Assembly: GCA_028698995.1 (NCBI GenBank)
Contig: JAQVVM010000019.1
Location: 1 to 64,000, forward strand
Length of the DNA: 64,000 bases
From: Bacteroidales bacterium
GTDB taxonomy: Bacteria > Bacteroidota > Bacteroidia > Bacteroidales > PXBB01
Reading direction: 5' to 3'
Below the pieces are notes generated by a model. The model was not told the origin of the DNA and did no database searches. It worked only from the letters and a program-made list of their open reading frames with translations. Each line of letters begins with the position of its first letter. Positions within the stretch are counted from its first letter, which is position 1. The translations under genes were made by a program, and so were the position numbers. Of the stretch, positions 1-64,000 are shown one piece after another.

Positions 1-188
1 TCGTGTTCGGGTCTTTACATTTCAGCCAGAATTCGGGAAGGGATTAACTCACCATTTTAAACATAGGCTTTTTTGCTGCAATCCAAAGTTAGATGGATTA
101 TTCTACTTTTTACCTAAGTATTAGAATATGGGTTAAAAAAACAATATTTGATTTTCCGGAAACTCTAAAATGAATTACTTTTGTCCTT

Positions 189-1217
189 ATGGTTTTTGAA
201 ACAAAAATAGAAGAGGTATTTTCACTTGGGTTGCCCATTATTGATGTTCGTTCTCCCGGTGAATTTGAGATAGGACATATACCCGGCGCTTATAATATTT
301 CTTTGTTTTCAAATCAAGAGAGAGCACATGTTGGGACTGTTTACAGAGAACAGTCTGCTGAATCAGCCATTGAACTGGGGTATAAGTATGTTGAACCAAA
401 ACTGAAGAATTTTATCTTGGATTCATCTGAAGTTGCACAGAATTTCAAAGTTATAGTTTATTGTTGGCGGGGAGGTATGAGAAGTCATTCATTTGCGCAA
501 CATTTATCAGACAATGGTTTTAGTGAGGTATATTTAATAGAAGGTGGCTATAAAGCGTTCAGGAATCATGTACTGAATTACTTGAATACCCCCTTTAATA
601 TCAAACTTCTTGGAGGTTTTACCGGCAGTGGAAAAACACATATACTGCATGAACTTAAGAAAAGAGGCCATCAGGTTATTGATCTTGAGGGCCTTGCAAA
701 TCATAAAGGCTCTGCTTTTGGTGGCATTGGGCAGTATAGCCAACCAACTACAGAACATTTTGAAAATAAGCTTTTTGATTCATTAATGAAACTTCGGATA
801 GACGATCCGATTTGGGTAGAGGATGAAAGTCGAAATATTGGAAAGGTTGTTATACCTATACAATTTTTCGAACAAATGAGAAAAGTAAAATTACATTTTA
901 TTGATATTCCAAAAGAGGAAAGAGCCAAACATTTGGTATCAGAATATACCGGTAGTGGTAATCAATTGCTTAAAGAATCACTTATGCGCATATCCAAACG
1001 ACTCGGAGGACAAAACGTCCTTAAAGCAGTTGAATTGCTAGAAGAGAACAATTATTTTGAGGTGGCTATGATTGCTCTGACTTATTACGATAAATCATAT
1101 CTGCGGGGAATGAAAACACGCAATGAGAATGAGGTTATTAAAATTTCTCTTCCTACCATTAATCATTTTAAAAATGCACTTGAATTAGAAAAATATGGAT
1201 GCTTTAGCAGTTTTTAA
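189..1217 (+). CDS. mnmH: tRNA 2-selenouridine synthase MnmH (SelU)
   Basis: This enzyme replaces the sulfur of 2-thiouridine at tRNA wobble position 34 with selenium, using selenophosphate, through a geranylated intermediate. The 342 residues show an N-terminal rhodanese domain (about 10-130) with the expected Cys92 in YCWRGGMRS. A P-loop domain follows, with GGFTGSGKT at 142-150. Length and domain order match full-length family members. A TAnnTTTG box (TACTTTTG, 176-183) ends only 5 bases before the ATG, so the transcript may be nearly leaderless. The 188 bases before the gene hold no gene I can support. No selD is visible in the window, so the selenophosphate source must lie elsewhere. Confidence 0.93.
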   Translation: MVFETKIEEVFSLGLPIIDVRSPGEFEIGHIPGAYNISLFSNQERAHVGTVYREQSAESAIELGYKYVEPKLKNFILDSSEVAQNFKVIVYCWRGGMRSHSFAQHLSDNGFSEVYLIEGGYKAFRNHVLNYLNTPFNIKLLGGFTGSGKTHILHELKKRGHQVIDLEGLANHKGSAFGGIGQYSQPTTEHFENKLFDSLMKLRIDDPIWVEDESRNIGKVVIPIQFFEQMRKVKLHFIDIPKEERAKHLVSEYTGSGNQLLKESLMRISKRLGGQNVLKAVELLEENNYFEVAMIALTYYDKSYLRGMKTRNENEVIKISLPTINHFKNALELEKYGCFSSF

Positions 1218-1308
1218 ACTCTTTATAAAAAGCACTTTGCAATTTTAAAAGATTCTTCAAGTCAATAAAAAAGATTTTTGAATTCAGACATCTTCTTAAA
1301 TAAGATAA

Positions 1309-2478
1309 TCAAAGCAAAAGTATTTTCGCTGAAAACACTTTGTTGTCTGCTTCCAAATATATAAAGTACAATCCTCTGCTTAAAAATCTCAAATCAATTT
1401 TATCTTGTTGTCCTGAGCAATTTTCATTGAAAACAAGCCTCCCCGAATAATCCTTCAATTTAACAGAATAGCTTTCGTGGTTTTCATCTGAGTATATTGT
1501 AAGGAAGTAATCATTCATTAAAGGATTCGGATAAATATTAAAATTTACTTTGGGTATTTCATCCAATTGGGTATTTATACATTGTCTTTGAAATGTTATT
1601 CTTGATGAATTATTTAATGAGTCAATAAAAACCTGTTCCGAGGAAAAACTATCTTTAAGTATAAAATTCAGATATGGGGTCAGAAAATCAAAAATGACCT
1701 TGTGTTGTTCTTCTCTTGATATAGTAGGCTGTGGTGTGGTAACAATTTCTCCAGAGTAACAATTTAAATTGTAATTAGCAAAATAACAATGTCCTCCACC
1801 ATTAATTCCAATAATAGTTTTACAACTGCTTCCCAAAGCATTGTACATAGGCAATTGATTGGATGTAGGTGATGCTACCCCATCATTGGCACCATAAAAA
1901 ATCAGAGAAGGAACTGAAATATTAGGACACACATCAATAGATGAAGGGTTGGTGTTGGTGTTGGCAGCAGCAAATGTTATAAGAGCATTTATATCTGTAT
2001 TGTATGCAGCAGCGAGAAAAGAAGCTCCTCCACCCATAGAATGTCCCATTATAGCAGATTTGTCAGAAATTTTCTGATAAAAGGGAGAACTTGTATTGGT
2101 ATTTTCGCTTTTCATTTTGATATTTAGAAAATTTAAATCCTCTCCAAATTCTCCATGATCAGGAGTTGGAAAGAGAGAGCCCTCAGTTGTAGGGAAAATC
2201 ATAATATAACCTAATGGCACCAAAGAATCCCAAAAATTCTTATAGGCACTGTACGCCATAACAAATCCATGACCGAAAACAAGCAAAGGAAATGATCCGT
2301 TAGCAACTGCAACGTTATCACCTGATGTATTGGAGGGATAATAAATATGTGCAGGAATATCTCTGTTTCTGAAAGGGTCATTGTAGGTTGTTGACCTGTG
2401 TCCAATCTGATATGGTTGTGCAAATAAATGAAAACATGAAAACACTAAAAGGAATAAAATAATAAACTTTTGCTTCAT
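1309..2478 (-). CDS. secreted alpha/beta hydrolase with T9SS sorting domain
   Basis: This is probably an extracellular or surface-bound esterase or lipase of the dienelactone hydrolase/PAF-acetylhydrolase type. I chose the internal ATG at 2478, giving 389 residues, because it begins directly with a signal peptide (MKQKFIILFLLVF, ending near FAQ). The longer frame from 2529 adds 17 atypical residues. An oxyanion motif (VFGHGF) and a nucleophile elbow GHSMGG (Ser147) are visible. Likely Asp and His partners lie in YGANDG and NGGGHCYF. The last 75 or so residues, with IYPNPL and a final KILLL, form a type A T9SS C-terminal domain. The substrate cannot be told from sequence. Confidence 0.85.
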   Translation of the reverse strand: MKQKFIILFLLVFSCFHLFAQPYQIGHRSTTYNDPFRNRDIPAHIYYPSNTSGDNVAVANGSFPLLVFGHGFVMAYSAYKNFWDSLVPLGYIMIFPTTEGSLFPTPDHGEFGEDLNFLNIKMKSENTNTSSPFYQKISDKSAIMGHSMGGGASFLAAAYNTDINALITFAAANTNTNPSSIDVCPNISVPSLIFYGANDGVASPTSNQLPMYNALGSSCKTIIGINGGGHCYFANYNLNCYSGEIVTTPQPTISREEQHKVIFDFLTPYLNFILKDSFSSEQVFIDSLNNSSRITFQRQCINTQLDEIPKVNFNIYPNPLMNDYFLTIYSDENHESYSVKLKDYSGRLVFNENCSGQQDKIDLRFLSRGLYFIYLEADNKVFSAKILLL

Positions 2479-2571
2479 AAATATTGGATTATTGTGTAAA
2501 TTTAAAATAATATTCTCAATCAAAAACAATTATTTTTGTAGGGTAAATCCACTAATCAAATAATTTAAAAG

Positions 2572-2600
2572 TTTGTGCAACAATATATTTTTTATCTTTA
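2572..2600 (+). promoter_or_regulatory. candidate Bacteroidota promoter for the rSAM/lipoprotein cassette
   Basis: TTTG at 2572-2575 is followed after 17 bases by TATCTTTA at 2593-2600. This fits the Bacteroidota -33/-7 pattern except that the last base of TAnnTTTG is A. It sits 25 bases before the first lipoprotein gene, and no other promoter-like pair was seen before the radical SAM gene. Confidence 0.45.
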
Positions 2601-2625
2601 CTAAAAATTATTATTCCGTTTAAAC

Positions 2626-2967
2626 ATGAAAATCAAGAGAAGTATCCTTAAAATTAAGTCAAAATTATATTATTATACCTTAGTGTTATATGGGGCTACA
2701 AGCATGATGTTTTTCTCAAAATGTTCGACTACAAATGCAGTTGATAAAAATCAGGAAATTAATGATTCTATATCCAAAGCAGACTCTTTAGCACAGATAG
2801 AGAAAGAACAGGCATTATTAGATTCTATAGCTCAGGCTGAAAGCCAACAAGCATTATTAGATTCAATTACCAAGGCAGATTCTGTTCAAAGAGCAGGAAG
2901 CAAACCTAATCCTTACAGACCCACCACTCCTGTAACCAAATATGGTGTGCCTTTCAATAATAACTAA
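2626..2967 (+). CDS. repeat-containing short lipoprotein ending in TKYGVP motif (rSAM-associated)
   Basis: This is a 113-residue predicted lipoprotein. The hydrophobic N-terminus leads to a lipobox-like FFSKC with Cys33. It continues as a highly charged, probably helical stretch (about 46-88) with two near-repeats, DSISKADS/DSITKADS and QALLDSIAQA/QALLDSITKA. The C-terminus (TPVTKYGVPFNNN) holds TKYGVP at residues 104-109. The same motif recurs in the next small gene, and both sit directly before a SPASM radical SAM gene. I recall a YG-x-P type motif in the lipoproteins that accompany TIGR04133 radical SAM enzymes, so this is a likely substrate or partner. That role is inference. Confidence 0.7.
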   Translation: MKIKRSILKIKSKLYYYTLVLYGATSMMFFSKCSTTNAVDKNQEINDSISKADSLAQIEKEQALLDSIAQAESQQALLDSITKADSVQRAGSKPNPYRPTTPVTKYGVPFNNN

Positions 2968-2988
2968 CCATTTATATCAAAACATTTT

Positions 2989-3150
2989 ATGAACCATCTT
3001 GTAAAAAAAAATTTTAATACAACCGCTTTAAAAATTTTATTATTGATTGCCTGGTTGGTTTTACTTGGGTTCAATTCTTGTCGCACTAAGCCACAAACCA
3101 AATATGGTGTTCCGACTTCCGGATTTCAGAGCAGAGATAAACTAGAATAA
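2989..3150 (+). CDS. 53-residue lipoprotein with TKYGVP motif (rSAM-associated)
   Basis: This short gene has ATG at 2989 and TAA at 3148-3150. The 53-residue product has a basic start, a hydrophobic segment (about 15-28, LKILLLIAWLVLLGF) and the lipobox-like FNSC with Cys31. The mature part is only 23 residues, RTKPQTKYGVPTSGFQSRDK plus two residues after Cys31. TKYGVP (37-42) is shared with the preceding gene, although the two proteins are otherwise unrelated in sequence. The gene lies 21 bases after its neighbour and 16 bases before the radical SAM gene, which suggests one operon. The tiny mature part built around a shared motif looks like a maturase substrate. The modification itself is unproven. 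Confidence 0.72.
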   Translation: MNHLVKKNFNTTALKILLLIAWLVLLGFNSCRTKPQTKYGVPTSGFQSRDKLE

Positions 3151-3166
3151 ACATGCTTTATAGATC

Positions 3167-4267
3167 GTGAAAAATTATTATCCTTCACTTCGAAAACGTA
3201 TTGCTCTTAATATTTTCAGCAAATACACAGATGCCCAATCAAAATTACATGATCTAAGTTATTTTTTCTGGGAATGCACATTGCGTTGTAACATCAGTTG
3301 TATTCATTGTGGCAGTGATTGTCGTCAAGACACTTCTGTTAAAGATATGCCTTATCAGGATTTTTTAAAAATTACTGCACGTGTTAAAGAAGTGTACAAT
3401 CCAAATAAAGTAATGATTGTAATTACCGGTGGTGAGCCTCTTTTAAGAAAAGACCTTGAAGAAGTTGGTCTGGAGCTTTATAAACAAGGATATCCTTGGG
3501 GCTTTGTAACAAATGGTTTTGCCTTAACAGAAGAACGCTTTAATAATCTAATAAGAAGTGGTTTGCGTTCCATGACAATCAGTCTAGATGGTTTAAGTGA
3601 CAGCCACAATTGGATGAGAGGGAACAAACAAAGTTTTGAAAAAGCAATCAACGCCATTAAGCTTGCAGTTGGTGCAGGTAATAATTTTGTTTTTGACGTT
3701 GCAACTTGTGTTAATCAAAGAAATTTTTCAGAACTTTCAGACATAAAAAATTGCCTGATTCAACTTGGTGTAAAAAGATGGCGAATTTTCAGTATCTGCC
3801 CTATAGGCCGAGCTAAAGACAATAAAGAACTTCACCTTTCCAATAAAAAATTTTGTGAAGTGCTTGATTTTATCAAAACCAATCGCGAGGAGGGTATTAT
3901 TGATACCAGTTTTGGGTGTGAAGGTTTTCTTGGGAACTTTGAATCAGAAGTTCGGGATGGATTTTTCTTCTGCCGCGCAGGTATAAATATTGCTTCTGTG
4001 CTTGCTGATGGTTCTATTTGTGCTTGCCCGAATATTGACAGGGATTCTTTTACTCAAGGCAATATTTACAATGACGACTTTATTGAAGTATGGGATAAAA
4101 AGTTTCAGAAGATGCGCAACCGCTCTTGGGCCAAAGAAGGCTTATGTGCAGAATGTAAGGAGTTTAAATGGTGTAAAGGAAATGGTATTCATCTGAGAGA
4201 TGTAAAAAATCATGATGTGCTCAGGTGTCATTATCAGATGATAAAAGACAATTATACACAAATATAA
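3167..4267 (+). CDS. radical SAM/SPASM enzyme of the rSAM/lipoprotein system
   Basis: This 366-residue radical SAM enzyme probably modifies a peptide or protein. The 4Fe-4S/SAM motif is CNISCIHC (Cys41, Cys45, Cys48), preceded by an extra Cys37. The SAM-binding GGEP motif is at about 88-91. The C-terminal third carries a Cys-rich SPASM-type region: CRAG, CACPN, CAECKEFKWCKG and a final RCHY, which would bind auxiliary clusters. From memory it fits the TIGR04133 group that pairs with a short lipoprotein in Bacteroidota. The two upstream TKYGVP lipoproteins support this. It is convergent with the next gene, 26 bases away. The reaction is unknown to me. Confidence 0.85.
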   Translation: MKNYYPSLRKRIALNIFSKYTDAQSKLHDLSYFFWECTLRCNISCIHCGSDCRQDTSVKDMPYQDFLKITARVKEVYNPNKVMIVITGGEPLLRKDLEEVGLELYKQGYPWGFVTNGFALTEERFNNLIRSGLRSMTISLDGLSDSHNWMRGNKQSFEKAINAIKLAVGAGNNFVFDVATCVNQRNFSELSDIKNCLIQLGVKRWRIFSICPIGRAKDNKELHLSNKKFCEVLDFIKTNREEGIIDTSFGCEGFLGNFESEVRDGFFFCRAGINIASVLADGSICACPNIDRDSFTQGNIYNDDFIEVWDKKFQKMRNRSWAKEGLCAECKEFKWCKGNGIHLRDVKNHDVLRCHYQMIKDNYTQI

Positions 4268-4293
4268 AGTTTAAAGTATTCTTTTCTGAAAAC

Positions 4294-6831
4294 CTAACTG
4301 ACCCTGTAAATAAGTTTTACTGTCTTTCTATAATTTTCAGAATAGAAACTAAGCAAATACAAGCCACTCCTTAAACTTGTTTTCGACAAGTCCAGATTAA
4401 TGATATTGCGCCCGGCAGGTAAAAAGGAATTGGAATTCACAATTTCAAAGAGTTGTTTACCCTGTGAGTCAAATAATTTCAAAGAAACCGGCTCTGCAGC
4501 AGGTAAATAAATTTCAATAGTTGTTGAATGAGTAAAGCTTGTAGGGTAAACGTTAATAAATATTGAATTAGGCTCAGTACTCTGAATACCTGCTGTTGAC
4601 AGAAAATGCGCCACAATAGTATCTGTACTGTTTAAGTCAGTGTTTATAGCAGCGGTGGTTAAATTAGGCAAAATATTCTGATTGGCCGAAGACCAGTTTG
4701 TGAAATTGTATCCATTAATAGGATTGGCAGTTAAGGATGTGGTTGTATTTCCGAAAAATGTTCCTGTCCATGGAAACTGTGTAAGTTCCATAGTATTAAG
4801 AGTAATGCTTCCTGATGATAATGGATCGGTTGTAATAGTCATCTGATAAGGGCCAGTAAGATTAAAACAACTCATAAAACCTCCTGTAATTGCTGTACAC
4901 CTTTGAATAATAAAGTTGCGCAAAGTCTGAACATTGTCTTGCCATTCACTATAGGTTCCATTCCAACGTGCAGCATGGGCAGTCATCTCGGGATCAATTA
5001 AAGCCACAGTACTATCTAAAGCAGGAATCATATTGTCACAATCAAAAACAGTGTTCCACAAATCAACAAGATGGTTGATATAATAGGTGTTGAATTGTTG
5101 ATTGGTACGAAGCTTCAACAACAACCCTATGAAGTCATCAGGATCATCAACACCGGAACTTTCAACATCACAAGGTGTTGCAAAAGCAGATGTTGTTGGC
5201 AGTCCTGTATAGTTAATGTAAAAATCAAAAGTGGCATCATTGTCCCACAAAATAAAACCCCATTTCAAATGGGTACCAGAAGAATCAAGGCCTCTCCACC
5301 AACCGGTATTGTAATTCAACCAGTCAGTACAAACGGTAAACATATTTACTGCCACATAATCAATAAGACTAGTAACATCAAGTCTGTCGTCAACATATTG
5401 AAAATTAGCCTGATCGGTCATGTCATTATTCATGGCAAAATCGTATAAAGAATTCCAGTCATCAAATGCTGCATTACCACCATACTGTGCCCAGCTATTG
5501 CCCCACCTTTCAAGAAAATACAAATGAAATTTATCCTGACCGTAATAGTATTTAGTATTATCATGATTATCGGGATCATCTCTCAAATCATAAACACCCC
5601 AATATGCCCCATTTATATATAAAATGCACTTTGAACCCCTTCTCACATCGAGTTGTAAACCACCTTTTTGTACCAAGTTATGAATATAAGCATCTCTGAC
5701 ATGTGCACTTCCCAGATTCGCTGAATGATGATCTGCCGGGTAATTATCATCTCCTGCTGCTCGTAAAATTACACGTTGGTATTTGTCGCGGGGAGAAGTG
5801 TTAAACAAGGTTTCTTCAATTGAGTGATTGTATCCCATTTCATCACGTGAAATAAAATCGAGGCTACGCTGACTGTTAGCCCATGAATCTTGTCCATGGC
5901 TGTTAAACTCACCATAGGTTTGTGCGGTGCGTACTTTGTTGACATTAAAATACTCAAATGTGCCATGAGGTCTTAAACTGCTTGTACCATTAGCCAATGT
6001 TGTTAAAGAATTAGCACTGATTGAAACGACAGGTAAGGTATGTGACACATTAATAAAATAAGTTTCGTATTTCAAAAACCCTGGAAGAACAGAGGCATTT
6101 GTGCTGAATGTTCTGGCTTTTAACACTTTCGTTGTGGAAATTGTTACAGGACCAGTGTATAAAGAAGAACTGCTTGTTGGTAAAGTCCCATTTGTGGTAT
6201 ATCGAATTTCTGCATCAGGCTCGGTGGTTGTCATAGTTACGATTACATCAGAGGGATAAAATCCGGCATTAACACTAAATACCGGAGTCGAAGCATAGGC
6301 ATTATAGGGTGTAGATGCATTATTGGAAGCTCCCGGCGTGGGTGACGTGAAAATATTCCAATTGTTTTGACCATCTTGAGTACGACCATAAGAATGTCCT
6401 AATTGGGTTTTCTGAGTTATTGCTTTGTAGTCTATCAGACTCCCTGATGCATTCGAAAGCATGATATATTCAGGATTGTTTTTGGTTTGTTTTAAATTAA
6501 AATTGGTATGATGAATAGTTCCTACAGACTCGTTTCGTCCGGAAGCCCAAACACGTAAAAAACCATGTGCAGGTATGCTAGTACCAACAGGAAAGCTCCA
6601 TTTAGACAAATTCAGGGAATCGTCACTGAGATAAAATCCTGTAATATTCACATCGGTTGAAGTGGTATTGTAAAATTCAATCCAATCGTTGTAATCACTG
6701 TGATTATCAATGTACTGCGAGAGATTTGAACAAGAAAACTCATTTATAACTATTTGTGAGTTAATTATTTTACTATTTAAAACACATATTAAAAGTATGA
6801 GAACCGTTGATTTGAAAGTTTTTCTTATCAT
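4294..6831 (-). CDS. secreted CotH kinase-family protein with lamin-tail domain and T9SS CTD
   Basis: This 845-residue extracellular protein has a signal peptide (1-25, ending NSQ). A lamin-tail domain follows (about 27-140: VINEFSCSN, WIEFYNTT). A chitobiase/Fn3-associated beta domain lies at about 178-250 (AEIRYTTNGTLPT). A CotH-like atypical kinase domain spans about 270-620 (LILRAAGDD region, NGAYWGVYDLRDDPD, WGFILWDNDATFDF). A List/InlB-type repeat (SLTANPINGYNFTNW) and a type A T9SS sorting domain at about 760-845 (INVYPTSF, final KLIYRVS) complete it. CotH proteins phosphorylate spore-coat proteins in Bacillus. The role of secreted Bacteroidota versions is unclear to me. Confidence 0.85.
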   Translation of the reverse strand: MIRKTFKSTVLILLICVLNSKIINSQIVINEFSCSNLSQYIDNHSDYNDWIEFYNTTSTDVNITGFYLSDDSLNLSKWSFPVGTSIPAHGFLRVWASGRNESVGTIHHTNFNLKQTKNNPEYIMLSNASGSLIDYKAITQKTQLGHSYGRTQDGQNNWNIFTSPTPGASNNASTPYNAYASTPVFSVNAGFYPSDVIVTMTTTEPDAEIRYTTNGTLPTSSSSLYTGPVTISTTKVLKARTFSTNASVLPGFLKYETYFINVSHTLPVVSISANSLTTLANGTSSLRPHGTFEYFNVNKVRTAQTYGEFNSHGQDSWANSQRSLDFISRDEMGYNHSIEETLFNTSPRDKYQRVILRAAGDDNYPADHHSANLGSAHVRDAYIHNLVQKGGLQLDVRRGSKCILYINGAYWGVYDLRDDPDNHDNTKYYYGQDKFHLYFLERWGNSWAQYGGNAAFDDWNSLYDFAMNNDMTDQANFQYVDDRLDVTSLIDYVAVNMFTVCTDWLNYNTGWWRGLDSSGTHLKWGFILWDNDATFDFYINYTGLPTTSAFATPCDVESSGVDDPDDFIGLLLKLRTNQQFNTYYINHLVDLWNTVFDCDNMIPALDSTVALIDPEMTAHAARWNGTYSEWQDNVQTLRNFIIQRCTAITGGFMSCFNLTGPYQMTITTDPLSSGSITLNTMELTQFPWTGTFFGNTTTSLTANPINGYNFTNWSSANQNILPNLTTAAINTDLNSTDTIVAHFLSTAGIQSTEPNSIFINVYPTSFTHSTTIEIYLPAAEPVSLKLFDSQGKQLFEIVNSNSFLPAGRNIINLDLSKTSLRSGLYLLSFYSENYRKTVKLIYRVS

Positions 6832-6995
6832 ATTGAAGTAAGTAAAAATTATTTGTTAAAAATAGGAAAAAAAAGTAAATTTAAGAATTAATGTTTAATC
6901 CTTATTTAAATCACATATTAAAAATATATCTTTGTCATACAGGAGATGCAAAAGCATTTAAAAAAAATTCAATCGGAATAAAACATCAATTAAAA

Positions 6996-7418
6996 ATGGA
7001 AGATATCAGTATTTTTCAAGACAAATTTGCCATCCCCTCTGAAAAGGAACTAATGAAAGAGCTTGGTCCCACATATACCTTGTGGGTTCAAATACAGGAA
7101 TTCATAATAGAAAAATACCCTAAAGCACAGTCGGAATGGAGTTACCCTGGAAAAAAGTACGGATGGAGTTTTCGCATTAAAGATTCAAAAAGAGCAATTA
7201 TTTACTTATTGCCTAGAAACACATTTTTTAAAGCAGCATTTGTTTTTGGGCAGAAAGCATACGATTATATTTTAGAGAGCAACATTTCAATAAAAATTAA
7301 AGAAGAATTGATGCAATCAAAAAAATATGCTGAAGGAAGAGGCATCAGAATTGAGATAAAAAATAATCTATTAATTGATGATATCAAAAAGTTGATAGAA
7401 ATTAAATTGGCAAACTAA
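6996..7418 (+). CDS. DUF3788 family protein
   Basis: This 140-residue cytoplasmic protein matches what I recall of DUF3788. Conserved-looking segments are EWSYPGKKYGWSFRIKDSKR, IYLLPRN, FKAAFVFGQKA and YAEGRGIRIE. The start was set at ATG 6996 (MEDISIFQDKF), where the family normally begins. An in-frame ATG at 6891 would add 35 residues without similarity, and a TAnnTTTG box (TATCTTTG, 6927-6934) lies inside that stretch, which points to the later start. The function is unknown, and neighbours give no clue. Confidence 0.75.
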   Translation: MEDISIFQDKFAIPSEKELMKELGPTYTLWVQIQEFIIEKYPKAQSEWSYPGKKYGWSFRIKDSKRAIIYLLPRNTFFKAAFVFGQKAYDYILESNISIKIKEELMQSKKYAEGRGIRIEIKNNLLIDDIKKLIEIKLAN

Positions 7419-7549
7419 ATCCTTTTCTTGATTAATAATAAAATTATTATACGATTAGGTCGAAATTATCAGTAATGTTTATAAAAATTATTCATCATTT
7501 AAACTTATAAACTAAATTTGACAATTTATAATAAAAGTTAATAAGAATA

Positions 7550-8569
7550 ATGAATAAATTATATTTATCACTTGGTTTTTTCTTTTTTGCATTTCTATCA
7601 CTTGCCAGAGAGCCCCTGATGACAGAGAGAGAACTTCAATCTCATCCTCCCAAAATCATACGCACATGTTGCGCATTTGGCTCAAATATGAGCATTGCAG
7701 GTGTTCCATTTTTAAAAAAGACCGACACAATTTCTGTGGGAAATTTGGGGATTCATCGATTTTTAGGAGGGGGAAATGAAGGCAATGGCATTGTTTACAC
7801 CAGAAGAGGAGGATTTATTGACATCGGTCATTTGCGTGATTGTGCTGACTGGACTGCATATATCTATAATCTTATCATATATAAACAAAGAATCAATAAT
7901 TGGGAGCCCATTATTTTGGGTCATGAGGGGGGACTAAAAACATTGGATTTTAAAAATCCAGAAGCGATAGACAGTCTCAACATTTATGAGTTGGCAGGAA
8001 AAATTGCTTATGATATTTCGTTATGGCATGAAATTGCTACTTGGTTTGGAGCATCCTATATCCCATTTATTCCGGAAAAGTATTCCAGTTTTTCACCCGA
8101 AGATGTGTATTCAAACCTATTGGGCGTTAAAATAGGCATTCTTGCTCTGAAATCAGAATCAGAATATAATGAAGCAATGACAATACTTTTAAATGCAACA
8201 TTAGAAAATTTAGAAGCCGTACATACACCCGAAGAAACCTTTCTTGCTATGGAAGAGGTAAAAAATATATGGTGGACAAATGAAAAAAAGCTACCCAACA
8301 AAAAAGTTTTACTCAAAAGAAATTTTGGACTAGGCCCATTTCTTTCACCGTGGCTTGTCCCTGGCTTTGAGAGCAACTTGCCTGCACAAAAAATATTTAA
8401 ACCGGATGAGAGTCTTTCTAATTTATATGAATTTAATATAAATCTTAATGTAAATATTCCTAAAAGATCCATATTCGACCCCGTTTACATTAGAAAAATA
8501 AGTCAAAATGAATTTAATTTTCTTATTAATTATATAATTGTTGAAGTTTCAAAAATTAAATACAGATAG
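7550..8569 (+). CDS. exported conserved protein, probably DUF4056 family
   Basis: This 339-residue protein has an N-terminal signal sequence (MNKLYLSLGFFFFAFLSLA). The segments PPKIIRTCCAFGSNMSIAGV and NEGNGIVYTRRGGFIDIGHL, followed by RDCADWTAY, remind me of DUF4056, a family of exported proteins of unknown function. Conserved His and Asp in GHLRDCADW could be metal or catalytic residues, but this is a guess. The last 30 residues are Lys/Ile/Asn-rich. A TAAATTTG box at 7513-7520 lies 30 bases before the ATG. It stands alone between a cytoplasmic gene and the PPC-repeat cluster. Confidence 0.65.
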   Translation: MNKLYLSLGFFFFAFLSLAREPLMTERELQSHPPKIIRTCCAFGSNMSIAGVPFLKKTDTISVGNLGIHRFLGGGNEGNGIVYTRRGGFIDIGHLRDCADWTAYIYNLIIYKQRINNWEPIILGHEGGLKTLDFKNPEAIDSLNIYELAGKIAYDISLWHEIATWFGASYIPFIPEKYSSFSPEDVYSNLLGVKIGILALKSESEYNEAMTILLNATLENLEAVHTPEETFLAMEEVKNIWWTNEKKLPNKKVLLKRNFGLGPFLSPWLVPGFESNLPAQKIFKPDESLSNLYEFNINLNVNIPKRSIFDPVYIRKISQNEFNFLINYIIVEVSKIKYR

Positions 8570-8806
8570 CACACCTGTTTTTATAAAACATTAAGGAATA
8601 ATAACTTTCATGAAATGAAATTTCATAATTATTGTTTACATTTACAAATATTTAATGTTATAAGAATAAATAACAAATTAAAAGAAAAAAAAATTTTATT
8701 TAATTTAAAAAATTTATATTTTTGCTTAGCGTTTAATTAAGGATAATATTAAAAAAAAAACTAATTTTTATAATTTTTAGCTAGTCATTAAAACAAAAAA
8801 AGACAA

Positions 8807-8860
8807 CCTGCCTGTCTGTTTTTTTTAGCAGGGGCGAATCCGAAAAGCCAAATGAGTAGG
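8807..8860 (+). promoter_or_regulatory. structured leader RNA element, copy 1
   Basis: The element is 54 bases long and ends 24 bases before the first PPC-repeat gene. The proposed fold has an outer pair CCT(8807-8809)/AGG(8858-8860). Helix CCTG(8811-8814)/CAGG(8829-8832) encloses a U-rich loop, and helix GGC(8833-8835)/GCC(8847-8849) encloses CCGAAAA. A tail AAATGAGTAGG follows. A near-identical copy lies at 13833-13888 with a different, still paired second helix. A TAnnTTTG box (TATTTTTG, 8717-8724) upstream places it in a 5' leader of about 150 bases. The rest of the 8570-8884 gap is very AT-rich and shows no gene. I do not recognise it as a named riboswitch. Confidence 0.55.
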
Positions 8861-8884
8861 ATCATTTAAAAAGAAAGGACAATT

Positions 8885-11221
8885 ATGAAATTACTAAAAC
8901 TTTTTAAAGCTGTTTTTCATTCAAAAAGGGTCAATTGTCTTCTAATCATTAGCATGTTCCTATTAAGCGGATACATGAACCTTTTTGGACAATCGAGGCC
9001 GGATCCTTCTGCAGATCCGATTTCCGGAACAGTTAGATTATCAGCAGGATTTTCTCCTGATCCACATTCGGTACGTGTTACCAGTGGGGGTTCTATAGAT
9101 ATTTCTCAAGCTGGTCTGTGTACAAATTGCAGAGGTTTTGCTTCACGTGCTCCTGATGTCAAATTTCACTGGACCGGTAGTACCAGCAGCCTTCGTATTT
9201 ATTTTGAAGCCGATGATTCTTCTAAAGATGCAACACTTATAATTAATACTCCAAACGGAACATGGATTGGAAATGACGACGCTTGCACAGGGACAAAAAA
9301 CCCAAAACTTTTACTTAACCAATATGGTGCAGGGAGATATGATATCTGGATTGGAAGTTATACTTCTGGAGAATACATATCCGGTAACTTAAGAATATCT
9401 GAAAGAGACCTTGGCCCTTGCTCTGGCACAACCGGTGATAATACCGGAAGACTTGATTTCTCTGCTGATCCAATTTCAGGAACTGTAACATTATCATCCG
9501 GATTTTCTCCTGACCCACATACCATAAATGTTACCAGCGGTGGTTCAATTAACGCTTCAGGAATGTGCACAGGCTGTACAGGTTTTGCTTCGCGCGCACC
9601 CGATGTTAAACTTCAATGGACAGGAAGTACAAGCAATCTGCGAATCTTCTTCAAACCCAACGACAGCTCAAAAGATGCAACTCTTATCATCAATACACCC
9701 AATGGCACATGGTTAGGAAATGATGACACACGTTCTGGTTGTAAAAACCCGATGATTTCATTAAATGAGCATGGTGCAGGACGTTTTGACATTTGGGTGG
9801 GTAGTTATACTTCGGGTGAGTATATCTCAGGTGTACTTACAATCACAGAACTTTCTTCTGATCCGTGTGGAGGGACAATACCAGAAAAAGGGGGGCCTGA
9901 AAGGCCTGACCCTTCGGCTACACCTATTTCAGGATCTACGACATTAAATTCCGGTTTCTCGCCTGATCCACATACTGTAAATGTAACAAGCGGTGGTACT
10001 ATTGATGTTTCCCAGTTAGGATTAGGCACAGGTTGCACCGGTTTTGTCTCTCGTGCACCCGATTACAAGCTAAACTGGACGGGAAGCACCAGCAGCCTGC
10101 GGGTATATTTTAAAGCTAACGAATCAGATAAAGATGCAACACTGATAATCAATACACCAACCGGCACATGGATAGGTAATGATGATGCTCATTCAGGATG
10201 CAACAATCCAATGCTGCTTTTAAATGAACATGGAGCAGGTCGCTATGATATCTGGGTGGGCAGCTACCGTTCTGGTGAGTATATTTCGGGTGTTCTGACA
10301 GTAACCGAACTTAGTACAGAACCTTGTAATACAACTCCTGATAAAAGAGAATCATTAGACCCCTCAGCTAATCCTATTTCCGGTTCTGTTACTTTAGCTT
10401 CAGGGTTTACGCCTGACCCTCATACCATTAATGTTACCAGTGGTGGCTCTATAAATGTTTCAGGGTTGAATCTGGGTACAGGTTGTACAGGATTTGCATC
10501 AAAAGCACCGGATGTAAAACTAAACTGGACAGGAAGTACCAGTAATTTACGCGTTCATTTCAAAGCAAATGATGAAAGTAAGGATGCGACTCTAATTATC
10601 AACACACCAAACGGCACATGGATTGGAAATGATGACACTCGTTCCGAATGTAAAAACCCCATGCTTCGTTTAAATGAATATGGCGCAGGACGTTATGATA
10701 TCTGGGTGGGAAGTTATTCATCCGGGGATTATATCTCTGGCGTTCTTACAATTTCAGAAATTTCTTCAGAACCTTGTTCAACCAGTGGTTCATGTTTAGA
10801 TCCCTCAGCTGATCCCAATTTTGGCACCCAAACTATATCTTCGGGTTTTTCTCCGGATCCTAAAACAGTACGGATTACAAGCGGTGGATCAATTGATGTA
10901 TCATCTTGCGGCTATTCTGATGGATGCAAAGGTTTTGCTTCCCGTGCCCCTGATTTAAAAATTCAGTGGACAGGAAGCACCAGCGATTTACGTGTCTTTT
11001 TTGAAGCTGACGATAGAGAAAAAGATGCAACTCTGATTATAAACACACCAAACGGTACCTGGATAGGTAATGATGATGCACGCTCAGGATGCAACAACCC
11101 CATGCTTCTCCTTCAACAATATGGAGCAGGTCGTTATGATGTCTGGGTGGGAAGCTATAAATCAGGTGAAAATATTCCGGGAACTTTTACCATTACAGAA
11201 CTTGATAGACAACCCAGATAA
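8885..11221 (+). CDS. exported protein of five PPC-like beta repeats
   Basis: This is a 778-residue secreted or surface protein. A signal sequence (about 1-36, ending LFGQS) is followed by five tandem copies of a domain of about 145 residues. Each copy runs roughly: DPSADPISG, SGFSPDPHTVNVTSGGSIDV, CTGCTGFASRAPD, NWTGST, DATLIINTPNGTWIGNDD, NPMLLLNEYGAGRYDIWVGS, YTSGEYISG, LTITEL. The second half resembles bacterial pre-peptidase C-terminal (PPC) domains seen after secreted proteases, where GNDD-type loops may bind calcium. There is no enzymatic domain and no recognisable T9SS sorting domain. The ATG is preceded by an unusual strong Shine-Dalgarno-like AAAGGA. Adhesion, matrix or ligand binding are possible roles. 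Confidence 0.8.
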   Translation: MKLLKLFKAVFHSKRVNCLLIISMFLLSGYMNLFGQSRPDPSADPISGTVRLSAGFSPDPHSVRVTSGGSIDISQAGLCTNCRGFASRAPDVKFHWTGSTSSLRIYFEADDSSKDATLIINTPNGTWIGNDDACTGTKNPKLLLNQYGAGRYDIWIGSYTSGEYISGNLRISERDLGPCSGTTGDNTGRLDFSADPISGTVTLSSGFSPDPHTINVTSGGSINASGMCTGCTGFASRAPDVKLQWTGSTSNLRIFFKPNDSSKDATLIINTPNGTWLGNDDTRSGCKNPMISLNEHGAGRFDIWVGSYTSGEYISGVLTITELSSDPCGGTIPEKGGPERPDPSATPISGSTTLNSGFSPDPHTVNVTSGGTIDVSQLGLGTGCTGFVSRAPDYKLNWTGSTSSLRVYFKANESDKDATLIINTPTGTWIGNDDAHSGCNNPMLLLNEHGAGRYDIWVGSYRSGEYISGVLTVTELSTEPCNTTPDKRESLDPSANPISGSVTLASGFTPDPHTINVTSGGSINVSGLNLGTGCTGFASKAPDVKLNWTGSTSNLRVHFKANDESKDATLIINTPNGTWIGNDDTRSECKNPMLRLNEYGAGRYDIWVGSYSSGDYISGVLTISEISSEPCSTSGSCLDPSADPNFGTQTISSGFSPDPKTVRITSGGSIDVSSCGYSDGCKGFASRAPDLKIQWTGSTSDLRVFFEADDREKDATLIINTPNGTWIGNDDARSGCNNPMLLLQQYGAGRYDVWVGSYKSGENIPGTFTITELDRQPR

Positions 11222-11224
11222 AGC

Positions 11225-11270
11225 AAACAGTTTACATTTTTTTATCTAAAAAAATGTAAACTGTTTTATT
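11225..11270 (+). terminator. long hairpin terminator after first PPC-repeat gene
   Basis: A perfect 19-bp stem (AAACAGTTTACATTTTTTT at 11225-11243 with its complement at 11248-11266) closes a 4-base loop. It is followed by TTATTTTTAT. It starts 4 bases after the stop codon. Confidence 0.75.
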
Positions 11271-11319
11271 TTTATCACTTTTCAGATTTAACTAATAATT
11301 TAGACTAATTTAAAATAAT

Positions 11320-11351
11320 TTTGTTCTGAAATAAAATAAATTATAATTTTG
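11320..11351 (+). promoter_or_regulatory. Bacteroidota-type promoter of second PPC-repeat gene
   Basis: TTTG at 11320-11323 and TAATTTTG at 11344-11351 are separated by exactly 20 bases, a good match to the -33/-7 consensus. The predicted transcript begins about 110 bases before the ATG at 11471, so this gene is transcribed separately from its neighbour. Confidence 0.6.
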
Positions 11352-11470
11352 TAACAATATTTGGTTGTTATAAAGGAAAAACAAAAATCCACAAAAAAAA
11401 CAGGAAATAGTTTACTGGTCAGTTTTTGATGTTGCCAAAATAAAAATACTAATCATATAATATAAAAATT

Positions 11471-13780
11471 ATGAAATATAATAACCTATCAGATTATCAT
11501 TCAAGGGTATTAACAAGTGTATTGTTTTTATGTGTATTTTTTTTGAGTGCACATATAAAAACATTTGGACAATCAAGGCTGAGCATAACTGCTGAACCAA
11601 TTTTTGGTTCAATAACATTAAATTCAGGGTTTTCCCCTGATGTACATACAGTTAATATTACCAGTGGTGGAACTCTTAATGTTCAAAAATTTGGTTTATG
11701 CACAGATTGCAAGGGTTTTTATTCCCCAGCTCCAAGTTATAATCTAAATTGGACTGGTAGTTCTGCTGGTCTTCGTGTTTTTTTTGAAGCAGAAGATGCT
11801 GACAAAGATGCAACGCTTATTATTCATACTCCCAATGGTACATGGATAGGTAACGATGATGCTGTTTCCGGTTGTAAAAATCCGCTGTTATTATTAGAAG
11901 AATATGGTGCAGGACAATATAATATCTGGGTAGGAAGCTATACAACAGGAGAATTAATACCCGGAATTTTGAAGATTTCAGAAAGTGATGTTTCCCCGTG
12001 TTCAGAAGGGACAGATGATGAAACATCACAGCTTGATTTAAATTCAGCACCAACATCAGGGACAGTAGCATTAACTTCCGGCTTCTCACCTGACACTCTC
12101 ACCGTAAACCTAACAAGTGGTGGACCTGTTAATGTAACCGGTATAGGTGAAGGTTGTGCTGGTTTTGCACCCAATATACCACAGGTAAAACTTCAATGGA
12201 CTGGAAGCACCAACAATCTTCGAGTATTTTTTAAGCCCGATGATAAATCAAAAGATGCAACACTCATCATCAATACACCAGAAGGCACATTAATTGGAAA
12301 TGATGATGCATTTTCAGGATGTACCAATCCCATGTTGACGCTTTCTGAACACGGAGAAGGAAATTATGATATATGGGTTGGAAGTTACAGAACAGAAGAG
12401 TTTTTCCCAGGAACGCTCTATATTACTGAACTTGAGAAAGACCCTTGTGAAACTGAAAGAAACATAACCGACAGTTTAAATGCTACGGAAGAACCAACTT
12501 TTGAGACAGTTCGATTAAGCCAAAATTTTGTTCCTGATTCTCAAACAGTTCGAGTTACCTCAGGAGGATCGGTAGATGTCTCAACATTAGGGTTAAATGC
12601 CGAATGGAGAGGTTTTGTATCAAGTGCACCTGATGTCAGACTATATTGGACAGGCAGTTCAACCAATCTGCGCATCTATTTTAAAGCAGATGACAGCTCA
12701 GGAGATGCCACACTTATTATCAAAACTCCGAATGGTACATGGCTTGGAAATGACGACACCCGTACAGGTTGTAATAACCCTATGCTGCTTTTATCAGAAT
12801 ACGGAGAAGGTGAATATAATATTTGGGTTGGAAGCTACAGCACTGGGAATTTCATCACCGGCAACTTAACTATAACAGAAAATAGCACTGAGCCATGTGA
12901 AAGCGTGATTGAATCAAGCCCAGAATTTAATCTTTCCGGTGATCCCATTTCCGGAACAGTAAGATTAAGATCTGGTTTTTCAAGCAATGCACATAGTGTA
13001 CGTATTAAAGCAGGTGGTTCAATAAATGTACAGGGTCTTTGTTCTGATTGTGTTGGTAACGTATTCCAAAACCCTGACTATGTTCTCAATTGGAGTGGTT
13101 CCACAGATAATCTGCGTATTTATTTCAAAGCCGATAATATTTCAGATGATGCAACCCTTTTAATCAAAACTCCGGATGGCACATGGATAGGAAATGATGA
13201 TTTACGTTCCGGATGCAACAATAATCCTATGCTTCAACTTCAGAATTATGGCCCTGGGATTTATTCAATCTGGGTAGGGAGCTACAACGAAAATAAAAAC
13301 ATCGCTGGAATTCTTACTATAACCGAAAAGAATGTCACGCCTTGTGATGACAATCCTGATATTGTACTTACCGGCAATCCTATCTACGGTTCTTCAAAAT
13401 TAAGGTCCGGTTTTTCACAAAGACTACGTTCAATTCCTATTATTGCATTCGGTTCAGTTGATGTTAGAAATGTTTGTTCAGGTTGTGCAGGATTCACAAC
13501 ACAAAGGCCACATTACAAGCTTAATTGGAAAGGAAGTTCAACTAATCTGCGTGTTTTTTTCGAAGCAACTGATCCGGAACAAGATGCAACACTAATAATC
13601 AAAACGCCAAACGGAGCATGGATTGGAAACGACGATTCCCGTTCCGGCTGTAACAATCCAATGTTATTGCTAAATGAATATGGCTCAGGTCATTATGAAA
13701 TATGGGTTGGAAGTTATAGCGAAGGAGTGAGTATATCCGGCAATTTAATAATTACTGAAAATGATCAACAACCAAGATAA
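11471..13780 (+). CDS. exported protein of five diverged PPC-like repeats
   Basis: This 769-residue paralogue has the same plan as the gene before it: signal sequence (about 1-35, ending TFGQS) and five repeats. The repeats are more diverged, with for example TALTSGFSPDT-like, SQNFVPDSQT and RSGFSQRLRS variants in the repeat openings. The core DATLII-TPNG-WIGNDD and the YDIWVGSY-type segment persist in nearly all copies, and so do the Cys of CxxC and SGC-NP. It lacks the structured leader RNA found before genes 1 and 3 of the cluster and has its own promoter. The higher divergence suggests it is an older duplicate, or one under weaker constraint. The function is unknown. Confidence 0.78.
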   Translation: MKYNNLSDYHSRVLTSVLFLCVFFLSAHIKTFGQSRLSITAEPIFGSITLNSGFSPDVHTVNITSGGTLNVQKFGLCTDCKGFYSPAPSYNLNWTGSSAGLRVFFEAEDADKDATLIIHTPNGTWIGNDDAVSGCKNPLLLLEEYGAGQYNIWVGSYTTGELIPGILKISESDVSPCSEGTDDETSQLDLNSAPTSGTVALTSGFSPDTLTVNLTSGGPVNVTGIGEGCAGFAPNIPQVKLQWTGSTNNLRVFFKPDDKSKDATLIINTPEGTLIGNDDAFSGCTNPMLTLSEHGEGNYDIWVGSYRTEEFFPGTLYITELEKDPCETERNITDSLNATEEPTFETVRLSQNFVPDSQTVRVTSGGSVDVSTLGLNAEWRGFVSSAPDVRLYWTGSSTNLRIYFKADDSSGDATLIIKTPNGTWLGNDDTRTGCNNPMLLLSEYGEGEYNIWVGSYSTGNFITGNLTITENSTEPCESVIESSPEFNLSGDPISGTVRLRSGFSSNAHSVRIKAGGSINVQGLCSDCVGNVFQNPDYVLNWSGSTDNLRIYFKADNISDDATLLIKTPDGTWIGNDDLRSGCNNNPMLQLQNYGPGIYSIWVGSYNENKNIAGILTITEKNVTPCDDNPDIVLTGNPIYGSSKLRSGFSQRLRSIPIIAFGSVDVRNVCSGCAGFTTQRPHYKLNWKGSSTNLRVFFEATDPEQDATLIIKTPNGAWIGNDDSRSGCNNPMLLLNEYGSGHYEIWVGSYSEGVSISGNLIITENDQQPR

Positions 13781-13832
13781 TTCAAACAATTAAACAATAA
13801 GTGGAGGCCAGAACCCACTTAAAAAAACGGGT

Positions 13833-13888
13833 CCTTCCTGTTTGGACATTGATAAACAGGGGCGTAACCGAAAAGCCAAATGAGTAGG
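13833..13888 (+). promoter_or_regulatory. structured leader RNA element, copy 2
   Basis: This is the second copy of the element at 8807-8860. The blocks CAGGGGCG and CCGAAAAGCCAAATGAGTAGG are conserved. The second helix is longer here, CCTGTTT(13837-13843) with AAACAGG(13854-13860), while its loop is unrelated in sequence. This pattern suggests RNA structure rather than protein or DNA-site conservation. It ends 20 bases before the ATG at 13909, and the following AAAGAAAGGACAATT is also shared with copy 1. Confidence 0.55.
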
Positions 13889-13908
13889 AAATTAAAGAAA
13901 GGACAATT

Positions 13909-14931
13909 ATGAAATTAATACAACTATTTAAAACAATTTTTCATTCAAGAGGCATATACAGTCTGTTATTCCTTTGTTTGTTTTTTTTAAGTGGATTCAA
14001 TAGAATCAACGGACAATCTCTTGATCCTTCAGCAGACCCTATTTCGGGTACTGTGAACTTATCTGAGGGTTTTTCACCTGATCCACATAGCATTCGTGTA
14101 ACCAGCGGTGGTTCAGTAGATGTTTCTCAATTGGGATTATGCACAGGATGCAGAGGCTTTGCATCACGTGCCCCCGATATTAAATTTCATTGGTCGGGTG
14201 GCTCAAATGACTTACGTATCTTTTTTGAAGCTGATAACAGCAGCAAAGATGCTACAATAATCATCAATACCCCTAATGGAACATGGATCGGAAATGATGA
14301 CGCTTTTTCCGGAACAAATAATCCTATGCTCAGCCTGAGAGGTTATGGCGCAGGGCGTTATGATGTCTGGCTTGGAAGCTACACTTCAGGAGATTATATT
14401 TCAGGAAACCTTACTATTACTGAATTAGACAGAAGTCCAAGAGGAACATCCTCTTCATCTTCATCATCTTCTTCATCTTCCTCTTCTTCTTCCTCAACAC
14501 AAGGTCTTAGCAGCTCAAACGACCCTGCTTTCGGCACTATCAGGTTGTCTGAAGGATTTTCACCTGACCCAAACACATTGCGCGTCACAAGTGGAGGTTC
14601 CATTGATGTTTCACAGCTGGGATTATGCAGCGGTTGCAGAGGATGGGCAGCTCAGTCACCCGATGTTAAACTTCATTGGACTGGTGGTTCTAACGATCTT
14701 CGTATTTATTTTGAAGCTGACAACAGCAGCAATGATGCAACCATTATTATTAATACACCTAATGGGACTTGGATTGGTAATGATGATGCCTTTTCCGGAA
14801 CAAATAATCCCATGCTTCAACTTAGTGGCTACGGAGCAGGACGTTACGACATCTGGATTGGTAGTTATCGTTCAGGAGAAAACATTCCGGGAACACTTTA
14901 TGTAACTGAACTCAGCAGATCTCCAAAATAA
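13909..14931 (+). CDS. exported protein of two PPC-like repeats joined by a Ser tract
   Basis: This is a 340-residue secreted protein. It has a signal sequence (about 1-36, ending INGQS) and two PPC-like domains (about 38-178 and 202-340). A linker of 17 consecutive serines encoded by mixed TCT/TCA/TCC codons (about 14450-14500) separates them. Its N-terminus and leader are close to those of the gene at 8885, so the two are recent relatives. The repeats lack the SGC Cys of the larger paralogues and read SGTNNPM instead. Serine linkers are common in secreted modular proteins. No catalytic domain is present. Confidence 0.8.
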   Translation: MKLIQLFKTIFHSRGIYSLLFLCLFFLSGFNRINGQSLDPSADPISGTVNLSEGFSPDPHSIRVTSGGSVDVSQLGLCTGCRGFASRAPDIKFHWSGGSNDLRIFFEADNSSKDATIIINTPNGTWIGNDDAFSGTNNPMLSLRGYGAGRYDVWLGSYTSGDYISGNLTITELDRSPRGTSSSSSSSSSSSSSSSSTQGLSSSNDPAFGTIRLSEGFSPDPNTLRVTSGGSIDVSQLGLCSGCRGWAAQSPDVKLHWTGGSNDLRIYFEADNSSNDATIIINTPNGTWIGNDDAFSGTNNPMLQLSGYGAGRYDIWIGSYRSGENIPGTLYVTELSRSPK

Positions 14932-14962
14932 ATAATAAATTGCTTTTATACTGATCTCAAAT

Positions 14963-15005
14963 AAAAAACCTATGTGCCTGATTTAGAAAAGCTCATAGGT
15001 TTTTC
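14963..15005 (+). terminator. hairpin terminator after third PPC-repeat gene
   Basis: The stem AAAACCTATGtGC pairs with GCtCATAGGTTTT (one T-T mismatch) around a loop of about 14 bases and leads into TTTTTCTATT. It lies 32 bases after the stop codon. Confidence 0.65.
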
Positions 15006-15046
15006 TATTAAAAAAACACAAAATCAAAAAAATAAATAATACGAAC

Positions 15047-16345
15047 ATGAAAGTTATCAAATTGAACAGCACCATATTTCATATTTTCCTTAAAAAAGGA
15101 GTTTTTGTTTTACTTATAATTTTGTTAAGCCATAACTTATTAGGTCAATCCGGCAATTTGGATCCATCAATTACACCCCGTTACGGAACTGTCAACTTAT
15201 CCGAAGGATTTGATACTGATCCCTATACTGTTACCGTTTCAAGTGAAGGAGCAATTGATGTTTCACTTATTGGTATATGCCCCGGTTGCAGAGGTTTTGC
15301 CTCCAGCTCTCCAGATCTTATTATAAATTGGACAGGAAGCTCAGAACATCTGCGGGTTTTTTTTGAAGCAGAAGAAAGTGACAGGGATGCCACCTTGATA
15401 ATTCAAGCACCTAATGGCTCATGGATAGGAAATGATGATGCATATTCCGGTTCACGTAATCCCATGATTGACTTGAGAAGCTTTGGCGCCGGTCGTTATG
15501 CTGTTTGGGTAGCAAGCTACAGAGCCAGTGACAGAATTCGCGGCAAACTTACTGTTACGGAAGAAAATAAAAAACCTATTGGAGAAAATGGGACAACACT
15601 TGAATTAGATGTGCCATTTGTTCCAACCACACTCGAAGTTGTAAATGCCATGCTGGATGTAACCCATGTAGGGCCAGGTGATTATGTTATTGACTTAGGT
15701 TCAGGTGATGGCCGCATCGTTATTGGGGCAGCAAAAAGAGGAGCTTTTGGTCATGGTATTGATCTTAATCCTGTAAGAATAAGGGAAGCAGAAGAAAATG
15801 CCGAACAGGCTGGAGTGTCAGATAAAGTTATCTTCATAGAGGGAGACCTATTTGATGCTGATTTCAGTAAAGCTACAGTTGTTACCATGTATTTGCTAAG
15901 TTCTGTCAACCTGCGTCTCAGACCGGTTCTTTTAGAACGTCTCAGACCAGGCACAAGAGTTGTTTCACACGCTTTTACCATGGGTGATTGGAAAAATGAT
16001 GAGCACCATGTGGTTGAAGGCCGTAATGTTTATTTTTGGATCATTCCGGCAAATGCCAGAGGAATGTGGACATGGAACACAAAAGGCTCTGAATTTCAAA
16101 TGGAAGTATCACAGGAATATCAGAATATCTCTGTTAATATTGTTTCATCAAATCACAACCTACTGGTTAGGAAATCTCTCTTAAAAGGTGAACGCATCTG
16201 TTTAACAGCAGTTGATGAGACCAATAATAGGCAATATGTATTCAGCGGTCGCATTGAAGGTAATCAGATTTCAGGGATGGCACAGATAAGGGATGGCAAT
16301 GTGAGGGCAATAGAAACATGGACTGCAACGCTGGTAACAAGATGA
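15047..16345 (+). CDS. exported PPC-like domain fused to class I SAM methyltransferase
   Basis: This is a 432-residue protein. A signal sequence (1-34, ending LLGQS) is followed by one PPC-like domain (38-173). A Rossmann methyltransferase domain spans about 185-335, with motif I DLGSGDG at 216-222 and the acidic GIDLNP (Asp239). A short C-terminal beta domain follows (about 340-432). The methyltransferase part resembles a widespread family of signal-peptide-bearing methyltransferases (VNLRLRP, GDW motifs). How an exported enzyme would get SAM is unclear, so it may bind something else. The last four bases overlap the ATG of the permease gene (ATGA), implying translational coupling. Confidence 0.8.
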   Translation: MKVIKLNSTIFHIFLKKGVFVLLIILLSHNLLGQSGNLDPSITPRYGTVNLSEGFDTDPYTVTVSSEGAIDVSLIGICPGCRGFASSSPDLIINWTGSSEHLRVFFEAEESDRDATLIIQAPNGSWIGNDDAYSGSRNPMIDLRSFGAGRYAVWVASYRASDRIRGKLTVTEENKKPIGENGTTLELDVPFVPTTLEVVNAMLDVTHVGPGDYVIDLGSGDGRIVIGAAKRGAFGHGIDLNPVRIREAEENAEQAGVSDKVIFIEGDLFDADFSKATVVTMYLLSSVNLRLRPVLLERLRPGTRVVSHAFTMGDWKNDEHHVVEGRNVYFWIIPANARGMWTWNTKGSEFQMEVSQEYQNISVNIVSSNHNLLVRKSLLKGERICLTAVDETNNRQYVFSGRIEGNQISGMAQIRDGNVRAIETWTATLVTR

Positions 16346-17685
16346 CAAATAATCTAAGGTCTAAAAGCCTTATTCACTCTTTTTCAATTATCAGTTCCAT
16401 TTCTGTAGTTGTTGGAATCGTTGTAGGCATAGGTATTTTCAGGCTTCCATCAATTGTTGCAGGAAATTCGGCCAATGAACTTCAGTTTATACTTTTTTGG
16501 GTTGCAGGCGGTTTTATTTCGCTCATGGGTGCCTTATGTTATGCAGAATTATCCTCATCAATGCCCGATACAGGAGGAGAGTATTTCTTTCTGAGAAAGG
16601 CTTTTGGTCCCGCAACAGGTTTCTTCTTTTCGTGGGGAAGAATGACTGTAATCCAGACAGGATCTATAGTCATCGTTTCGTTTATTCTTGGTGATTACGC
16701 AACTCTTGTATTTGATTTAGGCACATACAGTTCTCATATATATGCAGCATTAACAATTATTGCTCTTACTTCAATCAATATGATTGGTACCCCACACTCA
16801 AGGCAAACACAAAATATCCTGACATACCTTATTGTATCGGGAATATTAGTACTTGTTGTTGCTGCATTTATATACATGCCTTCAACTGAAAATGCAAACA
16901 TGGATTTATCTTTGAAAAACAATCCATTATTTTCTGGAGGTGCACCCGGACTGGCTATGATATTTGTCTTACTTACTTTTGGGGGATGGAACGAAGCTGC
17001 CTATATTGCCGGAGAAATTAAAAATGTACAAAAAAATATTGTAAAGGTTCTAGTCTTTGGAATTCTATGTATTACAACTTTATACGTCCTTATTAACCTA
17101 GCCTATTTACATGTTTTGGGTTTCGAGACTTTGAAAAATTCAACTACCGTAGGACATGACCTCACACAGGCAGTTTTTGGGTCGAAAGGCTCATTAATAA
17201 TAGTTATAATTGTCATTATATCTGCTCTTTCTACAGCCAATGCAACAATAATGACAGGAGCACGCACCAATTACGCCATAGGCAGAGACTTTAAGATATT
17301 TAAGCCTATGGGTGTATGGCATCCAAATCGTAATTCACCCGTCAATGCCCTGCTTGTTCAGGGAATCATTGCTCTTATTCTTGTAGGTATTGGAGCCTTA
17401 TCTAAACAAGGAATCAGTACTATGGTTGACTATACGGCTCCGGTCTTTTGGTTTTTCTTGCTCCTTATAACCTTAAGTGTTTTTGTTTTTCGTTACAAGA
17501 AGCAGCATATAAAAGGGTCTTACAAAATTCCTTTTTTTCCTCTACCTCCCCTACTTTTCTTTTTAGCTTGTTCGTATATGCTTTATTCAAGTTTGGCCTA
17601 TACAGGAACCGGTGCTCTTTTGGGTGTGGGCATTTTAGCAGCAGGTATCCCTGTTTGGTTGTTATCACAAAAGGGTGGAAATTGA
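16342..17685 (+). CDS. amino acid permease, APC superfamily
   Basis: This inner-membrane transporter has about 12 membrane segments in 447 residues. The start is set at ATG 16342 (MTNNLRSKSL), which overlaps the TGA of the preceding gene. An ATG at 16318 would add eight residues. The first helix contains the APC glycine motif (GIVVGIGIFRLPS), and the following segments (AELSSSMPDTGGEYFFLR) are typical of the LAT/amino acid-polyamine family. The coupling to the exported methyltransferase suggests related substrates, perhaps a methylated or released amino acid, but nothing in the sequence proves this. Confidence 0.85.
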   Translation: MTNNLRSKSLIHSFSIISSISVVVGIVVGIGIFRLPSIVAGNSANELQFILFWVAGGFISLMGALCYAELSSSMPDTGGEYFFLRKAFGPATGFFFSWGRMTVIQTGSIVIVSFILGDYATLVFDLGTYSSHIYAALTIIALTSINMIGTPHSRQTQNILTYLIVSGILVLVVAAFIYMPSTENANMDLSLKNNPLFSGGAPGLAMIFVLLTFGGWNEAAYIAGEIKNVQKNIVKVLVFGILCITTLYVLINLAYLHVLGFETLKNSTTVGHDLTQAVFGSKGSLIIVIIVIISALSTANATIMTGARTNYAIGRDFKIFKPMGVWHPNRNSPVNALLVQGIIALILVGIGALSKQGISTMVDYTAPVFWFFLLLITLSVFVFRYKKQHIKGSYKIPFFPLPPLLFFLACSYMLYSSLAYTGTGALLGVGILAAGIPVWLLSQKGGN

Positions 17686-17757
17686 GAACATTTTTTATTG
17701 TAAACGCAATTTAATAGTTTTGGACATTAATAAAAGACAACTAGGCAAGTAATTTTA

Positions 17758-18099
17758 ATGACAATAAAACATAAAAATATTTTTTCACTGACATTGGTAT
17801 TCATTTTTATGACACCAATGACTATTAAGCTTGTTGACGGTTTTTCCCATCACCATGACCATTTTCATTGCACCGCAAAAAACGAAAAGCATTTTCATGG
17901 ACATCAAGAAAAATGTCCTATTCCAAGTTTTGAACTAGCCTTTTTTTCGATTGAACAGCATATACAAACTACACAAAAACACCTTTATCGTTTAGAACTA
18001 AATGACAATTACAATTTTGCATATTGTAGCAATAATTCAAAGTATTCATTTTTATTACGAGCACCACCAATTTATACAGATAGAATAATGACATATTAA
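17758..18099 (+). CDS. small His-rich exported protein upstream of TonB receptor
   Basis: This 113-residue protein has an N-terminal hydrophobic segment (about 9-22). A His cluster (HHHDHFHC and HFHGHQEKC, about 31-57) would suit metal binding. The C-terminus has FLLRAPPIYTD. Small exported proteins with a Cys/His centre and a terminal RAPP-type motif are often encoded directly before TonB receptors in Bacteroidota. I recall a family called HYC_CC_PP, but the match here is partial. It is 42 bases from the receptor gene and has a TAnnTTTG box (TAGTTTTG, 17715-17722) upstream. A metal-sensing or metal-shuttling role is inferred. Confidence 0.65.
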   Translation: MTIKHKNIFSLTLVFIFMTPMTIKLVDGFSHHHDHFHCTAKNEKHFHGHQEKCPIPSFELAFFSIEQHIQTTQKHLYRLELNDNYNFAYCSNNSKYSFLLRAPPIYTDRIMTY

Positions 18100-18141
18100 A
18101 TGATGTAATAAACTTATTTGTAAATTTTAAATCGTAATAAA

Positions 18142-20373
18142 ATGAAGAAAATCGTTTTAATTTTCTTTGTGTTGTTACTTTTCATAAAAGTAAACGCTCA
18201 AAATCAAATAAAAGGCAAGGTAACAGGCATAAATAATGAACCCTTGATTGGTGCATCAGTTTCTTTGCCTGAACTCAATAAGGGAACAATAACTAATCAA
18301 GCAGGAGAGTATTTGATTAGCAATGTTCCACACGGAAAAATAAAAATTCAATTTTCATTTATTGGATACAATACTGAAATTAAAACAATTGAAATTTCAC
18401 AAACTGAAAATAAAATAGATGTTTTATTGTCAATGGCGATTATTCAATCGCAGGAAGTAGTAATTACAGGCGGTTATGTGAGTTCTCAACATGAAAATGC
18501 CGTAAAAATTGACGTATTGAAAAGCAAGGATATTGCTTTATCAGGAACACCCAATTTCATGGAATCATTAACCAAAGTTCCGGGTGTTGATATGATAGCC
18601 AAAGGACAAGGCATCTCAAAACCTGTAATACGTGGTCTTTCAATGAATGACGTTTTGGTTATGAATAATGGTGTGAGAATTGAAAATTATCAATTCAGTG
18701 AAAACCACCCATTAGGCATAGATGACAACGATGTGGAAAGGGTAGAAATAATTAAGGGACCTGCTTCTTTGTTTTATGGCTCAGATGCAATAGGTGGAGT
18801 TATTAATTTCGTTAAAGATAAGCCCGCACCGGTTGGTAAAATACTTGGGGACTACCGAATGCAATTACATTCTAATACACTTGGAATGAATAATAGTATT
18901 GGACTGAAAGGTGCTTCGAAAAATCTTTTTGGAGGTTTTCGTTTTGGACATAAAACGCATGCCGATTATTTACAAGGCGGTAGTGACTATGTTCCAAATT
19001 CACGTTTTAACGAAATGACATTCAATGCCAATACAGGATATACAGGAAAAATTGGAACTTTTAAACTATTCTACGACTATTTTAAGCAAGATTTAGGTAT
19101 GATTGTACCTGATGTAAAACCATTGATAACAGAGCAAGAACGAAAAAATAAAATTTGGTTTCAGGATTTAGAATATCAATTAATTTCATCTCAAAACAGC
19201 CTGTATCTAGATAAATATAAATGGGATATTAATGCAGCATATCAAAATGCATTTCGAAAACTTCAAACAACACTTAATGTTCCTTTTGTTGAAATGAATT
19301 TGAACACCATTACCTATGAATCGAAATTGTATTTGCCTTCTAATGACAATTCGGAATATATTATTGGGTTACAAGGAATGTCCCAAAATAACAGAAACAG
19401 GAACAATCGTGCTTCTCAATTTTTACCTGATGCCAATGTTAATAATATAGGTTGTTTAGGATTAGTACAATATACATTTTTCAAAAAACTGAAATTACAG
19501 GGAGGTTTGAGATTTGATATGTACAAAACTGTAACTTTTGCATTAGGATTAGAAGGAACAAGTACTTATCATGCCCCTTTAAAAAAGGATTTTTCAAACC
19601 TTAACGGTTCTATTGGTGCAACATTTAGCGTCAATGAGAAAATAATGTTCAGGGCTAATTTTGCAAAAGGTTATCGTGTGCCCAATTTATCCGAATTGAC
19701 TTCACTGGGTATGCACGGAAATAGATTTGAAGTTGGGAATATTAATTTATCCCCTGAAAATTCATTTGAAGCAGATTTAAGTATGCATTATCATGGTGAA
19801 TTTTTATCCTTTGATTTGGCTGGTTTCAATAATAAAATTAATGATTATATTTTCATTTCAACAACTCCAGATACTACATCAACAGGTGTGAGTATTTATC
19901 GTTTCTCGCAAACTAATGCGACACTTTACGGTGGGGAAGCAGGAATCCATTTTCATCCTAAAACATTAACATGGTTACATATAGAAGGAACTTTCTCCTC
20001 TGTTATTGGTAAACAAGAAAATGGTAATTATTTACCATTTATACCTGCTCAAAAATTTCGATATGAAATTAGAGCAGAACGTGAGAAAATTGGATTTTTA
20101 AAGAAACCATCAATCAAACTTTCGGCACTAAGTGCATTAAAACAAACCAATCCATCCCCATATGAGACAGCTACAAATGGATATACTCTTATGAATTTAA
20201 ATATTAATACAGACTTTCATTTATATCGACAAATTTTAAATTTTGGTATTTCTGTAAACAATATTTTTGACACAACATATTTTGACCATCTTTCAACCTT
20301 AAAGCCTTTAAATTATTACAATCAAGGAAGAAATATTAGCGTATCTTTGAAAGTGCCATTTGAAATAAAATAA
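18142..20373 (+). CDS. TonB-dependent outer membrane receptor
   Basis: This is a 743-residue outer-membrane receptor. It has a signal peptide (1-19, ending VNA), a carboxypeptidase-regulatory-like domain (about 22-100: GKVTGINNEPLIGASVSL) and a plug domain (about 125-230: KVPGVDMIAKG, VIRGLSMNDV, GPASLFYGSDAIGG). A beta-barrel runs to the end (final ISVSLKVPFEI). It imports a substrate using TonB energy. The upstream His-rich gene suggests a metal ion or chelate, such as zinc, copper or nickel, rather than a glycan, and no SusD partner is present. Confidence 0.9.
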   Translation: MKKIVLIFFVLLLFIKVNAQNQIKGKVTGINNEPLIGASVSLPELNKGTITNQAGEYLISNVPHGKIKIQFSFIGYNTEIKTIEISQTENKIDVLLSMAIIQSQEVVITGGYVSSQHENAVKIDVLKSKDIALSGTPNFMESLTKVPGVDMIAKGQGISKPVIRGLSMNDVLVMNNGVRIENYQFSENHPLGIDDNDVERVEIIKGPASLFYGSDAIGGVINFVKDKPAPVGKILGDYRMQLHSNTLGMNNSIGLKGASKNLFGGFRFGHKTHADYLQGGSDYVPNSRFNEMTFNANTGYTGKIGTFKLFYDYFKQDLGMIVPDVKPLITEQERKNKIWFQDLEYQLISSQNSLYLDKYKWDINAAYQNAFRKLQTTLNVPFVEMNLNTITYESKLYLPSNDNSEYIIGLQGMSQNNRNRNNRASQFLPDANVNNIGCLGLVQYTFFKKLKLQGGLRFDMYKTVTFALGLEGTSTYHAPLKKDFSNLNGSIGATFSVNEKIMFRANFAKGYRVPNLSELTSLGMHGNRFEVGNINLSPENSFEADLSMHYHGEFLSFDLAGFNNKINDYIFISTTPDTTSTGVSIYRFSQTNATLYGGEAGIHFHPKTLTWLHIEGTFSSVIGKQENGNYLPFIPAQKFRYEIRAEREKIGFLKKPSIKLSALSALKQTNPSPYETATNGYTLMNLNINTDFHLYRQILNFGISVNNIFDTTYFDHLSTLKPLNYYNQGRNISVSLKVPFEIK

Positions 20374-20399
20374 AGAGATGAATATGAAACGAATATATA

Positions 20400-20757
20400 G
20401 ATAAACGTATCATAATCGAGTGAATGGCTCTGCTATCTTCCGATCGCAGAGTGCACCCCTCATACCAGTGTGTAAGTATCCCAAAATAGTAAAGTTTACA
20501 GGTTTGCGAATGCCGTTTTTTGTCTCTGTTGATAGGTAACTTAAGTTTGTCACTTAGGAACAGATACGTTTGATTACCTGCTTTTCTTGCTGTGCTTTTA
20601 GTTCTTGTGTAGAAACTAAAGTCATCGGCATATCTTACATAATGTAGCTTCTCAATTTCAAGTTTTTTTCTAACTCATTGAGCATGATATTAGATGATAA
20701 TGGGCTTAAAGGGCTGCCCTGCGATACACCTTTTCTGCGTTTTACAAGGGTCTGCTG
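20400..20757 (-). pseudogene. decayed reverse transcriptase (group II intron-type) fragment
   Basis: On the minus strand three consecutive frames carry pieces of one protein. The first is KGVSQGSPLSPLSSNIMLNE (from about 20735 down). The second is EKLHYVRYADDFSFY with the catalytic YADD at 20621-20632, continuing to KLKLPINRDK. The third is GIRKPVNFTILGY. Reading them together needs two single-base frameshifts, each in an A-run, and the first half of the enzyme is missing. The order and wording fit group II intron reverse transcriptase/maturase palm motifs. No intact intron was identified. The adjoining 20758-21087 holds short GC-richer inverted repeats around CCGGAT but no gene. Confidence 0.8.
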
Positions 20758-21087
20758 ATCCGATAGCTACCGGATAAGTCTGAGGTGCGCCGGATTTGAG
20801 GCCACGAGTCGATGATGTATATTAATACTTCGAGTCGAAGTAAAAAAAACGGCATGCATAAGACTAACACACACATTAAAGTTTTGTGATGAACATTTTA
20901 GAACATCAAGTATGATTTCATAAAGAAAAACTTATTTCTCGTATTGAATCATCTGTTTCAATGCGTGGATTAATTAAATTATAAATAAAATTTCTTGCAA
21001 TAGCTTTGTGTAAAGAACACATAAATATCTACAAATAAGCGTGTTGTGTATTCTGATGGTTATCGGAACAGCAGGTTCTATTAATAA

Positions 21088-21786
21088 TCAATCTTTTTTC
21101 GTAAGGGCGCCAATGAACCCCTGCAGACCAATTGATAATAAAAAGGGTTGATAAAAATAATTTTCGGTTGAACTTACCGGAATGGAAATACCAAACTGAA
21201 ATACGGCTTTAACATATTTGTATCCCAGCTTTGCAGTAATTGTTGGTTCAATTAATACAGCAGATAGATGTTGTTGTCCCTGTCTCAGATTTATCAGAAC
21301 CAATCTTGGTGCAAAACTGGCATCAAAGACATTAGTTTTTGCACCGATGGCAGGCTGAATAAAAAAACGATTGGCATTGACATCTGAGAATGAATAAAAC
21401 AAACCGTTTTCAAGATTAGCCCTCAAATCTCCTGCACCAAAGCCAGTAAATACTTCAAATCGGCCATTATCAAGAAACTCCGTAAAATAACCGACACCCA
21501 TTTCTCCAAATCTATGTTTATGATAATTATCCGTCGAATCTGAAGTCCTGTTAGCGAAACTTCCATTAAGCATCAATCCAAAATGATTTGTTACTGCGTA
21601 TGCAAGTTGGGGATCAATTCCCGAAAACCCCGTATGAACACCCATTTGTACCTCGCCTTTATTGCTCAGCAAAGGGGTATTTACTACATTTGGAACATAT
21701 GATGGAGAGCAGCTTTCAAAAACCATCATCATTAAAAATAATGTTATGAAAGTGGTAACTTCAAAATAAAATAATAAATTTTTCAA
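21088..21786 (-). CDS. predicted outer-membrane beta-barrel lipoprotein
   Basis: This 232-residue protein is unrecognised at family level. The N-terminal hydrophobic segment ends in a lipobox-like FESC (Cys26). The mature protein alternates short hydrophobic and polar strands (VQMGVHTGFSG, YAVTNHFGLMLNGSF, RFEVFTGFGAGD, LGYKYVKAVFQFGISIPV), as expected for a small outer-membrane barrel. It is monocistronic, with 138 bases before the next gene upstream. A structural or surface role is likely, and nothing points to an enzyme. Confidence 0.6.
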   Translation of the reverse strand: MKNLLFYFEVTTFITLFLMMMVFESCSPSYVPNVVNTPLLSNKGEVQMGVHTGFSGIDPQLAYAVTNHFGLMLNGSFANRTSDSTDNYHKHRFGEMGVGYFTEFLDNGRFEVFTGFGAGDLRANLENGLFYSFSDVNANRFFIQPAIGAKTNVFDASFAPRLVLINLRQGQQHLSAVLIEPTITAKLGYKYVKAVFQFGISIPVSSTENYFYQPFLLSIGLQGFIGALTKKD

Positions 21787-21923
21787 AATAAATTCTATTA
21801 GATAATAAATTAATTCTATAAATATACGCTAAATACAAATTTAGCTAAATATTTACATTTGTGCAATAAAAAGCATGTAATAATTCATCCAAAAACTAAT
21901 TATTAAGAAATTAAGCTATTTAT

Positions 21924-23075
21924 TTATAGAGGTTTTCTGAAGTTATATCCCAATCCGGTTCCCAAAGTATAACGGCTGGTAATACCAATGACCGGATATC
22001 CTTTTTTATCAATGACAGCCCATATACCGGGCGAGAATTTTCCTATTTTGATGAGTCCAGGATAAATATTGGTATTGATAAAATAATCGCTTACATTGCT
22101 ATATTGAACAGAGGCCAAGAGGGAATTATTTTTATCATAAAAAACGCCAAAGCTAAATGGAGTCGTAATTGTGACCTCCCTCGCCGTACCCGGCAATAAA
22201 TACTGTTCACCGGAACGCACTCCAGCTCCTGCAGAAATAGAAGTTTCATTCTGAAACTTCCATGAAAGACCAATTAGAGTGCCCAAACCCATTCTTGTAA
22301 ATAATGCTAATCTGGGTTCAAAAGGTATATCCCATTTAAAAGAGAAATACTGCCCACAATTGTAAAGAGATAAATCTGAAAAAGCTATGGAAGGTTGCAA
22401 ACTCCAATCTGCCATTTGAAGTTCTTCGCTGAAAAATCTGCACACTTTTTCTGAACTAAAAAGAGCCACACCTGCCAGATTAAAAATATAGACATCGGGA
22501 ATGGGGTCAATATTGCTTCCCATGTAAGCATTGTTTTCCATTATCTCATTCAAAAAATCAGCTGCCATCAAGGTAATAAACCCCAGCGGTTTGGCATAAT
22601 CCACATTATGGAAACGATACCACTCAGACACAGTCGCATACGACATACCTCCTCCTATCAGGTGCAACACATAATTGGGCATCCACTGCCCGCCCTCTCT
22701 GCTAAAACTCAATGGCAGCACTTCTGTCTTTGTAAATTGCCACCAGCCAATTTCATCAATTACTTTTACAGGATGCCCCAAGTTCCAAAAAACATTTTCA
22801 GTAGATCGATCATAGGGAAATTTAAGGATCTGTCGGTCGTGTTCAGTAAGTTGACAGATGTCGTAACCGGTATTCAATACCAATGTCAGTGGATTAAAAA
22901 CTCCCTGTGAACCACATTTATCTCCTTTATAGAAATAATAAGGCTTTTCTGAAATATTGTCTTCAAAAATACTATCGTTTTGTGCATAACCACTAACATA
23001 TTGTGCCAGCATTATAGCAAAAACCAATAGCAACTTATTGAAATAAAAAAGATTGAATTGTTTGTGTTTTTGCAT
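21924..23075 (-). CDS. predicted outer-membrane protein of unknown family
   Basis: This protein has 383 residues when started at ATG 23075 (MQKHKQFNLF), which gives a clear signal peptide (LLLVFAIMLAQYVSGYAQ). An upstream ATG at 23138 adds 21 residues before the signal. The middle contains possible helices (LHLIGGGMSYATVSEWY, GFITLMAADFLNEIMENN), and the second half is strand-rich (LSWKFQNETSISAGAGV, SFGVFYDKNNSLLASVQYS), ending in YNFRKPL. The mix suggests a periplasmic or membrane-anchored part followed by a barrel. I do not recognise the family. Confidence 0.6.
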   Translation of the reverse strand: MQKHKQFNLFYFNKLLLVFAIMLAQYVSGYAQNDSIFEDNISEKPYYFYKGDKCGSQGVFNPLTLVLNTGYDICQLTEHDRQILKFPYDRSTENVFWNLGHPVKVIDEIGWWQFTKTEVLPLSFSREGGQWMPNYVLHLIGGGMSYATVSEWYRFHNVDYAKPLGFITLMAADFLNEIMENNAYMGSNIDPIPDVYIFNLAGVALFSSEKVCRFFSEELQMADWSLQPSIAFSDLSLYNCGQYFSFKWDIPFEPRLALFTRMGLGTLIGLSWKFQNETSISAGAGVRSGEQYLLPGTAREVTITTPFSFGVFYDKNNSLLASVQYSNVSDYFINTNIYPGLIKIGKFSPGIWAVIDKKGYPVIGITSRYTLGTGLGYNFRKPL

Positions 23076-23307
23076 GGCACTACCCAAAACACTGAAATTA
23101 TCAGCTTTAAATTTAAAAAACCCCTGTCCTCTAGGCATTATCTGACTTTTATGAATTGATGTTCCGGGAAAAACGTACTATTTATGACCAAAAATACACT
23201 TTTTATTAACAAATTGCATAAGAGCACATAAAAGTTTTTTTTACAACATAATTTATCTCTGAAAATATTGTTAAATTTGTTTATTATTAAACATTTACCA
23301 TCTTTTT

Positions 23308-24288
23308 ATGTTGAAATATCTAAAGTGTTTGTTGTTTAACATAGTCATTTTAATAACAAGTACTATCTGTTTGGCTCAAGATGCAGATTCTGCTTCGTTT
23401 AAGAAGGTTGACCCTGCACAGGGAGTGTTTAATAATATTGTTTTAAATCCTGCTTTTACGGGCATTTTTTACGGGCATAACCTGCAAAGCAGCTCTCGTC
23501 TCAGCGATCCATTTTATAATTACAGACACTATAAGCACCCATTTTCTCTGAACGTATCCTACAACATGGCCTTCGGAAAAAACATTAACCATGCGATGGG
23601 TATATTCTATGACGCATCGCAAGGCGGTGTTTACCAAAGAAATAGTGTAGCAATTAACTATGCTTATAGCAAAACACTATTTATGACAAAAAGTTTTTAT
23701 CATAAATTAAGGATAGGAGCTTCGCTGGTCTATCATAAACTCAGCTATGAAAAGTTTAATTATTATACTTTTGGCGACATGATTGACCCTAAATATGGCT
23801 TTATATATAATACGAATGAATATAATTACTACTCAGCAGATGATACATTAAAATATATTGCAGGATTAAATTTGGGTTTGTGGTATCACAACCCTTTCGG
23901 GTATTTTGGGGTGGCGACAAATTCTTTATCATTAAGAGATACCAGCTCAAAAGCTTTTTATGTAAAACCTTTTTCCTTTAATATAGCAGCGGGTGGGCAT
24001 GTGTATATTGGCGACAACTGGGCTTTACACCCATCAATAAATATTCAATATGTCGCAAACGACCACTCAGGATTGTCAACACTGAGCCCAGCCATAACAG
24101 CCTCCTATCAGGAAAAAATTTATATCGGTTTTTCTTATACAGATTTTAACAAACCATCTTATTTATTGGGCTTTACACTCAAGCAAAAATATACTTTGCT
24201 TGCCAAGTGCGGCTTGTACAAGATGTTTTCTACCGACTACTTAGACTTAGCCTATTTTGAAGCACAATTAAACCTGAAATTCAAATGA
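23308..24288 (+). CDS. PorP/SprF family type IX secretion membrane protein
   Basis: This 326-residue outer-membrane protein has a signal peptide (1-23, ending LAQ). The family hallmark NPAFTGI is at about 50-56 near the mature N-terminus. It is followed by barrel strands (LNVSYNMAFGKNINHAMGIF, YDASQGGVYQRNSVAINYAY). PorP/SprF proteins attach T9SS cargo with type B sorting domains to the cell surface. The next gene overlaps by four bases (ATGA) and encodes exactly such a sorting domain, which supports the assignment. A TAAATTTG box at 23272-23279 lies upstream. Confidence 0.88.
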   Translation: MLKYLKCLLFNIVILITSTICLAQDADSASFKKVDPAQGVFNNIVLNPAFTGIFYGHNLQSSSRLSDPFYNYRHYKHPFSLNVSYNMAFGKNINHAMGIFYDASQGGVYQRNSVAINYAYSKTLFMTKSFYHKLRIGASLVYHKLSYEKFNYYTFGDMIDPKYGFIYNTNEYNYYSADDTLKYIAGLNLGLWYHNPFGYFGVATNSLSLRDTSSKAFYVKPFSFNIAAGGHVYIGDNWALHPSINIQYVANDHSGLSTLSPAITASYQEKIYIGFSYTDFNKPSYLLGFTLKQKYTLLAKCGLYKMFSTDYLDLAYFEAQLNLKFK

Positions 24289-24668
24289 GAAAAACAATCT
24301 ACTTGTTGGCAATTATTCTGGTTTTAATAGGATGTCAAAAAATTGACTATTTCCCCGACAGTTTGTTTTATTATCCGACTTGTTTTACACCTAACAAAGA
24401 CGGCGTAAATGACACATGGCAGCCATCAGGTGGTCTAGAGAAAGACTCCATCTATGCAGTGCCTAATGTTAATTTCGATACTTATTTATTGAAGATATTA
24501 AATAAAAACAACAAAGTTCTTTACGAAATCGATGCCATTTACCCCGGTTGGGACGGCACTTACAAAGGCGATACATGTCCATATGATTTTTACTACTACC
24601 GTGTTTCTTACGAATCCCTTGAAGGCAAAAAGTACAGTGATGCAGGTATGTTGGAGTTGTTGAGGTAA
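24285..24668 (+). CDS. lipoprotein consisting of a lone type B (gliding-type) sorting domain
   Basis: The protein has 127 residues: a lipobox (LVLIGC, Cys17) followed at once by a gliding motility-associated C-terminal domain (FTPNKDGVNDTWQ, then LKILNKNNKVLYE, GWDGTYKGDTCPYDFYYYRV). In known T9SS cargo this domain ends long adhesins or enzymes. Here nothing precedes it. The gene overlaps the stop of the PorP/SprF gene by four bases, so the two are translationally coupled. It could be a fixed partner or plug of that PorP/SprF protein, or the relic of a larger cargo gene. Confidence 0.82.
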   Translation: MRKTIYLLAIILVLIGCQKIDYFPDSLFYYPTCFTPNKDGVNDTWQPSGGLEKDSIYAVPNVNFDTYLLKILNKNNKVLYEIDAIYPGWDGTYKGDTCPYDFYYYRVSYESLEGKKYSDAGMLELLR

Positions 24669-25199
24669 TTTTATTTTGTATATTTTGCTTTTTCTAATTA
24701 CTGTTGTCCGATAAAAAAAATTAGTTCATAGAAAGCCTTATTATAAATGATTTTCAAGTGTTTTAATCACTGTTGTCCTAATATACAATATTATGAATAT
24801 TATGTTTGTTGTATATTTTTAAAATAATCATTTGAAAAATCGAAAAAAAGTTTTTGAAATACCGAAAAAAAGTTTTTGATACTGAGCATATAATTTCGCA
24901 GTACAGTTTGAGTTTAAGCAACTGTCTTGAGAGAAAGTGTTTTTCTCCTCTTGCTCAAAACTCACACTCAAAACTGCTTTTGTCTCCTCGGCAGTTATAA
25001 ATTCGAACCGTTTTCTGAAAGATTTGAATGCTTTATGCAGGCTTAAGGAAACAATTGGAAGCGCTATTCGATAAATATGTGACAATATACTTAATTGTAT
25101 TGTTTTGTAACCGTAGTAGTTAATAATTTTTATTAGAGCGTCACCTTTTGTCGTAATGTCTTCATATATTTGCCATCATAATATTTAAAAACAAACATT
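24669..25199. other. 531-base gap with short direct repeats, no supported gene
   Basis: ACTGTTGTCC occurs at 24700-24709 and 24769-24778 in the same orientation. CGAAAAAAAGTTTTTGA occurs at 24841-24857 and 24863-24879. An 85-codon open frame on the minus strand (24828-25085) has no recognisable feature and overlaps the repeats. The spacing of the first pair suggests the remains of a mobile element, but no transposase is present. A TATATTTG box (25165-25172) near the right edge could start the next gene. Confidence 0.4.
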
Positions 25200-26546
25200 A
25201 TGCTTTCAAAATCACGTTATGTAAGAGGTATCAAGTGCCAGAAGTCTTTATGGTTGTATAAACACAAGAAAGAAGAACAGCTTGTCAGTGAATCCGCAAT
25301 GGCTGTTTTTTCAAGAGGTACCAATGTAGGGGAGTTGGCTCAAAATTATTTTCCAGATGGAAAAATGGCTGTTTTGGAAGACTATCCAGGTTATGCTTCA
25401 GCACAAAGAACTCAGGAATTTATTATGCAAGGTGTTGAAACCATTTACGAAGCCACCTTTATATATGATAGTACCTTAGTAGCAGTGGACATCCTGCATA
25501 AAGAGGGTGGCAAATGGTTTATGTATGAGGTTAAAAGCACCAACAGCACTAAGCCGGAACACATCATTGATGTGGCAGTTCAGTATTATGTGGTAAGCGG
25601 CAGCGGTTTACCTTTGGCTGATGCTTTTCTGATGCACTTTAATCGCGATTATGTGCGCAGGGGTGACATAAATGTAAAGGAGTTATTTGTTGCTGACAGT
25701 GTTTACAGCGACATACTCTCAAATCAGGAAGAAGTGCGCTTAAAAATTCCTGAACTGTTAAAAGTGCTTGAAGGCGATGAACCTGTAATTGAAATGGGGG
25801 CTCATTGCTCAAATCCTTATGATTGTGATTTTTGTGATTATTGCGCTTCACTTTTACCCCCCAAAGATGTGGAAATAATAGAACTGAGCAACATTCCAGA
25901 GGTTAAAGAAAATGAAGTAAAAGCCTTTGTTAATGCGATTGAATATCCAATTTGCCATCTCGATTTTGAAACTATAATGCCAGGTGTGCCTTTGTTTGAC
26001 GAATCACGACCCTATCAGCAAGTGCCCTTTCAATATTCTTTACACTTACAAGAGTCTCCTGATAGTGAAATACAACATTTTCAATATCTAGCTCCCAGTG
26101 ATTTGACCATTGACCCACGTAAAGGCCTTATTGAGCAAATGATAAATGAAACAAAAGGAGGCAAAACCATATTTGTTTACCATATCCCATTTGAGCGCAC
26201 TAGAATTTACGAAATGATGAGAGATTTCCCCCAATATACAGAACCGCTCCAAAGTATCATTGACCGAATGGTTGATCTTATCATCCCTTTCAAAAGAAAA
26301 TACTACAGAACAGAAACAATGAAAGGCTCCTCATCAATTAAGAAAGTTTTGCCGGCACTTTATCCTGAGTTATCTTATGATGATTTAGCAATAAGTGAAG
26401 GCATGGCTGCCAGTAATGCTTTCCTTGATTTATATTACTGCAATGATGAGAACGTCACAAAGCAAACCCGTGAAGACCTTTTAAAGTACTGCCATTTGGA
26501 TACATTGGCAATGGTTAAGATTTTAGAAGTGTTGAAGGGAGTATAG
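25200..26546 (+). CDS. DUF2779 protein: Cas4/RecB-like nuclease plus DnaQ-like exonuclease
   Basis: This is a 448-residue putative DNA nuclease. The N-terminal half has a PD-(D/E)xK nuclease fold (VAVDILHKEGG and YEVKST). Cysteines CQKSLW (near residue 13) and CSNPYDCDFCDYC (about 201-213) could hold an iron-sulfur cluster as in Cas4/AddB-type enzymes. The C-terminal half (DUF2779) resembles a DEDD exonuclease: HLDFETI (about 255-261), FVYHIPFERTRI and a final YCHLDTLAMVKILEVL. It is the first gene of a block with a WYL regulator and several ATPases. DNA repair or defence is a fair guess. Confidence 0.82.
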   Translation: MLSKSRYVRGIKCQKSLWLYKHKKEEQLVSESAMAVFSRGTNVGELAQNYFPDGKMAVLEDYPGYASAQRTQEFIMQGVETIYEATFIYDSTLVAVDILHKEGGKWFMYEVKSTNSTKPEHIIDVAVQYYVVSGSGLPLADAFLMHFNRDYVRRGDINVKELFVADSVYSDILSNQEEVRLKIPELLKVLEGDEPVIEMGAHCSNPYDCDFCDYCASLLPPKDVEIIELSNIPEVKENEVKAFVNAIEYPICHLDFETIMPGVPLFDESRPYQQVPFQYSLHLQESPDSEIQHFQYLAPSDLTIDPRKGLIEQMINETKGGKTIFVYHIPFERTRIYEMMRDFPQYTEPLQSIIDRMVDLIIPFKRKYYRTETMKGSSSIKKVLPALYPELSYDDLAISEGMAASNAFLDLYYCNDENVTKQTREDLLKYCHLDTLAMVKILEVLKGV

Positions 26547-26633
26547 TTTATGTATAACTTAAACTTACATTTCGGAATATGATTAATTTTATTCCTGTAT
26601 ATTTGAAAATAATTTATATATTTGCAGGAAAAA

Positions 26634-27791
26634 ATGTATTATAATAGAAAATTAAAGAATGATGTTCTGAAACATCTGAAGTATTTTCCATTTGTTGTTA
26701 TACTTGGAGCCAGGCAGTCGGGAAAAACAACTTTAGCAAAAAACCTTATAGAATCGCTTGGCAAAGAAGCGATTTATCTTGATTTAGAGTTGGATAGTGA
26801 CTTGAATCGCTTATCAGAACCCGAAATGTTTTTCAATTTAAATAAGGATAAGTGTGTAATCATAGACGAGGTGCAACGCATGCCAAATATTTTTCCGGTT
26901 CTCAGAGGAATAATTGATTTGAAAAGAGTAGCCGGACGCTTTCTATTGCTGGGGTCTGCGAATTCTCATTTGCTAAAATTGAGTTCTGAGTCATTGGCCG
27001 GCAGAGTTTCTTATACAGAATTGCCCGGCCTTCTCTTAGAGGAAGTAGGCTATAACAACTTAAATGATTTATGGTTCAGAGGAGCATTCCCCGAAGCTTT
27101 TCTTTTAAGTGAAAATGATATACGTCCCATTTGGTTCAATTCATTTATTAAAACAATTACAGAGCGCGATTTACCTCAATTAGGTTTGAAAGTATCATCA
27201 AGGACAGTATTACGCTTTATACGTATGATTGCATCAAATCAGGGCGGTTTGTTAAACAAAAGTAATTTTGCTAATTCACTGAGCATTTCCAGCGTACAAG
27301 TAAGCGAAATTCTTGATTACTTAAATGCTGTTTTTTTAATCCGCATTCTTGAGCCTTATCATATAAATATTGGAAAAAGGATTACAAAATCCTCGAAGGT
27401 TTATATTAGAGACAGTGGTTTGATGCATTTTTTAAATAGTATTCCCGATTTAAATTCACTTTTTGGGAACCAACTGGTCGGTTTTTCCTGGGAAGGCTTT
27501 TGTATTGAACAGATAATTGGAAACCTTAGCGAAGCCTTTACATGGTATTTTTACAGAACGCAAGATCAGGCTGAATGCGACCTTGTTTTATGTAAAGGTG
27601 ATAAACCGCTTATATGCATCGAGTTTAAATTAAGTTTGCAACCCAAAAGGAGTAAGGGCTTTACCAATGTTATTAATGATTTAAAAACAAATGAAAATTA
27701 CATCATTATCCCTGAATGTTCTGAAGCTTATCCTTTATCGGATAATATAATGGTTACTGATTTAAAAAAGTTTATTTCTGAAAACCTTTGA
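26634..27791 (+). CDS. AAA_14 ATPase with DUF4143 domain
   Basis: This is a 385-residue P-loop ATPase. The ATG at 26634 is preferred, because a TTG at 26622 lies inside a second TATATTTG box (26617-26624). Walker A is GARQSGKTTLAK, and the Walker B-like sequence is CVIIDEVQRMP. A sensor-like LLGSANSHLL follows. The C-terminal DUF4143 domain is a degraded nuclease fold (WEGFCIEQII, YFYRTQDQAECDLVL, CIEFKLS). Such proteins are abundant in Bacteroidota and archaea, often in multiple copies, with no firm function. It follows the DUF2779 gene by 87 bases. Confidence 0.88.
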   Translation: MYYNRKLKNDVLKHLKYFPFVVILGARQSGKTTLAKNLIESLGKEAIYLDLELDSDLNRLSEPEMFFNLNKDKCVIIDEVQRMPNIFPVLRGIIDLKRVAGRFLLLGSANSHLLKLSSESLAGRVSYTELPGLLLEEVGYNNLNDLWFRGAFPEAFLLSENDIRPIWFNSFIKTITERDLPQLGLKVSSRTVLRFIRMIASNQGGLLNKSNFANSLSISSVQVSEILDYLNAVFLIRILEPYHINIGKRITKSSKVYIRDSGLMHFLNSIPDLNSLFGNQLVGFSWEGFCIEQIIGNLSEAFTWYFYRTQDQAECDLVLCKGDKPLICIEFKLSLQPKRSKGFTNVINDLKTNENYIIIPECSEAYPLSDNIMVTDLKKFISENL

Positions 27792-27861
27792 ACCTTTTAC
27801 AAATTAGGGATATAAAAAACAGAGGATATTTTATAGTAAAATTTCAAATTAATAAGCACAA

Positions 27862-28770
27862 ATGTCAAAAAGAGGAAGCATAAGAAGATACAGCTTAATC
27901 ATCGAAAAGATAGGCAGAAACAGACGACCCACATTTTCTGAAGTAAAAGATCATCTTCATGAAAATGATTTTAAAATATCTGACAGAACCCTTCAAAGGG
28001 ATATTGAAGCCATACGCGTTGAATTTGGTGTTGACATTCAATACAACCGTGCAGAAAACTACTATTTTATTGAATCTGAAAATGATGTGAATTCAGACAA
28101 TTTTTTTAGATTCCTGGGTATTGTAAACACTGCCGAATTTTTGACCGAGAGTATTAAGGACAGCAAGGATACTCTTAAATATATTATGTTCGAGTCTCAG
28201 GGCAACATGAAAGGCGTAGAGTTTCTCAAACCCCTCTTAATGGCTATTAAAAGTAAAAAAAAGGTGAGCTTTATTCATGAAAGTTTTGTTAGGGACGAAG
28301 AAAGGAAACACAACATAGAGCCCTATCTGCTTAAAGAATATCAAAACAGGTGGTACCTGATAGGCATGTACAGTGACACAAGAAAATTCCGAACTTTTGG
28401 TATAGACAGGATTAGAGAACTTGAAGTAAGCGAAACAAGCTTTGAGGGCAACCCCAATAAAAATCCAACCGATTTATTTTATCATACTATTGGACTAACC
28501 TATTCATATAATAAAGTAGAGGATGTCATCTTGTCATTTACACATTTTCAGGGTAAATATATTAAGTCCCTGCCCATGCACGAAACGCAGGAAATACTTA
28601 TTGATAATGATGAAGAACTTCGCATCAGATTAAAAATTATCCCAAACTATGAACTTGAGCAGAAAATTCTAATGTTAGGAGATACTGTCACTGTGATAGA
28701 GCCCAAAGAACTTGTTGATAATATCAAAAATTCTTTAAAAAATACCCTTAAAAATTATAAAAAGGAATAA
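27862..28770 (+). CDS. WYL-domain transcriptional regulator
   Basis: This 302-residue regulator has an N-terminal winged helix-turn-helix (about 5-65: FSEVKDHLHENDF, ISDRTLQRDIEAIR). A WYL domain (about 120-200: LLKEYQNRWYLIGMYSD, FGIDRIREL) and a C-terminal extension follow. WYL domains sense nucleic acid or nucleotide ligands and frequently control defence genes such as BrxR and CapW. It stands 90 bases before, and in the same direction as, the AAA+/M41 protease gene. An inverted repeat between the two could be a terminator or operator. It is most likely the local regulator of this module. Confidence 0.88.
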   Translation: MSKRGSIRRYSLIIEKIGRNRRPTFSEVKDHLHENDFKISDRTLQRDIEAIRVEFGVDIQYNRAENYYFIESENDVNSDNFFRFLGIVNTAEFLTESIKDSKDTLKYIMFESQGNMKGVEFLKPLLMAIKSKKKVSFIHESFVRDEERKHNIEPYLLKEYQNRWYLIGMYSDTRKFRTFGIDRIRELEVSETSFEGNPNKNPTDLFYHTIGLTYSYNKVEDVILSFTHFQGKYIKSLPMHETQEILIDNDEELRIRLKIIPNYELEQKILMLGDTVTVIEPKELVDNIKNSLKNTLKNYKKE

Positions 28771-28799
28771 AATTCTTTAAAAAAATAAAGAATTTTATT
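28766..28799 (+). terminator. 13-bp inverted repeat between WYL and AAA+/M41 genes
   Basis: AATAAAATTCTTT (28766-28778) is complementary to AAAGAATTTTATT (28787-28799). It begins inside the WYL stop codon region. It could end the WYL transcript or serve as an operator for the downstream promoter, whose candidate -7 box is TAGTTTTG at 28830-28837. Confidence 0.45.
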
Positions 28800-28860
28800 A
28801 TTGCGACATACTTTGGCGTAGTGCTTTTGTAGTTTTGTTTCATACTTAAAAATATAAAGC

Positions 28861-30915
28861 ATGAAAACAAAATTTATTGAAGCTGATGAAACTTTTATTG
28901 AAAAACAAAACACACTTGAATATGCAAGGTGTACTCTGAAACAAGAATTTATCGGTATTGACAGAATTATTGACGAAGTTATTGATAATGTCAGTTCATG
29001 GTTTTTCTTGTCAGACATACAGGAAAAACCTGTGGTTATAAACCTCTGGGGACTGACAGGAGTAGGAAAAACTTCACTTGTCAACCGACTGGTACAACTC
29101 ATTGATTACGAAGATGCATACTTCAGGTTTGATCTTGGTGAAAAAGAGGGAAGCTTTTCTTTTCGTGAATCATTGGATGAGTTGTGCGAAAATGATGACA
29201 GCAATCCGGTAATTATTGCCTTGGACGAAGTGCAACACAGCAAGACAGTAACAGGTCCATTCAGGGAGGATATTGAAAATGATAAAAACAGAATGATATG
29301 GGAGCTTTTAGACTCTGGAAAAATTCATTATATCGACTGGAAAAGAGGACTTTGGGGTTTTGAGGATACCATTGTCAAACTCAGCAGCCTTCATAGAGCA
29401 GGCGTCTTTGTCAGAAACGGACTCGTTGTCGAAGGCAGAGAACTGTATTGTAAAGAGATGAACGAAAATTTTGAAGAGGATGAAAATGTGCCTTTTGTTC
29501 CTGAGAGTGATTATGAAAAAATCATTGAATTTGCCGGCAAGACTTTAAATCTTCATCTGCTTCAGGATGTGAGAAAAATTCTGATGGAGTTCTCAGCAGA
29601 AGACAGCATTGAGTTTTTACACAAAATACTCCGAATAGGGAAAAAACCATCAGTTAAAAATTTTACAAAGTCTTTAATTTTTGTAATGGGCAACCTTGAT
29701 GAAGCCTATACGATGAGCAGTAATTTCAGTGCTGATATGGATGCTGATGAGTTTCATCGATTATCACTTAAAATAACGGTTCCAGATATTAAACAGGCTC
29801 TTCAGAACCGCTTTCGTAATGAGCAGATTGCAAGGTTAGGCAACATCCATATTATCTATCCGGCATTAGACAGGAAGTCCTATATTCAGATAATCAGAAA
29901 CGAACTTGAAAAGTATGCATCTGAACTTCATAAAAAGTTTAATATTAAAATCGATTTTGAGCAATCAGTTTATGATATAATTTACAGTGAAGGTGTTTAT
30001 CCTACCCAGGGAGTACGTCCCATATTTACGTCCATACATCAGATTTTAAAAAGTAAGCTGAGTTTGTTTCTGACTGAAATCATGTTAAAAAACCTCAATG
30101 TTGACAAAATGTTTTTTTCCATTGAAGGCAAAATTCTTAAGTGCTCTTATAATCTTAAAAAAATATTAAAACACGAGAAACAAGTTTGTATCGTTACACC
30201 ATTAGAGGACACAAGAAAAAACAGGAAGGATGATGTTCAGGCTATTACGGCTGTGCATGAAAGTGGACATGCAACACTGGCAATTGTTCTACTAAAGACA
30301 GTACCTGAGGTCATTTATTCTGTCACTTCAGATTCTGACAGTCATGGATTTGTTTATTCGAGTTTTGCATGGAAGTATATTTCCCGTAAGGAAATCATAC
30401 CGAGGGCAGCCATGATTTTGGGTGGCTTAGTTGCCGAAGAACTTGTATTCGGAAAGGAAAACCTTACAGCAGGTGCCAACAGCGATATTACCAAAGCCAC
30501 TTCATTTCTTTCAAATATGTTCAAGTTCAATGGCATGGGCAGTACGCCTCTTACTCACAGCATTCCTCAAATAGCAAGTGATTTTACCTATCATAGTTAT
30601 GAAGGGGTCGAAGAGGAAATTAAAGCAGCTATTCAGGAAGCAAAACAGTTAGCTGAAAAAACTCTTAAAAATGAAAAGCAATTGTTATTGGCTTTATCAG
30701 ATTATTTGAGCGACAACAGAATGCTGAAGAAAGATGACATAAAAAGGATTGTAAACCGCTCATTTACTCAAAAGACAAACTTTATAGAAAATGGTGAGGA
30801 TTTATTTTATCGCAACCATCTGAAAAGTGAAGTTAAAAAATCAGAGACTATAAAACCATTTTTACCTCAGTTCAATAGTGCAATATCTTTGAATAAGGGG
30901 GAGGAATGTGCTTAA
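28861..30915 (+). CDS. chimeric AAA+ ATPase (ClpB-like) fused to FtsH-like M41 peptidase
   Basis: This 684-residue soluble protein appears to be an ATP-dependent protease. The AAA+ part (about 25-425) has Walker A GLTGVGKT (64-71), Walker B VIIALDEVQ (117-125) and a sensor-1-like FVMGNLD (274-280). A Clp-type RFRNEQIARLGNIHIIYP (317-334) and a small domain with TQGVRPI (382-388) follow. The C-terminal part (about 455-640) is an M41 metalloprotease: HESGH at 466-470, GGLVAEELVFG at 521-531 and the third-ligand-type AGANSDITKAT at 537-547. FtsH joins M41 to a different AAA class and has membrane helices, and neither is seen here. The WYL gene lies just upstream. Its targets are unknown. Confidence 0.85.
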   Translation: MKTKFIEADETFIEKQNTLEYARCTLKQEFIGIDRIIDEVIDNVSSWFFLSDIQEKPVVINLWGLTGVGKTSLVNRLVQLIDYEDAYFRFDLGEKEGSFSFRESLDELCENDDSNPVIIALDEVQHSKTVTGPFREDIENDKNRMIWELLDSGKIHYIDWKRGLWGFEDTIVKLSSLHRAGVFVRNGLVVEGRELYCKEMNENFEEDENVPFVPESDYEKIIEFAGKTLNLHLLQDVRKILMEFSAEDSIEFLHKILRIGKKPSVKNFTKSLIFVMGNLDEAYTMSSNFSADMDADEFHRLSLKITVPDIKQALQNRFRNEQIARLGNIHIIYPALDRKSYIQIIRNELEKYASELHKKFNIKIDFEQSVYDIIYSEGVYPTQGVRPIFTSIHQILKSKLSLFLTEIMLKNLNVDKMFFSIEGKILKCSYNLKKILKHEKQVCIVTPLEDTRKNRKDDVQAITAVHESGHATLAIVLLKTVPEVIYSVTSDSDSHGFVYSSFAWKYISRKEIIPRAAMILGGLVAEELVFGKENLTAGANSDITKATSFLSNMFKFNGMGSTPLTHSIPQIASDFTYHSYEGVEEEIKAAIQEAKQLAEKTLKNEKQLLLALSDYLSDNRMLKKDDIKRIVNRSFTQKTNFIENGEDLFYRNHLKSEVKKSETIKPFLPQFNSAISLNKGEECA

Positions 30916-30925
30916 ATTTAAAATT

Positions 30926-31336
30926 ATGGAAAAAGAAATTACAAATTTTGAGCTTTATTATGATGGGATGTATCACATTCAATGGACAGAAGGAGAAAAA
31001 GTACACAAGTGGTATATATATTTAAGAATTGTTGAGCTCATTAGAATGCTGGAAATAGAAGGTTTAACATTTGAAGAACTTATAAAACAAGAACAACTAT
31101 TCTCCCCTATAAAATTCAAAAAGGTTAAATTAAAATACTATATAAAAGATGGTCATTTTGAAGCATATGGTTTTTTTGATGAATTTTGTGGAAATACGCT
31201 CAGGGAAAATTTTATAGTCGAACTGGTGTACGGTGACTCTTTAAAGAATCATAAACATAAAACAATCCTAGGATATGTTGAATTGATAGACGACAAGTAC
31301 AACAAAGCATGGAAGAATAGTGTTTATCGCCAGTAA
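30926..31336 (+). CDS. hypothetical protein following the AAA+/M41 gene
   Basis: This gene encodes 136 residues from ATG 30926. A GTG at 30908, which overlaps the protease stop region, would add six. The sequence is acidic-basic mixed, rich in Glu, Lys and Tyr, with predicted strands near the N-terminus (FELYYDGMYHIQW) and centre (KVKLKYYIKDGHFEAYGFF). There is no signal peptide. I do not recognise it. The very close position, 10 bases after the protease stop, suggests co-translation and a shared role, perhaps as adaptor or substrate receptor. That is inference from position only. Confidence 0.55.
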   Translation: MEKEITNFELYYDGMYHIQWTEGEKVHKWYIYLRIVELIRMLEIEGLTFEELIKQEQLFSPIKFKKVKLKYYIKDGHFEAYGFFDEFCGNTLRENFIVELVYGDSLKNHKHKTILGYVELIDDKYNKAWKNSVYRQ

Positions 31337-31486
31337 ATTATGAAAAAATTGAAAGATGAAATGAAAATAGTTAGCGCGACATGTTTTGACGTTGCATTAA
31401 ATTAAATTTGTTTTACAATGATCTTTAAAACTTAATTAAGGAATATTTATATCTTTGAATGTTGTCAAACTTTAAAATTAAGAAAT

Positions 31487-32212
31487 ATGAAAAACTACAA
31501 AAACCTTGATGAATTTATTGAAAAATTGGAACAAATTACCAAAGAAATACAAGTCGATAATAACGCAATTATTGATGGAGTAATAAATCCTGAAAAATAT
31601 TTCAATCTGTCAAAGGAAAAACCAAGAATTCTTTGGATTTTAAAAGAACCAGATTCACCAGATTATATTGGCACAAATACGTCATGGGATTATCAAGATA
31701 AGTTGTCAACTAAAAGGCTTTTAGAAACAAGAGAATACACCATTCCTACTTTTAAGCGAGTATTATATTGCTCATATGGTATTTTGTCTGATTTTAAAAC
31801 TTCTGAAAGCATTCCATTAATTTACAAAGAAGAGGTTTTTAGTATCGCAGAGTATATTGCATATATAAATGTCAGCAAAATGCCGGGAGAATCGGAATCA
31901 GAAGACGAAAATATTTCCAAGGGATATGAACGATTTAAAGAAATTTTGAAAAAACAAATAGATTCATATTCTCCTGATATCATTATTTTTGGTAATACTT
32001 TAGGGTACTTTGATAAAAATTTTTTCCAATTAAATGAAGAAACAAAAAAATATATTCCAAATGAAAACAACAGGGTGTATTATGAAACAAGTGACCGTTT
32101 ATATATAAATGCATATCATCCAGCAGTAAGGCCTAAAAATATTGGAGAAAACCAGTATTGTGATGACATTATTACAATAGCTAAAAATTGGTGGAAAAAC
32201 AAAAAAAAATGA
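31487..32212 (+). CDS. possible uracil-DNA glycosylase-fold protein
   Basis: This 241-residue cytoplasmic protein has three segments that fall in the order of the uracil-DNA glycosylase superfamily: RILWILKEPDSPD (about 46-58), PDIIIFGNT (about 163-171) and YINAYHPAVR (about 207-216). The superfamily has a catalytic loop, a core strand and a His-containing motif in the same order. The key residues are not certain, so it may be a distant or inactive member. A good -7 box TATCTTTG (31450-31457) lies upstream, so it is probably transcribed on its own. Confidence 0.5.
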   Translation: MKNYKNLDEFIEKLEQITKEIQVDNNAIIDGVINPEKYFNLSKEKPRILWILKEPDSPDYIGTNTSWDYQDKLSTKRLLETREYTIPTFKRVLYCSYGILSDFKTSESIPLIYKEEVFSIAEYIAYINVSKMPGESESEDENISKGYERFKEILKKQIDSYSPDIIIFGNTLGYFDKNFFQLNEETKKYIPNENNRVYYETSDRLYINAYHPAVRPKNIGENQYCDDIITIAKNWWKNKKK

Positions 32213-32234
32213 TTATTGGGCGTTTATTGAGCAC

Positions 32235-32417
32235 TTGACTAAAGAAAATTTTGTTTATATAACAGATGCATATAAATTGTATTATGATGTAGTTATCAAT
32301 GATGATAAAGGGAATTCCAAAAAAATAATCAGCAATAAGGATAAGGAGTATACTGATGTGAAATTAATTTCATTTAAAAATAATAATACTATGATTGATA
32401 TTAAATACATCGTTTAG
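32235..32417 (+). other. short open frame, possible gene remnant
   Basis: The frame reads as protein-like sequence from about 32208 (DYWAFIEHLTKENFVYITDA) to the stop at 32417. Its only start is a TTG at 32235, giving 60 residues. It overlaps the end of the preceding gene at an A-run, in another frame. It could be the tail of a truncated gene or a product of frameshifting at the A-run. No family is recognised. Confidence 0.3.
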
Positions 32418-32476
32418 AAAAGTTTATTATTGTACATTTTTAAGTAAATGACAACCCCCATCAATTAATAAAAAAT

Positions 32477-33427
32477 ATGATAAACACAAACGATTATAAA
32501 GCTGTATTATTCGGCGTTGCAGTTGGAGATGCCCTTGGCGTTCCCGTAGAGTTTAAAAGCAGGAAAACAATAAACGAAAATCCTGTAACTGATATGTTGG
32601 AATTCGGAACCCACTACTTACCAGCTGGTACCTGGTCGGATGACAGTTCTTTAACATTTTGCCTGGCAGAAGCATTGACAGTTGATTTTGATTTAAATAT
32701 TATTGCCCGAAATTTTATAAAATGGCAAAGTGAGAATTACTGGACGCCCTCAGGATTTGTATTTGACATTGGCAACGGCACAAGAGACGCTATAAAGCAA
32801 TTGAAACTTGGAGTCAAACCTGACTTAGCAGGAGGAACAGATGATAACTCTAATGGTAATGGCTCTCTGATGAGAATATTGCCTTTACTTTTTTACATTC
32901 ATGACAAACCAATCAACGAAAGATTTGAAATTACCAAACAAGTATCATCCATCACTCACCGGCACATCCGTTCTGTAGTTGCGTGTTTTTATTATCTTGA
33001 GTTTGCCCGACAGATATTATCAGGTATCGACAAGTTTGATATATACAAAAATCTGCAAAAAGAAGTTTCAGAATATCTGATATCTATTTCAATAAAGCCA
33101 ACAGAAATTGCTTTATATAACCGCTTACTTAAAAGAAATATTTTTGAACTAGAAGAAAAGGAAATTTACAGCGGTGGTTATGTTTTACACACACTTGAAG
33201 CCAGCATTTGGTGTTTACTCTCAACAGAAAATTACAAAGATGCAGTTCTGAAAGCAGTTAACCTGGGTGAAGATACTGACACAACCGGAGCGGTAACAGG
33301 AGGACTTGCCGGACTACTTTATGGGTATGACAGTATTTCCAAAAATTGGGTTGATAAAATTGCACGGAAGAAGGATATTGAGGAATTGGGGAAGAGGTTA
33401 AGTGATAAATTTAAAATTGTTATATGA
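32477..33427 (+). CDS. ADP-ribosylglycohydrolase family protein
   Basis: This 316-residue enzyme is of the DraG/ARH family, which removes ADP-ribose from proteins, nucleic acids or small molecules using two metal ions. The metal-binding segments are clear: GVAVGDALGVPVEF near residue 13, TWSDDSSLT near 54-62, NGNGSLMRILPL, SITHRH and the C-terminal GEDTDTTGAVTGGLAG. It is full length. It stands alone behind a 59-base gap after the short frame at 32235-32417. In an accessory block it could reverse a toxin-type ADP-ribosylation or act on a nucleotide signal, but housekeeping roles are equally possible. Confidence 0.9.
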   Translation: MINTNDYKAVLFGVAVGDALGVPVEFKSRKTINENPVTDMLEFGTHYLPAGTWSDDSSLTFCLAEALTVDFDLNIIARNFIKWQSENYWTPSGFVFDIGNGTRDAIKQLKLGVKPDLAGGTDDNSNGNGSLMRILPLLFYIHDKPINERFEITKQVSSITHRHIRSVVACFYYLEFARQILSGIDKFDIYKNLQKEVSEYLISISIKPTEIALYNRLLKRNIFELEEKEIYSGGYVLHTLEASIWCLLSTENYKDAVLKAVNLGEDTDTTGAVTGGLAGLLYGYDSISKNWVDKIARKKDIEELGKRLSDKFKIVI

Positions 33428-33597
33428 GTAATTTAATAATAGTTTAAAATAACACTAAAATCTATAGCATGACTAAAACAGTATCAAGTGAAGTGAACAG
33501 TAAATCATCGGAAAAACTTTATCAAGTGGTATCTCTACTTTAGAAACAAAGAAATTTAAAGGTTTTCTTAGCTATATAGGGATATCTGCATACTATA

Positions 33598-33700
33598 TAA
33601 AAAAGAGGGGTTGTGAAACCCCTCAGTTTGCAGTATATCCGTAAAGTCTATTGCTGACAGGTTGCTCCTCAGCAGAGCCTGCTTCCTCTTCAACTTTACA
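33598..33700 (-). ncRNA. probable small RNA of about 100 nt with own promoter and terminator
   Basis: On the minus strand a -7 box TAATTTTG (plus 33704-33711) is followed by a stretch that folds. GTAAAGT (33693-33699) pairs with ACTTTAC (33641-33647). TGCTGA (33669-33674) pairs with TCAGCA (33652-33657). The end is an 8-bp hairpin (33605-33624) followed by TTTTTT, a classic terminator. No start codon opens a convincing reading frame. The size and layout fit a small regulatory RNA, and I recall a Bacteroidota 6S-like RNA (6S-Flavo) of similar size but cannot confirm identity. The rest of 33428-33990 is AT-rich without genes. Confidence 0.55.
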
Positions 33701-33990
33701 TGACAAAATTATTAAATTGAAATTAAAAAATCACCAACCATTTTTTGCCACATTACCATTTTTTTATTGTATTTTATTAAAAAATAGTCATTCTATTGAC
33801 CATTTTTTTTAATATTTCGGTCAGTGTGTTGATTGTTTTTTAACTAATTATGGGGAATACCATACCCCTATGGTTGTTTGGTTTTTAATATTAAAAGTAT
33901 AGTTAAATTAAAACTCCCTATGGTGGCTATTTTATTTTCCTAACACAACAAACCTCCATACTCACACTCTAAACTCATTTCTACCTTTAG

Positions 33991-34063
33991 TCTCCCCGGC
34001 GGGATTCGAACCCACGACCCATTGATTAAGAGTCAATTGCTCTACCAGCTGAGCTACGGAGAG
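33991..34063 (-). tRNA. tRNA-Lys (anticodon CTT)
   Basis: This 73-nt cloverleaf reads on the minus strand. The acceptor CTCTCCG pairs with CGGGGAG, with discriminator A. The D arm is GCTC/GAGC. The anticodon stem ATTGA/TCAAT encloses the loop CTCTTAA. The T arm GTGGG/CCCGC encloses TTCGAAT. CCA is not encoded. A TAACTTTG box (plus 34083-34090) lies 19 bases upstream of its 5' end. Confidence 0.96.
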
Positions 34064-34131
34064 AATTTATAATTTAAGCCAACAAAGTTACAAATTTAAA
34101 AATTTGTTGTAATTAATATTAACTAATTATT

Positions 34132-34163
34132 TTTGTATATTGTTTTATTGTTTTTTATCTTTG
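34132..34163 (+). promoter_or_regulatory. Bacteroidota-type promoter before the surface-protein pair
   Basis: TTTG at 34132-34135 and TATCTTTG at 34156-34163 are separated by 20 bases, a full match to the -33/-7 consensus. It lies 27 bases before the ATG at 34191. Confidence 0.65.
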
Positions 34164-34190
34164 GTTTTTATTAACTAATTCATTAAACCC

Positions 34191-35216
34191 ATGAAAAAGA
34201 TGACATTTATTATGCTATCAGCTTTTTTTCTTTTTGCTATCACAACACAAGCAGCCAGGCACAGAGTAAACAACCAAGGTATGGGAGCCCAATTCTCTAC
34301 CATTAATGCGGCTATTGGTGCAGCTTCGGCAGGAGACACTATTTATGTGGAAGGCTCCCCTGTGAGCTATAACGGATTTTCTGCAAGTAAAAAAGTGATT
34401 ATTATTGGTCCCGGATATTTTCTTGCAAACAACCCTGAAACTCAGGCAAATCTGTATAGTGCCACTGTAAGTAACAGCACATTCAATAATGGTTCTTCGG
34501 GATCTGTGGTAATGGGACTTAAGTTCTATACGGGTGGTTTTTATACATGCCTCGATGTAAATGACGACAGTATAACGGTCAAGAGAAATAGTTTTTATCT
34601 TTCATCTACTCACAGCGATAATCAACCTGCATTAAGGGTGTATTCATCAAAAACAATTATTTCTCAGAATTATATTGAACGTGTAGGTAATGGATATGCT
34701 TTGAAAATTGAATCTAATAATTGCACTGGTATTATTATAAATAATAATTATATATGCCATGTTTCAGGAGGGACTGCATTTTCAAATCCTGCCTCCACGA
34801 GTATTAATTTTACTCATAATGTTCTTTCGGGTAGTGTATCTGTTAACAATGCCAATGTTTTTAATAACATAATGATTAGTGGCAGTTTTGGCCATACAAA
34901 CAGTGTCGTAAATAACAATATTTGTAATGGCACTCAGTTTCCTGTTACAGGTAATTTACAGAATGTGGACATGAATCTTGTATTCGACCTTACTGACCCC
35001 AGCCCAGATGGTAAATATAGATTAATTGATGACATTACCAATCCTGCCATTGGTTACGGAGCCCTCAGTGCGGATTGCGGTATGTTTGGCGGTAGTGACC
35101 CCTACAAACTATCTGGTATTCCGGCTGTCCCGGCTATTTATTTTTTCTATGCTCCCGTATCAGGATCCGCTAACAGCAATTTGCCTTCAAATATTAAAAT
35201 AAAATCTCATGATTAA
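34191..35216 (+). CDS. secreted right-handed beta-helix-like protein
   Basis: This 341-residue exported protein has a signal peptide (1-21, ending TQA). The opening QFSTINAAIGAASAGDTIYV is typical of the N-cap of parallel beta-helix proteins. The body has regularly spaced strands with Asn ladders (TVKRNSFYL, IISQNYIERV, GIIINNNYICHV, NNIMISGSF). It has no obvious T9SS sorting domain at its own C-terminus. The last three codons overlap the start of the next gene, whose product carries one, so the pair is probably coexpressed and may act together at the surface. Confidence 0.72.
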   Translation: MKKMTFIMLSAFFLFAITTQAARHRVNNQGMGAQFSTINAAIGAASAGDTIYVEGSPVSYNGFSASKKVIIIGPGYFLANNPETQANLYSATVSNSTFNNGSSGSVVMGLKFYTGGFYTCLDVNDDSITVKRNSFYLSSTHSDNQPALRVYSSKTIISQNYIERVGNGYALKIESNNCTGIIINNNYICHVSGGTAFSNPASTSINFTHNVLSGSVSVNNANVFNNIMISGSFGHTNSVVNNNICNGTQFPVTGNLQNVDMNLVFDLTDPSPDGKYRLIDDITNPAIGYGALSADCGMFGGSDPYKLSGIPAVPAIYFFYAPVSGSANSNLPSNIKIKSHD

Positions 35217-36729
35217 CCAAAAGAAAATTGAACTAAAATTTTGGTTGGGTATATTGCTCATTTTATATATCCTGCCAATGCGGGCACAGCTTACACTGCC
35301 CGATGTTGTAGAAGGGGAATACTTTTTTGATGTGGACCCCGGTTATGGTCATGCCAGCTCTATTACATTTTCTCAGAGCAACACTCTTAACCTTAATCAA
35401 CTCTTTACCCTTAATTCCTTTACTAATGGTTATCATTTCCTTGGAATTCGCTTCAAAGATTCTGACGAAAACTGGGGCATGACATATACACACAGTTTTG
35501 CAGTTGATAATTCTACCATGATAGACAGCCTTCCTGATATCACTGCCATTGAATATTTTTTCGATACAGACAGCGGTTTCAGCATACAACCGTCAATAGT
35601 TCTTACCCCCGACAGCATTTTAAACCTGAATAATATTTTTAATTTAAGTGCCCTTACTAACGGCATTCATTCCCTTGGAATTCGCGCTAAGGATACCTAT
35701 AACAACTGGAGTCAAACATTTCATTATAGTTTTGCCGTTGATAATTATTCTATTGTAAATGAATTACCAAATATTACCGAATTTGAATATTTCTTCAATA
35801 CAGAACCTGGTATTGGAAATGCAGCTATGGTCGCACTTCCGCCAGACACCCTCTGGGATTTTTCTCATATCTTCGACTTGGACACTTTACCCCTTGGAAA
35901 TAATTTTCTTGGCATCAGGGCTATAAACGCCAATGCTCAGTTCGGACACACTTTTATCCATTCATTTACGAAATTAGAACCGCCAGTACTGTATAATTTA
36001 ACAGGTGGAGGCTCTTACTGCGAAGGATCTACTGGTTTAAGTGCCATTCTTGATGATTCTGAATCGGGAGTCTTCTATATTTTATTTAAAGACAGCATTG
36101 AGTTTGACACACTGGTAGGAACAGATACAAATCTGGTTTGGAATAATCTTACAACTGGGACATACACTGTAAATGGTTATTTTGCTAATACGCCCCATAT
36201 TTATGAGCTAATGAATGATACCGTATTTATAACCGAAAATCCTTTACCTATTGTAAGTATCAGCGGATTAGATACAATTTATTGTGTTTACCATCCGGAT
36301 GTAAGTATGACGGGAACGCCCTCAGGAGGAACTTTCAGCGGACAGGGTGTCAGTGGCAACTCATTTGACCCTGCAATGGCTGGTTTAGGAACGTGGAATA
36401 TTATTTACAATTATTCTGATACTAATGGATGCAACAATGCTGATACAATAATTGTAGAAGTTGATGTATGTTCAGGAATTCCTACAGACAATTTCTCGCA
36501 TTTTTCACTTTATCCAAATCCAACATCAGGTTTGTTTTACATTGATATGGGCTTTGTGTGTAAATCAGGACAAATTAAAATTACTGATATTTTTGGACGT
36601 CTAATCTTTGAAAAAAATATTGAGAATAAACAATTCCTGAATATAAACATTGATATACCCAATGGCGTTTATTTTGTTGAGATTCTTTTTGAGAAAGAAA
36701 AACGAGTTGTAAAGCTGATTAAAGGATAA
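35209..36729 (+). CDS. secreted T9SS protein with three EYFFD repeats
   Basis: This 506-residue extracellular protein has a signal peptide (about 1-26, ending RAQ). Three repeats of about 80 residues follow, each opening with EYFFD/N-T/V-D/E-PG-type sequence and closing with LGIR-K-WG-F-HSFAVDN-like sequence (about 35-265). A region with a glycine-rich immunoglobulin-like segment (CVYHPDVSMTGTPSGG) comes next, and the end is a type A T9SS domain (FSLYPNPTSG, final RVVKLIKG). The ATG overlaps the preceding gene by eight bases. The repeats resemble those in other Bacteroidota surface proteins of unknown function. Confidence 0.78.
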   Translation: MINQKKIELKFWLGILLILYILPMRAQLTLPDVVEGEYFFDVDPGYGHASSITFSQSNTLNLNQLFTLNSFTNGYHFLGIRFKDSDENWGMTYTHSFAVDNSTMIDSLPDITAIEYFFDTDSGFSIQPSIVLTPDSILNLNNIFNLSALTNGIHSLGIRAKDTYNNWSQTFHYSFAVDNYSIVNELPNITEFEYFFNTEPGIGNAAMVALPPDTLWDFSHIFDLDTLPLGNNFLGIRAINANAQFGHTFIHSFTKLEPPVLYNLTGGGSYCEGSTGLSAILDDSESGVFYILFKDSIEFDTLVGTDTNLVWNNLTTGTYTVNGYFANTPHIYELMNDTVFITENPLPIVSISGLDTIYCVYHPDVSMTGTPSGGTFSGQGVSGNSFDPAMAGLGTWNIIYNYSDTNGCNNADTIIVEVDVCSGIPTDNFSHFSLYPNPTSGLFYIDMGFVCKSGQIKITDIFGRLIFEKNIENKQFLNINIDIPNGVYFVEILFEKEKRVVKLIKG

Positions 36730-36740
36730 ATTAATCAGCT
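36713..36740. terminator. inverted repeat at the end of the surface-protein operon
   Basis: AGCTGATTAA (36713-36722) is complementary to TTAATCAGCT (36731-36740), and the stem spans the stop codon. It lies between convergent genes. It lacks a strong T-run, so it may only protect transcript ends. Confidence 0.4.
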
Positions 36741-36783
36741 AAGAGACAGCTACATAAGTAATACAATTTCTATTAATTCAATT

Positions 36784-37812
36784 CTAAATTACCGACTCGA
36801 ATTGTTTTAAAAAATTAAGGTCATTTTCAAAAAATAATCTTAAATCCTTAATCTGATATTTAAGCATGGTCATGCGCTCTATACCCATACCAAATGCAAA
36901 TCCTGTATATACTTTACTATCAATGCCGCAATTTTCAAGCACATTGGGGTCCACCATGCCGCAACCCAGTATTTCGACCCATCCGGTATATTTGCATATA
37001 TTACATCCTTTGCCTTTGCACAAGTTGCAAGAAATATCCATTTCGGCAGATGGTTCTGTGAAAGGGAAGAACGATGGGCGCAAGCGGATTTTGGTGTCTT
37101 CGCCGAACATTTCGCGAGCAAAGTACAATAGTGTTTGTTTAAGGTCGGCAAACGATACATCTTTGTCAATATAAAGGCCTTCAATCTGATGAAAAATACA
37201 ATGCGCTCTTGCAGAAATGGCTTCATTACGGAAAACCCTCCCCGGAGAGATTGTTCTGATGGGTGGTTTTGTACTTTCCATTACACGTACCTGAACGGAT
37301 GATGTATGTGTGCGTAAAGCTATGTCAGGTTTTTGTTCAATAAAAAAAGTATCTTGCATATCTCGAGCAGGGTGCTCCTCGGGGAAATTTAGTGCAGAGA
37401 AATTGTGCCAGTCGTCTTCAATTTCGGGCCCATCCGATACAGTAAAACCAATTCTTTCAAAAATTTCAATTATCCTTTTCCTCATGATGGAAATGGGATG
37501 CCTTGAACCTAAATTATTAAAATTAACCGGCAAGCTCAAATCAATATTAACTTGATTTACAGATAAATCAAGCTGCGAGTTAAGGTTTTCTTTTATGCTT
37601 TCAATTTTTGAATTAATACTGTTTTTCAGGGTATTAACATATTGTCCGAAGTCTTTCTTATGCTCATTTGGAAGGGATTTTAAATGCTCAAACATATCAT
37701 TCATGATGCCTTTCTTCCCTAAAAATTTTATTCTGAATTTCTCTAATGCACTTATGTTGTTGGTATTAAATGCTTCAATTTCGGCTAATAATTCTTTTAT
37801 TCTATTTTCCAT
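36784..37812 (-). CDS. pheS: phenylalanyl-tRNA synthetase alpha subunit
   Basis: This is the catalytic alpha subunit of PheRS, which charges tRNA-Phe. The 342 residues begin with the coiled-coil tRNA-binding arm (about 1-90). The class II core follows, with motif 1 (HPISIMRKRIIEIFERIGF), motif 2 (TISPGRVFRNEAISARAHCI) and motif 3 (GFAFGMGIERMTMLKY). The Cys-rich CNLCKGKGCNICKYTGW insertion is normal for Bacteroidota PheS. pheT is not adjacent, as is usual in this phylum. It is full length. Confidence 0.97.
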   Translation of the reverse strand: MENRIKELLAEIEAFNTNNISALEKFRIKFLGKKGIMNDMFEHLKSLPNEHKKDFGQYVNTLKNSINSKIESIKENLNSQLDLSVNQVNIDLSLPVNFNNLGSRHPISIMRKRIIEIFERIGFTVSDGPEIEDDWHNFSALNFPEEHPARDMQDTFFIEQKPDIALRTHTSSVQVRVMESTKPPIRTISPGRVFRNEAISARAHCIFHQIEGLYIDKDVSFADLKQTLLYFAREMFGEDTKIRLRPSFFPFTEPSAEMDISCNLCKGKGCNICKYTGWVEILGCGMVDPNVLENCGIDSKVYTGFAFGMGIERMTMLKYQIKDLRLFFENDLNFLKQFESVI

Positions 37813-37984
37813 CTTATATGCGCTGATATGGGTATTTCGATAATTTTAATTTTTTTGTGGGTTAAAAAAATATTTTTTTGATTCGTATTTATTTTATACA
37901 TTTGCTTTTTAATATTGCAATATTAATAAAATTTGTTTTTGTAATATTGTATTTTGATTAAAATATTCATTTAAAACAAAACAT

Positions 37985-38353
37985 ATGAAAATGAATTTTC
38001 TCCTTAAAAGCCTGATTCCTTTAACAATATTAGTTTTGTTTTTTGCTCTAACCCAATGCAAAGAGGATAAAGAATGCCCCGTTGTTATTACTGTAAAGTA
38101 TTATCACGACACAACAATTGTTGTTGCTGATGCGGATGTACTAATTCAAAAATATAATGTCAGTGCAAATGGAAAAACTGATGCAAACGGTAGGTTTGAG
38201 CATACTTTTAAGCTCGAGGCCATACTCGATGTAACAGCCGAAAAAGATACTACACCTGCAGGAGTAACACCTCCCCTGCCTTCCTTGCAAGGTGCTGCCG
38301 TGGTACGTCTGAAACCGGGCGAAACTGTTCATAAGACAGTTTTTATTCAATAG
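37985..38353 (+). CDS. small lipoprotein with carboxypeptidase-regulatory-like domain
   Basis: This 122-residue protein has a hydrophobic leader (about 9-23) and a lipobox-like ALTQC (Cys25). The mature part resembles one small beta-sandwich: ITVKYYHDTTIVVADADVLI and ANGKTDANGRFEHTFKLEA, like the carboxypeptidase-regulatory or transthyretin fold common in Bacteroidota surface lipoproteins. An acidic KEDKEC follows the lipid-bearing Cys. It is probably anchored in the outer membrane. No partner gene is next to it. A TACATTTG box lies upstream near 37898. Confidence 0.7.
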   Translation: MKMNFLLKSLIPLTILVLFFALTQCKEDKECPVVITVKYYHDTTIVVADADVLIQKYNVSANGKTDANGRFEHTFKLEAILDVTAEKDTTPAGVTPPLPSLQGAAVVRLKPGETVHKTVFIQ

Positions 38354-38688
38354 TTTTTATTTACTCCTAAAATTTACATTTTCACAATTACTTCTTTTAA
38401 AGTTTCATTCCTTGAATTAAACTGGCTTTTAAGTCTTTCTTATTATTTTATTGACGTCAGAAGTTCAAGAACTTAAAAATATTTTAGAACATTTTTAAGT
38501 TTTCTATAACACATCTTATTGTTGATTGTATGATTCTGGTTATAAAAATACGCCATTTTGACACATCAACATCAAAGAAAAGTGCCATTATGGCGCATTT
38601 TCTTTATAAAAATTCCAGTGGTACAGAAATTGAAAAATGATTTGAAAATTTAAAACTAATGTTTAACAAAATATAGGAGGACCAAATT
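38354..38688. other. intergenic region before hsp20 with two palindromes
   Basis: No gene was found. AACTTAAAAAT (38469-38479) pairs with ATTTTTAAGTT (38490-38500), a possible terminator for the preceding gene. GCCATTATGGC (within 38581-38596) is an 11-base palindrome about 100 bases before hsp20, and a related CGCCATTTTGACA lies some 35 bases before it. These may be a stress-regulator site. The last bases hold TAGGAGGA, an unusually strong Shine-Dalgarno for this genome. Confidence 0.45.
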
Positions 38689-39117
38689 ATGTCACTAATC
38701 TTAAAAAACAAGTTTTTTCCAAGTTTCAACGATGATTACTTTGCAAATGATTTTTTTCAAAATTATTTTGATCAATCAACCAATGTAAGTATGCCTGCTG
38801 TTAACATCAGCGAGGACAGTGAACAGTTTAAAATCGAACTTGCTGCACCGGGATTGGATAAAAATGATTTTAAAATCGAAATTAAAAACAATGTTCTTAC
38901 TATTTCATCTGAAAAAGAACAGAAGCATGAAGAGAATAATGAGAAATACATGAGAAAGGAATTTAACTACTGCTCATTCAGAAGAAGTTTTGGTTTGCCA
39001 CAAACAGCCAATTCCGAAAAAATAGAGGCAAAACACTCAAACGGCATTCTCAACATTACAATACCTAAAAGAGATGAGGCCAAAGAAAAACCGATGAGGC
39101 AGATTGAAATTAAGTAA
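38689..39117 (+). CDS. small heat shock protein Hsp20
   Basis: This 142-residue ATP-independent holdase chaperone binds unfolding proteins. The alpha-crystallin domain spans about 33-130: VNISEDSEQFKIELAAPGLD, FKIEIKNNVLTISSEKE and the final strands GLPQTANSEKIEAKHSNGIL and ITIPK. The length is typical. A strong Shine-Dalgarno (AGGAGG) 8 bases before the ATG is rare among its neighbours and suggests high translation on induction. The palindromes upstream may carry the heat-shock control. Confidence 0.93.
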   Translation: MSLILKNKFFPSFNDDYFANDFFQNYFDQSTNVSMPAVNISEDSEQFKIELAAPGLDKNDFKIEIKNNVLTISSEKEQKHEENNEKYMRKEFNYCSFRRSFGLPQTANSEKIEAKHSNGILNITIPKRDEAKEKPMRQIEIK

Positions 39118-39134
39118 CAATCTGTTGGAAGATG

Positions 39135-39168
39135 AAAAACCGCTTGACAATGTTGGGCGGTTTTTTTA
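39135..39168 (+). terminator. terminator of hsp20
   Basis: AAAAACCGC pairs with GCGGTTTTT around a 14-base loop and runs into a T-run at 39161-39167. It starts 17 bases after the hsp20 stop. Confidence 0.8.
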
Positions 39169-39361
39169 TTAAATAAATCTATTTCTGTTTTATTTCGTTT
39201 TCTGAAGCAGGAATAGCAGTCAGTAATAGTTGAACAAATAATAAAAAAATATTCTTCTATTGTGTAAATTATTTTTTACAAATATACGCATATTTGTAAA
39301 TGTATTTTTACAAAATTGCATTTATTTTATCGGTTTTTCCGATCATGATTTATTTTTAGAA

Positions 39362-40768
39362 TTATTTTCCTATGCAGAAATTCGAAAAAATCTCATCCAG
39401 CACATTTTCGTTGCTGATTTTTAGTCCGGTAATTTCATCAAGATAATGCAGAGCCCGACGCAGATCCGCTGCAAGAAGCTCATGGCTTGTATTTGAATGA
39501 ATCAGGGCAATGATGTCACTAATAATACTGTGTGCATGGTTAAGAGCTTCATAATGACGAACATTTGAAACCATGATATCACTTGCATTCATATGTGCCT
39601 CATTAACAATGTCAATAAGCTTATCAGCTATCATGTGGGTGTTTTCACGTCTTTTGGCAGAAATAAAAACACAGTCTTTTTCAACAAGTTTCTTGAATGT
39701 AGGCGGTGTTTCAACAAGCATATCGGATTTATTCCCGATAAGGATTATTTTTTTCTCTTTGCCACACAAAGCCTCAAGCTCATCCAACTTTTCATTCAGT
39801 TCTTCAATTTCGGTCTGACTTATGTCAAAAACATATAAAACTATAAAAGCTTGATTAATTTTTTCAATGGTTTTTTCAATACCCATATTTTCAATTTCGC
39901 TATCTGTTTCTCTCAAACCGGCAGTATCAATAAACCTGAAAGATATACCATCCAGAGTGACAGTGTCTTCAATGGCATCTCTGGTCGTTCCGGGGATAGC
40001 AGAAACAATGGCTCTTTCTTCATTGAGTAAAACATTCAACAAGGTTGATTTCCCTACATTTGGTTTACCAATGATGGCTACAGGAATTCCTTTTTTGAGG
40101 ACATTCCCAAGACTGAAAGAATCTTTGAGACTTATAAGTTCTTTTTCAATATTTTCAATCAGAGACAGTAACAGAGAACGGTCGGCAAATTCAACATCTT
40201 CTTCAGAGAAATCCAATTCCAGTTCAATAAGAGAGGTAAACTTAAGCAGTTCGTGCCTAAGGGCATCAATTTTTTTGGAAAAGCCCCCTTTAAGTTGTCG
40301 TATGGCTAAATCATGAGCAGATTTTGAATCCGAAGCTATCACATCGGCAACAGCTTCAGCCTGCGACAAATCGAGCTTGCCGTTACGGAATGCCCTGAAT
40401 GTGTATTCCCCTGCTTGTGCAAGACGGCAATTATTCTCGAGCAAAACTTCAAGAATTTTCTGCTGAATGTAAGGGGATCCGTGGCAGAAAATCTCAACAG
40501 AATTTTCACCTGTATAAGAACGTGGAGCCTTGTAAATATTAACAAGCACTTCGTCCAAAAGACCATCCTTATTGTAAATCTGCCCGTAATGAGCAGTATG
40601 ACTTACAGCATTTACAAGAAGGACATCAGGCTTTCGTGATTTAAAGATGCGGTCAACTATTGACAAAGCCTCTTTCCCGCTGATTCTTATTACTGCTACT
40701 GCTGCATGACCCTGAGCTGAACTCAGTGCACAAATTGTTGAGTCGTCCAACTGCTTATATGCTTGCAT
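39362..40768 (-). CDS. mnmE: tRNA modification GTPase MnmE
   Basis: MnmE works with MnmG to add the carboxymethylaminomethyl group to U34 of tRNAs. The 468 residues show the N-terminal formyl-THF-binding domain (about 1-120), a helical domain and an inserted G domain. The G domain has G1 GKPNVGKS at 234-241, the switch GTTRD, G3 DTAGLRET and G4 NKSD. The C-terminal CIGK holds the catalytic Cys. It lies 11 bases after hisS, so the two are probably cotranscribed. It acts on the same wobble position as MnmH at the start of the window. Confidence 0.97.
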   Translation of the reverse strand: MQAYKQLDDSTICALSSAQGHAAVAVIRISGKEALSIVDRIFKSRKPDVLLVNAVSHTAHYGQIYNKDGLLDEVLVNIYKAPRSYTGENSVEIFCHGSPYIQQKILEVLLENNCRLAQAGEYTFRAFRNGKLDLSQAEAVADVIASDSKSAHDLAIRQLKGGFSKKIDALRHELLKFTSLIELELDFSEEDVEFADRSLLLSLIENIEKELISLKDSFSLGNVLKKGIPVAIIGKPNVGKSTLLNVLLNEERAIVSAIPGTTRDAIEDTVTLDGISFRFIDTAGLRETDSEIENMGIEKTIEKINQAFIVLYVFDISQTEIEELNEKLDELEALCGKEKKIILIGNKSDMLVETPPTFKKLVEKDCVFISAKRRENTHMIADKLIDIVNEAHMNASDIMVSNVRHYEALNHAHSIISDIIALIHSNTSHELLAADLRRALHYLDEITGLKISNENVLDEIFSNFCIGK

Positions 40769-40779
40769 TTTGGAAGCTA

Positions 40780-42141
40780 TTAATTAAAAATATTTAAAAC
40801 TGCCTCAAAACTTAGCTCCTGCTGGGTGCCTGTTGTCATGTTTTTTAATGTAAATACATTATTCTGAATTTCGTTTTCACCGGCAATGATGACAAATGGA
40901 ATTTTATTCTTATCAGCATAAGACATTTGTTTTTTCATCTTTGCATTGTCGGGGAAAATTTCTGTTGAAATTCCTTTTTTTCGTAAGGCTTCGGCCAGAA
41001 ATAGAATATATTGAACTTCCCTGTCACCAAAATTCAGAAAAAGTACCTGTGTAAAACAATTTAATGATTCTGGGAAAACACCTAGCATTTGCATGACGTC
41101 ATAAATTCTGTCGGCTCCATAAGAGATACCAACACCGGACATATTGTCTAATCCAAAGATTCCTGTAAGGTCATCGTAACGCCCACCACCGCTAATGCTT
41201 CCCATCTGAACATCCTTGGCTGCAATTTCGAAAATGGTGCCGGTATAATAGTTCAAACCTCTTGCAAGCAATACATCGAAGCAAATCTGAGACTTCACAT
41301 TCATTTTACTTGTAAGTTCAATAACTGTTCGTAGCTCTTCTATGCCCTGCCGGCCAATTTCCGAATCTTTAACAAATTCAGCAATTTCAGTCAATGCAGT
41401 GGGGCTTTCAGACATCTTAACAAGAAGGGCAATTTTTTCAACAGCGCAAGGTTTTATGCCCTTTGCAATGAGTTCACTATGTACAATCTCCCACCCCACT
41501 TTATCTAATTTATCAAGTGCCACTGTGATGTCTGTAAACTTTTCATTTTCACCCAATACCTCTGCAATACCGTTTAAGATCTTACGGTTGTTAAGTTTTA
41601 TAGTGACATTTATATGAAGCTTTTGAAAAATACCGTCACTGATTTTAATTAATTCAGCTTCATTAAGAAGGCTTGTACTGCCAATAACATCAATATCACA
41701 CTGATAAAACTCACGGTATCTGCCCTTTTGAGGTCTGTCGGCACGCCATACCGGCTGCATCTGATACCTTTTAAAAGGGAAGGTTAACTCATTGTAATGT
41801 TGAACGACAAAACGTGCAAAGGGAACTGTTAAGTCGTAGCGCAATGCTTTTTCGCAAATACGGCTTGTTAAGGATTTTAGGTCTTTATTCGTCAGTTCTT
41901 CATCTGATACTTCAGAAAGATAATCCCCTGAGTTAAGGATTTTAAAAATCAACTTATCCCCTTCATCACCATACTTACCTGTAAGGGTTGAAAGAAACTC
42001 CATTGATGGAGTTTCGAGCGGTTTATAACCATACTTTTTAAATTCATTTTCAATCGTGTTGAAAATATATTTTCTCCGTGCAAATTCTTCGGGAACAAAG
42101 TCCCTCGTACCTTTCGGGATAGATGGTTTTACATACGACAT
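40780..42141 (-). CDS. hisS: histidyl-tRNA synthetase
   Basis: This is the class II synthetase that charges tRNA-His. In 453 residues the class II motifs are visible: motif 1 (FNTIENEFKKYGYKPLETPS) and motif 2 (YQMQPVWRADRPQKGRYREF). The histidine-specific ARGLNYYTGTIFE and motif 3 (SGVGISYGADRIYDVM) follow, and then the C-terminal anticodon domain (about 355-453: EIFPDNAKMKKQMSYADKNK). The start MSYVKPSIPKGTRDF is the usual one. It precedes mnmE in the same direction. Confidence 0.97.
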   Translation of the reverse strand: MSYVKPSIPKGTRDFVPEEFARRKYIFNTIENEFKKYGYKPLETPSMEFLSTLTGKYGDEGDKLIFKILNSGDYLSEVSDEELTNKDLKSLTSRICEKALRYDLTVPFARFVVQHYNELTFPFKRYQMQPVWRADRPQKGRYREFYQCDIDVIGSTSLLNEAELIKISDGIFQKLHINVTIKLNNRKILNGIAEVLGENEKFTDITVALDKLDKVGWEIVHSELIAKGIKPCAVEKIALLVKMSESPTALTEIAEFVKDSEIGRQGIEELRTVIELTSKMNVKSQICFDVLLARGLNYYTGTIFEIAAKDVQMGSISGGGRYDDLTGIFGLDNMSGVGISYGADRIYDVMQMLGVFPESLNCFTQVLFLNFGDREVQYILFLAEALRKKGISTEIFPDNAKMKKQMSYADKNKIPFVIIAGENEIQNNVFTLKNMTTGTQQELSFEAVLNIFN

Positions 42142-42218
42142 ATTAAAATTATTACAAAATTTATTGTAAAAACCCGGAACTGTGCTTCAATAATTTTAGA
42201 TACGAAATACGAGATTGG

Positions 42219-42725
42219 CTAACAGCCACATCCGCAAGAACTGTCGTGCTTATGTAATGAGCTCAGCTCCTCATGGGTAGCATCTCTGACTTCAATAATT
42301 TTTCCTGTAAAATGCAAGTTTTTCCCAGCCATAGGATGGTTAAAATCCATTTTCACACTGTCTTCAACAATTTCGCAAACACGTCCATAAAACATGTTTC
42401 CATCTTTATCCTGCATAGGAACAACATTGTTAACAAAAACAACGGTTTCATCAATTTTCCCATCATTCATAAAAATATCCTTGGGCAGATTTACAACCGC
42501 GTCATCGAAAAGAGGACCGTATGCATCATCAGATTTCAAACCAAATTCAAAACTGTCGTTTATTTTTAGATTAGAGATATTTTCTTCAAACATTGGTAAC
42601 ATTTGTCCGTTCCCAAAGATAAAACTCAGGGGTTGATCTTCTTTAACTTCTTCAATTGTTTTGCCGTTTACATCGTTTTCCCTTAATATATATACCAAGG
42701 AAACAAATTTATCTTTTGATACCAT
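42219..42725 (-). CDS. FKBP-type peptidyl-prolyl isomerase, SlyD-like
   Basis: This 168-residue cis-trans prolyl isomerase and chaperone is of the SlyD type. The FKBP core opens with SLVYILRENDVNGKTIEE and has FIFGNGQMLPMFEENI. The insert-in-flap domain spans about 70-125 (DAYGPLFDDAVVNLPKD), and the core closes with DFNHPMAGKNLHFTGKIIEV. The end HKHDSSCGCGC is a short His/Cys tail that could bind nickel or zinc, as in SlyD. There is no signal peptide. It lies 78 bases before hisS in the same direction. Confidence 0.92.
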   Translation of the reverse strand: MVSKDKFVSLVYILRENDVNGKTIEEVKEDQPLSFIFGNGQMLPMFEENISNLKINDSFEFGLKSDDAYGPLFDDAVVNLPKDIFMNDGKIDETVVFVNNVVPMQDKDGNMFYGRVCEIVEDSVKMDFNHPMAGKNLHFTGKIIEVRDATHEELSSLHKHDSSCGCGC

Positions 42726-42767
42726 TTTTAGATTTTTTGATTAATAAAATGCAAAGGTACAATTTTT

Positions 42768-44399
42768 TTAATCCTTAATTTCATTTTTTTTAGTTTCTGA
42801 AATCGCTCTATAAGTGGCACCATTCCTCAACACCTCAACACAAACACCATACACCACATAAAGCCCCAGAACTAAAAGGCTTTGACTGTAGCGCTGATGT
42901 TCAAATGTGTGCAGCATTCCCACAGGCAAAACCGCAGAAATGTAAATGATTAAAATCGCAAGGCTGAGAAGAAAATCCTTTTTTTGTATAATCAAATATA
43001 AAAACACAAAAATTGAAAGCCAGGTGCCCCATCGAAAAAGATAAGAAAATGGGCAATAAATATCTACCAGTATTTCAGGGAAACGGATATTGAGGCTTTC
43101 ATTAGTCCTATAATTCAACTCTGAAAAAAGGTATCTGAAAGAACTCAAATGATGTGATTTAATTATAAAACCCGAGCTTAAATTAATTTCAGACGGAAAC
43201 AACCAGGGATTTGATTGTTTATGACTCAACACATAAAAGAATTGGTTGAAAGTTTTCTGAAACAACTGCCATGGGTAATTTTTTGTAAGAAAAAAAGTCC
43301 AGCTTTTATAAAAAATCTGCAGCTCATCACTCAGAGCATTTCTCAGGAGGATGGTGTCATTTCTATTCAGAATATAGGATGAATCATTTATTATATGTGA
43401 TGGTATGCTCATGTATGACAGCATACTGTTTTCAATAAGGGGACCAATGACTTCGTATTGCAGTTGGTCAACATCATAGGATAAAACCGGAAAAGAAGTT
43501 TTGTTTTCATGACTTAGAGCTTCTTCCAATTTATTTTTAAGGCTGTTGTTTAAATCTACATATTCAAAAGCAGGTGTTTCATAGTTTTTTAAAGCCATGA
43601 GTACAGCACCTGCATTGCTATAGAAAAACTGTTGATACACAAAATATTTATAAATGCCATCACTTTTTTTTCTAAACATGATCTCTGGAACCCATACCAA
43701 AGAAAGCATAATTATTGTCGTTGCAGTTAGGTAAATGAGACCATGCACTTTTTTTGATTTGCAATTTCTGAAAAACACTATGACAGCAATAATGTTAATC
43801 GCAGCAAAAGAAAGTAAGAATCGAGGAAAGAGGAGCATGCTTAAAAAGCAAAGCCACAAACAAGTGGCTAGAATAATTTTTTTTGATTTGGCTTGTAAAA
43901 GTAAAAATAGCATCAGAAAAATGAGGTTCAGAAAAGGCATTAACAAAGCTTCGGGTCGCAATGTTTTTTCAAAAACAATGATATTTCCATTTAACATCAT
44001 TAAAGCAAGAACAATACTGTTGAGGGCTGTCAACACCCACACATATTTTGTATTTGCAGGGAAAAAGGAGAATATCTTTTCGGAAAGAAAAACAAAGAAC
44101 AACCCGCCACAAATGCCTATGACATGTTGAATAATGGTTAACGCTGACAGTGATTTAAAAATTTTCAGAACCACTAATACAAACATTGGATAAGGATAGG
44201 CCCTTGCATCATAGCTCCGTATTGTTCCTTCACTTAAATAATCAAGAGCAGGGAGCAGATAACCGGGTGCATCAAATTCAAGGTATAATTGAAGACTATT
44301 GGCAAAAAAGCGCAGATACACGGCGAACGCCAGAATAAACAGATAAATACAGTACCTGAGCTTAATTAATGATAATAAATCTGAAATTTTATCAGGCAT
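42768..44399 (-). CDS. multi-pass membrane protein, probably GT-C-type glycosyltransferase
   Basis: This 543-residue inner-membrane protein has about 11-13 hydrophobic segments. An acidic residue in the first extracellular loop (LEFDAPGYLLPALDYL, about 37-52) is at the position where GT-C transferases such as ArnT/PMT carry their catalytic Asp. A large soluble segment lies at about 250-410. No close family is recognised, so this is a fold-level guess. It precedes no obvious glycan genes except the TMTC-like gene 1 kb away. It follows the radical SAM gene by 21 bases in the same direction, suggesting an operon. Confidence 0.55.
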   Translation of the reverse strand: MPDKISDLLSLIKLRYCIYLFILAFAVYLRFFANSLQLYLEFDAPGYLLPALDYLSEGTIRSYDARAYPYPMFVLVVLKIFKSLSALTIIQHVIGICGGLFFVFLSEKIFSFFPANTKYVWVLTALNSIVLALMMLNGNIIVFEKTLRPEALLMPFLNLIFLMLFLLLQAKSKKIILATCLWLCFLSMLLFPRFLLSFAAINIIAVIVFFRNCKSKKVHGLIYLTATTIIMLSLVWVPEIMFRKKSDGIYKYFVYQQFFYSNAGAVLMALKNYETPAFEYVDLNNSLKNKLEEALSHENKTSFPVLSYDVDQLQYEVIGPLIENSMLSYMSIPSHIINDSSYILNRNDTILLRNALSDELQIFYKSWTFFLTKNYPWQLFQKTFNQFFYVLSHKQSNPWLFPSEINLSSGFIIKSHHLSSFRYLFSELNYRTNESLNIRFPEILVDIYCPFSYLFRWGTWLSIFVFLYLIIQKKDFLLSLAILIIYISAVLPVGMLHTFEHQRYSQSLLVLGLYVVYGVCVEVLRNGATYRAISETKKNEIKD

Positions 44400-44420
44400 T
44401 AGGACTGGGTATTTAGAACA

Positions 44421-45323
44421 TTAATGTGACTTCAGCAATATATTGAGGGGGCTCAGGTTTGCTTGTGCAAAATGTCCACAGTGCCTACAATCTAGATTGG
44501 CACACGAAGGTCTTTCTTCGAGTTTTTCGTTAAAGTGCAATACCTGATCGCGCCAGTAGCAAGGCTTCCCTGAATGGTCAGCTTTGTAGAACCATTTTAT
44601 GGCACTATTGCTCATTAACAAGTGTCGGGGATACTTCTTTTTTAACATCAAGATATTATCAATGATTTTACCGCGTAATTCATTATGAAGAAGGTTGGGG
44701 TCATTATCAGAATGATCGGGATGTGGCGTGTACAAATCGCAGGAGACACCAAGGAAATTCTTTTTAACAGCCAGTTTTAAGACAAACTCAAGCTCCATCC
44801 AATTATCATTAGTCAGGGTCATGCTTAAAACCACTCTGGAATCGTTGTTATAATTTTCAAGAACTTTATCAAAAACGCCGGGTCCTCTCATGTTATCGTG
44901 TGTTTCTCGTGTGCCGTCTATCGACACAAATAATTTTTGGGTATAGAAGGAACCTATTGGGATTGTGCCATTAGTACAAATATCAACGTACTTAAAAATG
45001 CGGCAAGCTTCCTTAATAACATCCATTCTTACAGCAGGTTCACCTCCAATAAGCAAAATACGTCTGATGCCTTTTAATCTGAGTTCTAAAAATTTTTCCC
45101 GCCACTTTTCCAATGGCAGCATTGGTGAGGGACTTTCCTTTATGGTACGGAAATGATAACAATGCTTACATCTGAGATTGCAATCGCTGGATAAATCAAA
45201 TTCGGCAATATATTTACGACCTGAAAAAATTCTGCGTAACTCATAAATACCCATATTAAAAAAACGCAAAAGAAGAGCTGTTCTACTTCCAGGCCATTGT
45301 CGCATATAATAAATCAATTCCAT
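44421..45323 (-). CDS. radical SAM protein with C-terminal Cys cluster
   Basis: This 300-residue radical SAM enzyme has the cluster motif CNLRCKHC (Cys48, Cys52, Cys55), the GGEP motif in LLIGGEPAVR and LFVSIDGTRETHDNMRG. The C-terminus has CANLDCRHCGHFAQANL, three Cys that may bind a second cluster in a shortened SPASM-like region. An additional Cys lies in KPCYWRD. The substrate is unknown. It is transcribed with the membrane protein that follows it, so a role in lipid, glycan or cell-envelope modification is possible. No precursor peptide was found nearby. Confidence 0.8.
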   Translation of the reverse strand: MELIYYMRQWPGSRTALLLRFFNMGIYELRRIFSGRKYIAEFDLSSDCNLRCKHCYHFRTIKESPSPMLPLEKWREKFLELRLKGIRRILLIGGEPAVRMDVIKEACRIFKYVDICTNGTIPIGSFYTQKLFVSIDGTRETHDNMRGPGVFDKVLENYNNDSRVVLSMTLTNDNWMELEFVLKLAVKKNFLGVSCDLYTPHPDHSDNDPNLLHNELRGKIIDNILMLKKKYPRHLLMSNSAIKWFYKADHSGKPCYWRDQVLHFNEKLEERPSCANLDCRHCGHFAQANLSPLNILLKSH

Positions 45324-45394
45324 ACTTGCATTTTATTACAAAGTTATTTTAATTTTTAAGAATAAAAGTATAAGTTTGTGTTTGCAAAAAAAAT

Positions 45395-47368
45395 ATGGCA
45401 GACAAAAAAAAAACAAAGCATCGGAATAACGCTAAAAAACCGTTAATTCAAGCCCTTTTCAGTAAAAGGAATGCGATGATTTTAATCGCTTTATTCGCCA
45501 TCATTCTGTATGGAAAAAGTCTGTCGAACAAATATGCTCTTGATGATGAGCTTGTGGTGCACGATAATGCTCTTATTGCAAAGGGCTTCGAAGCTATTCC
45601 AACAATTTTCACATCCTTTTATGCTGAGACCGAAAAAATGCAATACGGCTACCGGCCAATTGTTCAAATGACTTTTGCAATAGAACACCAGTTCTTTGGT
45701 GAAAACCCAAACATAAGCCACTTGATTAATCTTATTCTGTATATTTTCACAGGTTTTATTTTGTTTAAATTCCTCTCACGTATTTTGGCTCAAAGCCATC
45801 TGATTGTACCTTTGGGAATCACCCTTCTTTTTATGGCTCATCCAGCCCACACCGAGGTGGTGTGCAGTTTAAAAAACAGAGATGAGCTCCTTAGCTTCTT
45901 AGGTGGGATGGGCGCTGTTATGTTTATGTTCAGTTTTGTTGAGAGCAAAAAAATAAAGTTTTTTGTACTTGCCAATATCAGTTTATGGCTTGGGTTTTTC
46001 TCCAAACTTTCTGCCCTGACATTCCTGGCAGTTATTCCGCTTTGTTTATATTTTTTTACGACCATTTCTATAAAAAGAAATTTGATTTACAGTGGGATTA
46101 CTGCATTTGCATTGCTGCTTCTGTTTTACCTTTCCCGCCTGATGTTGCCCGAACAGATACAGCCCTTTTCAATAACAGAAAACCCCTTGTTTGTTGAAAA
46201 TGGGTTTTTACTTAAATTAAATACAGGGCTTTACGCTTTGTGGTTTTATCTAAAATTGCTGGTATTTCCACACCCCCTTTCATTTTTCTATGGCTACAAC
46301 ATGTTTCCTATAGAGGGTTCGGCATATATTTTTATAGTGTTATCCGTAATAATTTATGTCTTTCTTTTGGGATATGCCATATTCAAACTAAAGGAAAAGC
46401 ACCTGCTGTCATTTATTATTTTATTTTATTTGAGCAGTATTTCAATGTTTACCAATATCCTTACTCCTGTTGCAGGAATTGTAGGTGAGCGTTTTGTTTA
46501 TGCAGCCTCATTATCCTTTTGCATGGCATTGGTTTACGGGTTTTTTAAGTTAACCAAAACACCAATTTTCAACACCCATATAAACCCAAAGAGTTTAAAT
46601 CGAATCATCATATTACTCCTTATTTTTCTGTTGCCCTATTCACTGAAAACCATTAGTAGAAACAATGCATGGTACGACCATAAAAGCCTCTTTGTAAGTG
46701 ATATTGAACATCTTCAAAACTCTGCCAAAGCAAATTCTTTACTTGCCGGTACGCTTTTCAAAGAAGCCATTGACGATCTTTCAATAAGCCGCAACGCCGC
46801 CAAAAACAAGTTGAAAGTTGATTCCGCTCTTTATTATTATAACCTTTCTGTTGAAGTTTTTCCTGAATATTCGCCTTCGTGGAATAATATGGGATCCATA
46901 TACTTTGTTTTTTATCAGGATTACCAAAGAGCCATGCCCTATTTTGAGAAAGCCATAGAAACAGACAGCAATTATGTTGAACCTTATTTCAATTTGGCCT
47001 ATTGCCACGACCTGACAGGAGACACTGCATCAGCCATCCAATTTTATATGAAAACCATAGAAAAAGACTCCGGCTATGTGAAAGCCTATTCAAACCTGAG
47101 CCTTATTTATGCAGCACGGGGAGAAACAGAACTCTTTGAAACATGCAACCACAAAATCATGAAAATAGATCCAAATCTGGATGTGCCTTACGTTAATCTG
47201 GGGAACTACTATTTAGTAAATGGGGATACAACATTGGCAGTGGAGTACATGGAAAAAGCATTTGAAAAAGCACCTTCAAACACATCCTTAGCACAAAACC
47301 TTGTTGTGTATTTTGAAAATATCGGTGATATTCAAAAAGCTGACTATTACAGGTCTCAATTAAGGTAG
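45395..47368 (+). CDS. TMTC-like membrane protein with TPR repeats (DUF1736)
   Basis: This 657-residue protein has an N-terminal multi-pass membrane part (about 25-420, 10 or so helices) and a C-terminal run of tetratricopeptide repeats (about 465-650). Clear repeat units are PSWNNMGSIYFVFYQDYQRA, VEPYFNLAYCHDLTGDTASA and VKAYSNLSLIYAARGETELF. The loop YALDDELVVHDNALI contains the acidic pair expected of GT-C glycosyltransferases. The arrangement matches TMTC/DUF1736 proteins, which in animals O-mannosylate cadherins. In Bacteroidota they may glycosylate exported proteins. Confidence 0.82.
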   Translation: MADKKKTKHRNNAKKPLIQALFSKRNAMILIALFAIILYGKSLSNKYALDDELVVHDNALIAKGFEAIPTIFTSFYAETEKMQYGYRPIVQMTFAIEHQFFGENPNISHLINLILYIFTGFILFKFLSRILAQSHLIVPLGITLLFMAHPAHTEVVCSLKNRDELLSFLGGMGAVMFMFSFVESKKIKFFVLANISLWLGFFSKLSALTFLAVIPLCLYFFTTISIKRNLIYSGITAFALLLLFYLSRLMLPEQIQPFSITENPLFVENGFLLKLNTGLYALWFYLKLLVFPHPLSFFYGYNMFPIEGSAYIFIVLSVIIYVFLLGYAIFKLKEKHLLSFIILFYLSSISMFTNILTPVAGIVGERFVYAASLSFCMALVYGFFKLTKTPIFNTHINPKSLNRIIILLLIFLLPYSLKTISRNNAWYDHKSLFVSDIEHLQNSAKANSLLAGTLFKEAIDDLSISRNAAKNKLKVDSALYYYNLSVEVFPEYSPSWNNMGSIYFVFYQDYQRAMPYFEKAIETDSNYVEPYFNLAYCHDLTGDTASAIQFYMKTIEKDSGYVKAYSNLSLIYAARGETELFETCNHKIMKIDPNLDVPYVNLGNYYLVNGDTTLAVEYMEKAFEKAPSNTSLAQNLVVYFENIGDIQKADYYRSQLR

Positions 47369-47396
47369 TTCTTTTCGAAAAATATCTTTCAATATT

Positions 47397-50300
47397 TTAA
47401 CAAAGATTACTTATACCATTGATAAGCACATACATTTCTGCTGCCTTTTCAAAAGTAACTTTTGATGCACAAGGTGCAAGTGTTTCTACATGAATTATTT
47501 TAAAATCTGCATCAAATTCTACCTTTACGTAGTCGGTTTCATAAAGGTATTTGTTTTGGAATGACGTCAGGGTGCTAAAAAGGCCTTTCTTTTTATAAAC
47601 AAGAACACTTTTGTCTTTGTGTTTGCTTAAAAGGTAAGCCTCTTCTACACTTATAAAAGATAATGAAGTTAGATAAACCTTTGGTTTCTGTTGATAGGGT
47701 GCTCCCGAAGTAGGACAGAATGTATTGCAATTACCGCATTCGTTACAAAAATCTCCGATATTAATAATCTGGTATTTTTGTTTAACTTCAAATGTTTTGT
47801 GAGGCTCAATAGAATACTTTCCATCTTTTACAATCAGCTTTGGCAACATCATCGAAAATGGTTTTACTTCATAACAATAATTGGCTTTATTGGGGCAAAC
47901 AGTTACACAGATATTGCACAATTCGTGACAAAATAAACAGCGGGCGGCCTCTTCCATTATGTCCTCTTTTGAGAAAGGCATTTCCGGTGCCGTTTCCTGA
48001 TACTTTGCAATAGCTGGATATTTTAATACCGAATGTTTCCTAACTGATTTTTTCTCTATCAGTTCTTCATAGGACAGGCCGGTAGAAAAAGAATTATTCT
48101 CTGTTATATTTTTAGCAAGTGTGCTGATGATTCTGCTTGAGGCTTTTCTGCCATCACCAACTGCATTTATTATTGTTGAAGCTCCCCTTAAAGCATCACC
48201 ACCAATAAAAACACCATCAACTGCGGTCTGATAAGCTGTTACACTTTCATAAGCTTCCTTCTCCATAAAATCAACAACAACATGCTGACCTAAAGCAGGA
48301 ATGATGGCATCAAAAGGCAGCTCAAAATCAGACCCCTGAATAGGCACGGGCTTTGAGCGACCGGATTCATCATTTTCTCCCTGGCTCATTTTTATACATG
48401 CTAATGCTGACACTTTCCCATTTTTGGAAATAATCTTTAAAGGAGCCGTCAACTCAACAACCTCAATATTTTCAGACAGCATGGCTTCCAATTCTTCTTT
48501 ATCAGCAGGCATTTCTCGTAAAGTACGGCGGTAAACTACTGTTACCTTGCCCTCTCCCTTTAATAATCTGTGAGCTGAACGCGCAATATCACAAGCTGTA
48601 TTACCTCCGCCAATGATGGCAATATTTTTAAATTTTATCAGATTTTCTTTCTTTTTAATTGATGATAAAAATTGGATAGGATCCAATACGCCTTCACTGT
48701 GTTCTCCCTCAATATTGAGTTTTTTATTCTCTTGCGCACCCACAGCTATATATACACAGTTATAAGTTTCCCTGAGTTTGTTAAAGGTCTCTGTATTAAT
48801 TCGGGCATTGTAGTGAATAGCCACACCCATATTCTTTATCCTGTCAATATCTTTCTTCAATGCAGCTTCTTTAAGTCTGAAATTGGGAATTGCCTCAGAA
48901 ATCATCCCGCCGGAAACACTTTTTGATTCAAATACTGCCACATCCATGCCTGCCAACTTTAGAAAATAGGCACACGATAATCCCGATGGGCCGGCTCCAA
49001 TAACTGCTGCTTTTAATCCTTTGGCAGGGAGATTCTCAGGCATGTTATTCTGTTCATCGGCATGGCTTACAAACCATTTTACATCGCGGATACGCAATTC
49101 CTCATCATAATTAATACGTGTGCATTTCGTCTGGCACTTATGATCGCAAATCATACCCAGAACATTTGGAAATGGATTGGTCCTCAGGATTGTCAACAAT
49201 GCATTCTCCCATTGCCCTTTTGAAGCATGAAACATATATTCGGGGATATCCTGATGCGTGGGACATGTTAGTGTGCAGGGCGCATTAATACAATCAAAAA
49301 CACCTAATTCTTTATTTGTTTTTATGCTCTTTTCGATGAAAAAATCATTTTTATAGGCTTTTTGTTCAAGGACATTTTGTGCATATAATTTAAGATTAGC
49401 CAAAGCAGCCTCCTTTTCAGGTACATCTTTTTCTACGTTTTTGTTCTTGATGAATTCCTCCCGTCCCATCGCATTAGAAGCAATGTACGCATCTTTGCAG
49501 GCTTTTGCATACTGCAGTAACCGGCTGTATCCACCTGGTTTCAGCACATCAGAACTGACAGTAACAGGAAATAATCCACAAGCCAGTACATCGGGCAAAT
49601 TGAAACAATCGGCCCCTGCTGAAAAAGATATTTGCAGTCTGCCGTTAAAATTTTCCTGAATTTTCTTAGCAAGGTTGATACTTATTGGATGCAATGCACG
49701 CCCACTCATATACATAGATTCCTGTGACTTTGAAAAAACTTGTCGGGTATTAAGACTTTCAAGGGTATTGGTTAATTTAAGTCCAAAGAAAACGTGGTTT
49801 TCAGCAGCAGCAGCCGTCAATCTTTCGATGATTCCTAAAGCCTGTTCATATTTAAGGTCATGTTCAAAAGCAATATCAGGAACTTCGGTATAGAAACCAT
49901 TTTGAGTATTTAAAATATTTCTTAATGCATCTTTACCCAACAAGGTTGGATTCAGTTTTAAAATGGTGTTCAATTTTCTTTCCTTAACCAAATAGCTTGT
50001 AATCTTTTCAATCTCATCGGGTGGGCAACCGTGCATGGTCGAAAGGGTTACATTGTTTGATATACAATCGGGAATTTCAACATCTTTTATTTCAGGACAT
50101 ATGACCGACAACGCTTCAATTTTATTTTTTTTCTCAACAGAACAATTATTCATCTTATCTAAATACCATTGAACTTTATCACTTAATATTCCATCATAAT
50201 TATAACCAACACTCATATTAAAAATAAGTCCCGGAGATTTATGTTTGTTTTTCTGATACTGAAAAAGGTGAATTAGAATCCATGCATTCAGATACTCATT

Positions 50301-50660
50301 AAAAGATTCCTCAATTTTTAGTTCCTGCGACCATTCACAGTTATAACCCTCGTCCTGCATGTCAATACATGGTTTTGAAACTTCAAGCTCATCCAAAACC
50401 TGCACGGTTTTAAGCTCAATATATCGTGCACCACTTAGCCAAGCCATCAAGATATTCTGCGACAGCTGCGTGTGAGGACCTGCTGCCACACCAAAAGGGG
50501 TGTCAAGGGTCTGGTTCATAAATTCCGTTTGGAGTATTTTATAGTCTTCACTTTGAAAAACAAGGTCCTTTGTAAGACCAAATCCTTTACGTGTTTGCAT
50601 ATTTTTTACAAACATAGTATATAGATTTTCTAAGGATAGCGGATGAAATTTATCTGTCAT
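47397..50660 (-). CDS. ygfK: YgfK-like putative selenate reductase/oxidoreductase
   Basis: This 1087-residue iron-sulfur flavoprotein has an N-terminal dihydroorotate dehydrogenase-like domain (about 1-430: PFGVAAGPHTQLSQN, STMHGCPPDEIEKI). A DPYD-type Cys region follows (about 457-515: CINAPCTLTCPTH, CDHKCQTKC). The FAD domain has AVIGAGPSGLS at 552-562, and the NADPH domain has IAIIGGGNTACDIA. A C-terminal ferredoxin-like part carries CLFCHELCNICVTVCPN and CNECGNCNTFCP. The E. coli homologue is linked to selenate reduction and selenium-dependent molybdenum hydroxylases. The divergent MocA-like neighbour repeats the E. coli ygfK-ygfJ association. The substrate here is unproven. Confidence 0.87.
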   Translation of the reverse strand: MTDKFHPLSLENLYTMFVKNMQTRKGFGLTKDLVFQSEDYKILQTEFMNQTLDTPFGVAAGPHTQLSQNILMAWLSGARYIELKTVQVLDELEVSKPCIDMQDEGYNCEWSQELKIEESFNEYLNAWILIHLFQYQKNKHKSPGLIFNMSVGYNYDGILSDKVQWYLDKMNNCSVEKKNKIEALSVICPEIKDVEIPDCISNNVTLSTMHGCPPDEIEKITSYLVKERKLNTILKLNPTLLGKDALRNILNTQNGFYTEVPDIAFEHDLKYEQALGIIERLTAAAAENHVFFGLKLTNTLESLNTRQVFSKSQESMYMSGRALHPISINLAKKIQENFNGRLQISFSAGADCFNLPDVLACGLFPVTVSSDVLKPGGYSRLLQYAKACKDAYIASNAMGREEFIKNKNVEKDVPEKEAALANLKLYAQNVLEQKAYKNDFFIEKSIKTNKELGVFDCINAPCTLTCPTHQDIPEYMFHASKGQWENALLTILRTNPFPNVLGMICDHKCQTKCTRINYDEELRIRDVKWFVSHADEQNNMPENLPAKGLKAAVIGAGPSGLSCAYFLKLAGMDVAVFESKSVSGGMISEAIPNFRLKEAALKKDIDRIKNMGVAIHYNARINTETFNKLRETYNCVYIAVGAQENKKLNIEGEHSEGVLDPIQFLSSIKKKENLIKFKNIAIIGGGNTACDIARSAHRLLKGEGKVTVVYRRTLREMPADKEELEAMLSENIEVVELTAPLKIISKNGKVSALACIKMSQGENDESGRSKPVPIQGSDFELPFDAIIPALGQHVVVDFMEKEAYESVTAYQTAVDGVFIGGDALRGASTIINAVGDGRKASSRIISTLAKNITENNSFSTGLSYEELIEKKSVRKHSVLKYPAIAKYQETAPEMPFSKEDIMEEAARCLFCHELCNICVTVCPNKANYCYEVKPFSMMLPKLIVKDGKYSIEPHKTFEVKQKYQIINIGDFCNECGNCNTFCPTSGAPYQQKPKVYLTSLSFISVEEAYLLSKHKDKSVLVYKKKGLFSTLTSFQNKYLYETDYVKVEFDADFKIIHVETLAPCASKVTFEKAAEMYVLINGISNLC

Positions 50661-50702
50661 TTTACTAGAATTAAGTTAATTTTGAAAAACAAAAATAAAC
50701 AA

Positions 50703-51317
50703 ATGCTTTGTAATATTTACGAAAAACAGCCTTCTCCGGTTATTATTCTTGCCGCAGGTCTCTCTGAAAGGATGAAATCCCCAAAACTTTTTCTAAAATG
50801 GGATAACTCAGTTACTTTTGTTGAACACATTATAGATACTTATAAAAAAATAGGGAGCCCCATAATTCTGATCGTAAATAAGTTTGATTTTCCTGAAACA
50901 TCCCTATTTTTAAGCCCCTACGAGCCTTTAACAGTCATTGAAAATACAATTCCCGAAATAGGCCGGTTTCATTCAATTAAACTGGGTATCAGTGCTCTAA
51001 AAAGTACCGATTCATGTTTCATCCAGAACATTGACAATCCTTTTTCAGACGAAATTACCCTGCTGAAACTAAAGAAAAAAATTAAGTCAAACTCTTATGT
51101 TGTACCAACATTTAATAAAAAAGCAGGTCATCCTGTTCTGATAGCGAAAGAATTGATTGAAGCCATTAAATCTATCAACAGCTCAGACTTTAATTTTAAG
51201 GACTTTTTAGAAACCTATAATAGAATTGAATGCCCTGTCGAAAACGAGAAAATTATGATAAATATTAATTCAAAAGAAGATTATATTAAAGCCGGTTTCG
51301 AAACTAAACTAAATTAG
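50703..51317 (+). CDS. MocA/MobA-like nucleotidyltransferase
   Basis: This 204-residue enzyme probably adds a CMP or GMP to the molybdenum cofactor. The NTP-transferase signature is ILAAGLSERMKSPKLFL, followed by NIDNPFSDE (acidic metal-binding loop) and VVPTFNKKAGHPVLI. ATG 50703 (MLCNIYEKQ) is preferred over 50643, which would overlap the divergent ygfK gene and add an atypical 20 residues. The ygfK-mocA pairing suggests it matures a molybdenum enzyme, but no molybdenum hydroxylase lies in the window. Confidence 0.82.
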   Translation: MLCNIYEKQPSPVIILAAGLSERMKSPKLFLKWDNSVTFVEHIIDTYKKIGSPIILIVNKFDFPETSLFLSPYEPLTVIENTIPEIGRFHSIKLGISALKSTDSCFIQNIDNPFSDEITLLKLKKKIKSNSYVVPTFNKKAGHPVLIAKELIEAIKSINSSDFNFKDFLETYNRIECPVENEKIMININSKEDYIKAGFETKLN

Positions 51318-51339
51318 TTATATTTGCAATAAAAATTCT

Positions 51340-52494
51340 ATGAATAAACAAAAAATAAAAGCAGGTAATCCAAAAACACCACCAAGTACCAATAGTATAA
51401 AATCAACTAAAAATAGTTTACTAAAAAAAATACTGATGTATTTGATATTAGTTTTGATTATTATTATACCGATTGAATTGGCTTCATATTTATATATCAA
51501 GTACAAACGCCCCGAAATAATAAAGTTAGTTGATTATTTTAAATCCGATAAACCAATCATCGAGTACCAACTTTGCATATCTCAGGCATACCTCAATTAT
51601 ATTCCAACACCTGGAGAAGTTGAACATAATATTGTACAGCACAATGAGCATGGTTACAGAGGAGTCCTCGTTCCCAGGAAGAGAGACAATGCGGATTCAT
51701 TCCGTATTCTTTTCCTTGGTGGTTCTACCACCTATGGTTGGGGCGTAGCTGACCCTCTTAAAACCTATCCTGAATTTACAGGGAAATATCTTAGGGAAAA
51801 TCTTCCCGGAAAAAAAATTGAAATCATAAATGCCGGTGTGCCATGGGGTACATCTGCCGAGATATTAATTCATTATCTTTTGAAGTTTCGTTATTATAAT
51901 GCTGATTTGGTCGTTATTAATGAAGGAGGCAATGATGCACAGGCCATTACAAAACCGACCTATCAACCCGACTATAGCAACTGGCGCAAAACACTTTCAA
52001 CATTGCCGAAAGTAGGTTCTTTTACAAAAGCTTTGTTCTCGTCAAATTTCTTCTCGGTTTTGGCTTTTCACCTCTTTTATTCTGAATTTGCTGAAAACGA
52101 CATGTTTGTACATATGAATGAATATTTGTATGCAAAATGGTACGAAGGAAATGCAACTACAGCTATGGAAAATATTGAAGAACTGGCTTTTTACAGGAAT
52201 ATAAACTCAGTTGTAAGTGAAATTCAAAATGACAGCAGCAAGGTTCTTTTATTGTCTTTTCAGGGCAATCCTGAGTTTAAGAATGTCCTTGAAGAAACCC
52301 TATATTACGACTTTAATGAAGAAATTCTCAGGAAAATTGCAACAGACAAAAACGCCTTTTTCTTACCTTTTCCAAAGGATGCAATTCCTGACAATACATG
52401 GGTGGATGACTGTCACCTGAACGAGCTCGGAGAGCAAATAAAAGGAGAATATGTGGGCAGATTTATATTGAATGAAATATTAAAAGCAAAATAA
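51340..52494 (+). CDS. membrane-anchored SGNH/GDSL hydrolase
   Basis: This 384-residue protein has a cytoplasmic basic tail, one membrane anchor (about 31-52: LMYLILVLIIIIPIELASYL) and an extracytoplasmic SGNH hydrolase domain. Block I is FLGGSTTYGWG with Ser129. A later block contains NEGGNDAQ, and the catalytic DxxH is in WVDDCHLNELG near the end. Such proteins often remove or add acetyl groups on polysaccharides. It follows the nucleotidyltransferase by 22 bases and abuts the convergent ABC permease gene without any gap, next to an export permease that could handle polysaccharide. Confidence 0.85.
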   Translation: MNKQKIKAGNPKTPPSTNSIKSTKNSLLKKILMYLILVLIIIIPIELASYLYIKYKRPEIIKLVDYFKSDKPIIEYQLCISQAYLNYIPTPGEVEHNIVQHNEHGYRGVLVPRKRDNADSFRILFLGGSTTYGWGVADPLKTYPEFTGKYLRENLPGKKIEIINAGVPWGTSAEILIHYLLKFRYYNADLVVINEGGNDAQAITKPTYQPDYSNWRKTLSTLPKVGSFTKALFSSNFFSVLAFHLFYSEFAENDMFVHMNEYLYAKWYEGNATTAMENIEELAFYRNINSVVSEIQNDSSKVLLLSFQGNPEFKNVLEETLYYDFNEEILRKIATDKNAFFLPFPKDAIPDNTWVDDCHLNELGEQIKGEYVGRFILNEILKAK

Positions 52495-53313
52495 TCAGAT
52501 ATAATCTGCTATATTATCTTCATTTCTGAAAAAATACCAAAGACCTGTTATTAATAAAAGACCCACAACAACAAAACCCCATATGTATTCAGGAGGGGGT
52601 AATAAACCTCCCATGAAAGCCCATCTGTTCCATTCCACAATACCTGCCAAGGGGTTGATATAAATCAGAAAAGCAAACTGTTTAGGAATAAGCGTTGTGG
52701 GGAAGAACACAGGAGTAACAAAAATTCCAAAACCAATAAGATAGGGCATAATATGCTGAAGGTCTCTGTATTTAATTGTCAGTGCAGACATCCAGATGGC
52801 AACAGAAAGTGCTGTAAGTGCATTTAGCAAAAGCAAAGCAGGAAGTATAAGTATGTGGGCACGCAGTGACATTCCGTAAATACACATAAGAAAAAACATA
52901 ATCAGTAACATAAACAGAAATTCAAAAAAAGCCACAACTGCTTTTGATACTACCAAAGTAAGTTTGGGGAAATATATTTTTTTAATCAATTCTTGTGATT
53001 GCAGAAGGGAAACACTTCCACTGTTAACTATAGCAGTAAAATTATACCAAAACATAAGTCCTGTAAAGACAAAACAGATATATGGAGTCTCTCCCGTGTT
53101 TACCTTAAGTAAAACACCAAAGAAAAATGAAAATATCAGCAAAGTGATGAGTGGTTGTAAAAAGCCCCATAAAGTTCCCAAAAAGGTTTGAGCGTATTTA
53201 CTTTTGATATCGCGAAGAGCAAAAACCCAAATCAAATTTCTATGGGCAAAAAGGATTCTTAAATACCCACCCACGTTTTGTCCATTAGAAGATATGAGTC
53301 TCTCACGCATCAT
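52495..53313 (-). CDS. ABC-2 type polysaccharide exporter permease
   Basis: This 272-residue inner-membrane permease resembles Wzm/TagG/KpsM, which export O-antigen or teichoic-acid-like polymers. It has six membrane segments. Conserved stretches are WVFALRDIKSKYAQTFLGTL, GFLQPLITLLIFSFFFG and the final IYINPLAGIVEWNRWAF. The start is set at ATG 53313 (MMRERLISSNG), four bases after the stop of the small cyd-linked gene. An ATG at 53346 would overlap that gene. No matching ATPase gene is in the window. Confidence 0.88.
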   Translation of the reverse strand: MMRERLISSNGQNVGGYLRILFAHRNLIWVFALRDIKSKYAQTFLGTLWGFLQPLITLLIFSFFFGVLLKVNTGETPYICFVFTGLMFWYNFTAIVNSGSVSLLQSQELIKKIYFPKLTLVVSKAVVAFFEFLFMLLIMFFLMCIYGMSLRAHILILPALLLLNALTALSVAIWMSALTIKYRDLQHIMPYLIGFGIFVTPVFFPTTLIPKQFAFLIYINPLAGIVEWNRWAFMGGLLPPPEYIWGFVVVGLLLITGLWYFFRNEDNIADYI

Positions 53314-53317
53314 TGGG

Positions 53318-53437
53318 CTACTCTTCTTTTTTAATATTCTTTTCAAGAGCCTTTATGCCAAATACAGATATTTTATAAGTAAGAAAAATCATAAGTGGCC
53401 AACTTATAAGCCATAATATTGATGTTAAATAATCCAT
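53318..53437 (-). CDS. 39-residue single-pass membrane protein of the cytochrome bd operon (CydX-like candidate)
   Basis: This short gene lies 19 bases after cydB and 4 bases before the permease gene. The product starts MDYLTSILWLISWPLMIFLT, has one membrane helix (about 5-30) and ends in a charged tail (LEKNIKKEE). Cytochrome bd oxidases of several phyla have a third subunit of about 30-40 residues (CydX, CydS, CydH) with this size, topology and gene position. The sequence does not match any I remember, so the subunit role is inferred from context. Confidence 0.6.
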   Translation of the reverse strand: MDYLTSILWLISWPLMIFLTYKISVFGIKALEKNIKKEE

Positions 53438-53456
53438 AGTATATTTCTTTTCGTAA

Positions 53457-54593
53457 TTAATAAACGTGTTGGTCTGAGTTATCATTCATGTCCTCAGGAT
53501 TGATTTTACCCTTATCAATGGCACGCCAGGTAAAAAAAATGTAACCTAAAATAACCGGAACAAACAAGGAAATATAGGTCATAGCTTTCAGGGTGTAGAG
53601 ACTTGAAGATGCGTTCTCAATGGTTAGGGAGCTTTGAATATCAGAAGAAGAGGGATAAAAAGAGGTATTATTAAATCCTAAGATAAAGAAAATGGACAAA
53701 ACAGTCAGAATAGTTCCTGAGCCTGAAAACCAGATACCTTTATCACTTCTTTTAAAAATCGCAATACCGATACCATATAAAACAAGCACCACACCTAAAA
53801 GAAACAGAACAAGGGCAACAGGCATTTGCAGATAATTGTTTAAGTATTTATAGGGTTCCATGAAAACGACTTTGGTATCAGGATTGACAGCATAACCATC
53901 CATTAAAAATACCCGTATCATAAAGTAAAGAAAGAAAACCAGAAAAGGAAGGGCATTAAAAATAATTTGTTTTCGGGCTCTTTCTCTGATGATGTCATAG
54001 TTAATATTATTCAACAGATATAAGGCGCCTAATGTTCGGGCAAGGAAGAGGATTGCAAGACCTAATGATATGTTGGTAAAATTAAAGAGAATCTCGATTC
54101 CATAAAGTTCTGTTTGCCATGTTGAAAGATTGTAATCATTTCTGATAAATGAACTTCCCGTAAAAAAAGTAGCCACTGCTGCACCCAGTAGGAAGGTGCC
54201 AAGAAATCCGTTAACATATAAGAAACCTTCGTATGTTTTTTGCCCTAATAGGTTTCCCTTTTTTCTTCTGTATTCAAATGAAACGGCCTGCAAAACAAAG
54301 CAGATAAGAAATATTTTCCATGCATAATAGGCACCACCAAAAGAAGTGGCATAAAACAAGGGGAAGGAAGCAAACATACCGGCAGCAAAAAGAACCAATG
54401 TGGTAAATGTAAATTCCCATTTTCGTCCTATAGAATTGACAATCATTGTTTTCTCCATTTCATTCTTGCCCAGAACGCCTAAAAGGGTTTGCCCTCCCTG
54501 AACAAATAGGAGAAAAACCAAAAACGAACCAACTACTGACATTATGAGCCACCAGTATTGTTGTAATTGAATATGAGTTAATGCATCAAACAT
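53457..54593 (-). CDS. cydB: cytochrome bd ubiquinol oxidase subunit II
   Basis: This is the second subunit of the bd-type terminal oxidase, which reduces oxygen at low concentrations. The product has 378 residues from ATG 54593 (MFDALTHIQLQQYWW). Nine or so membrane segments are visible, with the family segment FLLFVQGGQTLLGVLG. The start overlaps the cydA stop by eight bases and is preceded by AAAGGAGGT, a rare strong Shine-Dalgarno here. Residues upstream of this ATG (from 54635) are cydA shadow sequence. It is full length. Confidence 0.95.
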   Translation of the reverse strand: MFDALTHIQLQQYWWLIMSVVGSFLVFLLFVQGGQTLLGVLGKNEMEKTMIVNSIGRKWEFTFTTLVLFAAGMFASFPLFYATSFGGAYYAWKIFLICFVLQAVSFEYRRKKGNLLGQKTYEGFLYVNGFLGTFLLGAAVATFFTGSSFIRNDYNLSTWQTELYGIEILFNFTNISLGLAILFLARTLGALYLLNNINYDIIRERARKQIIFNALPFLVFFLYFMIRVFLMDGYAVNPDTKVVFMEPYKYLNNYLQMPVALVLFLLGVVLVLYGIGIAIFKRSDKGIWFSGSGTILTVLSIFFILGFNNTSFYPSSSDIQSSLTIENASSSLYTLKAMTYISLFVPVILGYIFFTWRAIDKGKINPEDMNDNSDQHVY

Positions 54594-56139
54594 TTGAACC
54601 TCCTTTCTTTTGTTCCGGACCTTTTTTGATAGCAAATAACATGATACGCACTTCGGCTATGACCAAAATGATAAGAATTGCCAAAAACATCCAGAATGTT
54701 AATAAAACAGCTGTAGTATTGATATTTGAAACTGAAACCATGGTGGGTAAAAAATCTTGAATTGTCCATGGTTGACGCCCTACTTCGGCTACTATCCAAC
54801 CTGCCATAGAGGCCACAAAAGCCACCGGAAAAGCTAAAATGCCAAGTCGTAGGAACCATTTGTTTTTTTCAATCCTGTTTTTAATTGTCATAAACAGTAA
54901 AAATCCGGCGACAGCAATCAGAAAGAAACCAGCACCTACCATCAACCGGAAGCTGTAAAAAATAAATGGAATATTTGGCAGGATGCTCTCTGGATCTGCA
55001 AAGTGGCCATAACCCATATGTTCCTCGTACAACCTAAACTCCGCTAAAGCATTGTTTTTACCGATATCATCTCCTGCATTAACAGCAGTTTTATAGTCAG
55101 CCAAAGCTTTCAATGCAAGCTTACCTTTACTGATTCTTTCTTCGGCAGACAGGATACCATGTTCTACATTTCCATAAACAAGGTCATTGGCACCGGGTAC
55201 AAAAGCATTGAAGTCTCTGAAACCCAAGAAAGATAAAGCTTTAGGGATTTCATGTCGGAACACAAAATCAGGTTTATCGTCCCCAACTTTCTTTCCCGGG
55301 GTCAGCATTCCAATGGTTACAAGACCTACACCTTCGGACCCATTGTATAAGCCTTCCATGGCTGCTAACTTTGCAGGTTGGTGTTGTGCCACATTATAGG
55401 CCGATCCATCTCCTGTGGCTGCAACAAACAAACTGCCAATAAGGCCAAAAGTTCCTGCTATGATGATACTGCGTTTTGCTAATAGGATGTTTCTTTTCTT
55501 AAGCAAAAACCAGCTGCTTATAGCAATTATGAAAAACGAACCTATAGCAAAACCTGAAGCGATGGTGTGTAGAAATTTGTTTATGGCAAATGGAGATAAT
55601 AGAACAGCCCAAAAATCAATCATTTCATGTCGGGCAGTATCCGGATTGAATACCATGCCTACAGGATAATTCATCCATGCATTGGCGACAAGGATCCAGA
55701 GAGCAGATAAACTGGCACCAAAAGCCACCAGGTAGCACGACACCAAATGAAACTTTTTACTCACTTTGCCCCAGCCAAAAAACATAATGGTAATGAAAGT
55801 GGATTCAAGGAAAAATGCCATAATTCCTTCTGCGGCAAGGGGGGCTCCAAAAATATCACCCGAAATCCAAGAGTAATTTGACCAGTTTGTCCCGAACTCA
55901 AGGCCGAGAATAATTCCTGTTCCGACACCTATGGCAAAGTTTATCCCAAAAAGTTTCGCCCAGAATTTAGCAAGTTTTTCCCATTCCGGGTCACCCGTTT
56001 TCACATGAATCGTCTGGGCAATAGCAATGATGTAAGTCATACCGATTGTGAGTGGGATAAACAGCCAATGAATAATAGCTGTCATGGCAAATTGCCCCCG
56101 CGACCAGTTGACAAGGCTCAAATCAATAAAATCAATCAT
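54586..56139 (-). CDS. cydA: cytochrome bd ubiquinol oxidase subunit I
   Basis: This is the haem-bearing catalytic subunit, 517 residues with nine membrane helices. The haem ligand His24 is in AIIHWLFIPLTIGMTYI. GFAIG in KFLHTIASGFAIGSF holds the haem b595/b558-type His. The quinol-oxidation loop is of medium length (about 250-380). The GRQPW motif near 440-445 (AEVGRQPWTIQDF) is the CydA hallmark. The 5' end overlaps the DUF4492 gene by eight bases. The order DUF4492-cydA-cydB-small ORF is one operon. Confidence 0.97.
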   Translation of the reverse strand: MIDFIDLSLVNWSRGQFAMTAIIHWLFIPLTIGMTYIIAIAQTIHVKTGDPEWEKLAKFWAKLFGINFAIGVGTGIILGLEFGTNWSNYSWISGDIFGAPLAAEGIMAFFLESTFITIMFFGWGKVSKKFHLVSCYLVAFGASLSALWILVANAWMNYPVGMVFNPDTARHEMIDFWAVLLSPFAINKFLHTIASGFAIGSFFIIAISSWFLLKKRNILLAKRSIIIAGTFGLIGSLFVAATGDGSAYNVAQHQPAKLAAMEGLYNGSEGVGLVTIGMLTPGKKVGDDKPDFVFRHEIPKALSFLGFRDFNAFVPGANDLVYGNVEHGILSAEERISKGKLALKALADYKTAVNAGDDIGKNNALAEFRLYEEHMGYGHFADPESILPNIPFIFYSFRLMVGAGFFLIAVAGFLLFMTIKNRIEKNKWFLRLGILAFPVAFVASMAGWIVAEVGRQPWTIQDFLPTMVSVSNINTTAVLLTFWMFLAILIILVIAEVRIMLFAIKKGPEQKKGGSNV

Positions 56140-56386
56140 GGTTTTGTAGTTTATGTTGTTTAATCAAATCGTCAGTTACGGCATCAATACGCTCCTGTTT
56201 GCTTTCCCATTTCGGTTTAAGATACCGAGGGTATAGATAACTTTTTAAAAAACCATATAATATGGAAAATTTAATAATTACAATTATTAATAATATACGT
56301 GCTATTCGATTATATCGGAATGTTCGGTAAATATTAGTAAAAATCCCGGTAAGTGTATTAAAAAAAAATTTTAAGAACTTTATCAT
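56132..56386 (-). CDS. DUF4492 protein of the cytochrome bd operon
   Basis: This 84-residue protein has one membrane segment (about 30-52: ARILLIIVIIKFSILYGFLK) flanked by basic residues, and a charged C-terminus. It matches what I recall of DUF4492, which in Bacteroidota and some Campylobacterota lies directly before cydA. The ATG-side overlap of eight bases with cydA indicates coupled translation. An assembly or accessory role for the oxidase is likely, but I know of no direct proof. Confidence 0.82.
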   Translation of the reverse strand: MIKFLKFFFNTLTGIFTNIYRTFRYNRIARILLIIVIIKFSILYGFLKSYLYPRYLKPKWESKQERIDAVTDDLIKQHKLQNHD

Positions 56387-56551
56387 CCCGAAATTAAATT
56401 ATCATTATACAAAAATACAATTTAATTATAAAATCTGATAAAAAGAAAATTGCAAAATATATTTTATGTCATTTAACGCTTTTCATGTTATAAGCCTGCA
56501 GTTTTAGAGAAAATTTAAAATTTACGATTTTTTCTGCAGACAGGGTTACAA

Positions 56552-56617
56552 TGTGCGAAGCACTTACAATTTGAAATTTCAAAATGACTTGTGCGCAGCA
56601 CTTACAATTTGAAATTT
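56552..56617. repeat. two copies of a 28-bp intergenic repeat
   Basis: TGTGCG(A/C)AGCACTTACAATTTGAAATTT occurs at 56552-56579 and 56590-56617. It contains a small inverted repeat GTGC/GCAC. The unit length plus spacer is 38 bases, and only two copies are present, so this is not a CRISPR array. The rest of 56387-56645 shows nothing. Confidence 0.75.
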
Positions 56618-56645
56618 AGTGTACAGCAAGTCACTATGTAAATAA

Positions 56646-57263
56646 TTACAAGTAAAACTTGACGAGTAAGTCCTTGATATTATCATAAGCTTCATCAATA
56701 ATTTTTCCCACCATCTTCTTTTCCATCCATACGGCTTTTGTAATACTCTCACAACTTTGGGGTACAGGTGCTTTTTTATCTTTTGATAACATGAGAAACC
56801 AGATGGATTTTTTCAGAATAAACCGGTTCCCTTCTTCGTATATGTGATAGCTGGGTTTTAGTTTGCCTGTAATTTCAAGCTTACAGAGACCACATTCCTC
56901 CTCCACTTCTCTTATTGCAGCTTCCTTTGTGCTTTCTTTTCTTTCAATTTTACCTTTAGGCAAATCCCAGAAGCCTTTCCTGTAAATCATCAGAACTCGG
57001 CCTCTGCTGTCAAGGACCATTCCTCCTGCTGCCTTTATAACTTTGATTTCTTTCTTTATTTTTGAAAAAAAACTTTTTGAATTGGAGCAAAGAATAAAAA
57101 AGTCCTTATTTTTATTGTCTGCATTAATTTCATTCAAAATGTTAAAAAAAGAACTTATTTCAAAATCATTGATAATTTTGCAAAAGTTTCCGTCCTGTAA
57201 ATTTTTGAATGTATTGCGGTTAACAACAAAGAGGCTTTTATTACTATAACTAATTTTATACAT
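56646..57263 (-). CDS. Nudix hydrolase with extra N-terminal domain
   Basis: This 205-residue enzyme hydrolyses a nucleoside diphosphate linked to another moiety. The Nudix box spans residues 104-125 in the form GxxxxxExxxxxxxREVxEExG, preceded by KAAGGMVLDSRGRVLMIYRK and WDLPKG. The N-terminal 72 residues are not part of the Nudix fold and are unrecognised. The start lies only six bases from the divergent pyrE start, so the two genes must have promoters inside each other's 5' regions. The substrate is not predictable. Confidence 0.87.
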   Translation of the reverse strand: MYKISYSNKSLFVVNRNTFKNLQDGNFCKIINDFEISSFFNILNEINADNKNKDFFILCSNSKSFFSKIKKEIKVIKAAGGMVLDSRGRVLMIYRKGFWDLPKGKIERKESTKEAAIREVEEECGLCKLEITGKLKPSYHIYEEGNRFILKKSIWFLMLSKDKKAPVPQSCESITKAVWMEKKMVGKIIDEAYDNIKDLLVKFYL

Positions 57264-57269
57264 ATAACG

Positions 57270-57911
57270 ATGAAACTTAATAATGAAACAGCTTTAAAAA
57301 TTGCAGAACATTTACTGCAAATTAAAGCAATTAAATTGGAACCTGCAAAACCTTTTACATGGGCTTCGGGTTGGAAATCTCCCATATATTGTGATAACAG
57401 AAAAATTTTATCATATCCTGAAACCAGAAATTTTGTAAGAGATAGTTTTGTTCAAACCTTAAAGGATGTTTATGGCATACCTGATGTGATAGCAGGTGTC
57501 GCAACAGGAGGCATTGGGCATGGTGTACTTGTAGCTCAGGAATTGGGATTGCCTTTTTGTTACGTCAGAAGTGCTGAAAAAGCACATGGATTAGAAAACA
57601 AAATTGAAGGCTTTGTTCAAGCCGGTCAGTCGGTAGTGGTCATCGAAGACCTTATTTCAACAGGTCAAAGTAGTCTCAGGGTAGTAGAGGCCCTGAGAAG
57701 TGCCGGATTGGTTGTGAAAGGAATGATAGCCATTTTTTCATACGGATTTGAAGTGGCCGATATGCAATTTAAAGATGCAAACTGTCCGCTCCACACCCTC
57801 AGTAATTATGAATTTCTTATTAACAAAGCCCTCGGTATAGGATACATCTCATCTGATGATGTTAACTTTTTGAAAGAGTGGCGTAAAGACCCTGCAAACT
57901 GGGGAAAATAA
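57270..57911 (+). CDS. pyrE: orotate phosphoribosyltransferase
   Basis: PyrE converts orotate and PRPP to orotidine monophosphate in pyrimidine synthesis. The 213 residues show FTWASGWKSPIYCDNRKILS near the N-terminus, TGGIGHG, and the PRPP-binding loop VVVIEDLISTGQSS. It is full length. It is divergent from the Nudix gene and seven bases before a small SRPBCC gene, so the two are probably cotranscribed. Confidence 0.96.
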   Translation: MKLNNETALKIAEHLLQIKAIKLEPAKPFTWASGWKSPIYCDNRKILSYPETRNFVRDSFVQTLKDVYGIPDVIAGVATGGIGHGVLVAQELGLPFCYVRSAEKAHGLENKIEGFVQAGQSVVVIEDLISTGQSSLRVVEALRSAGLVVKGMIAIFSYGFEVADMQFKDANCPLHTLSNYEFLINKALGIGYISSDDVNFLKEWRKDPANWGK

Positions 57912-57918
57912 AAACAAT

Positions 57919-58335
57919 ATGATTACAATAGAAAGTAAAAAAGAAAATATCAATGCTTCTGATAAAAGCATTTTTGACTATTTGGGAAATTTCAATAATT
58001 TTGAAACCCTTGTACACGACAAAATCGAAGACTGGCATTCAGACGAAAACTCATGTCGATTTTCTGTGAAAGGACTGGCTACAATTGCTTTAAGAATTCG
58101 TGATAAATTTCCCAACAGTAAAATTATTGTCATGTCCGATGGCCAATCTCCGGTTGATTTCACCCTCATTTTTAACATCGACTTTCTGACTGAAAACAGC
58201 AGTGTTTTTTATATTGAATTTCTAGCAGAAATGAATATGTTGATGTCTTCAATGCTTAAAACGCCCCTGCAAAATTTTGTTGATTTACTGGCAAAAAAGC
58301 TGAAAGAAAAATACGAAACAACAGAAAACTGTTAA
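57919..58335 (+). CDS. SRPBCC-fold small protein
   Basis: This 138-residue cytoplasmic protein resembles SRPBCC (START/polyketide cyclase) ligand-binding proteins. It has an early SDKSIFDYLGNFNNFETL helix-grip opening, a central run of strands (CRFSVKGLATIALRI, PVDFTLIFNIDF) and a long C-terminal helix (LQNFVDLLAKKLKEKYE). It often accompanies pyrE in Bacteroidota as far as I recall. The ligand and role are unknown. It is convergent with sufS, seven bases apart. Confidence 0.72.
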   Translation: MITIESKKENINASDKSIFDYLGNFNNFETLVHDKIEDWHSDENSCRFSVKGLATIALRIRDKFPNSKIIVMSDGQSPVDFTLIFNIDFLTENSSVFYIEFLAEMNMLMSSMLKTPLQNFVDLLAKKLKEKYETTENC

Positions 58336-58342
58336 AAAAGGC

Positions 58343-59575
58343 TTATCTGAGAATGCCCACAACCTTTTCTAAAGCCTCATAGAGCCTGTCAATTTCTTCT
58401 TTTGTATTATAAAAAGAAAAGGAAGCCCTGCTGGTACCGTTGATACCAAATTTTTCCATGACCGGTTGTGCGCAATGATGCCCTGTGCGTAAAGCAAACC
58501 CTTTTTTATCAAGGAGGGTTCCTATGTCGTAGTGATGCACACCTTCAACCACAAAAGAAAGAACTGAAGCCTTATGTGATGCCTGGCCTATGATGTTTAA
58601 GCCTTCAATCTGTTGTAGCTTTTCTGTCGCATGACATAGGAGCTCATTTTCATAATCAGCAATAATTCCCATCCCTATGTTGTTAACATATTCTATTGCC
58701 GTGTTAAGCCCCAAAACTTCAGACACATTGGGAGTACCGGCTTCAAATTTAAAAGGCAATTCATTATAGCTTGTCCCGTTGATAAGAGAGACATTCTTTA
58801 TCATCTCTCCCCCACCCTGATAAGGAGGCATTGCATTCAGATATTTTTCTTTACCGTACATAATACCTATACCCATAGGTCCGTAAACCTTATGTCCCGA
58901 AAAACAATAAAAGTCACAATCCAGTTCCTGAACATCAACTTTTATATGCGCAACAGCCTGAGCCCCGTCAATAAGCACAGGGATATTGTGCTTGTGAGCT
59001 TTGTCAATAATTCTTTTAATGGGATTGATGCTTCCCAAAGCATTGGATAAATGAGTGAGCGCCAAAAAACGCACTTTGGAATTTAACAACTTATCCATTT
59101 CATCTTCCATAAGCTCTCCCTTGGCATCTATAGGAATATATTTTAACTGGGTTTTATACTGTTCACAAACCATTTGCCATGGAACAATATTGGAATGGTG
59201 TTCCATTTCGGTTATTAGGATGGTGTCTCCTTCTTTTAGAAAACTATGAGCAAAAGAACTGGCAACCAGATTAATAGATTCGGTTGTTCCTCTGGTAAAA
59301 ATGATTTCGTGGTTATAAGCTGCATTTAAAAATAATTTTACTTTTTCACGTGTTTCCTCAAAAGCCATTGTTGATATTTGACTTAAGTGGTGTACACCCC
59401 TATGGATATTTGCATTTTCCTCCCTGTAATACTTATTCATTCGTTCTATAACCTGAACAGGTTTTTGGGTTGTGGCTGCATTATCAAAATACACAAGAGG
59501 ATTATTGTAAATGCTTCGTTGAAGAATCGGAAAGTCACCGCGAATTTTGCGGATATCAAATGTTTGTTTGTTCAT
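58343..59575 (-). CDS. sufS: cysteine desulfurase SufS
   Basis: This PLP enzyme removes sulfur from cysteine for iron-sulfur cluster assembly by the SUF system. The product has 410 residues. Landmarks are YFDNAATTQKPVQV, the PLP lysine in CFSGHKVYGPMG, and the catalytic Cys in RTGHHCAQPVM. It is full length. It lies downstream of sufB-sufC-sufD on the same strand, separated from sufD by two surface-protein genes. That is an uncommon interruption of the operon. Confidence 0.96.
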   Translation of the reverse strand: MNKQTFDIRKIRGDFPILQRSIYNNPLVYFDNAATTQKPVQVIERMNKYYREENANIHRGVHHLSQISTMAFEETREKVKLFLNAAYNHEIIFTRGTTESINLVASSFAHSFLKEGDTILITEMEHHSNIVPWQMVCEQYKTQLKYIPIDAKGELMEDEMDKLLNSKVRFLALTHLSNALGSINPIKRIIDKAHKHNIPVLIDGAQAVAHIKVDVQELDCDFYCFSGHKVYGPMGIGIMYGKEKYLNAMPPYQGGGEMIKNVSLINGTSYNELPFKFEAGTPNVSEVLGLNTAIEYVNNIGMGIIADYENELLCHATEKLQQIEGLNIIGQASHKASVLSFVVEGVHHYDIGTLLDKKGFALRTGHHCAQPVMEKFGINGTSRASFSFYNTKEEIDRLYEALEKVVGILR

Positions 59576-59627
59576 TCTTTAAAACTTGTTTAAACAATAT
59601 TTTCAAATAATCGGCACTTCACAAAAG

Positions 59628-60371
59628 CTATTTTTTACCTATTATAAACATAAACCCAATCTGTACGCCTTTATTGTCGAGCAAATCATGCAGGTAATTC
59701 TCTTGTTCATACAAATTGCCGGCAGCATCGAACATGCGAGCAGAATACTTAATGCTGTGCCGACTAGGCAGTACCGCATTATACGAGATATTTATACCAT
59801 ATTTGTTTGAAAACAAAAACTGCAATCCTGCGCTATATCCAATATAACCCATGGTATTAGCACGTGCTCGGTAGGATACTTCAACATATTTGTTTGCAAT
59901 TTCATTGTAAGTCAAATCAATCTCCGGAATATTCATACCCCTTAAACCGGCATTACCTTCTCCATAAAAGTTTATCACAAATTTCTCGGAAGCAAGTAAA
60001 ATAGGAACATTAAACAAGATATTCAATCCGAATTTTGTTGAACTGTACCCTCCTTTTGATTTTATTGTCTCGGCTTTTGAATGTTGAAAAAAAGAGGTTT
60101 TATCAAATACAAATTTATTGTACTCAAGATCCAAGCCCAAGCCCAAGCCGTAAGCAATCATATAATTTCCGTCAATACCAATCTGAAAACCATTTTTTGC
60201 ATACATACCATTGATTGTGGCATCACTAAAATTAACCCCGGGCATCACAGCTCCGGCTCCAATTTTTATATAACCGGCTTTATCCCAATACTTTATAGAT
60301 GGTTGTGCACTTATTGAACATGCAATAAAGGAGAAAAAAACTAAAAAGAAAAATCCATTTTTCTTAATCAT
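59628..60371 (-). CDS. outer-membrane beta-barrel protein (PorT-like)
   Basis: This 247-residue exported protein has a signal peptide (about 1-22, ending SAQ). Alternating strands follow, typical of eight-stranded outer-membrane barrels (YIKIGAGAVMPGVNFSD, GFQIGIDGNYMIAYGLGLGL, TMGYIGYSAGLQFLF), ending in GVQIGFMFIIGKK. It may belong to the broad PorT/OmpA-like barrel group. It sits inside the suf gene order but has no obvious link to it. It shares strand and spacing (17 bases) with the PKD lipoprotein upstream. Confidence 0.68.
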   Translation of the reverse strand: MIKKNGFFFLVFFSFIACSISAQPSIKYWDKAGYIKIGAGAVMPGVNFSDATINGMYAKNGFQIGIDGNYMIAYGLGLGLDLEYNKFVFDKTSFFQHSKAETIKSKGGYSSTKFGLNILFNVPILLASEKFVINFYGEGNAGLRGMNIPEIDLTYNEIANKYVEVSYRARANTMGYIGYSAGLQFLFSNKYGINISYNAVLPSRHSIKYSARMFDAAGNLYEQENYLHDLLDNKGVQIGFMFIIGKK

Positions 60372-60388
60372 GGTATTTAAAATTATTA

Positions 60389-61408
60389 TTAATAACTCAG
60401 GTATAAATCAATAAAAACATCAGGTAATGCAGGAACTGTCTTTATGTAGAAGAAGGTTTTCGGATAAAAATTATCTTGAATGGCTATAGATGCCAATACA
60501 ATTTTATAAAGAAAAATGGGAGGGTCAGCACCATTTTCTTTCATTATCCAAAACTCAAAAACCTCATTATTAGTAAACTGTACATAGTCAAAAAAGTAAC
60601 TTAGCAGAAAATCGTTGGGGCGTTTAAACTTGACAGGATAGCTGCTTGGTGTTTTGGTTATTGTTGTGCCTATCAAAGTGGTATTATGATACAAATCAAT
60701 AAAAACCCCATCGTTTTTATATGATGAGGGTAACATAAGATTAATAGAGTCAATAAAAACCCTTTGCGGTGCCGGCATTACAAAAATGCTTCTCGTTGTT
60801 TCGTGAAAGTCACCATTGGTGCAGGTACCTTTTAATTTTACAGTGTATGTGCCATAATCCTGAAAAATATGCTCAGGGTTGGCAATATTACTTTGGTCTC
60901 CATCGTCAAAATACCAGTAAAACTGATTGGCTCCGCTGGAGTTGTTATTGAAAATTACTTTGTTTGGGGCATAATTATTATTATTGAAATGTGTATAACT
61001 GAAATCTGCAACAACAGAAATTGATGACTGACTCAACTCCGACATGTCAAGATATGCGGTATCTGCCCCAACTTCATTGGAAACAACAAACATGACTTCG
61101 TAGTCGCCCGGAACAGAATAGATATGATGTGGGTTTTGGTCAGTACTGGTTTGCCCGTCCCCGAAATCCCACAAATAGTTAACATTTCCAATAAGGTTGT
61201 TGGTTTGCTGAAAAAAAGTTACCGGATAAGGTGGCTCACAGTTTGAAATTACAGAACGTAACTCAACAATTTCAGGAGGAGGTGGCGATTCAGTATAAAA
61301 GGTCCATCCTTTATAGGGGTCTTTTTTACAATGTGAAAAGCCAATAAGAAGAACAAGAACCGGCATTGCTGCAAGCAAACAGGCTTTAATTTTTGAAAAA
61401 GTTGTCAT
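60389..61408 (-). CDS. surface lipoprotein with two PKD domains
   Basis: This 339-residue protein has a hydrophobic leader and a lipobox-like GFSHC (Cys27). Two PKD domains follow: one at about 45-125 with the hallmark LWDFGDGQTS, and one at about 135-210 with YWYFDDGDQS and YGTYTVKL. The C-terminal 120 residues (VFIDSINLMLPSSY onward) are unrecognised and strand-rich. PKD domains are beta-sandwich modules of extracellular proteins. It is probably anchored to the outer membrane and co-transcribed with the barrel protein that follows. Confidence 0.82.
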   Translation of the reverse strand: MTTFSKIKACLLAAMPVLVLLIGFSHCKKDPYKGWTFYTESPPPPEIVELRSVISNCEPPYPVTFFQQTNNLIGNVNYLWDFGDGQTSTDQNPHHIYSVPGDYEVMFVVSNEVGADTAYLDMSELSQSSISVVADFSYTHFNNNNYAPNKVIFNNNSSGANQFYWYFDDGDQSNIANPEHIFQDYGTYTVKLKGTCTNGDFHETTRSIFVMPAPQRVFIDSINLMLPSSYKNDGVFIDLYHNTTLIGTTITKTPSSYPVKFKRPNDFLLSYFFDYVQFTNNEVFEFWIMKENGADPPIFLYKIVLASIAIQDNFYPKTFFYIKTVPALPDVFIDLYLSY

Positions 61409-61520
61409 GCTTTCTTTGTTTTATATGTTTTCAGTGTGTAAATTTACATAATTTACACAAATAAAATAATTGTCTAATAAAACTAATCCGGTGTCTGAAG
61501 TGTTTAAAAAAAACCGGAGA

Positions 61521-62909
61521 CTACACAATAGGTTTAAAGTCCATTTTCAGAAAATCCGGGGCCTTTTCACTGCAATGAAGAACACATTGGTCGCAGATTG
61601 AGAGTTCTCCCTTAAGTCTTTTTGAAACCATGGTATCAAGTCTGTATTTGAGTGCTTCGATAGTTATTGTATCTACAACCTCTGAAGCAAAAGCATACAT
61701 GAGCAACATGCGTGAACTGTGTTCACAAATACCCCTAGAACGCAGGTAGAACATGGCATTGGGATCAAGTTGTCCCACTGTAGAACCATGGCTGCATTTA
61801 ACATCATCAGCATAAATTTCAAGTTGAGGTTGAGAATGTACGGATGCATTATCGGTAAGAAGAATGTTTTTGTTGGTCTGATAAGCATCTGTCTTCTGAG
61901 CATCCTTGTCAACAAGTATCCGCCCGTTAAAAACAGCTCGGGCATCATCATCAATAATCCCTTTGTACAACTGTTTACTGTAGCAATGCGAGGATGCATG
62001 ATGAATAAAAACCTGATTGTCAACATGTTGTTTGCGGTCAACAAGATAAAGACCTTTAAGGTCTGCTTGGGCATTTTTGCCGTTAAGTTTTACGTTTACA
62101 TTATTTCGAATGACACCTCCATTAAGAATTAATGCGTTAGTTGAGATTCGGGCATTTGATTCCACATGAACATTGATTGTTGTTATGAGTGTTGATTCAG
62201 CGTCTTTGTTCTGCATTTTATAATGGTCAACAAAACCATTTTCATCAATAAATATTTCACTCAGAGAGTTTATTAAACTTTGGCGGTGTAAAATTGAATG
62301 ATCGCAATGTACGAGGGTAAGTTCGCTGTTTTTACCAATTATGAAAAGGTTTCGTGGTTGGGTAATCAAATTGGTATCAGCATCTAAAATATTAATTATT
62401 TGAATGGGTTTCTCAAGCTTTACATTGTCGGGAACAAAAATAAAAATCCCGTCTTGTGCAAAAGCCGTATTCAGAGCTTCTAAAGACCTTTTTTCAACAG
62501 CAGTGTATTTACCGAAATGTTTTTCTACAATTTCAGGGTACTCTTTAAATGCTTTGTTCAGACTGCCGATAATTACGCCATTGTCCATAAGGCTGATGTC
62601 ATTGTTGCGACTCATAAACCAACCGTTATACTGTATAACCGTATAGGTGTCCATTTCAGGCAGTTCACATTGAAACAGTTGCTCAATATCCACATCCTTA
62701 TCTGATGGCGAAAAACAATGTTTATAATCGTTTTCAATAATATTTTTAAGGTTTGTATGTCTCCAGTTTTCAAGTTTTATATGAGGAAAACCAAGTTTTA
62801 CGAATGACTCAAACGCTTTATGCTTTAATTGTCTTATGGGTTCAGAAAAGTTATCCAAAAGCACATTTCTGTTAAGGTTGAAATCTTCGTAAATTTTATC
62901 TTTTAACAT
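61521..62909 (-). CDS. sufD: SUF assembly protein SufD
   Basis: This 462-residue scaffold partner of SufB/SufC builds iron-sulfur clusters. Landmarks are VPDNVKLEKPIQIINI, the beta-helix core with repeats such as VHVESNARISTNALI, DNASVHSQPQLEIYADDVKC and HGSTVGQLDPNAMFYLRSRG. The C-terminus has an unusual CDQCVLHCSEKAPDF tail with three Cys, which I do not associate with standard SufD. It lies 73 bases after sufC. It is slightly longer than typical. Confidence 0.94.
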   Translation of the reverse strand: MLKDKIYEDFNLNRNVLLDNFSEPIRQLKHKAFESFVKLGFPHIKLENWRHTNLKNIIENDYKHCFSPSDKDVDIEQLFQCELPEMDTYTVIQYNGWFMSRNNDISLMDNGVIIGSLNKAFKEYPEIVEKHFGKYTAVEKRSLEALNTAFAQDGIFIFVPDNVKLEKPIQIINILDADTNLITQPRNLFIIGKNSELTLVHCDHSILHRQSLINSLSEIFIDENGFVDHYKMQNKDAESTLITTINVHVESNARISTNALILNGGVIRNNVNVKLNGKNAQADLKGLYLVDRKQHVDNQVFIHHASSHCYSKQLYKGIIDDDARAVFNGRILVDKDAQKTDAYQTNKNILLTDNASVHSQPQLEIYADDVKCSHGSTVGQLDPNAMFYLRSRGICEHSSRMLLMYAFASEVVDTITIEALKYRLDTMVSKRLKGELSICDQCVLHCSEKAPDFLKMDFKPIV

Positions 62910-62982
62910 AATAAGTCATTTTGAAAATTTAAAAAATTCATATTTAATAATAGTTTGAAAAATGATACCCGAACATCCGTGG

Positions 62983-63735
62983 TTAAATATCAATCTCCTG
63001 TTTAATCCAGTCGTATCCCTTTTCTTCAAGCTCCAGAGCCAGTTCTTTTCCCCCTGTTTTCACAATGCGCCCACCATAAAGAACATGAACAAAATCAGGC
63101 ACTATATAATCGAGCAAACGCTGATAATGAGTAATTACAATGGTGGCATTATCTTTATTTTTTAATGAGTTAATACCATGAGCTACAATTCTCAAAGCGT
63201 CAATATCCAAACCTGAGTCTGTTTCATCAAGTATGGCGAGTTGCGGTTCAAGAACAGCCATCTGGAAGATTTCGTTTTTCTTCTTTTCACCTCCTGAAAA
63301 CCCCTGGTTAACAGAACGACTTGCTAATGTTGTATTCATTTCAACAATTTTTTTCTTTTCCTTGAGCATGGATAGAAATTCTCCTGCTGGCATCGGGTCA
63401 AGTCCTTTATGTTTTCTTATCTCATTTACAGCAGTTTTCATAAAATTGGTTATGCTTACTCCCGGAATTTCAACAGGATATTGGAATCCAAGAAAAATCC
63501 CTTCTCTTGCTCGTTCTTCTGGTTTTGACTCCAGTATGCTCTTACCTTTATAAATGATATCACCATTTAAAACTTCGTAACCCTCGCGTCCGGCTATAAC
63601 ATTGGCCAGGGTGCTTTTCCCTGTACCATTGGGACCCATGATGGCATGAACTTCTCCAGCCTTGACTTCTATGTTGAAATTCTTTAAAATGACCTTATTG
63701 TCAATTGATACCTCTAAATTTTTAATACTTAACAT
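62983..63735 (-). CDS. sufC: SUF ATPase SufC
   Basis: This 250-residue ABC-type ATPase drives the SufBCD scaffold. It has Walker A GPNGTGKST, the signature SGGEKKKNE, Walker B LAILDETDSGLD and the switch His in VITHYQRLL. It is full length, 32 bases after sufB. Confidence 0.97.
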   Translation of the reverse strand: MLSIKNLEVSIDNKVILKNFNIEVKAGEVHAIMGPNGTGKSTLANVIAGREGYEVLNGDIIYKGKSILESKPEERAREGIFLGFQYPVEIPGVSITNFMKTAVNEIRKHKGLDPMPAGEFLSMLKEKKKIVEMNTTLASRSVNQGFSGGEKKKNEIFQMAVLEPQLAILDETDSGLDIDALRIVAHGINSLKNKDNATIVITHYQRLLDYIVPDFVHVLYGGRIVKTGGKELALELEEKGYDWIKQEIDI

Positions 63736-63767
63736 ATGCTTTTGATTATATATAAATAAATATTTTT

Positions 63768-64000
63768 TTACCCTACACTGTTTTCAAGACTTATGGAAAG
63801 GAGTTTTTGAGCTTCTACAGCAAACTCCATCGGTAGTTTATTCAGAACCTCCTTGGCATAACCATTAACTATTAAGGCAATGGATTGTTCTGTATCAATA
63901 CCTCTCTGATTACAATAAAAAAGTTGATCTTCCGATATTTTTGAAGTTGTGGCCTCATGCTCAACAATGGAAGACTTATTGTTGACATCTATATAGGGAA
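63768..64000 (-). CDS. sufB: SUF scaffold SufB, partial (C-terminal 77 codons or so)
   Basis: The frame reads into the window edge and ends at TAA (63768-63770). The segment PYIDVNNKSSIVEHEATTSK, followed by ISEDQLFYCNQRGID, ends the SufB beta-helix and includes the conserved Cys of FYCNQRG. AVEAQKLLSISLENSVG closes the protein. The gene continues beyond position 64000. It heads the sufB-C-D order. Confidence 0.95.
   Translation of the reverse strand, partial: PYIDVNNKSSIVEHEATTSKISEDQLFYCNQRGIDTEQSIALIVNGYAKEVLNKLPMEFAVEAQKLLSISLENSVG

Follow-up and report, generated by a model that had tools for sequence, protein, structure and literature searches.

What does a radical SAM enzyme do when its gene lies directly behind those of two small exported proteins that share a six-residue stretch, TKYGVP, and are otherwise unrelated? 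This arrangement occurs in a 64,000-nucleotide stretch of contig JAQVVM010000019.1 (GCA_028698995.1) from a Bacteroidales bacterium of the lineage PXBB01; we refer to the whole stretch as the window.

An enzyme gene and two genes for small exported proteins

Three consecutive genes on the forward strand encode a 113-residue protein (2626-2967), a 53-residue protein (2989-3150), and the enzyme (3167-4267). A sequence-only reading of this DNA had drawn attention to the two small proteins and their common TKYGVP, and the ORFs and motifs are where it placed them; the distance that it gave to the enzyme gene, 16 to 240 bases, should read 199 bases from the end of the first gene and 16 bases from the second. 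Because the intergenic gaps are just 21 bases (first to second gene) and 16 bases (second gene to enzyme gene), a single transcript is likely, and we infer from this spacing that the three genes form one operon. It would pair an oxygen-sensitive enzyme that modifies proteins with two of its predicted substrates. A possible Bacteroidota-type promoter at 2572..2600 (+), read from the sequence by comparison with the Bacteroidota consensus, would consist of TTTG (2572-2575) and TATCTTTA (2593-2600) with a spacer of 17. A scan for sigma-70 promoters and terminators found no excess of sites. The two flanking genes are on the opposite strand and are outside the three-gene unit. One (1309-2529, -) encodes a secreted alpha/beta hydrolase with a PETase match (PF12740, E 1.2e-19), a weak BHET hydrolase match, and a T9SS sorting tail; the other (4294-6831, -) encodes a CotH kinase that likewise ends in a T9SS tail and also contains lamin-tail and chitobiase-like domains.

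The enzyme (3167..4267, +; 366 residues, GTG start) is a radical SAM/SPASM protein of the family TIGR04133, as the earlier reading had suggested: it scored 533.7 bits against the profile (cut-off, 425), aligning with positions 1-349 of 350. The Pfam Radical_SAM and SPASM models both matched, the latter over residues 269-331. The CX3CX2C motif of the radical SAM cluster (Cys41, Cys45, and Cys48; 3287..3310, +) and the Cys52 that follows it are invariant in 51 family members, as are Cys269, Cys287, Cys327, Cys330, Cys336, and Cys354 of the SPASM region (Cys269 to Cys354; 3971..4228, +). The last cysteine of the CX2CX5CX3C motif is replaced in the family (by Gly340 in the window enzyme), and Cys251 is newly invariant; Cys251 may stand in for the auxiliary-cluster ligand lost at position 340. 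In a relative from Agathobacter (L073), Cys52, Cys251, and Cys340 are all present. An AlphaFold model of the enzyme (pLDDT, 94.8) has a complete SPASM fold and no extra RRE domain, and the folds closest to it are SuiB, anSMEcpe, ChlB, and CteB. TIGR04133 genes were found in 18 genomes among 60 relatives, several of which have two copies, and further members occur in Bacteroidota, Fibrobacter, and Spirochaetota. The second copy in the window's own genome (L002; 520.2 bits) is preceded by genes for two small exported proteins, one ending in MYGVRRNVY and the other containing AYGTFPAEF near its C terminus.

The 113-residue protein (2626..2967, +) is predicted to be exported and membrane-anchored. 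It has a hydrophobic N terminus, a spacer of DSIxxADS repeats, and the C-terminal stretch TKYGVPFNNN, and six homologs are encoded at loci L030-L033. The 53-residue protein (2989..3150, +) is a predicted lipoprotein with similar proteins at L032/L017, L033, and L016. Its putative lipid-anchor cysteine, Cys31 (3079..3081, +), lies in the sequence FNSC; provided that this is the lipidated residue, the mature part has 23 residues, as had been claimed, and the protein is an unusually clean substrate. The term lipoprotein, previously applied to both proteins, is less certain for the 113-residue protein than for this one. In the 113-residue protein, the candidate anchor, Cys33 (2722..2724, +), is preceded by Lys (FFSKC), and a basic residue at -1 does not make a normal lipobox, judging by sequence. 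A basic residue is kept at this position in the homologs at L030, L031, and L032 (Arg, in TRC, SRC, and PRC), and in this protein family the cysteine may belong to an anchor that stays uncleaved or to an atypical LspA site.

The first TKYGVP (2935..2952, +) is an X-Tyr-Gly stretch with Lys as X and Asn at +7. The second (3097..3114, +), also recovered as a genome-wide pattern match at G000:C91:3103, is followed by TSGF, which puts an aromatic residue at +7. A 6-mer common to both mature parts arose in 14 of 200,000 shuffles. The proposed pairing of TIGR04133 with TIGR04134 was right in kind; a true TIGR04134 protein (53.4 bits) is encoded at L030, where the enzyme is 78% identical to that of the window. 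It was only partly right for the window proteins themselves: against a cut-off of 39.8 bits, the 53-residue protein scored 23 bits over profile positions 8-43 only, and the 113-residue protein gave no match.

Tyr-Gly in the neighbors of TIGR04133 enzymes

We sampled 54 family loci, choosing neighboring ORFs with an export-like N terminus blind to the motif. YG was the most overrepresented dipeptide in these exported neighbors, occurring at 51 of the 54 loci (24.1 expected; maximum of 34 in 300 shuffles). Because the loci are related, scaffolds were counted as well: 65 YG proteins fell into 25 groups, with similarity undetectable outside the signal and the motif. The scaffolds include TIGR04134-type proteins, which weakly match carboxypeptidase-regulatory domains, proteins with DSIxxADS spacers, coiled-coil-like proteins, and Fibrobacter proteins with several motifs. 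The Fibrobacter partners at L044:3270-3989 and L039:2159-3196 are single Ser-rich proteins with four to six YG motifs.

Residue X before YG is free over 116 sites (K, 23; M, 16; E, 14; C, 14; L, 13), and the +2 residue likewise varies freely (V, T, S, I, P, A, C). Proline is found at +3 in 63 of 115 sites and Tyr, Phe, or Trp at +7 in 41% of sites, compared with a background of 10%. Across these sequences, Tyr-Gly is the one near-constant feature, and Pro at +3 and the aromatic residue at +7 are merely frequent; by these counts, TKYGVP represents in the window a wider pattern, X-Tyr-Gly-x-Pro-x3-[Tyr/Phe]. The sequence-only reading had suggested aligning neighboring small ORFs for a conserved YG-x-P and had named Tyr or Pro as the likely modified residue. 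Its YG was borne out, and Tyr is a likely target; Pro is an unlikely one, being missing from about 45% of the sites while YG is near-constant across loci.

A DNA pattern for the motif gave 61 matches in the whole genome and 114 for the reversed control. With no overrepresentation at this level, the YG signal is confined to particular exported proteins rather than being genome-wide. No third gene (RRE, peptidase, or exporter) was found to be conserved beside the family enzymes. A YG-bearing ORF of L024 (at 670) and clusters of antisense ORFs over the enzyme gene were set aside, as they look like chance frames. A subset of loci (L020-L025, L027-L029, L045, L050, L052, L053, and L075) has C-Y-G-x-P or CYG alone. 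In such proteins (e.g., QACYGTP), the predicted lipid cysteine is X, and modification would therefore abut the lipid anchor.

Two substrates, or so tiny a one, had been thought to make the window copy unusual, and this view has to be given up. YG proteins number none at 3 loci, one at 33, two at 14, three at 3, and four at 1; at least two are thus encoded at 18 of 54 loci, three or four being found in close relatives. At L030, the true TIGR04134 protein is followed by two homologs of the 113-residue protein, and tiny relatives of the 53-residue protein occur at L032, L033, and L016.

Enzyme genes lacking any YG neighbor had been named as evidence against the pairing, and a few were found. By a mechanical rule, L059, L062, and L066 have none, and by eye the YG matches at L043 and L064 are unlikely substrates. 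Several of these cases have a candidate after all. A TIGR04133 neighbor at L062:3712-3960 has two CVYGPPP repeats and no signal peptide, so export is seemingly not required; the L066 genome encodes an unlinked CYGTP lipoprotein, and the L043 genome an unlinked LYGPPPVSF protein. At L059 and L064 (Prevotellaceae), where the TIGR04133 genes are intact, no convincing YG partner was found nearby, and a TIGR04134 search of their genomes was empty. L114 and L120 hold unlinked YG proteins from genomes whose enzyme has no YG neighbor. The window's own genome encodes a small unlinked lipoprotein ending in PVAEYGPPPHYYYKEFKGK (L153:761-1048; G000:C69, about 8.2-8.5 kb) and an unlinked exported protein with AQYGAPVDLY just past the predicted signal cleavage site (L108:1057-1836; G000:C85). 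By eye, the L108 protein has a T9SS-type C-terminal tail. We regard the pairing of enzyme and substrates as close to certain and consider it probable that Tyr-Gly is the site of action.

Possible chemistry at the motif

PlpX is assigned to IPR026482, which we take to be equivalent to NCBIfam TIGR04103. As described in PMC11002830, PlpX excises tyramine from Xaa-Tyr-Gly. In the reaction, for which PlpX needs PlpY, X is joined to Gly via an alpha-ketoamide, according to PMC11002830 and PMC10533398 (Morinaka et al. 2018). Table 1 of PMC10533398 gives the tags IRPLYGLPI and AAGYGVVFP; in AAGYGVVFP, residue X is an engineered Gly. A TIGR04103 precursor from Nostoc ends in LYGLPPELF, which agrees with the pattern seen in Bacteroidota down to the aromatic residue at +7. 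On the basis of the PlpX-type X-Tyr-Gly motif and this precursor, we propose tyramine splicing; a free residue X (K, M, E, C, L, and others) is as expected for a splicease motif.

In the proposed mechanism, the enzyme would recognize the X-Tyr-Gly stretch in the cytoplasm, ahead of Sec export, with no leader peptide or RRE domain. Radical chemistry would begin at the Tyr, tyramine (C8H9NO, about 135.07 Da) would be removed, and X would be linked to Gly through an alpha-ketoamide, as by PlpXY. The modified protein would then be exported and anchored via its lipid cysteine. Export and lipid anchoring would place the reactive ketoamide on a flexible tail in the window proteins or beside the anchor in the TIGR04134 and CYG types, and we speculate that it would most likely inhibit proteases, as a reversible-covalent inhibitor held at the membrane, or serve as some other electrophilic handle. 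By this analogy, tyramine excision by the window enzyme stands evenly balanced in our judgment. The account as a whole, in which the operon serves X-Tyr-Gly tyramine splicing of membrane-anchored proteins, is the explanation that we narrowly favor.

The window enzyme scored 122.2 bits against TIGR04103, below the cut-off of 725, and the TIGR04053, AhbD, and NirJ2 models score it about equally. When heme-type, MftC, PqqE, and TIGR04053 sequences served as the outgroups of a tree (seven rows, mostly on long branches, with no sactipeptide maturases), TIGR04133 grouped with TIGR04103/TIGR03913 with support of 99/99, TIGR04103 being represented by one true member. A first tree, from which heme-type sequences were absent, gave no resolved sister group for TIGR04133. 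Among the plasmid records listed, the best non-family matches by E-value were members of the TIGR04103/TIGR03913 clade. Common to TIGR04133 and TIGR04103/TIGR03913 and rare in other SPASM rows are W35, G49 (in HCGS), W205, and GxxGxYExxxR (253-263). No PlpY-like RRE partner adjoining the enzyme was conserved across the loci; the window's genome has two unlinked PqqD-like genes (L182 and L183). At two TIGR04103-like Bacteroidota loci, there was no convincing YG peptide among the ORFs read. DUF1843 peptides beside TIGR03913 enzymes (L079:787-999; L074:3204-3917) have PYG near the N terminus, or in some cases YA instead, which suggests that the TIGR03913 "GDL" system may use the same chemistry. 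In Agathobacter rectalis, an unannotated 35-residue ORF (L073:3812-3919) ending in GPVMYGTGVRM lies 81 bases upstream of a TIGR04103-like radical SAM gene.

Alternatively, the enzyme could cross-link the Tyr to the +2 residue or the +7 aromatic residue, forming an ether or a C-C cyclophane, in the manner of many SPASM maturases. Such a reaction would agree with the near-constant Tyr, with the excess of aromatic residues at +7, and with a fold closest to those of SuiB, anSMEcpe, ChlB, and CteB; SuiB forms a C-C cross-link. We nevertheless consider it unlikely, given that +2 varies freely, that +7 is often nonaromatic (as in the 113-residue protein), and that an unreactive Gly is retained. Slightly less probable again is some other radical reaction at Tyr-Gly, such as epimerization, cleavage of the Tyr side chain, dehydrogenation, or modification of the Gly. 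SPASM enzymes carry out diverse chemistry, and no element other than Tyr-Gly is near-constant, but a reaction of this kind would leave the X-Tyr-Gly motif of the apparent nearest characterized relative unexplained. It is very improbable that YG is merely a docking or sorting motif, with the modified residue elsewhere (e.g., the lipid cysteine) or another molecule as the substrate: YG directly follows the lipid cysteine in one subclade, but elsewhere its distance from the cysteine reaches 60-80 residues, single proteins can have several copies of it, and it is present both in the signal-less L062 protein and in L018 and L031 proteins with a non-lipoprotein signal. Neither small protein reaches a family cut-off, but a coincidence of two ordinary small lipoproteins beside an unrelated radical SAM gene is scarcely credible when dozens of loci in Bacteroidota, Fibrobacter, and Spirochaetota show the same pairing and L030 joins a bona fide TIGR04134 protein to homologs of the 113-residue protein.

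If tyramine splicing at X-Tyr-Gly is correct, backbone splicing would be a routine membrane-protein modification in many Bacteroidota, gut members included. We extend this tentatively, and with somewhat more doubt than belief, to the proposal that backbone-spliced membrane-anchored proteins are made outside RiPP pathways in many Bacteroidota, as well as in some members of Fibrobacter and Spirochaetota. These would be ketoamide-bearing lipoproteins, possibly protease inhibitors or covalent handles, and the CYG type would homologate the lipidated cysteine.

Comparison with known systems

TIGR04133 and TIGR04134 are NCBIfam hypothetical equivalogs with curated names, yet their reaction is not described in the literature searched, in which no paper naming either family was found. 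The one survey of such splicease-type enzymes, that of Scott and colleagues in Chem in 2022, may already include the TIGR04133 family. The window system resembles this pair in an enzyme that passes the cut-off, a membrane-protein neighbor with YG-x-P, and the gene order of its relatives. It differs in having two substrates instead of one, with predicted substrates also unlinked, and its small proteins lack the carboxypeptidase-regulatory-like domain of TIGR04134 and score under or outside that model.

Among SPASM enzymes of solved structure, anSME, SuiB, CteB, and ChlB share the fold of the window enzyme along almost its entire length (VIA-align Z 25-27), with about 14-22% identity and other substrates. 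The TIGR03913 "GDL motif" maturase with its DUF1843 peptides falls into the same clade in one of the two trees and has PYG or YA, but the peptides are small and without a signal sequence. The PlpX/PlpY system of Pleurocapsa acts on Nif11/NHLP-type precursors. The window system, in contrast, has no PlpY neighbor, leader peptide, or dedicated exporter, its predicted substrates are membrane-anchored proteins rather than RiPP precursors, and its enzyme has lost the last Cys of CX2CX5CX3C, gained Cys251, and scored below the TIGR04103 cut-off. What the two systems share is a SPASM radical SAM enzyme, placed in one sampled clade by one of the two trees, and an X-Tyr-Gly motif, often followed by V or L and by P, that can occur several times in one precursor.

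Follow-up and report, generated by a model that had tools for sequence, protein, structure and literature searches.

The WYL regulators BrxR and CapW are precedents in anti-phage defence (PMC9122601, PMC9122588), and the inverted repeats through which BrxR acts as a repressor have 5-bp spacers, two such repeats being present in one island (PMC9122601). Other WYL proteins, PafBC and DriD, respond to single-stranded DNA, which activates them, and PafBC works from a position between the promoter and sigma domain 4 (PMC11804915). Ribosomes that have been cleaved in the decoding centre are rescued and repaired by PrfH together with RtcB2 (PMC9223846), and RFH-RtcB has been interpreted as a response to RNase effectors (PMC6514570); a protease partner is mentioned in neither PMC6514570 nor PMC9223846. 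Here, we describe a protease that is found in both of these contexts, starting from a 64,000-nucleotide stretch of a Bacteroidales contig (the window), in which its gene lies directly behind a WYL gene. No published account of the protease was found in the literature searched, which did not extend to most subscription titles or to the main survey of RNA repair.

We found that the gene at 28861-30915 (+ strand) encodes a soluble fusion protein of 684 residues, in which residues ~1-442 form a Clp/HSP100 D2-type AAA+ motor and residues ~454-644 an M41 zinc peptidase. The first-pass annotation had read the locus as a WYL gene, this fusion and a 136-residue frame 10 bases further on, and both its open reading frames and its motifs were borne out, with GLTGVGKT starting at residue 64, VIIALDEVQ at 117 and RFRNEQI at 317 in the motor, and HESGH at 466, GGLVAEELVFG at 521 and AGANSD at 537 in the peptidase. 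The hybrid architecture that it had proposed is also recovered by database and structure searches. Pfam assigns Peptidase_M41 at 459-630 (3.4e-19) and ClpB_D2-small at 336-406 (2.4e-7), and a PDB search using a profile of 92 relatives aligns the N-terminal half to ClpC, ClpE and ClpB D2 chains and the C-terminal half to FtsH chains. The AF2 model (pLDDT 90.9, pTM 0.84) gives the same division when compared with VIA-align, where residues 1-442 match Skd3 with Z 23.3 (Z 22-23 across Skd3, ClpC and ClpB) and residues 454-644 match the AFG3L2 peptidase with Z 21.0 and rmsd 3.0. Between Walker B and sensor 1 the motor carries an extra, mostly helical insert of ~130 residues. A 19-residue hydropathy scan revealed no N-terminal hydrophobic segment or transmembrane anchor; the maximum of 1.55, at residue 512, belongs to a helix of the M41 domain, and the protein is thus predicted to lack transmembrane helices, in agreement with the earlier claim. 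These features point to a cytoplasmic, predicted ATP-dependent protease.

We next consider the conservation of the fusion across 136 distinct full-length relatives, all of which keep the fused domain order. This retention goes beyond chance. Of the 136, 135 retain both HExxH and D542, the third zinc ligand; the single exception is a gene truncated where its contig stops. The loss of zinc ligands in most homologues, which had been named as grounds against the earlier reading, is thus not observed. Every aligned row has K70 of Walker A and D122 of Walker B, E123 of Walker B is found in 134, and the sensor-1 and arginine-finger residues are invariant or nearly so. Among the HSP100/Clp features we identified the D2-small domain, Walker A and B, sensor 1 and sensor 2; a GYVG-type pore loop 1 was not found, and the segment between Walker A and Walker B is short and variable. 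The family libraries contain no model of the whole chain, with NCBIfam, PHROGs and PADLOC recognising the halves only. PADLOC matches no described defence model and returns weak partial hits (LmuB, 0.0035; PDC-S01, 0.007), and NCBIfam FtsH_fam covers only residues 407-598 at 58.8 bits against a cut-off of 600. An identity as housekeeping FtsH or ClpB was rejected, since that score is far below the cut-off and the ordinary FtsH is a separate gene in the window's genome. The fusion is a real, well-conserved hybrid protease family without a name.

Its distribution is rare and patchy. Among 60 near relatives, six have a match at E 1e-10 and only three, the window genome among them, carry the full-length fusion; across the phylum it occurs in 5 of 395 genomes, far from universal in Bacteroidota and in line with the earlier view that it is not the housekeeping enzyme. 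We collected 405 fusion loci from GTDB contigs, of which 80 were kept for analysis, and 61 from IMG/VR contigs. Several of the IMG/VR contigs hold genes for a major head protein, Gp23, a clamp loader or UvsX, and these are genuine phages. Carriage by a plasmid or a sequenced phage was rejected, as the plasmid collection gave no match and the 50,697 curated phage records gave matches to the M41 part only, with no full-length fusion.

Upon examining the gene upstream, we find a 302-residue HTH-WYL-WCX transcription regulator (27862-28770, + strand; Pfam WYL 3.4e-14, WCX 1e-8), the HTH and WYL residues of which are conserved in 43 relatives, with the N-terminal HTH region defined by alignment only. 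Of 84 host loci, a set chosen as nearest to the window protein and for this reason one in which the WYL-linked branch is over-represented, 48 have a WYL gene no more than five genes away from the protease. In the same loci, WYL genes make up 49 of 652 near genes and 3 of 422 more distant genes (odds ratio 11, p 4e-8), so the association that the first-pass annotation had proposed holds when adjacency is scored. In four loci (L019, L021, L023, L043) a DnaQ/RNase T-like exonuclease gene is the immediate upstream neighbour of the protease, separating it from the WYL gene at those loci where one is seen, with the WYL-box described below still directly before the protease. In another locus (L018, G324), the protease gene overlaps that of a 362-residue probable membrane protein by one base, instead of having a WYL or RtcB neighbour. 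An AT-rich inverted repeat, AAAATTCTTT...AAAGAATTTT, is located between the WYL and protease genes of the window at 28769-28797 and is possibly a terminator.

Upstream of the protease, the WYL-linked loci share a promoter element that consists of CGACA-N5-TGGCG, exactly 11 nt and then TAnnTTTG, the Bacteroidota -7 box. In the window it spans 28804-28837 (+ strand), with CGACATACTTTGGCG, 11 nt and the -7 box TAGTTTTG, 23 nt ahead of the protease ATG. Two further WYL-boxes are found on the same strand, one at 25139-25172, 27 nt before the ATG of a DUF2779 gene, and one at 31377-31410 before a gene for a 241-residue protein. Of 47 WYL-linked loci, 24 have the strict pattern ahead of the protease, compared to 0.025 expected from shuffles, as do 7 of 23 other host loci, several of them on contigs cut near the gene; it is absent from all 14 RtcB/PrfH-linked and all 51 viral loci. 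A position matrix raises the counts to 34 of 47 and 8 of 23, figures that are partly circular, being drawn from the regions on which the matrix was trained. No recognisable box is seen in 16 of 50 loci with a WYL gene. At several other protease loci the box also precedes the WYL gene itself, and at two loci both half-sites are altered jointly to TATCA-N5-TGATA at about the same spacing. From this conserved element we infer that the WYL protein binds the box as a candidate operator. The fixed gap of 11 nt to the -7 box fits activation, though repression is also compatible.

An independent exact-pattern scan of the 395 genomes returned 48 box matches, against none for a reversed control. In one family the box precedes WYL genes in five genomes, as well as genes for proteins that, judged from their sequence, are patatin-like, M15-peptidase-like or secreted. 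Within one Bacteroidota genus (L194, L206, L209, L214, L219; neighbours L197, L198, L207) up to eight WYL-boxes per genome were observed, before a WYL gene and genes for patatin-like, M15-peptidase-like and large secreted proteins; these boxes may define a WYL regulon made up of toxin or injection clusters. A second WYL-box cluster is located on another contig of the window's own assembly (C43; L192, L193), which, given the assembly's estimated contamination of 3.4%, may be foreign. It comprises a WYL gene, a 560-residue AAA ATPase, DUF2779, the Type I RM genes HsdM and HsdR and a SprT-like protein; the fusion was not seen in the stretches read around it.

The arrangement of boxes in the window suggests a local WYL regulon in which three transcription units extend from 25139 to about 33427. 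The first begins with a DUF2779 protein (25200-26546, + strand; Pfam DUF2779 2.1e-39), a predicted nuclease with a Cas4-like region (PADLOC Cas4 5e-6), and DUF2779 genes recur near 14 other protease copies in the neighbour clustering. An AAA_14/DUF4143 ATPase (26622-27791, + strand; Pfam) is probably co-transcribed with DUF2779 and the WYL gene, and phmmer found no counterpart of it near other protease copies. The 136-residue protein (30926-31336, + strand), which begins 10 bases past the protease stop with its ATG at 30926, has no Pfam match, belongs to no assigned family and has no counterpart by phmmer near any other protease copy. Its place in the module, as first proposed, and a role as conserved partner were accordingly rejected, and its lack of conservation marks it as probably cargo or a chance neighbour. 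The 241-residue protein (31487-32212, + strand), also of unassigned family, occurs in 4 of 247 genomes of the class and has no PDB match; an ADP-ribosylglycohydrolase (32477-33427, + strand; Pfam 9.3e-73), with only a weak counterpart near other protease copies, possibly shares its unit. A tRNA-Lys at 33990 is unsupported as an integration site, because no repeat of its 3' end was found in 24500-34400, and thus no island boundary is shown.

In other branches of the tree, the protease gene follows RtcB and PrfH immediately; KptA often comes after it, and RlaP is sometimes present as well. RtcB is nearby in 14 of the 84 host loci, far above a rough chance estimate. The RtcB/PrfH loci are scattered in the tree, with at least seven changes forced by supported branches; one clade, from Dysgonomonas and Tannerella, is nested among WYL-linked copies, and a second is made up of Bacteroidota and Ignavibacteria. 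The WYL and RtcB/PrfH contexts are seldom seen together in one locus, and the window has neither RtcB nor PrfH at this locus and no PrfH elsewhere in its genome. Phage contigs show the same neighbours, with PrfH by the protease and a major head protein on one (L145), and RtcB beside the protease on another (L147). On the latter, at 11359-14300, the RtcB gene just after the protease appears to be interrupted by the insertion of an HNH/homing-type endonuclease gene. Three Dysgonomonas loci (L044, L056, L058) hold, between PrfH/RtcB and the protease, a gene for a ~197-residue protein with a HELGHH zinc motif and no Pfam match.

Taken together, a role in conflict or damage response rather than housekeeping is likely. 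Our preferred reading, to which we assign a probability of roughly one half, is a WYL-switched ATP-dependent protease of damage or conflict islands, with a link to translation or RNA damage favoured. The Clp-type AAA+ ring would unfold proteins and feed them to the M41 ring on the same chain, presumably as a hexamer. Here and at the most closely related loci, the WYL protein would bind the 15-bp inverted repeat at its fixed place over the -33 region of the promoter and, by analogy with PafBC and DriD, may sense damaged nucleic acid, upon which it would turn on or release the small local regulon, and the protease would then clear proteins within the damage or conflict response. The substrates could be tied to damaged translation, such as truncated released chains or proteins bound to damaged ribosomes or tRNA; this is a guess that we would expect to fail more often than not, prompted by the repeated recruitment into RtcB-PrfH operons and by PrfH and RtcB beside phage copies. 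Against the preferred reading, the pore-loop region is variable and lacks the Clp GYVG, so that threading remains a presumption, a substantial share of WYL-bearing loci show no box, and the rarity with which WYL and RtcB/PrfH co-occur, along with a window genome devoid of PrfH, means that one shared function for all copies is inferred.

A broader proposal, which we put forward tentatively, is that the family is the proteolytic arm of RNA repair and ribosome rescue in bacteria-phage conflict, switched in Bacteroidota by WYL proteins through a shared, undescribed operator that keeps a constant spacing to the -7 box. If true, it would give the few known kinds of ATP-dependent protease a further architecture, tie targeted proteolysis to the repair of cleaved RNA and the rescue of stalled ribosomes, and provide a sequence-defined Bacteroidota WYL operator by which conflict cargo could be found by promoter rather than by homology.

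The defence or stress module envisaged in the first-pass annotation stands in part, with defence suggested indirectly: the neighbours include Type I RM, GmrSD-like, DUF2779 and PD-(D/E)XK genes, but RtcB-PrfH forms another large context and many copies are located on phage-type contigs. In its strict form, an anti-phage effector that the WYL protein holds off until infection, when phage or essential host proteins are degraded in abortive infection, is in our judgement unlikely. BrxR and CapW are precedents for such a switch (PMC9122601, PMC9122588), and the boxes share islands with those same neighbours, but an effector that does nothing except kill its own cell is hard to square with the RNA-repair operons and the phage copies, and the PADLOC matches to the protease are weak and partial only. 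We give somewhat less credit still to a DNA-damage protease, in which the WYL protein responds to single-stranded DNA like PafBC and DriD and the protease removes crosslinked proteins or those bound to DNA. The box is located where PafBC-type sigma adaptation acts, and HIRAN, UVR-motif, SprT-like and DnaB-like proteins are among the WYL-box cargo at other sites; yet the SprT-like match is below the Pfam cut-off, and the RtcB-PrfH-KptA operons are left unexplained. An ordinary accessory stress protease, a soluble FtsH/Clp back-up that gene transfer has spread and that plays no part in conflict, would suit the derivation of both halves from quality-control enzymes, but appears improbable in view of the patchy distribution, the dedicated WYL-box, the repeated RNA-repair linkage and the copies on phage contigs. 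Finally, a phage chaperone-protease for virion assembly or host takeover, with host copies as captured phage genes, draws on the 61 IMG/VR loci, some by head protein, clamp loader and UvsX genes, but is highly improbable given the large separate clades of host copies and the absence of a full-length relative among the 50,697 phage records.

Upon comparison with known systems, the fusion shares with FtsH, YME1 and AFG3L2 the M41 domain, HExxH, the third Asp ligand and the combination of AAA+ ring and peptidase on one chain. It differs from them in a motor of the Clp/HSP100 D2 type rather than the classical AAA type, in the lack of a membrane anchor, in the extra motor insert and in being accessory and linked to WYL or RNA repair. 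With the D2 ring of ClpC and ClpB and with human Skd3 (CLPB) it shares the AAA+ fold, the D2-small C-domain and the Clp-type arginine-finger and sensor-2 segments; unlike these, it has a single AAA+ module, a pore-loop region without GYVG and its own M41 peptidase rather than ClpP docking. The regulator resembles BrxR, CapW and PafBC-DriD as an HTH-WYL(-WCX) protein linked to inverted repeats, with several boxes in one island recalling BREX R-BOX1/2 and a box position resembling the -26 element usage of PafBC, but the box sequence is new, the promoter is of the Bacteroidota -7 type and the target genes are others. With the RtcB2-PrfH operons there is direct overlap, as some protease branches lie inside such operons with RtcB, PrfH, KptA and RlaP, in contrast to the window locus, which is devoid of PrfH.
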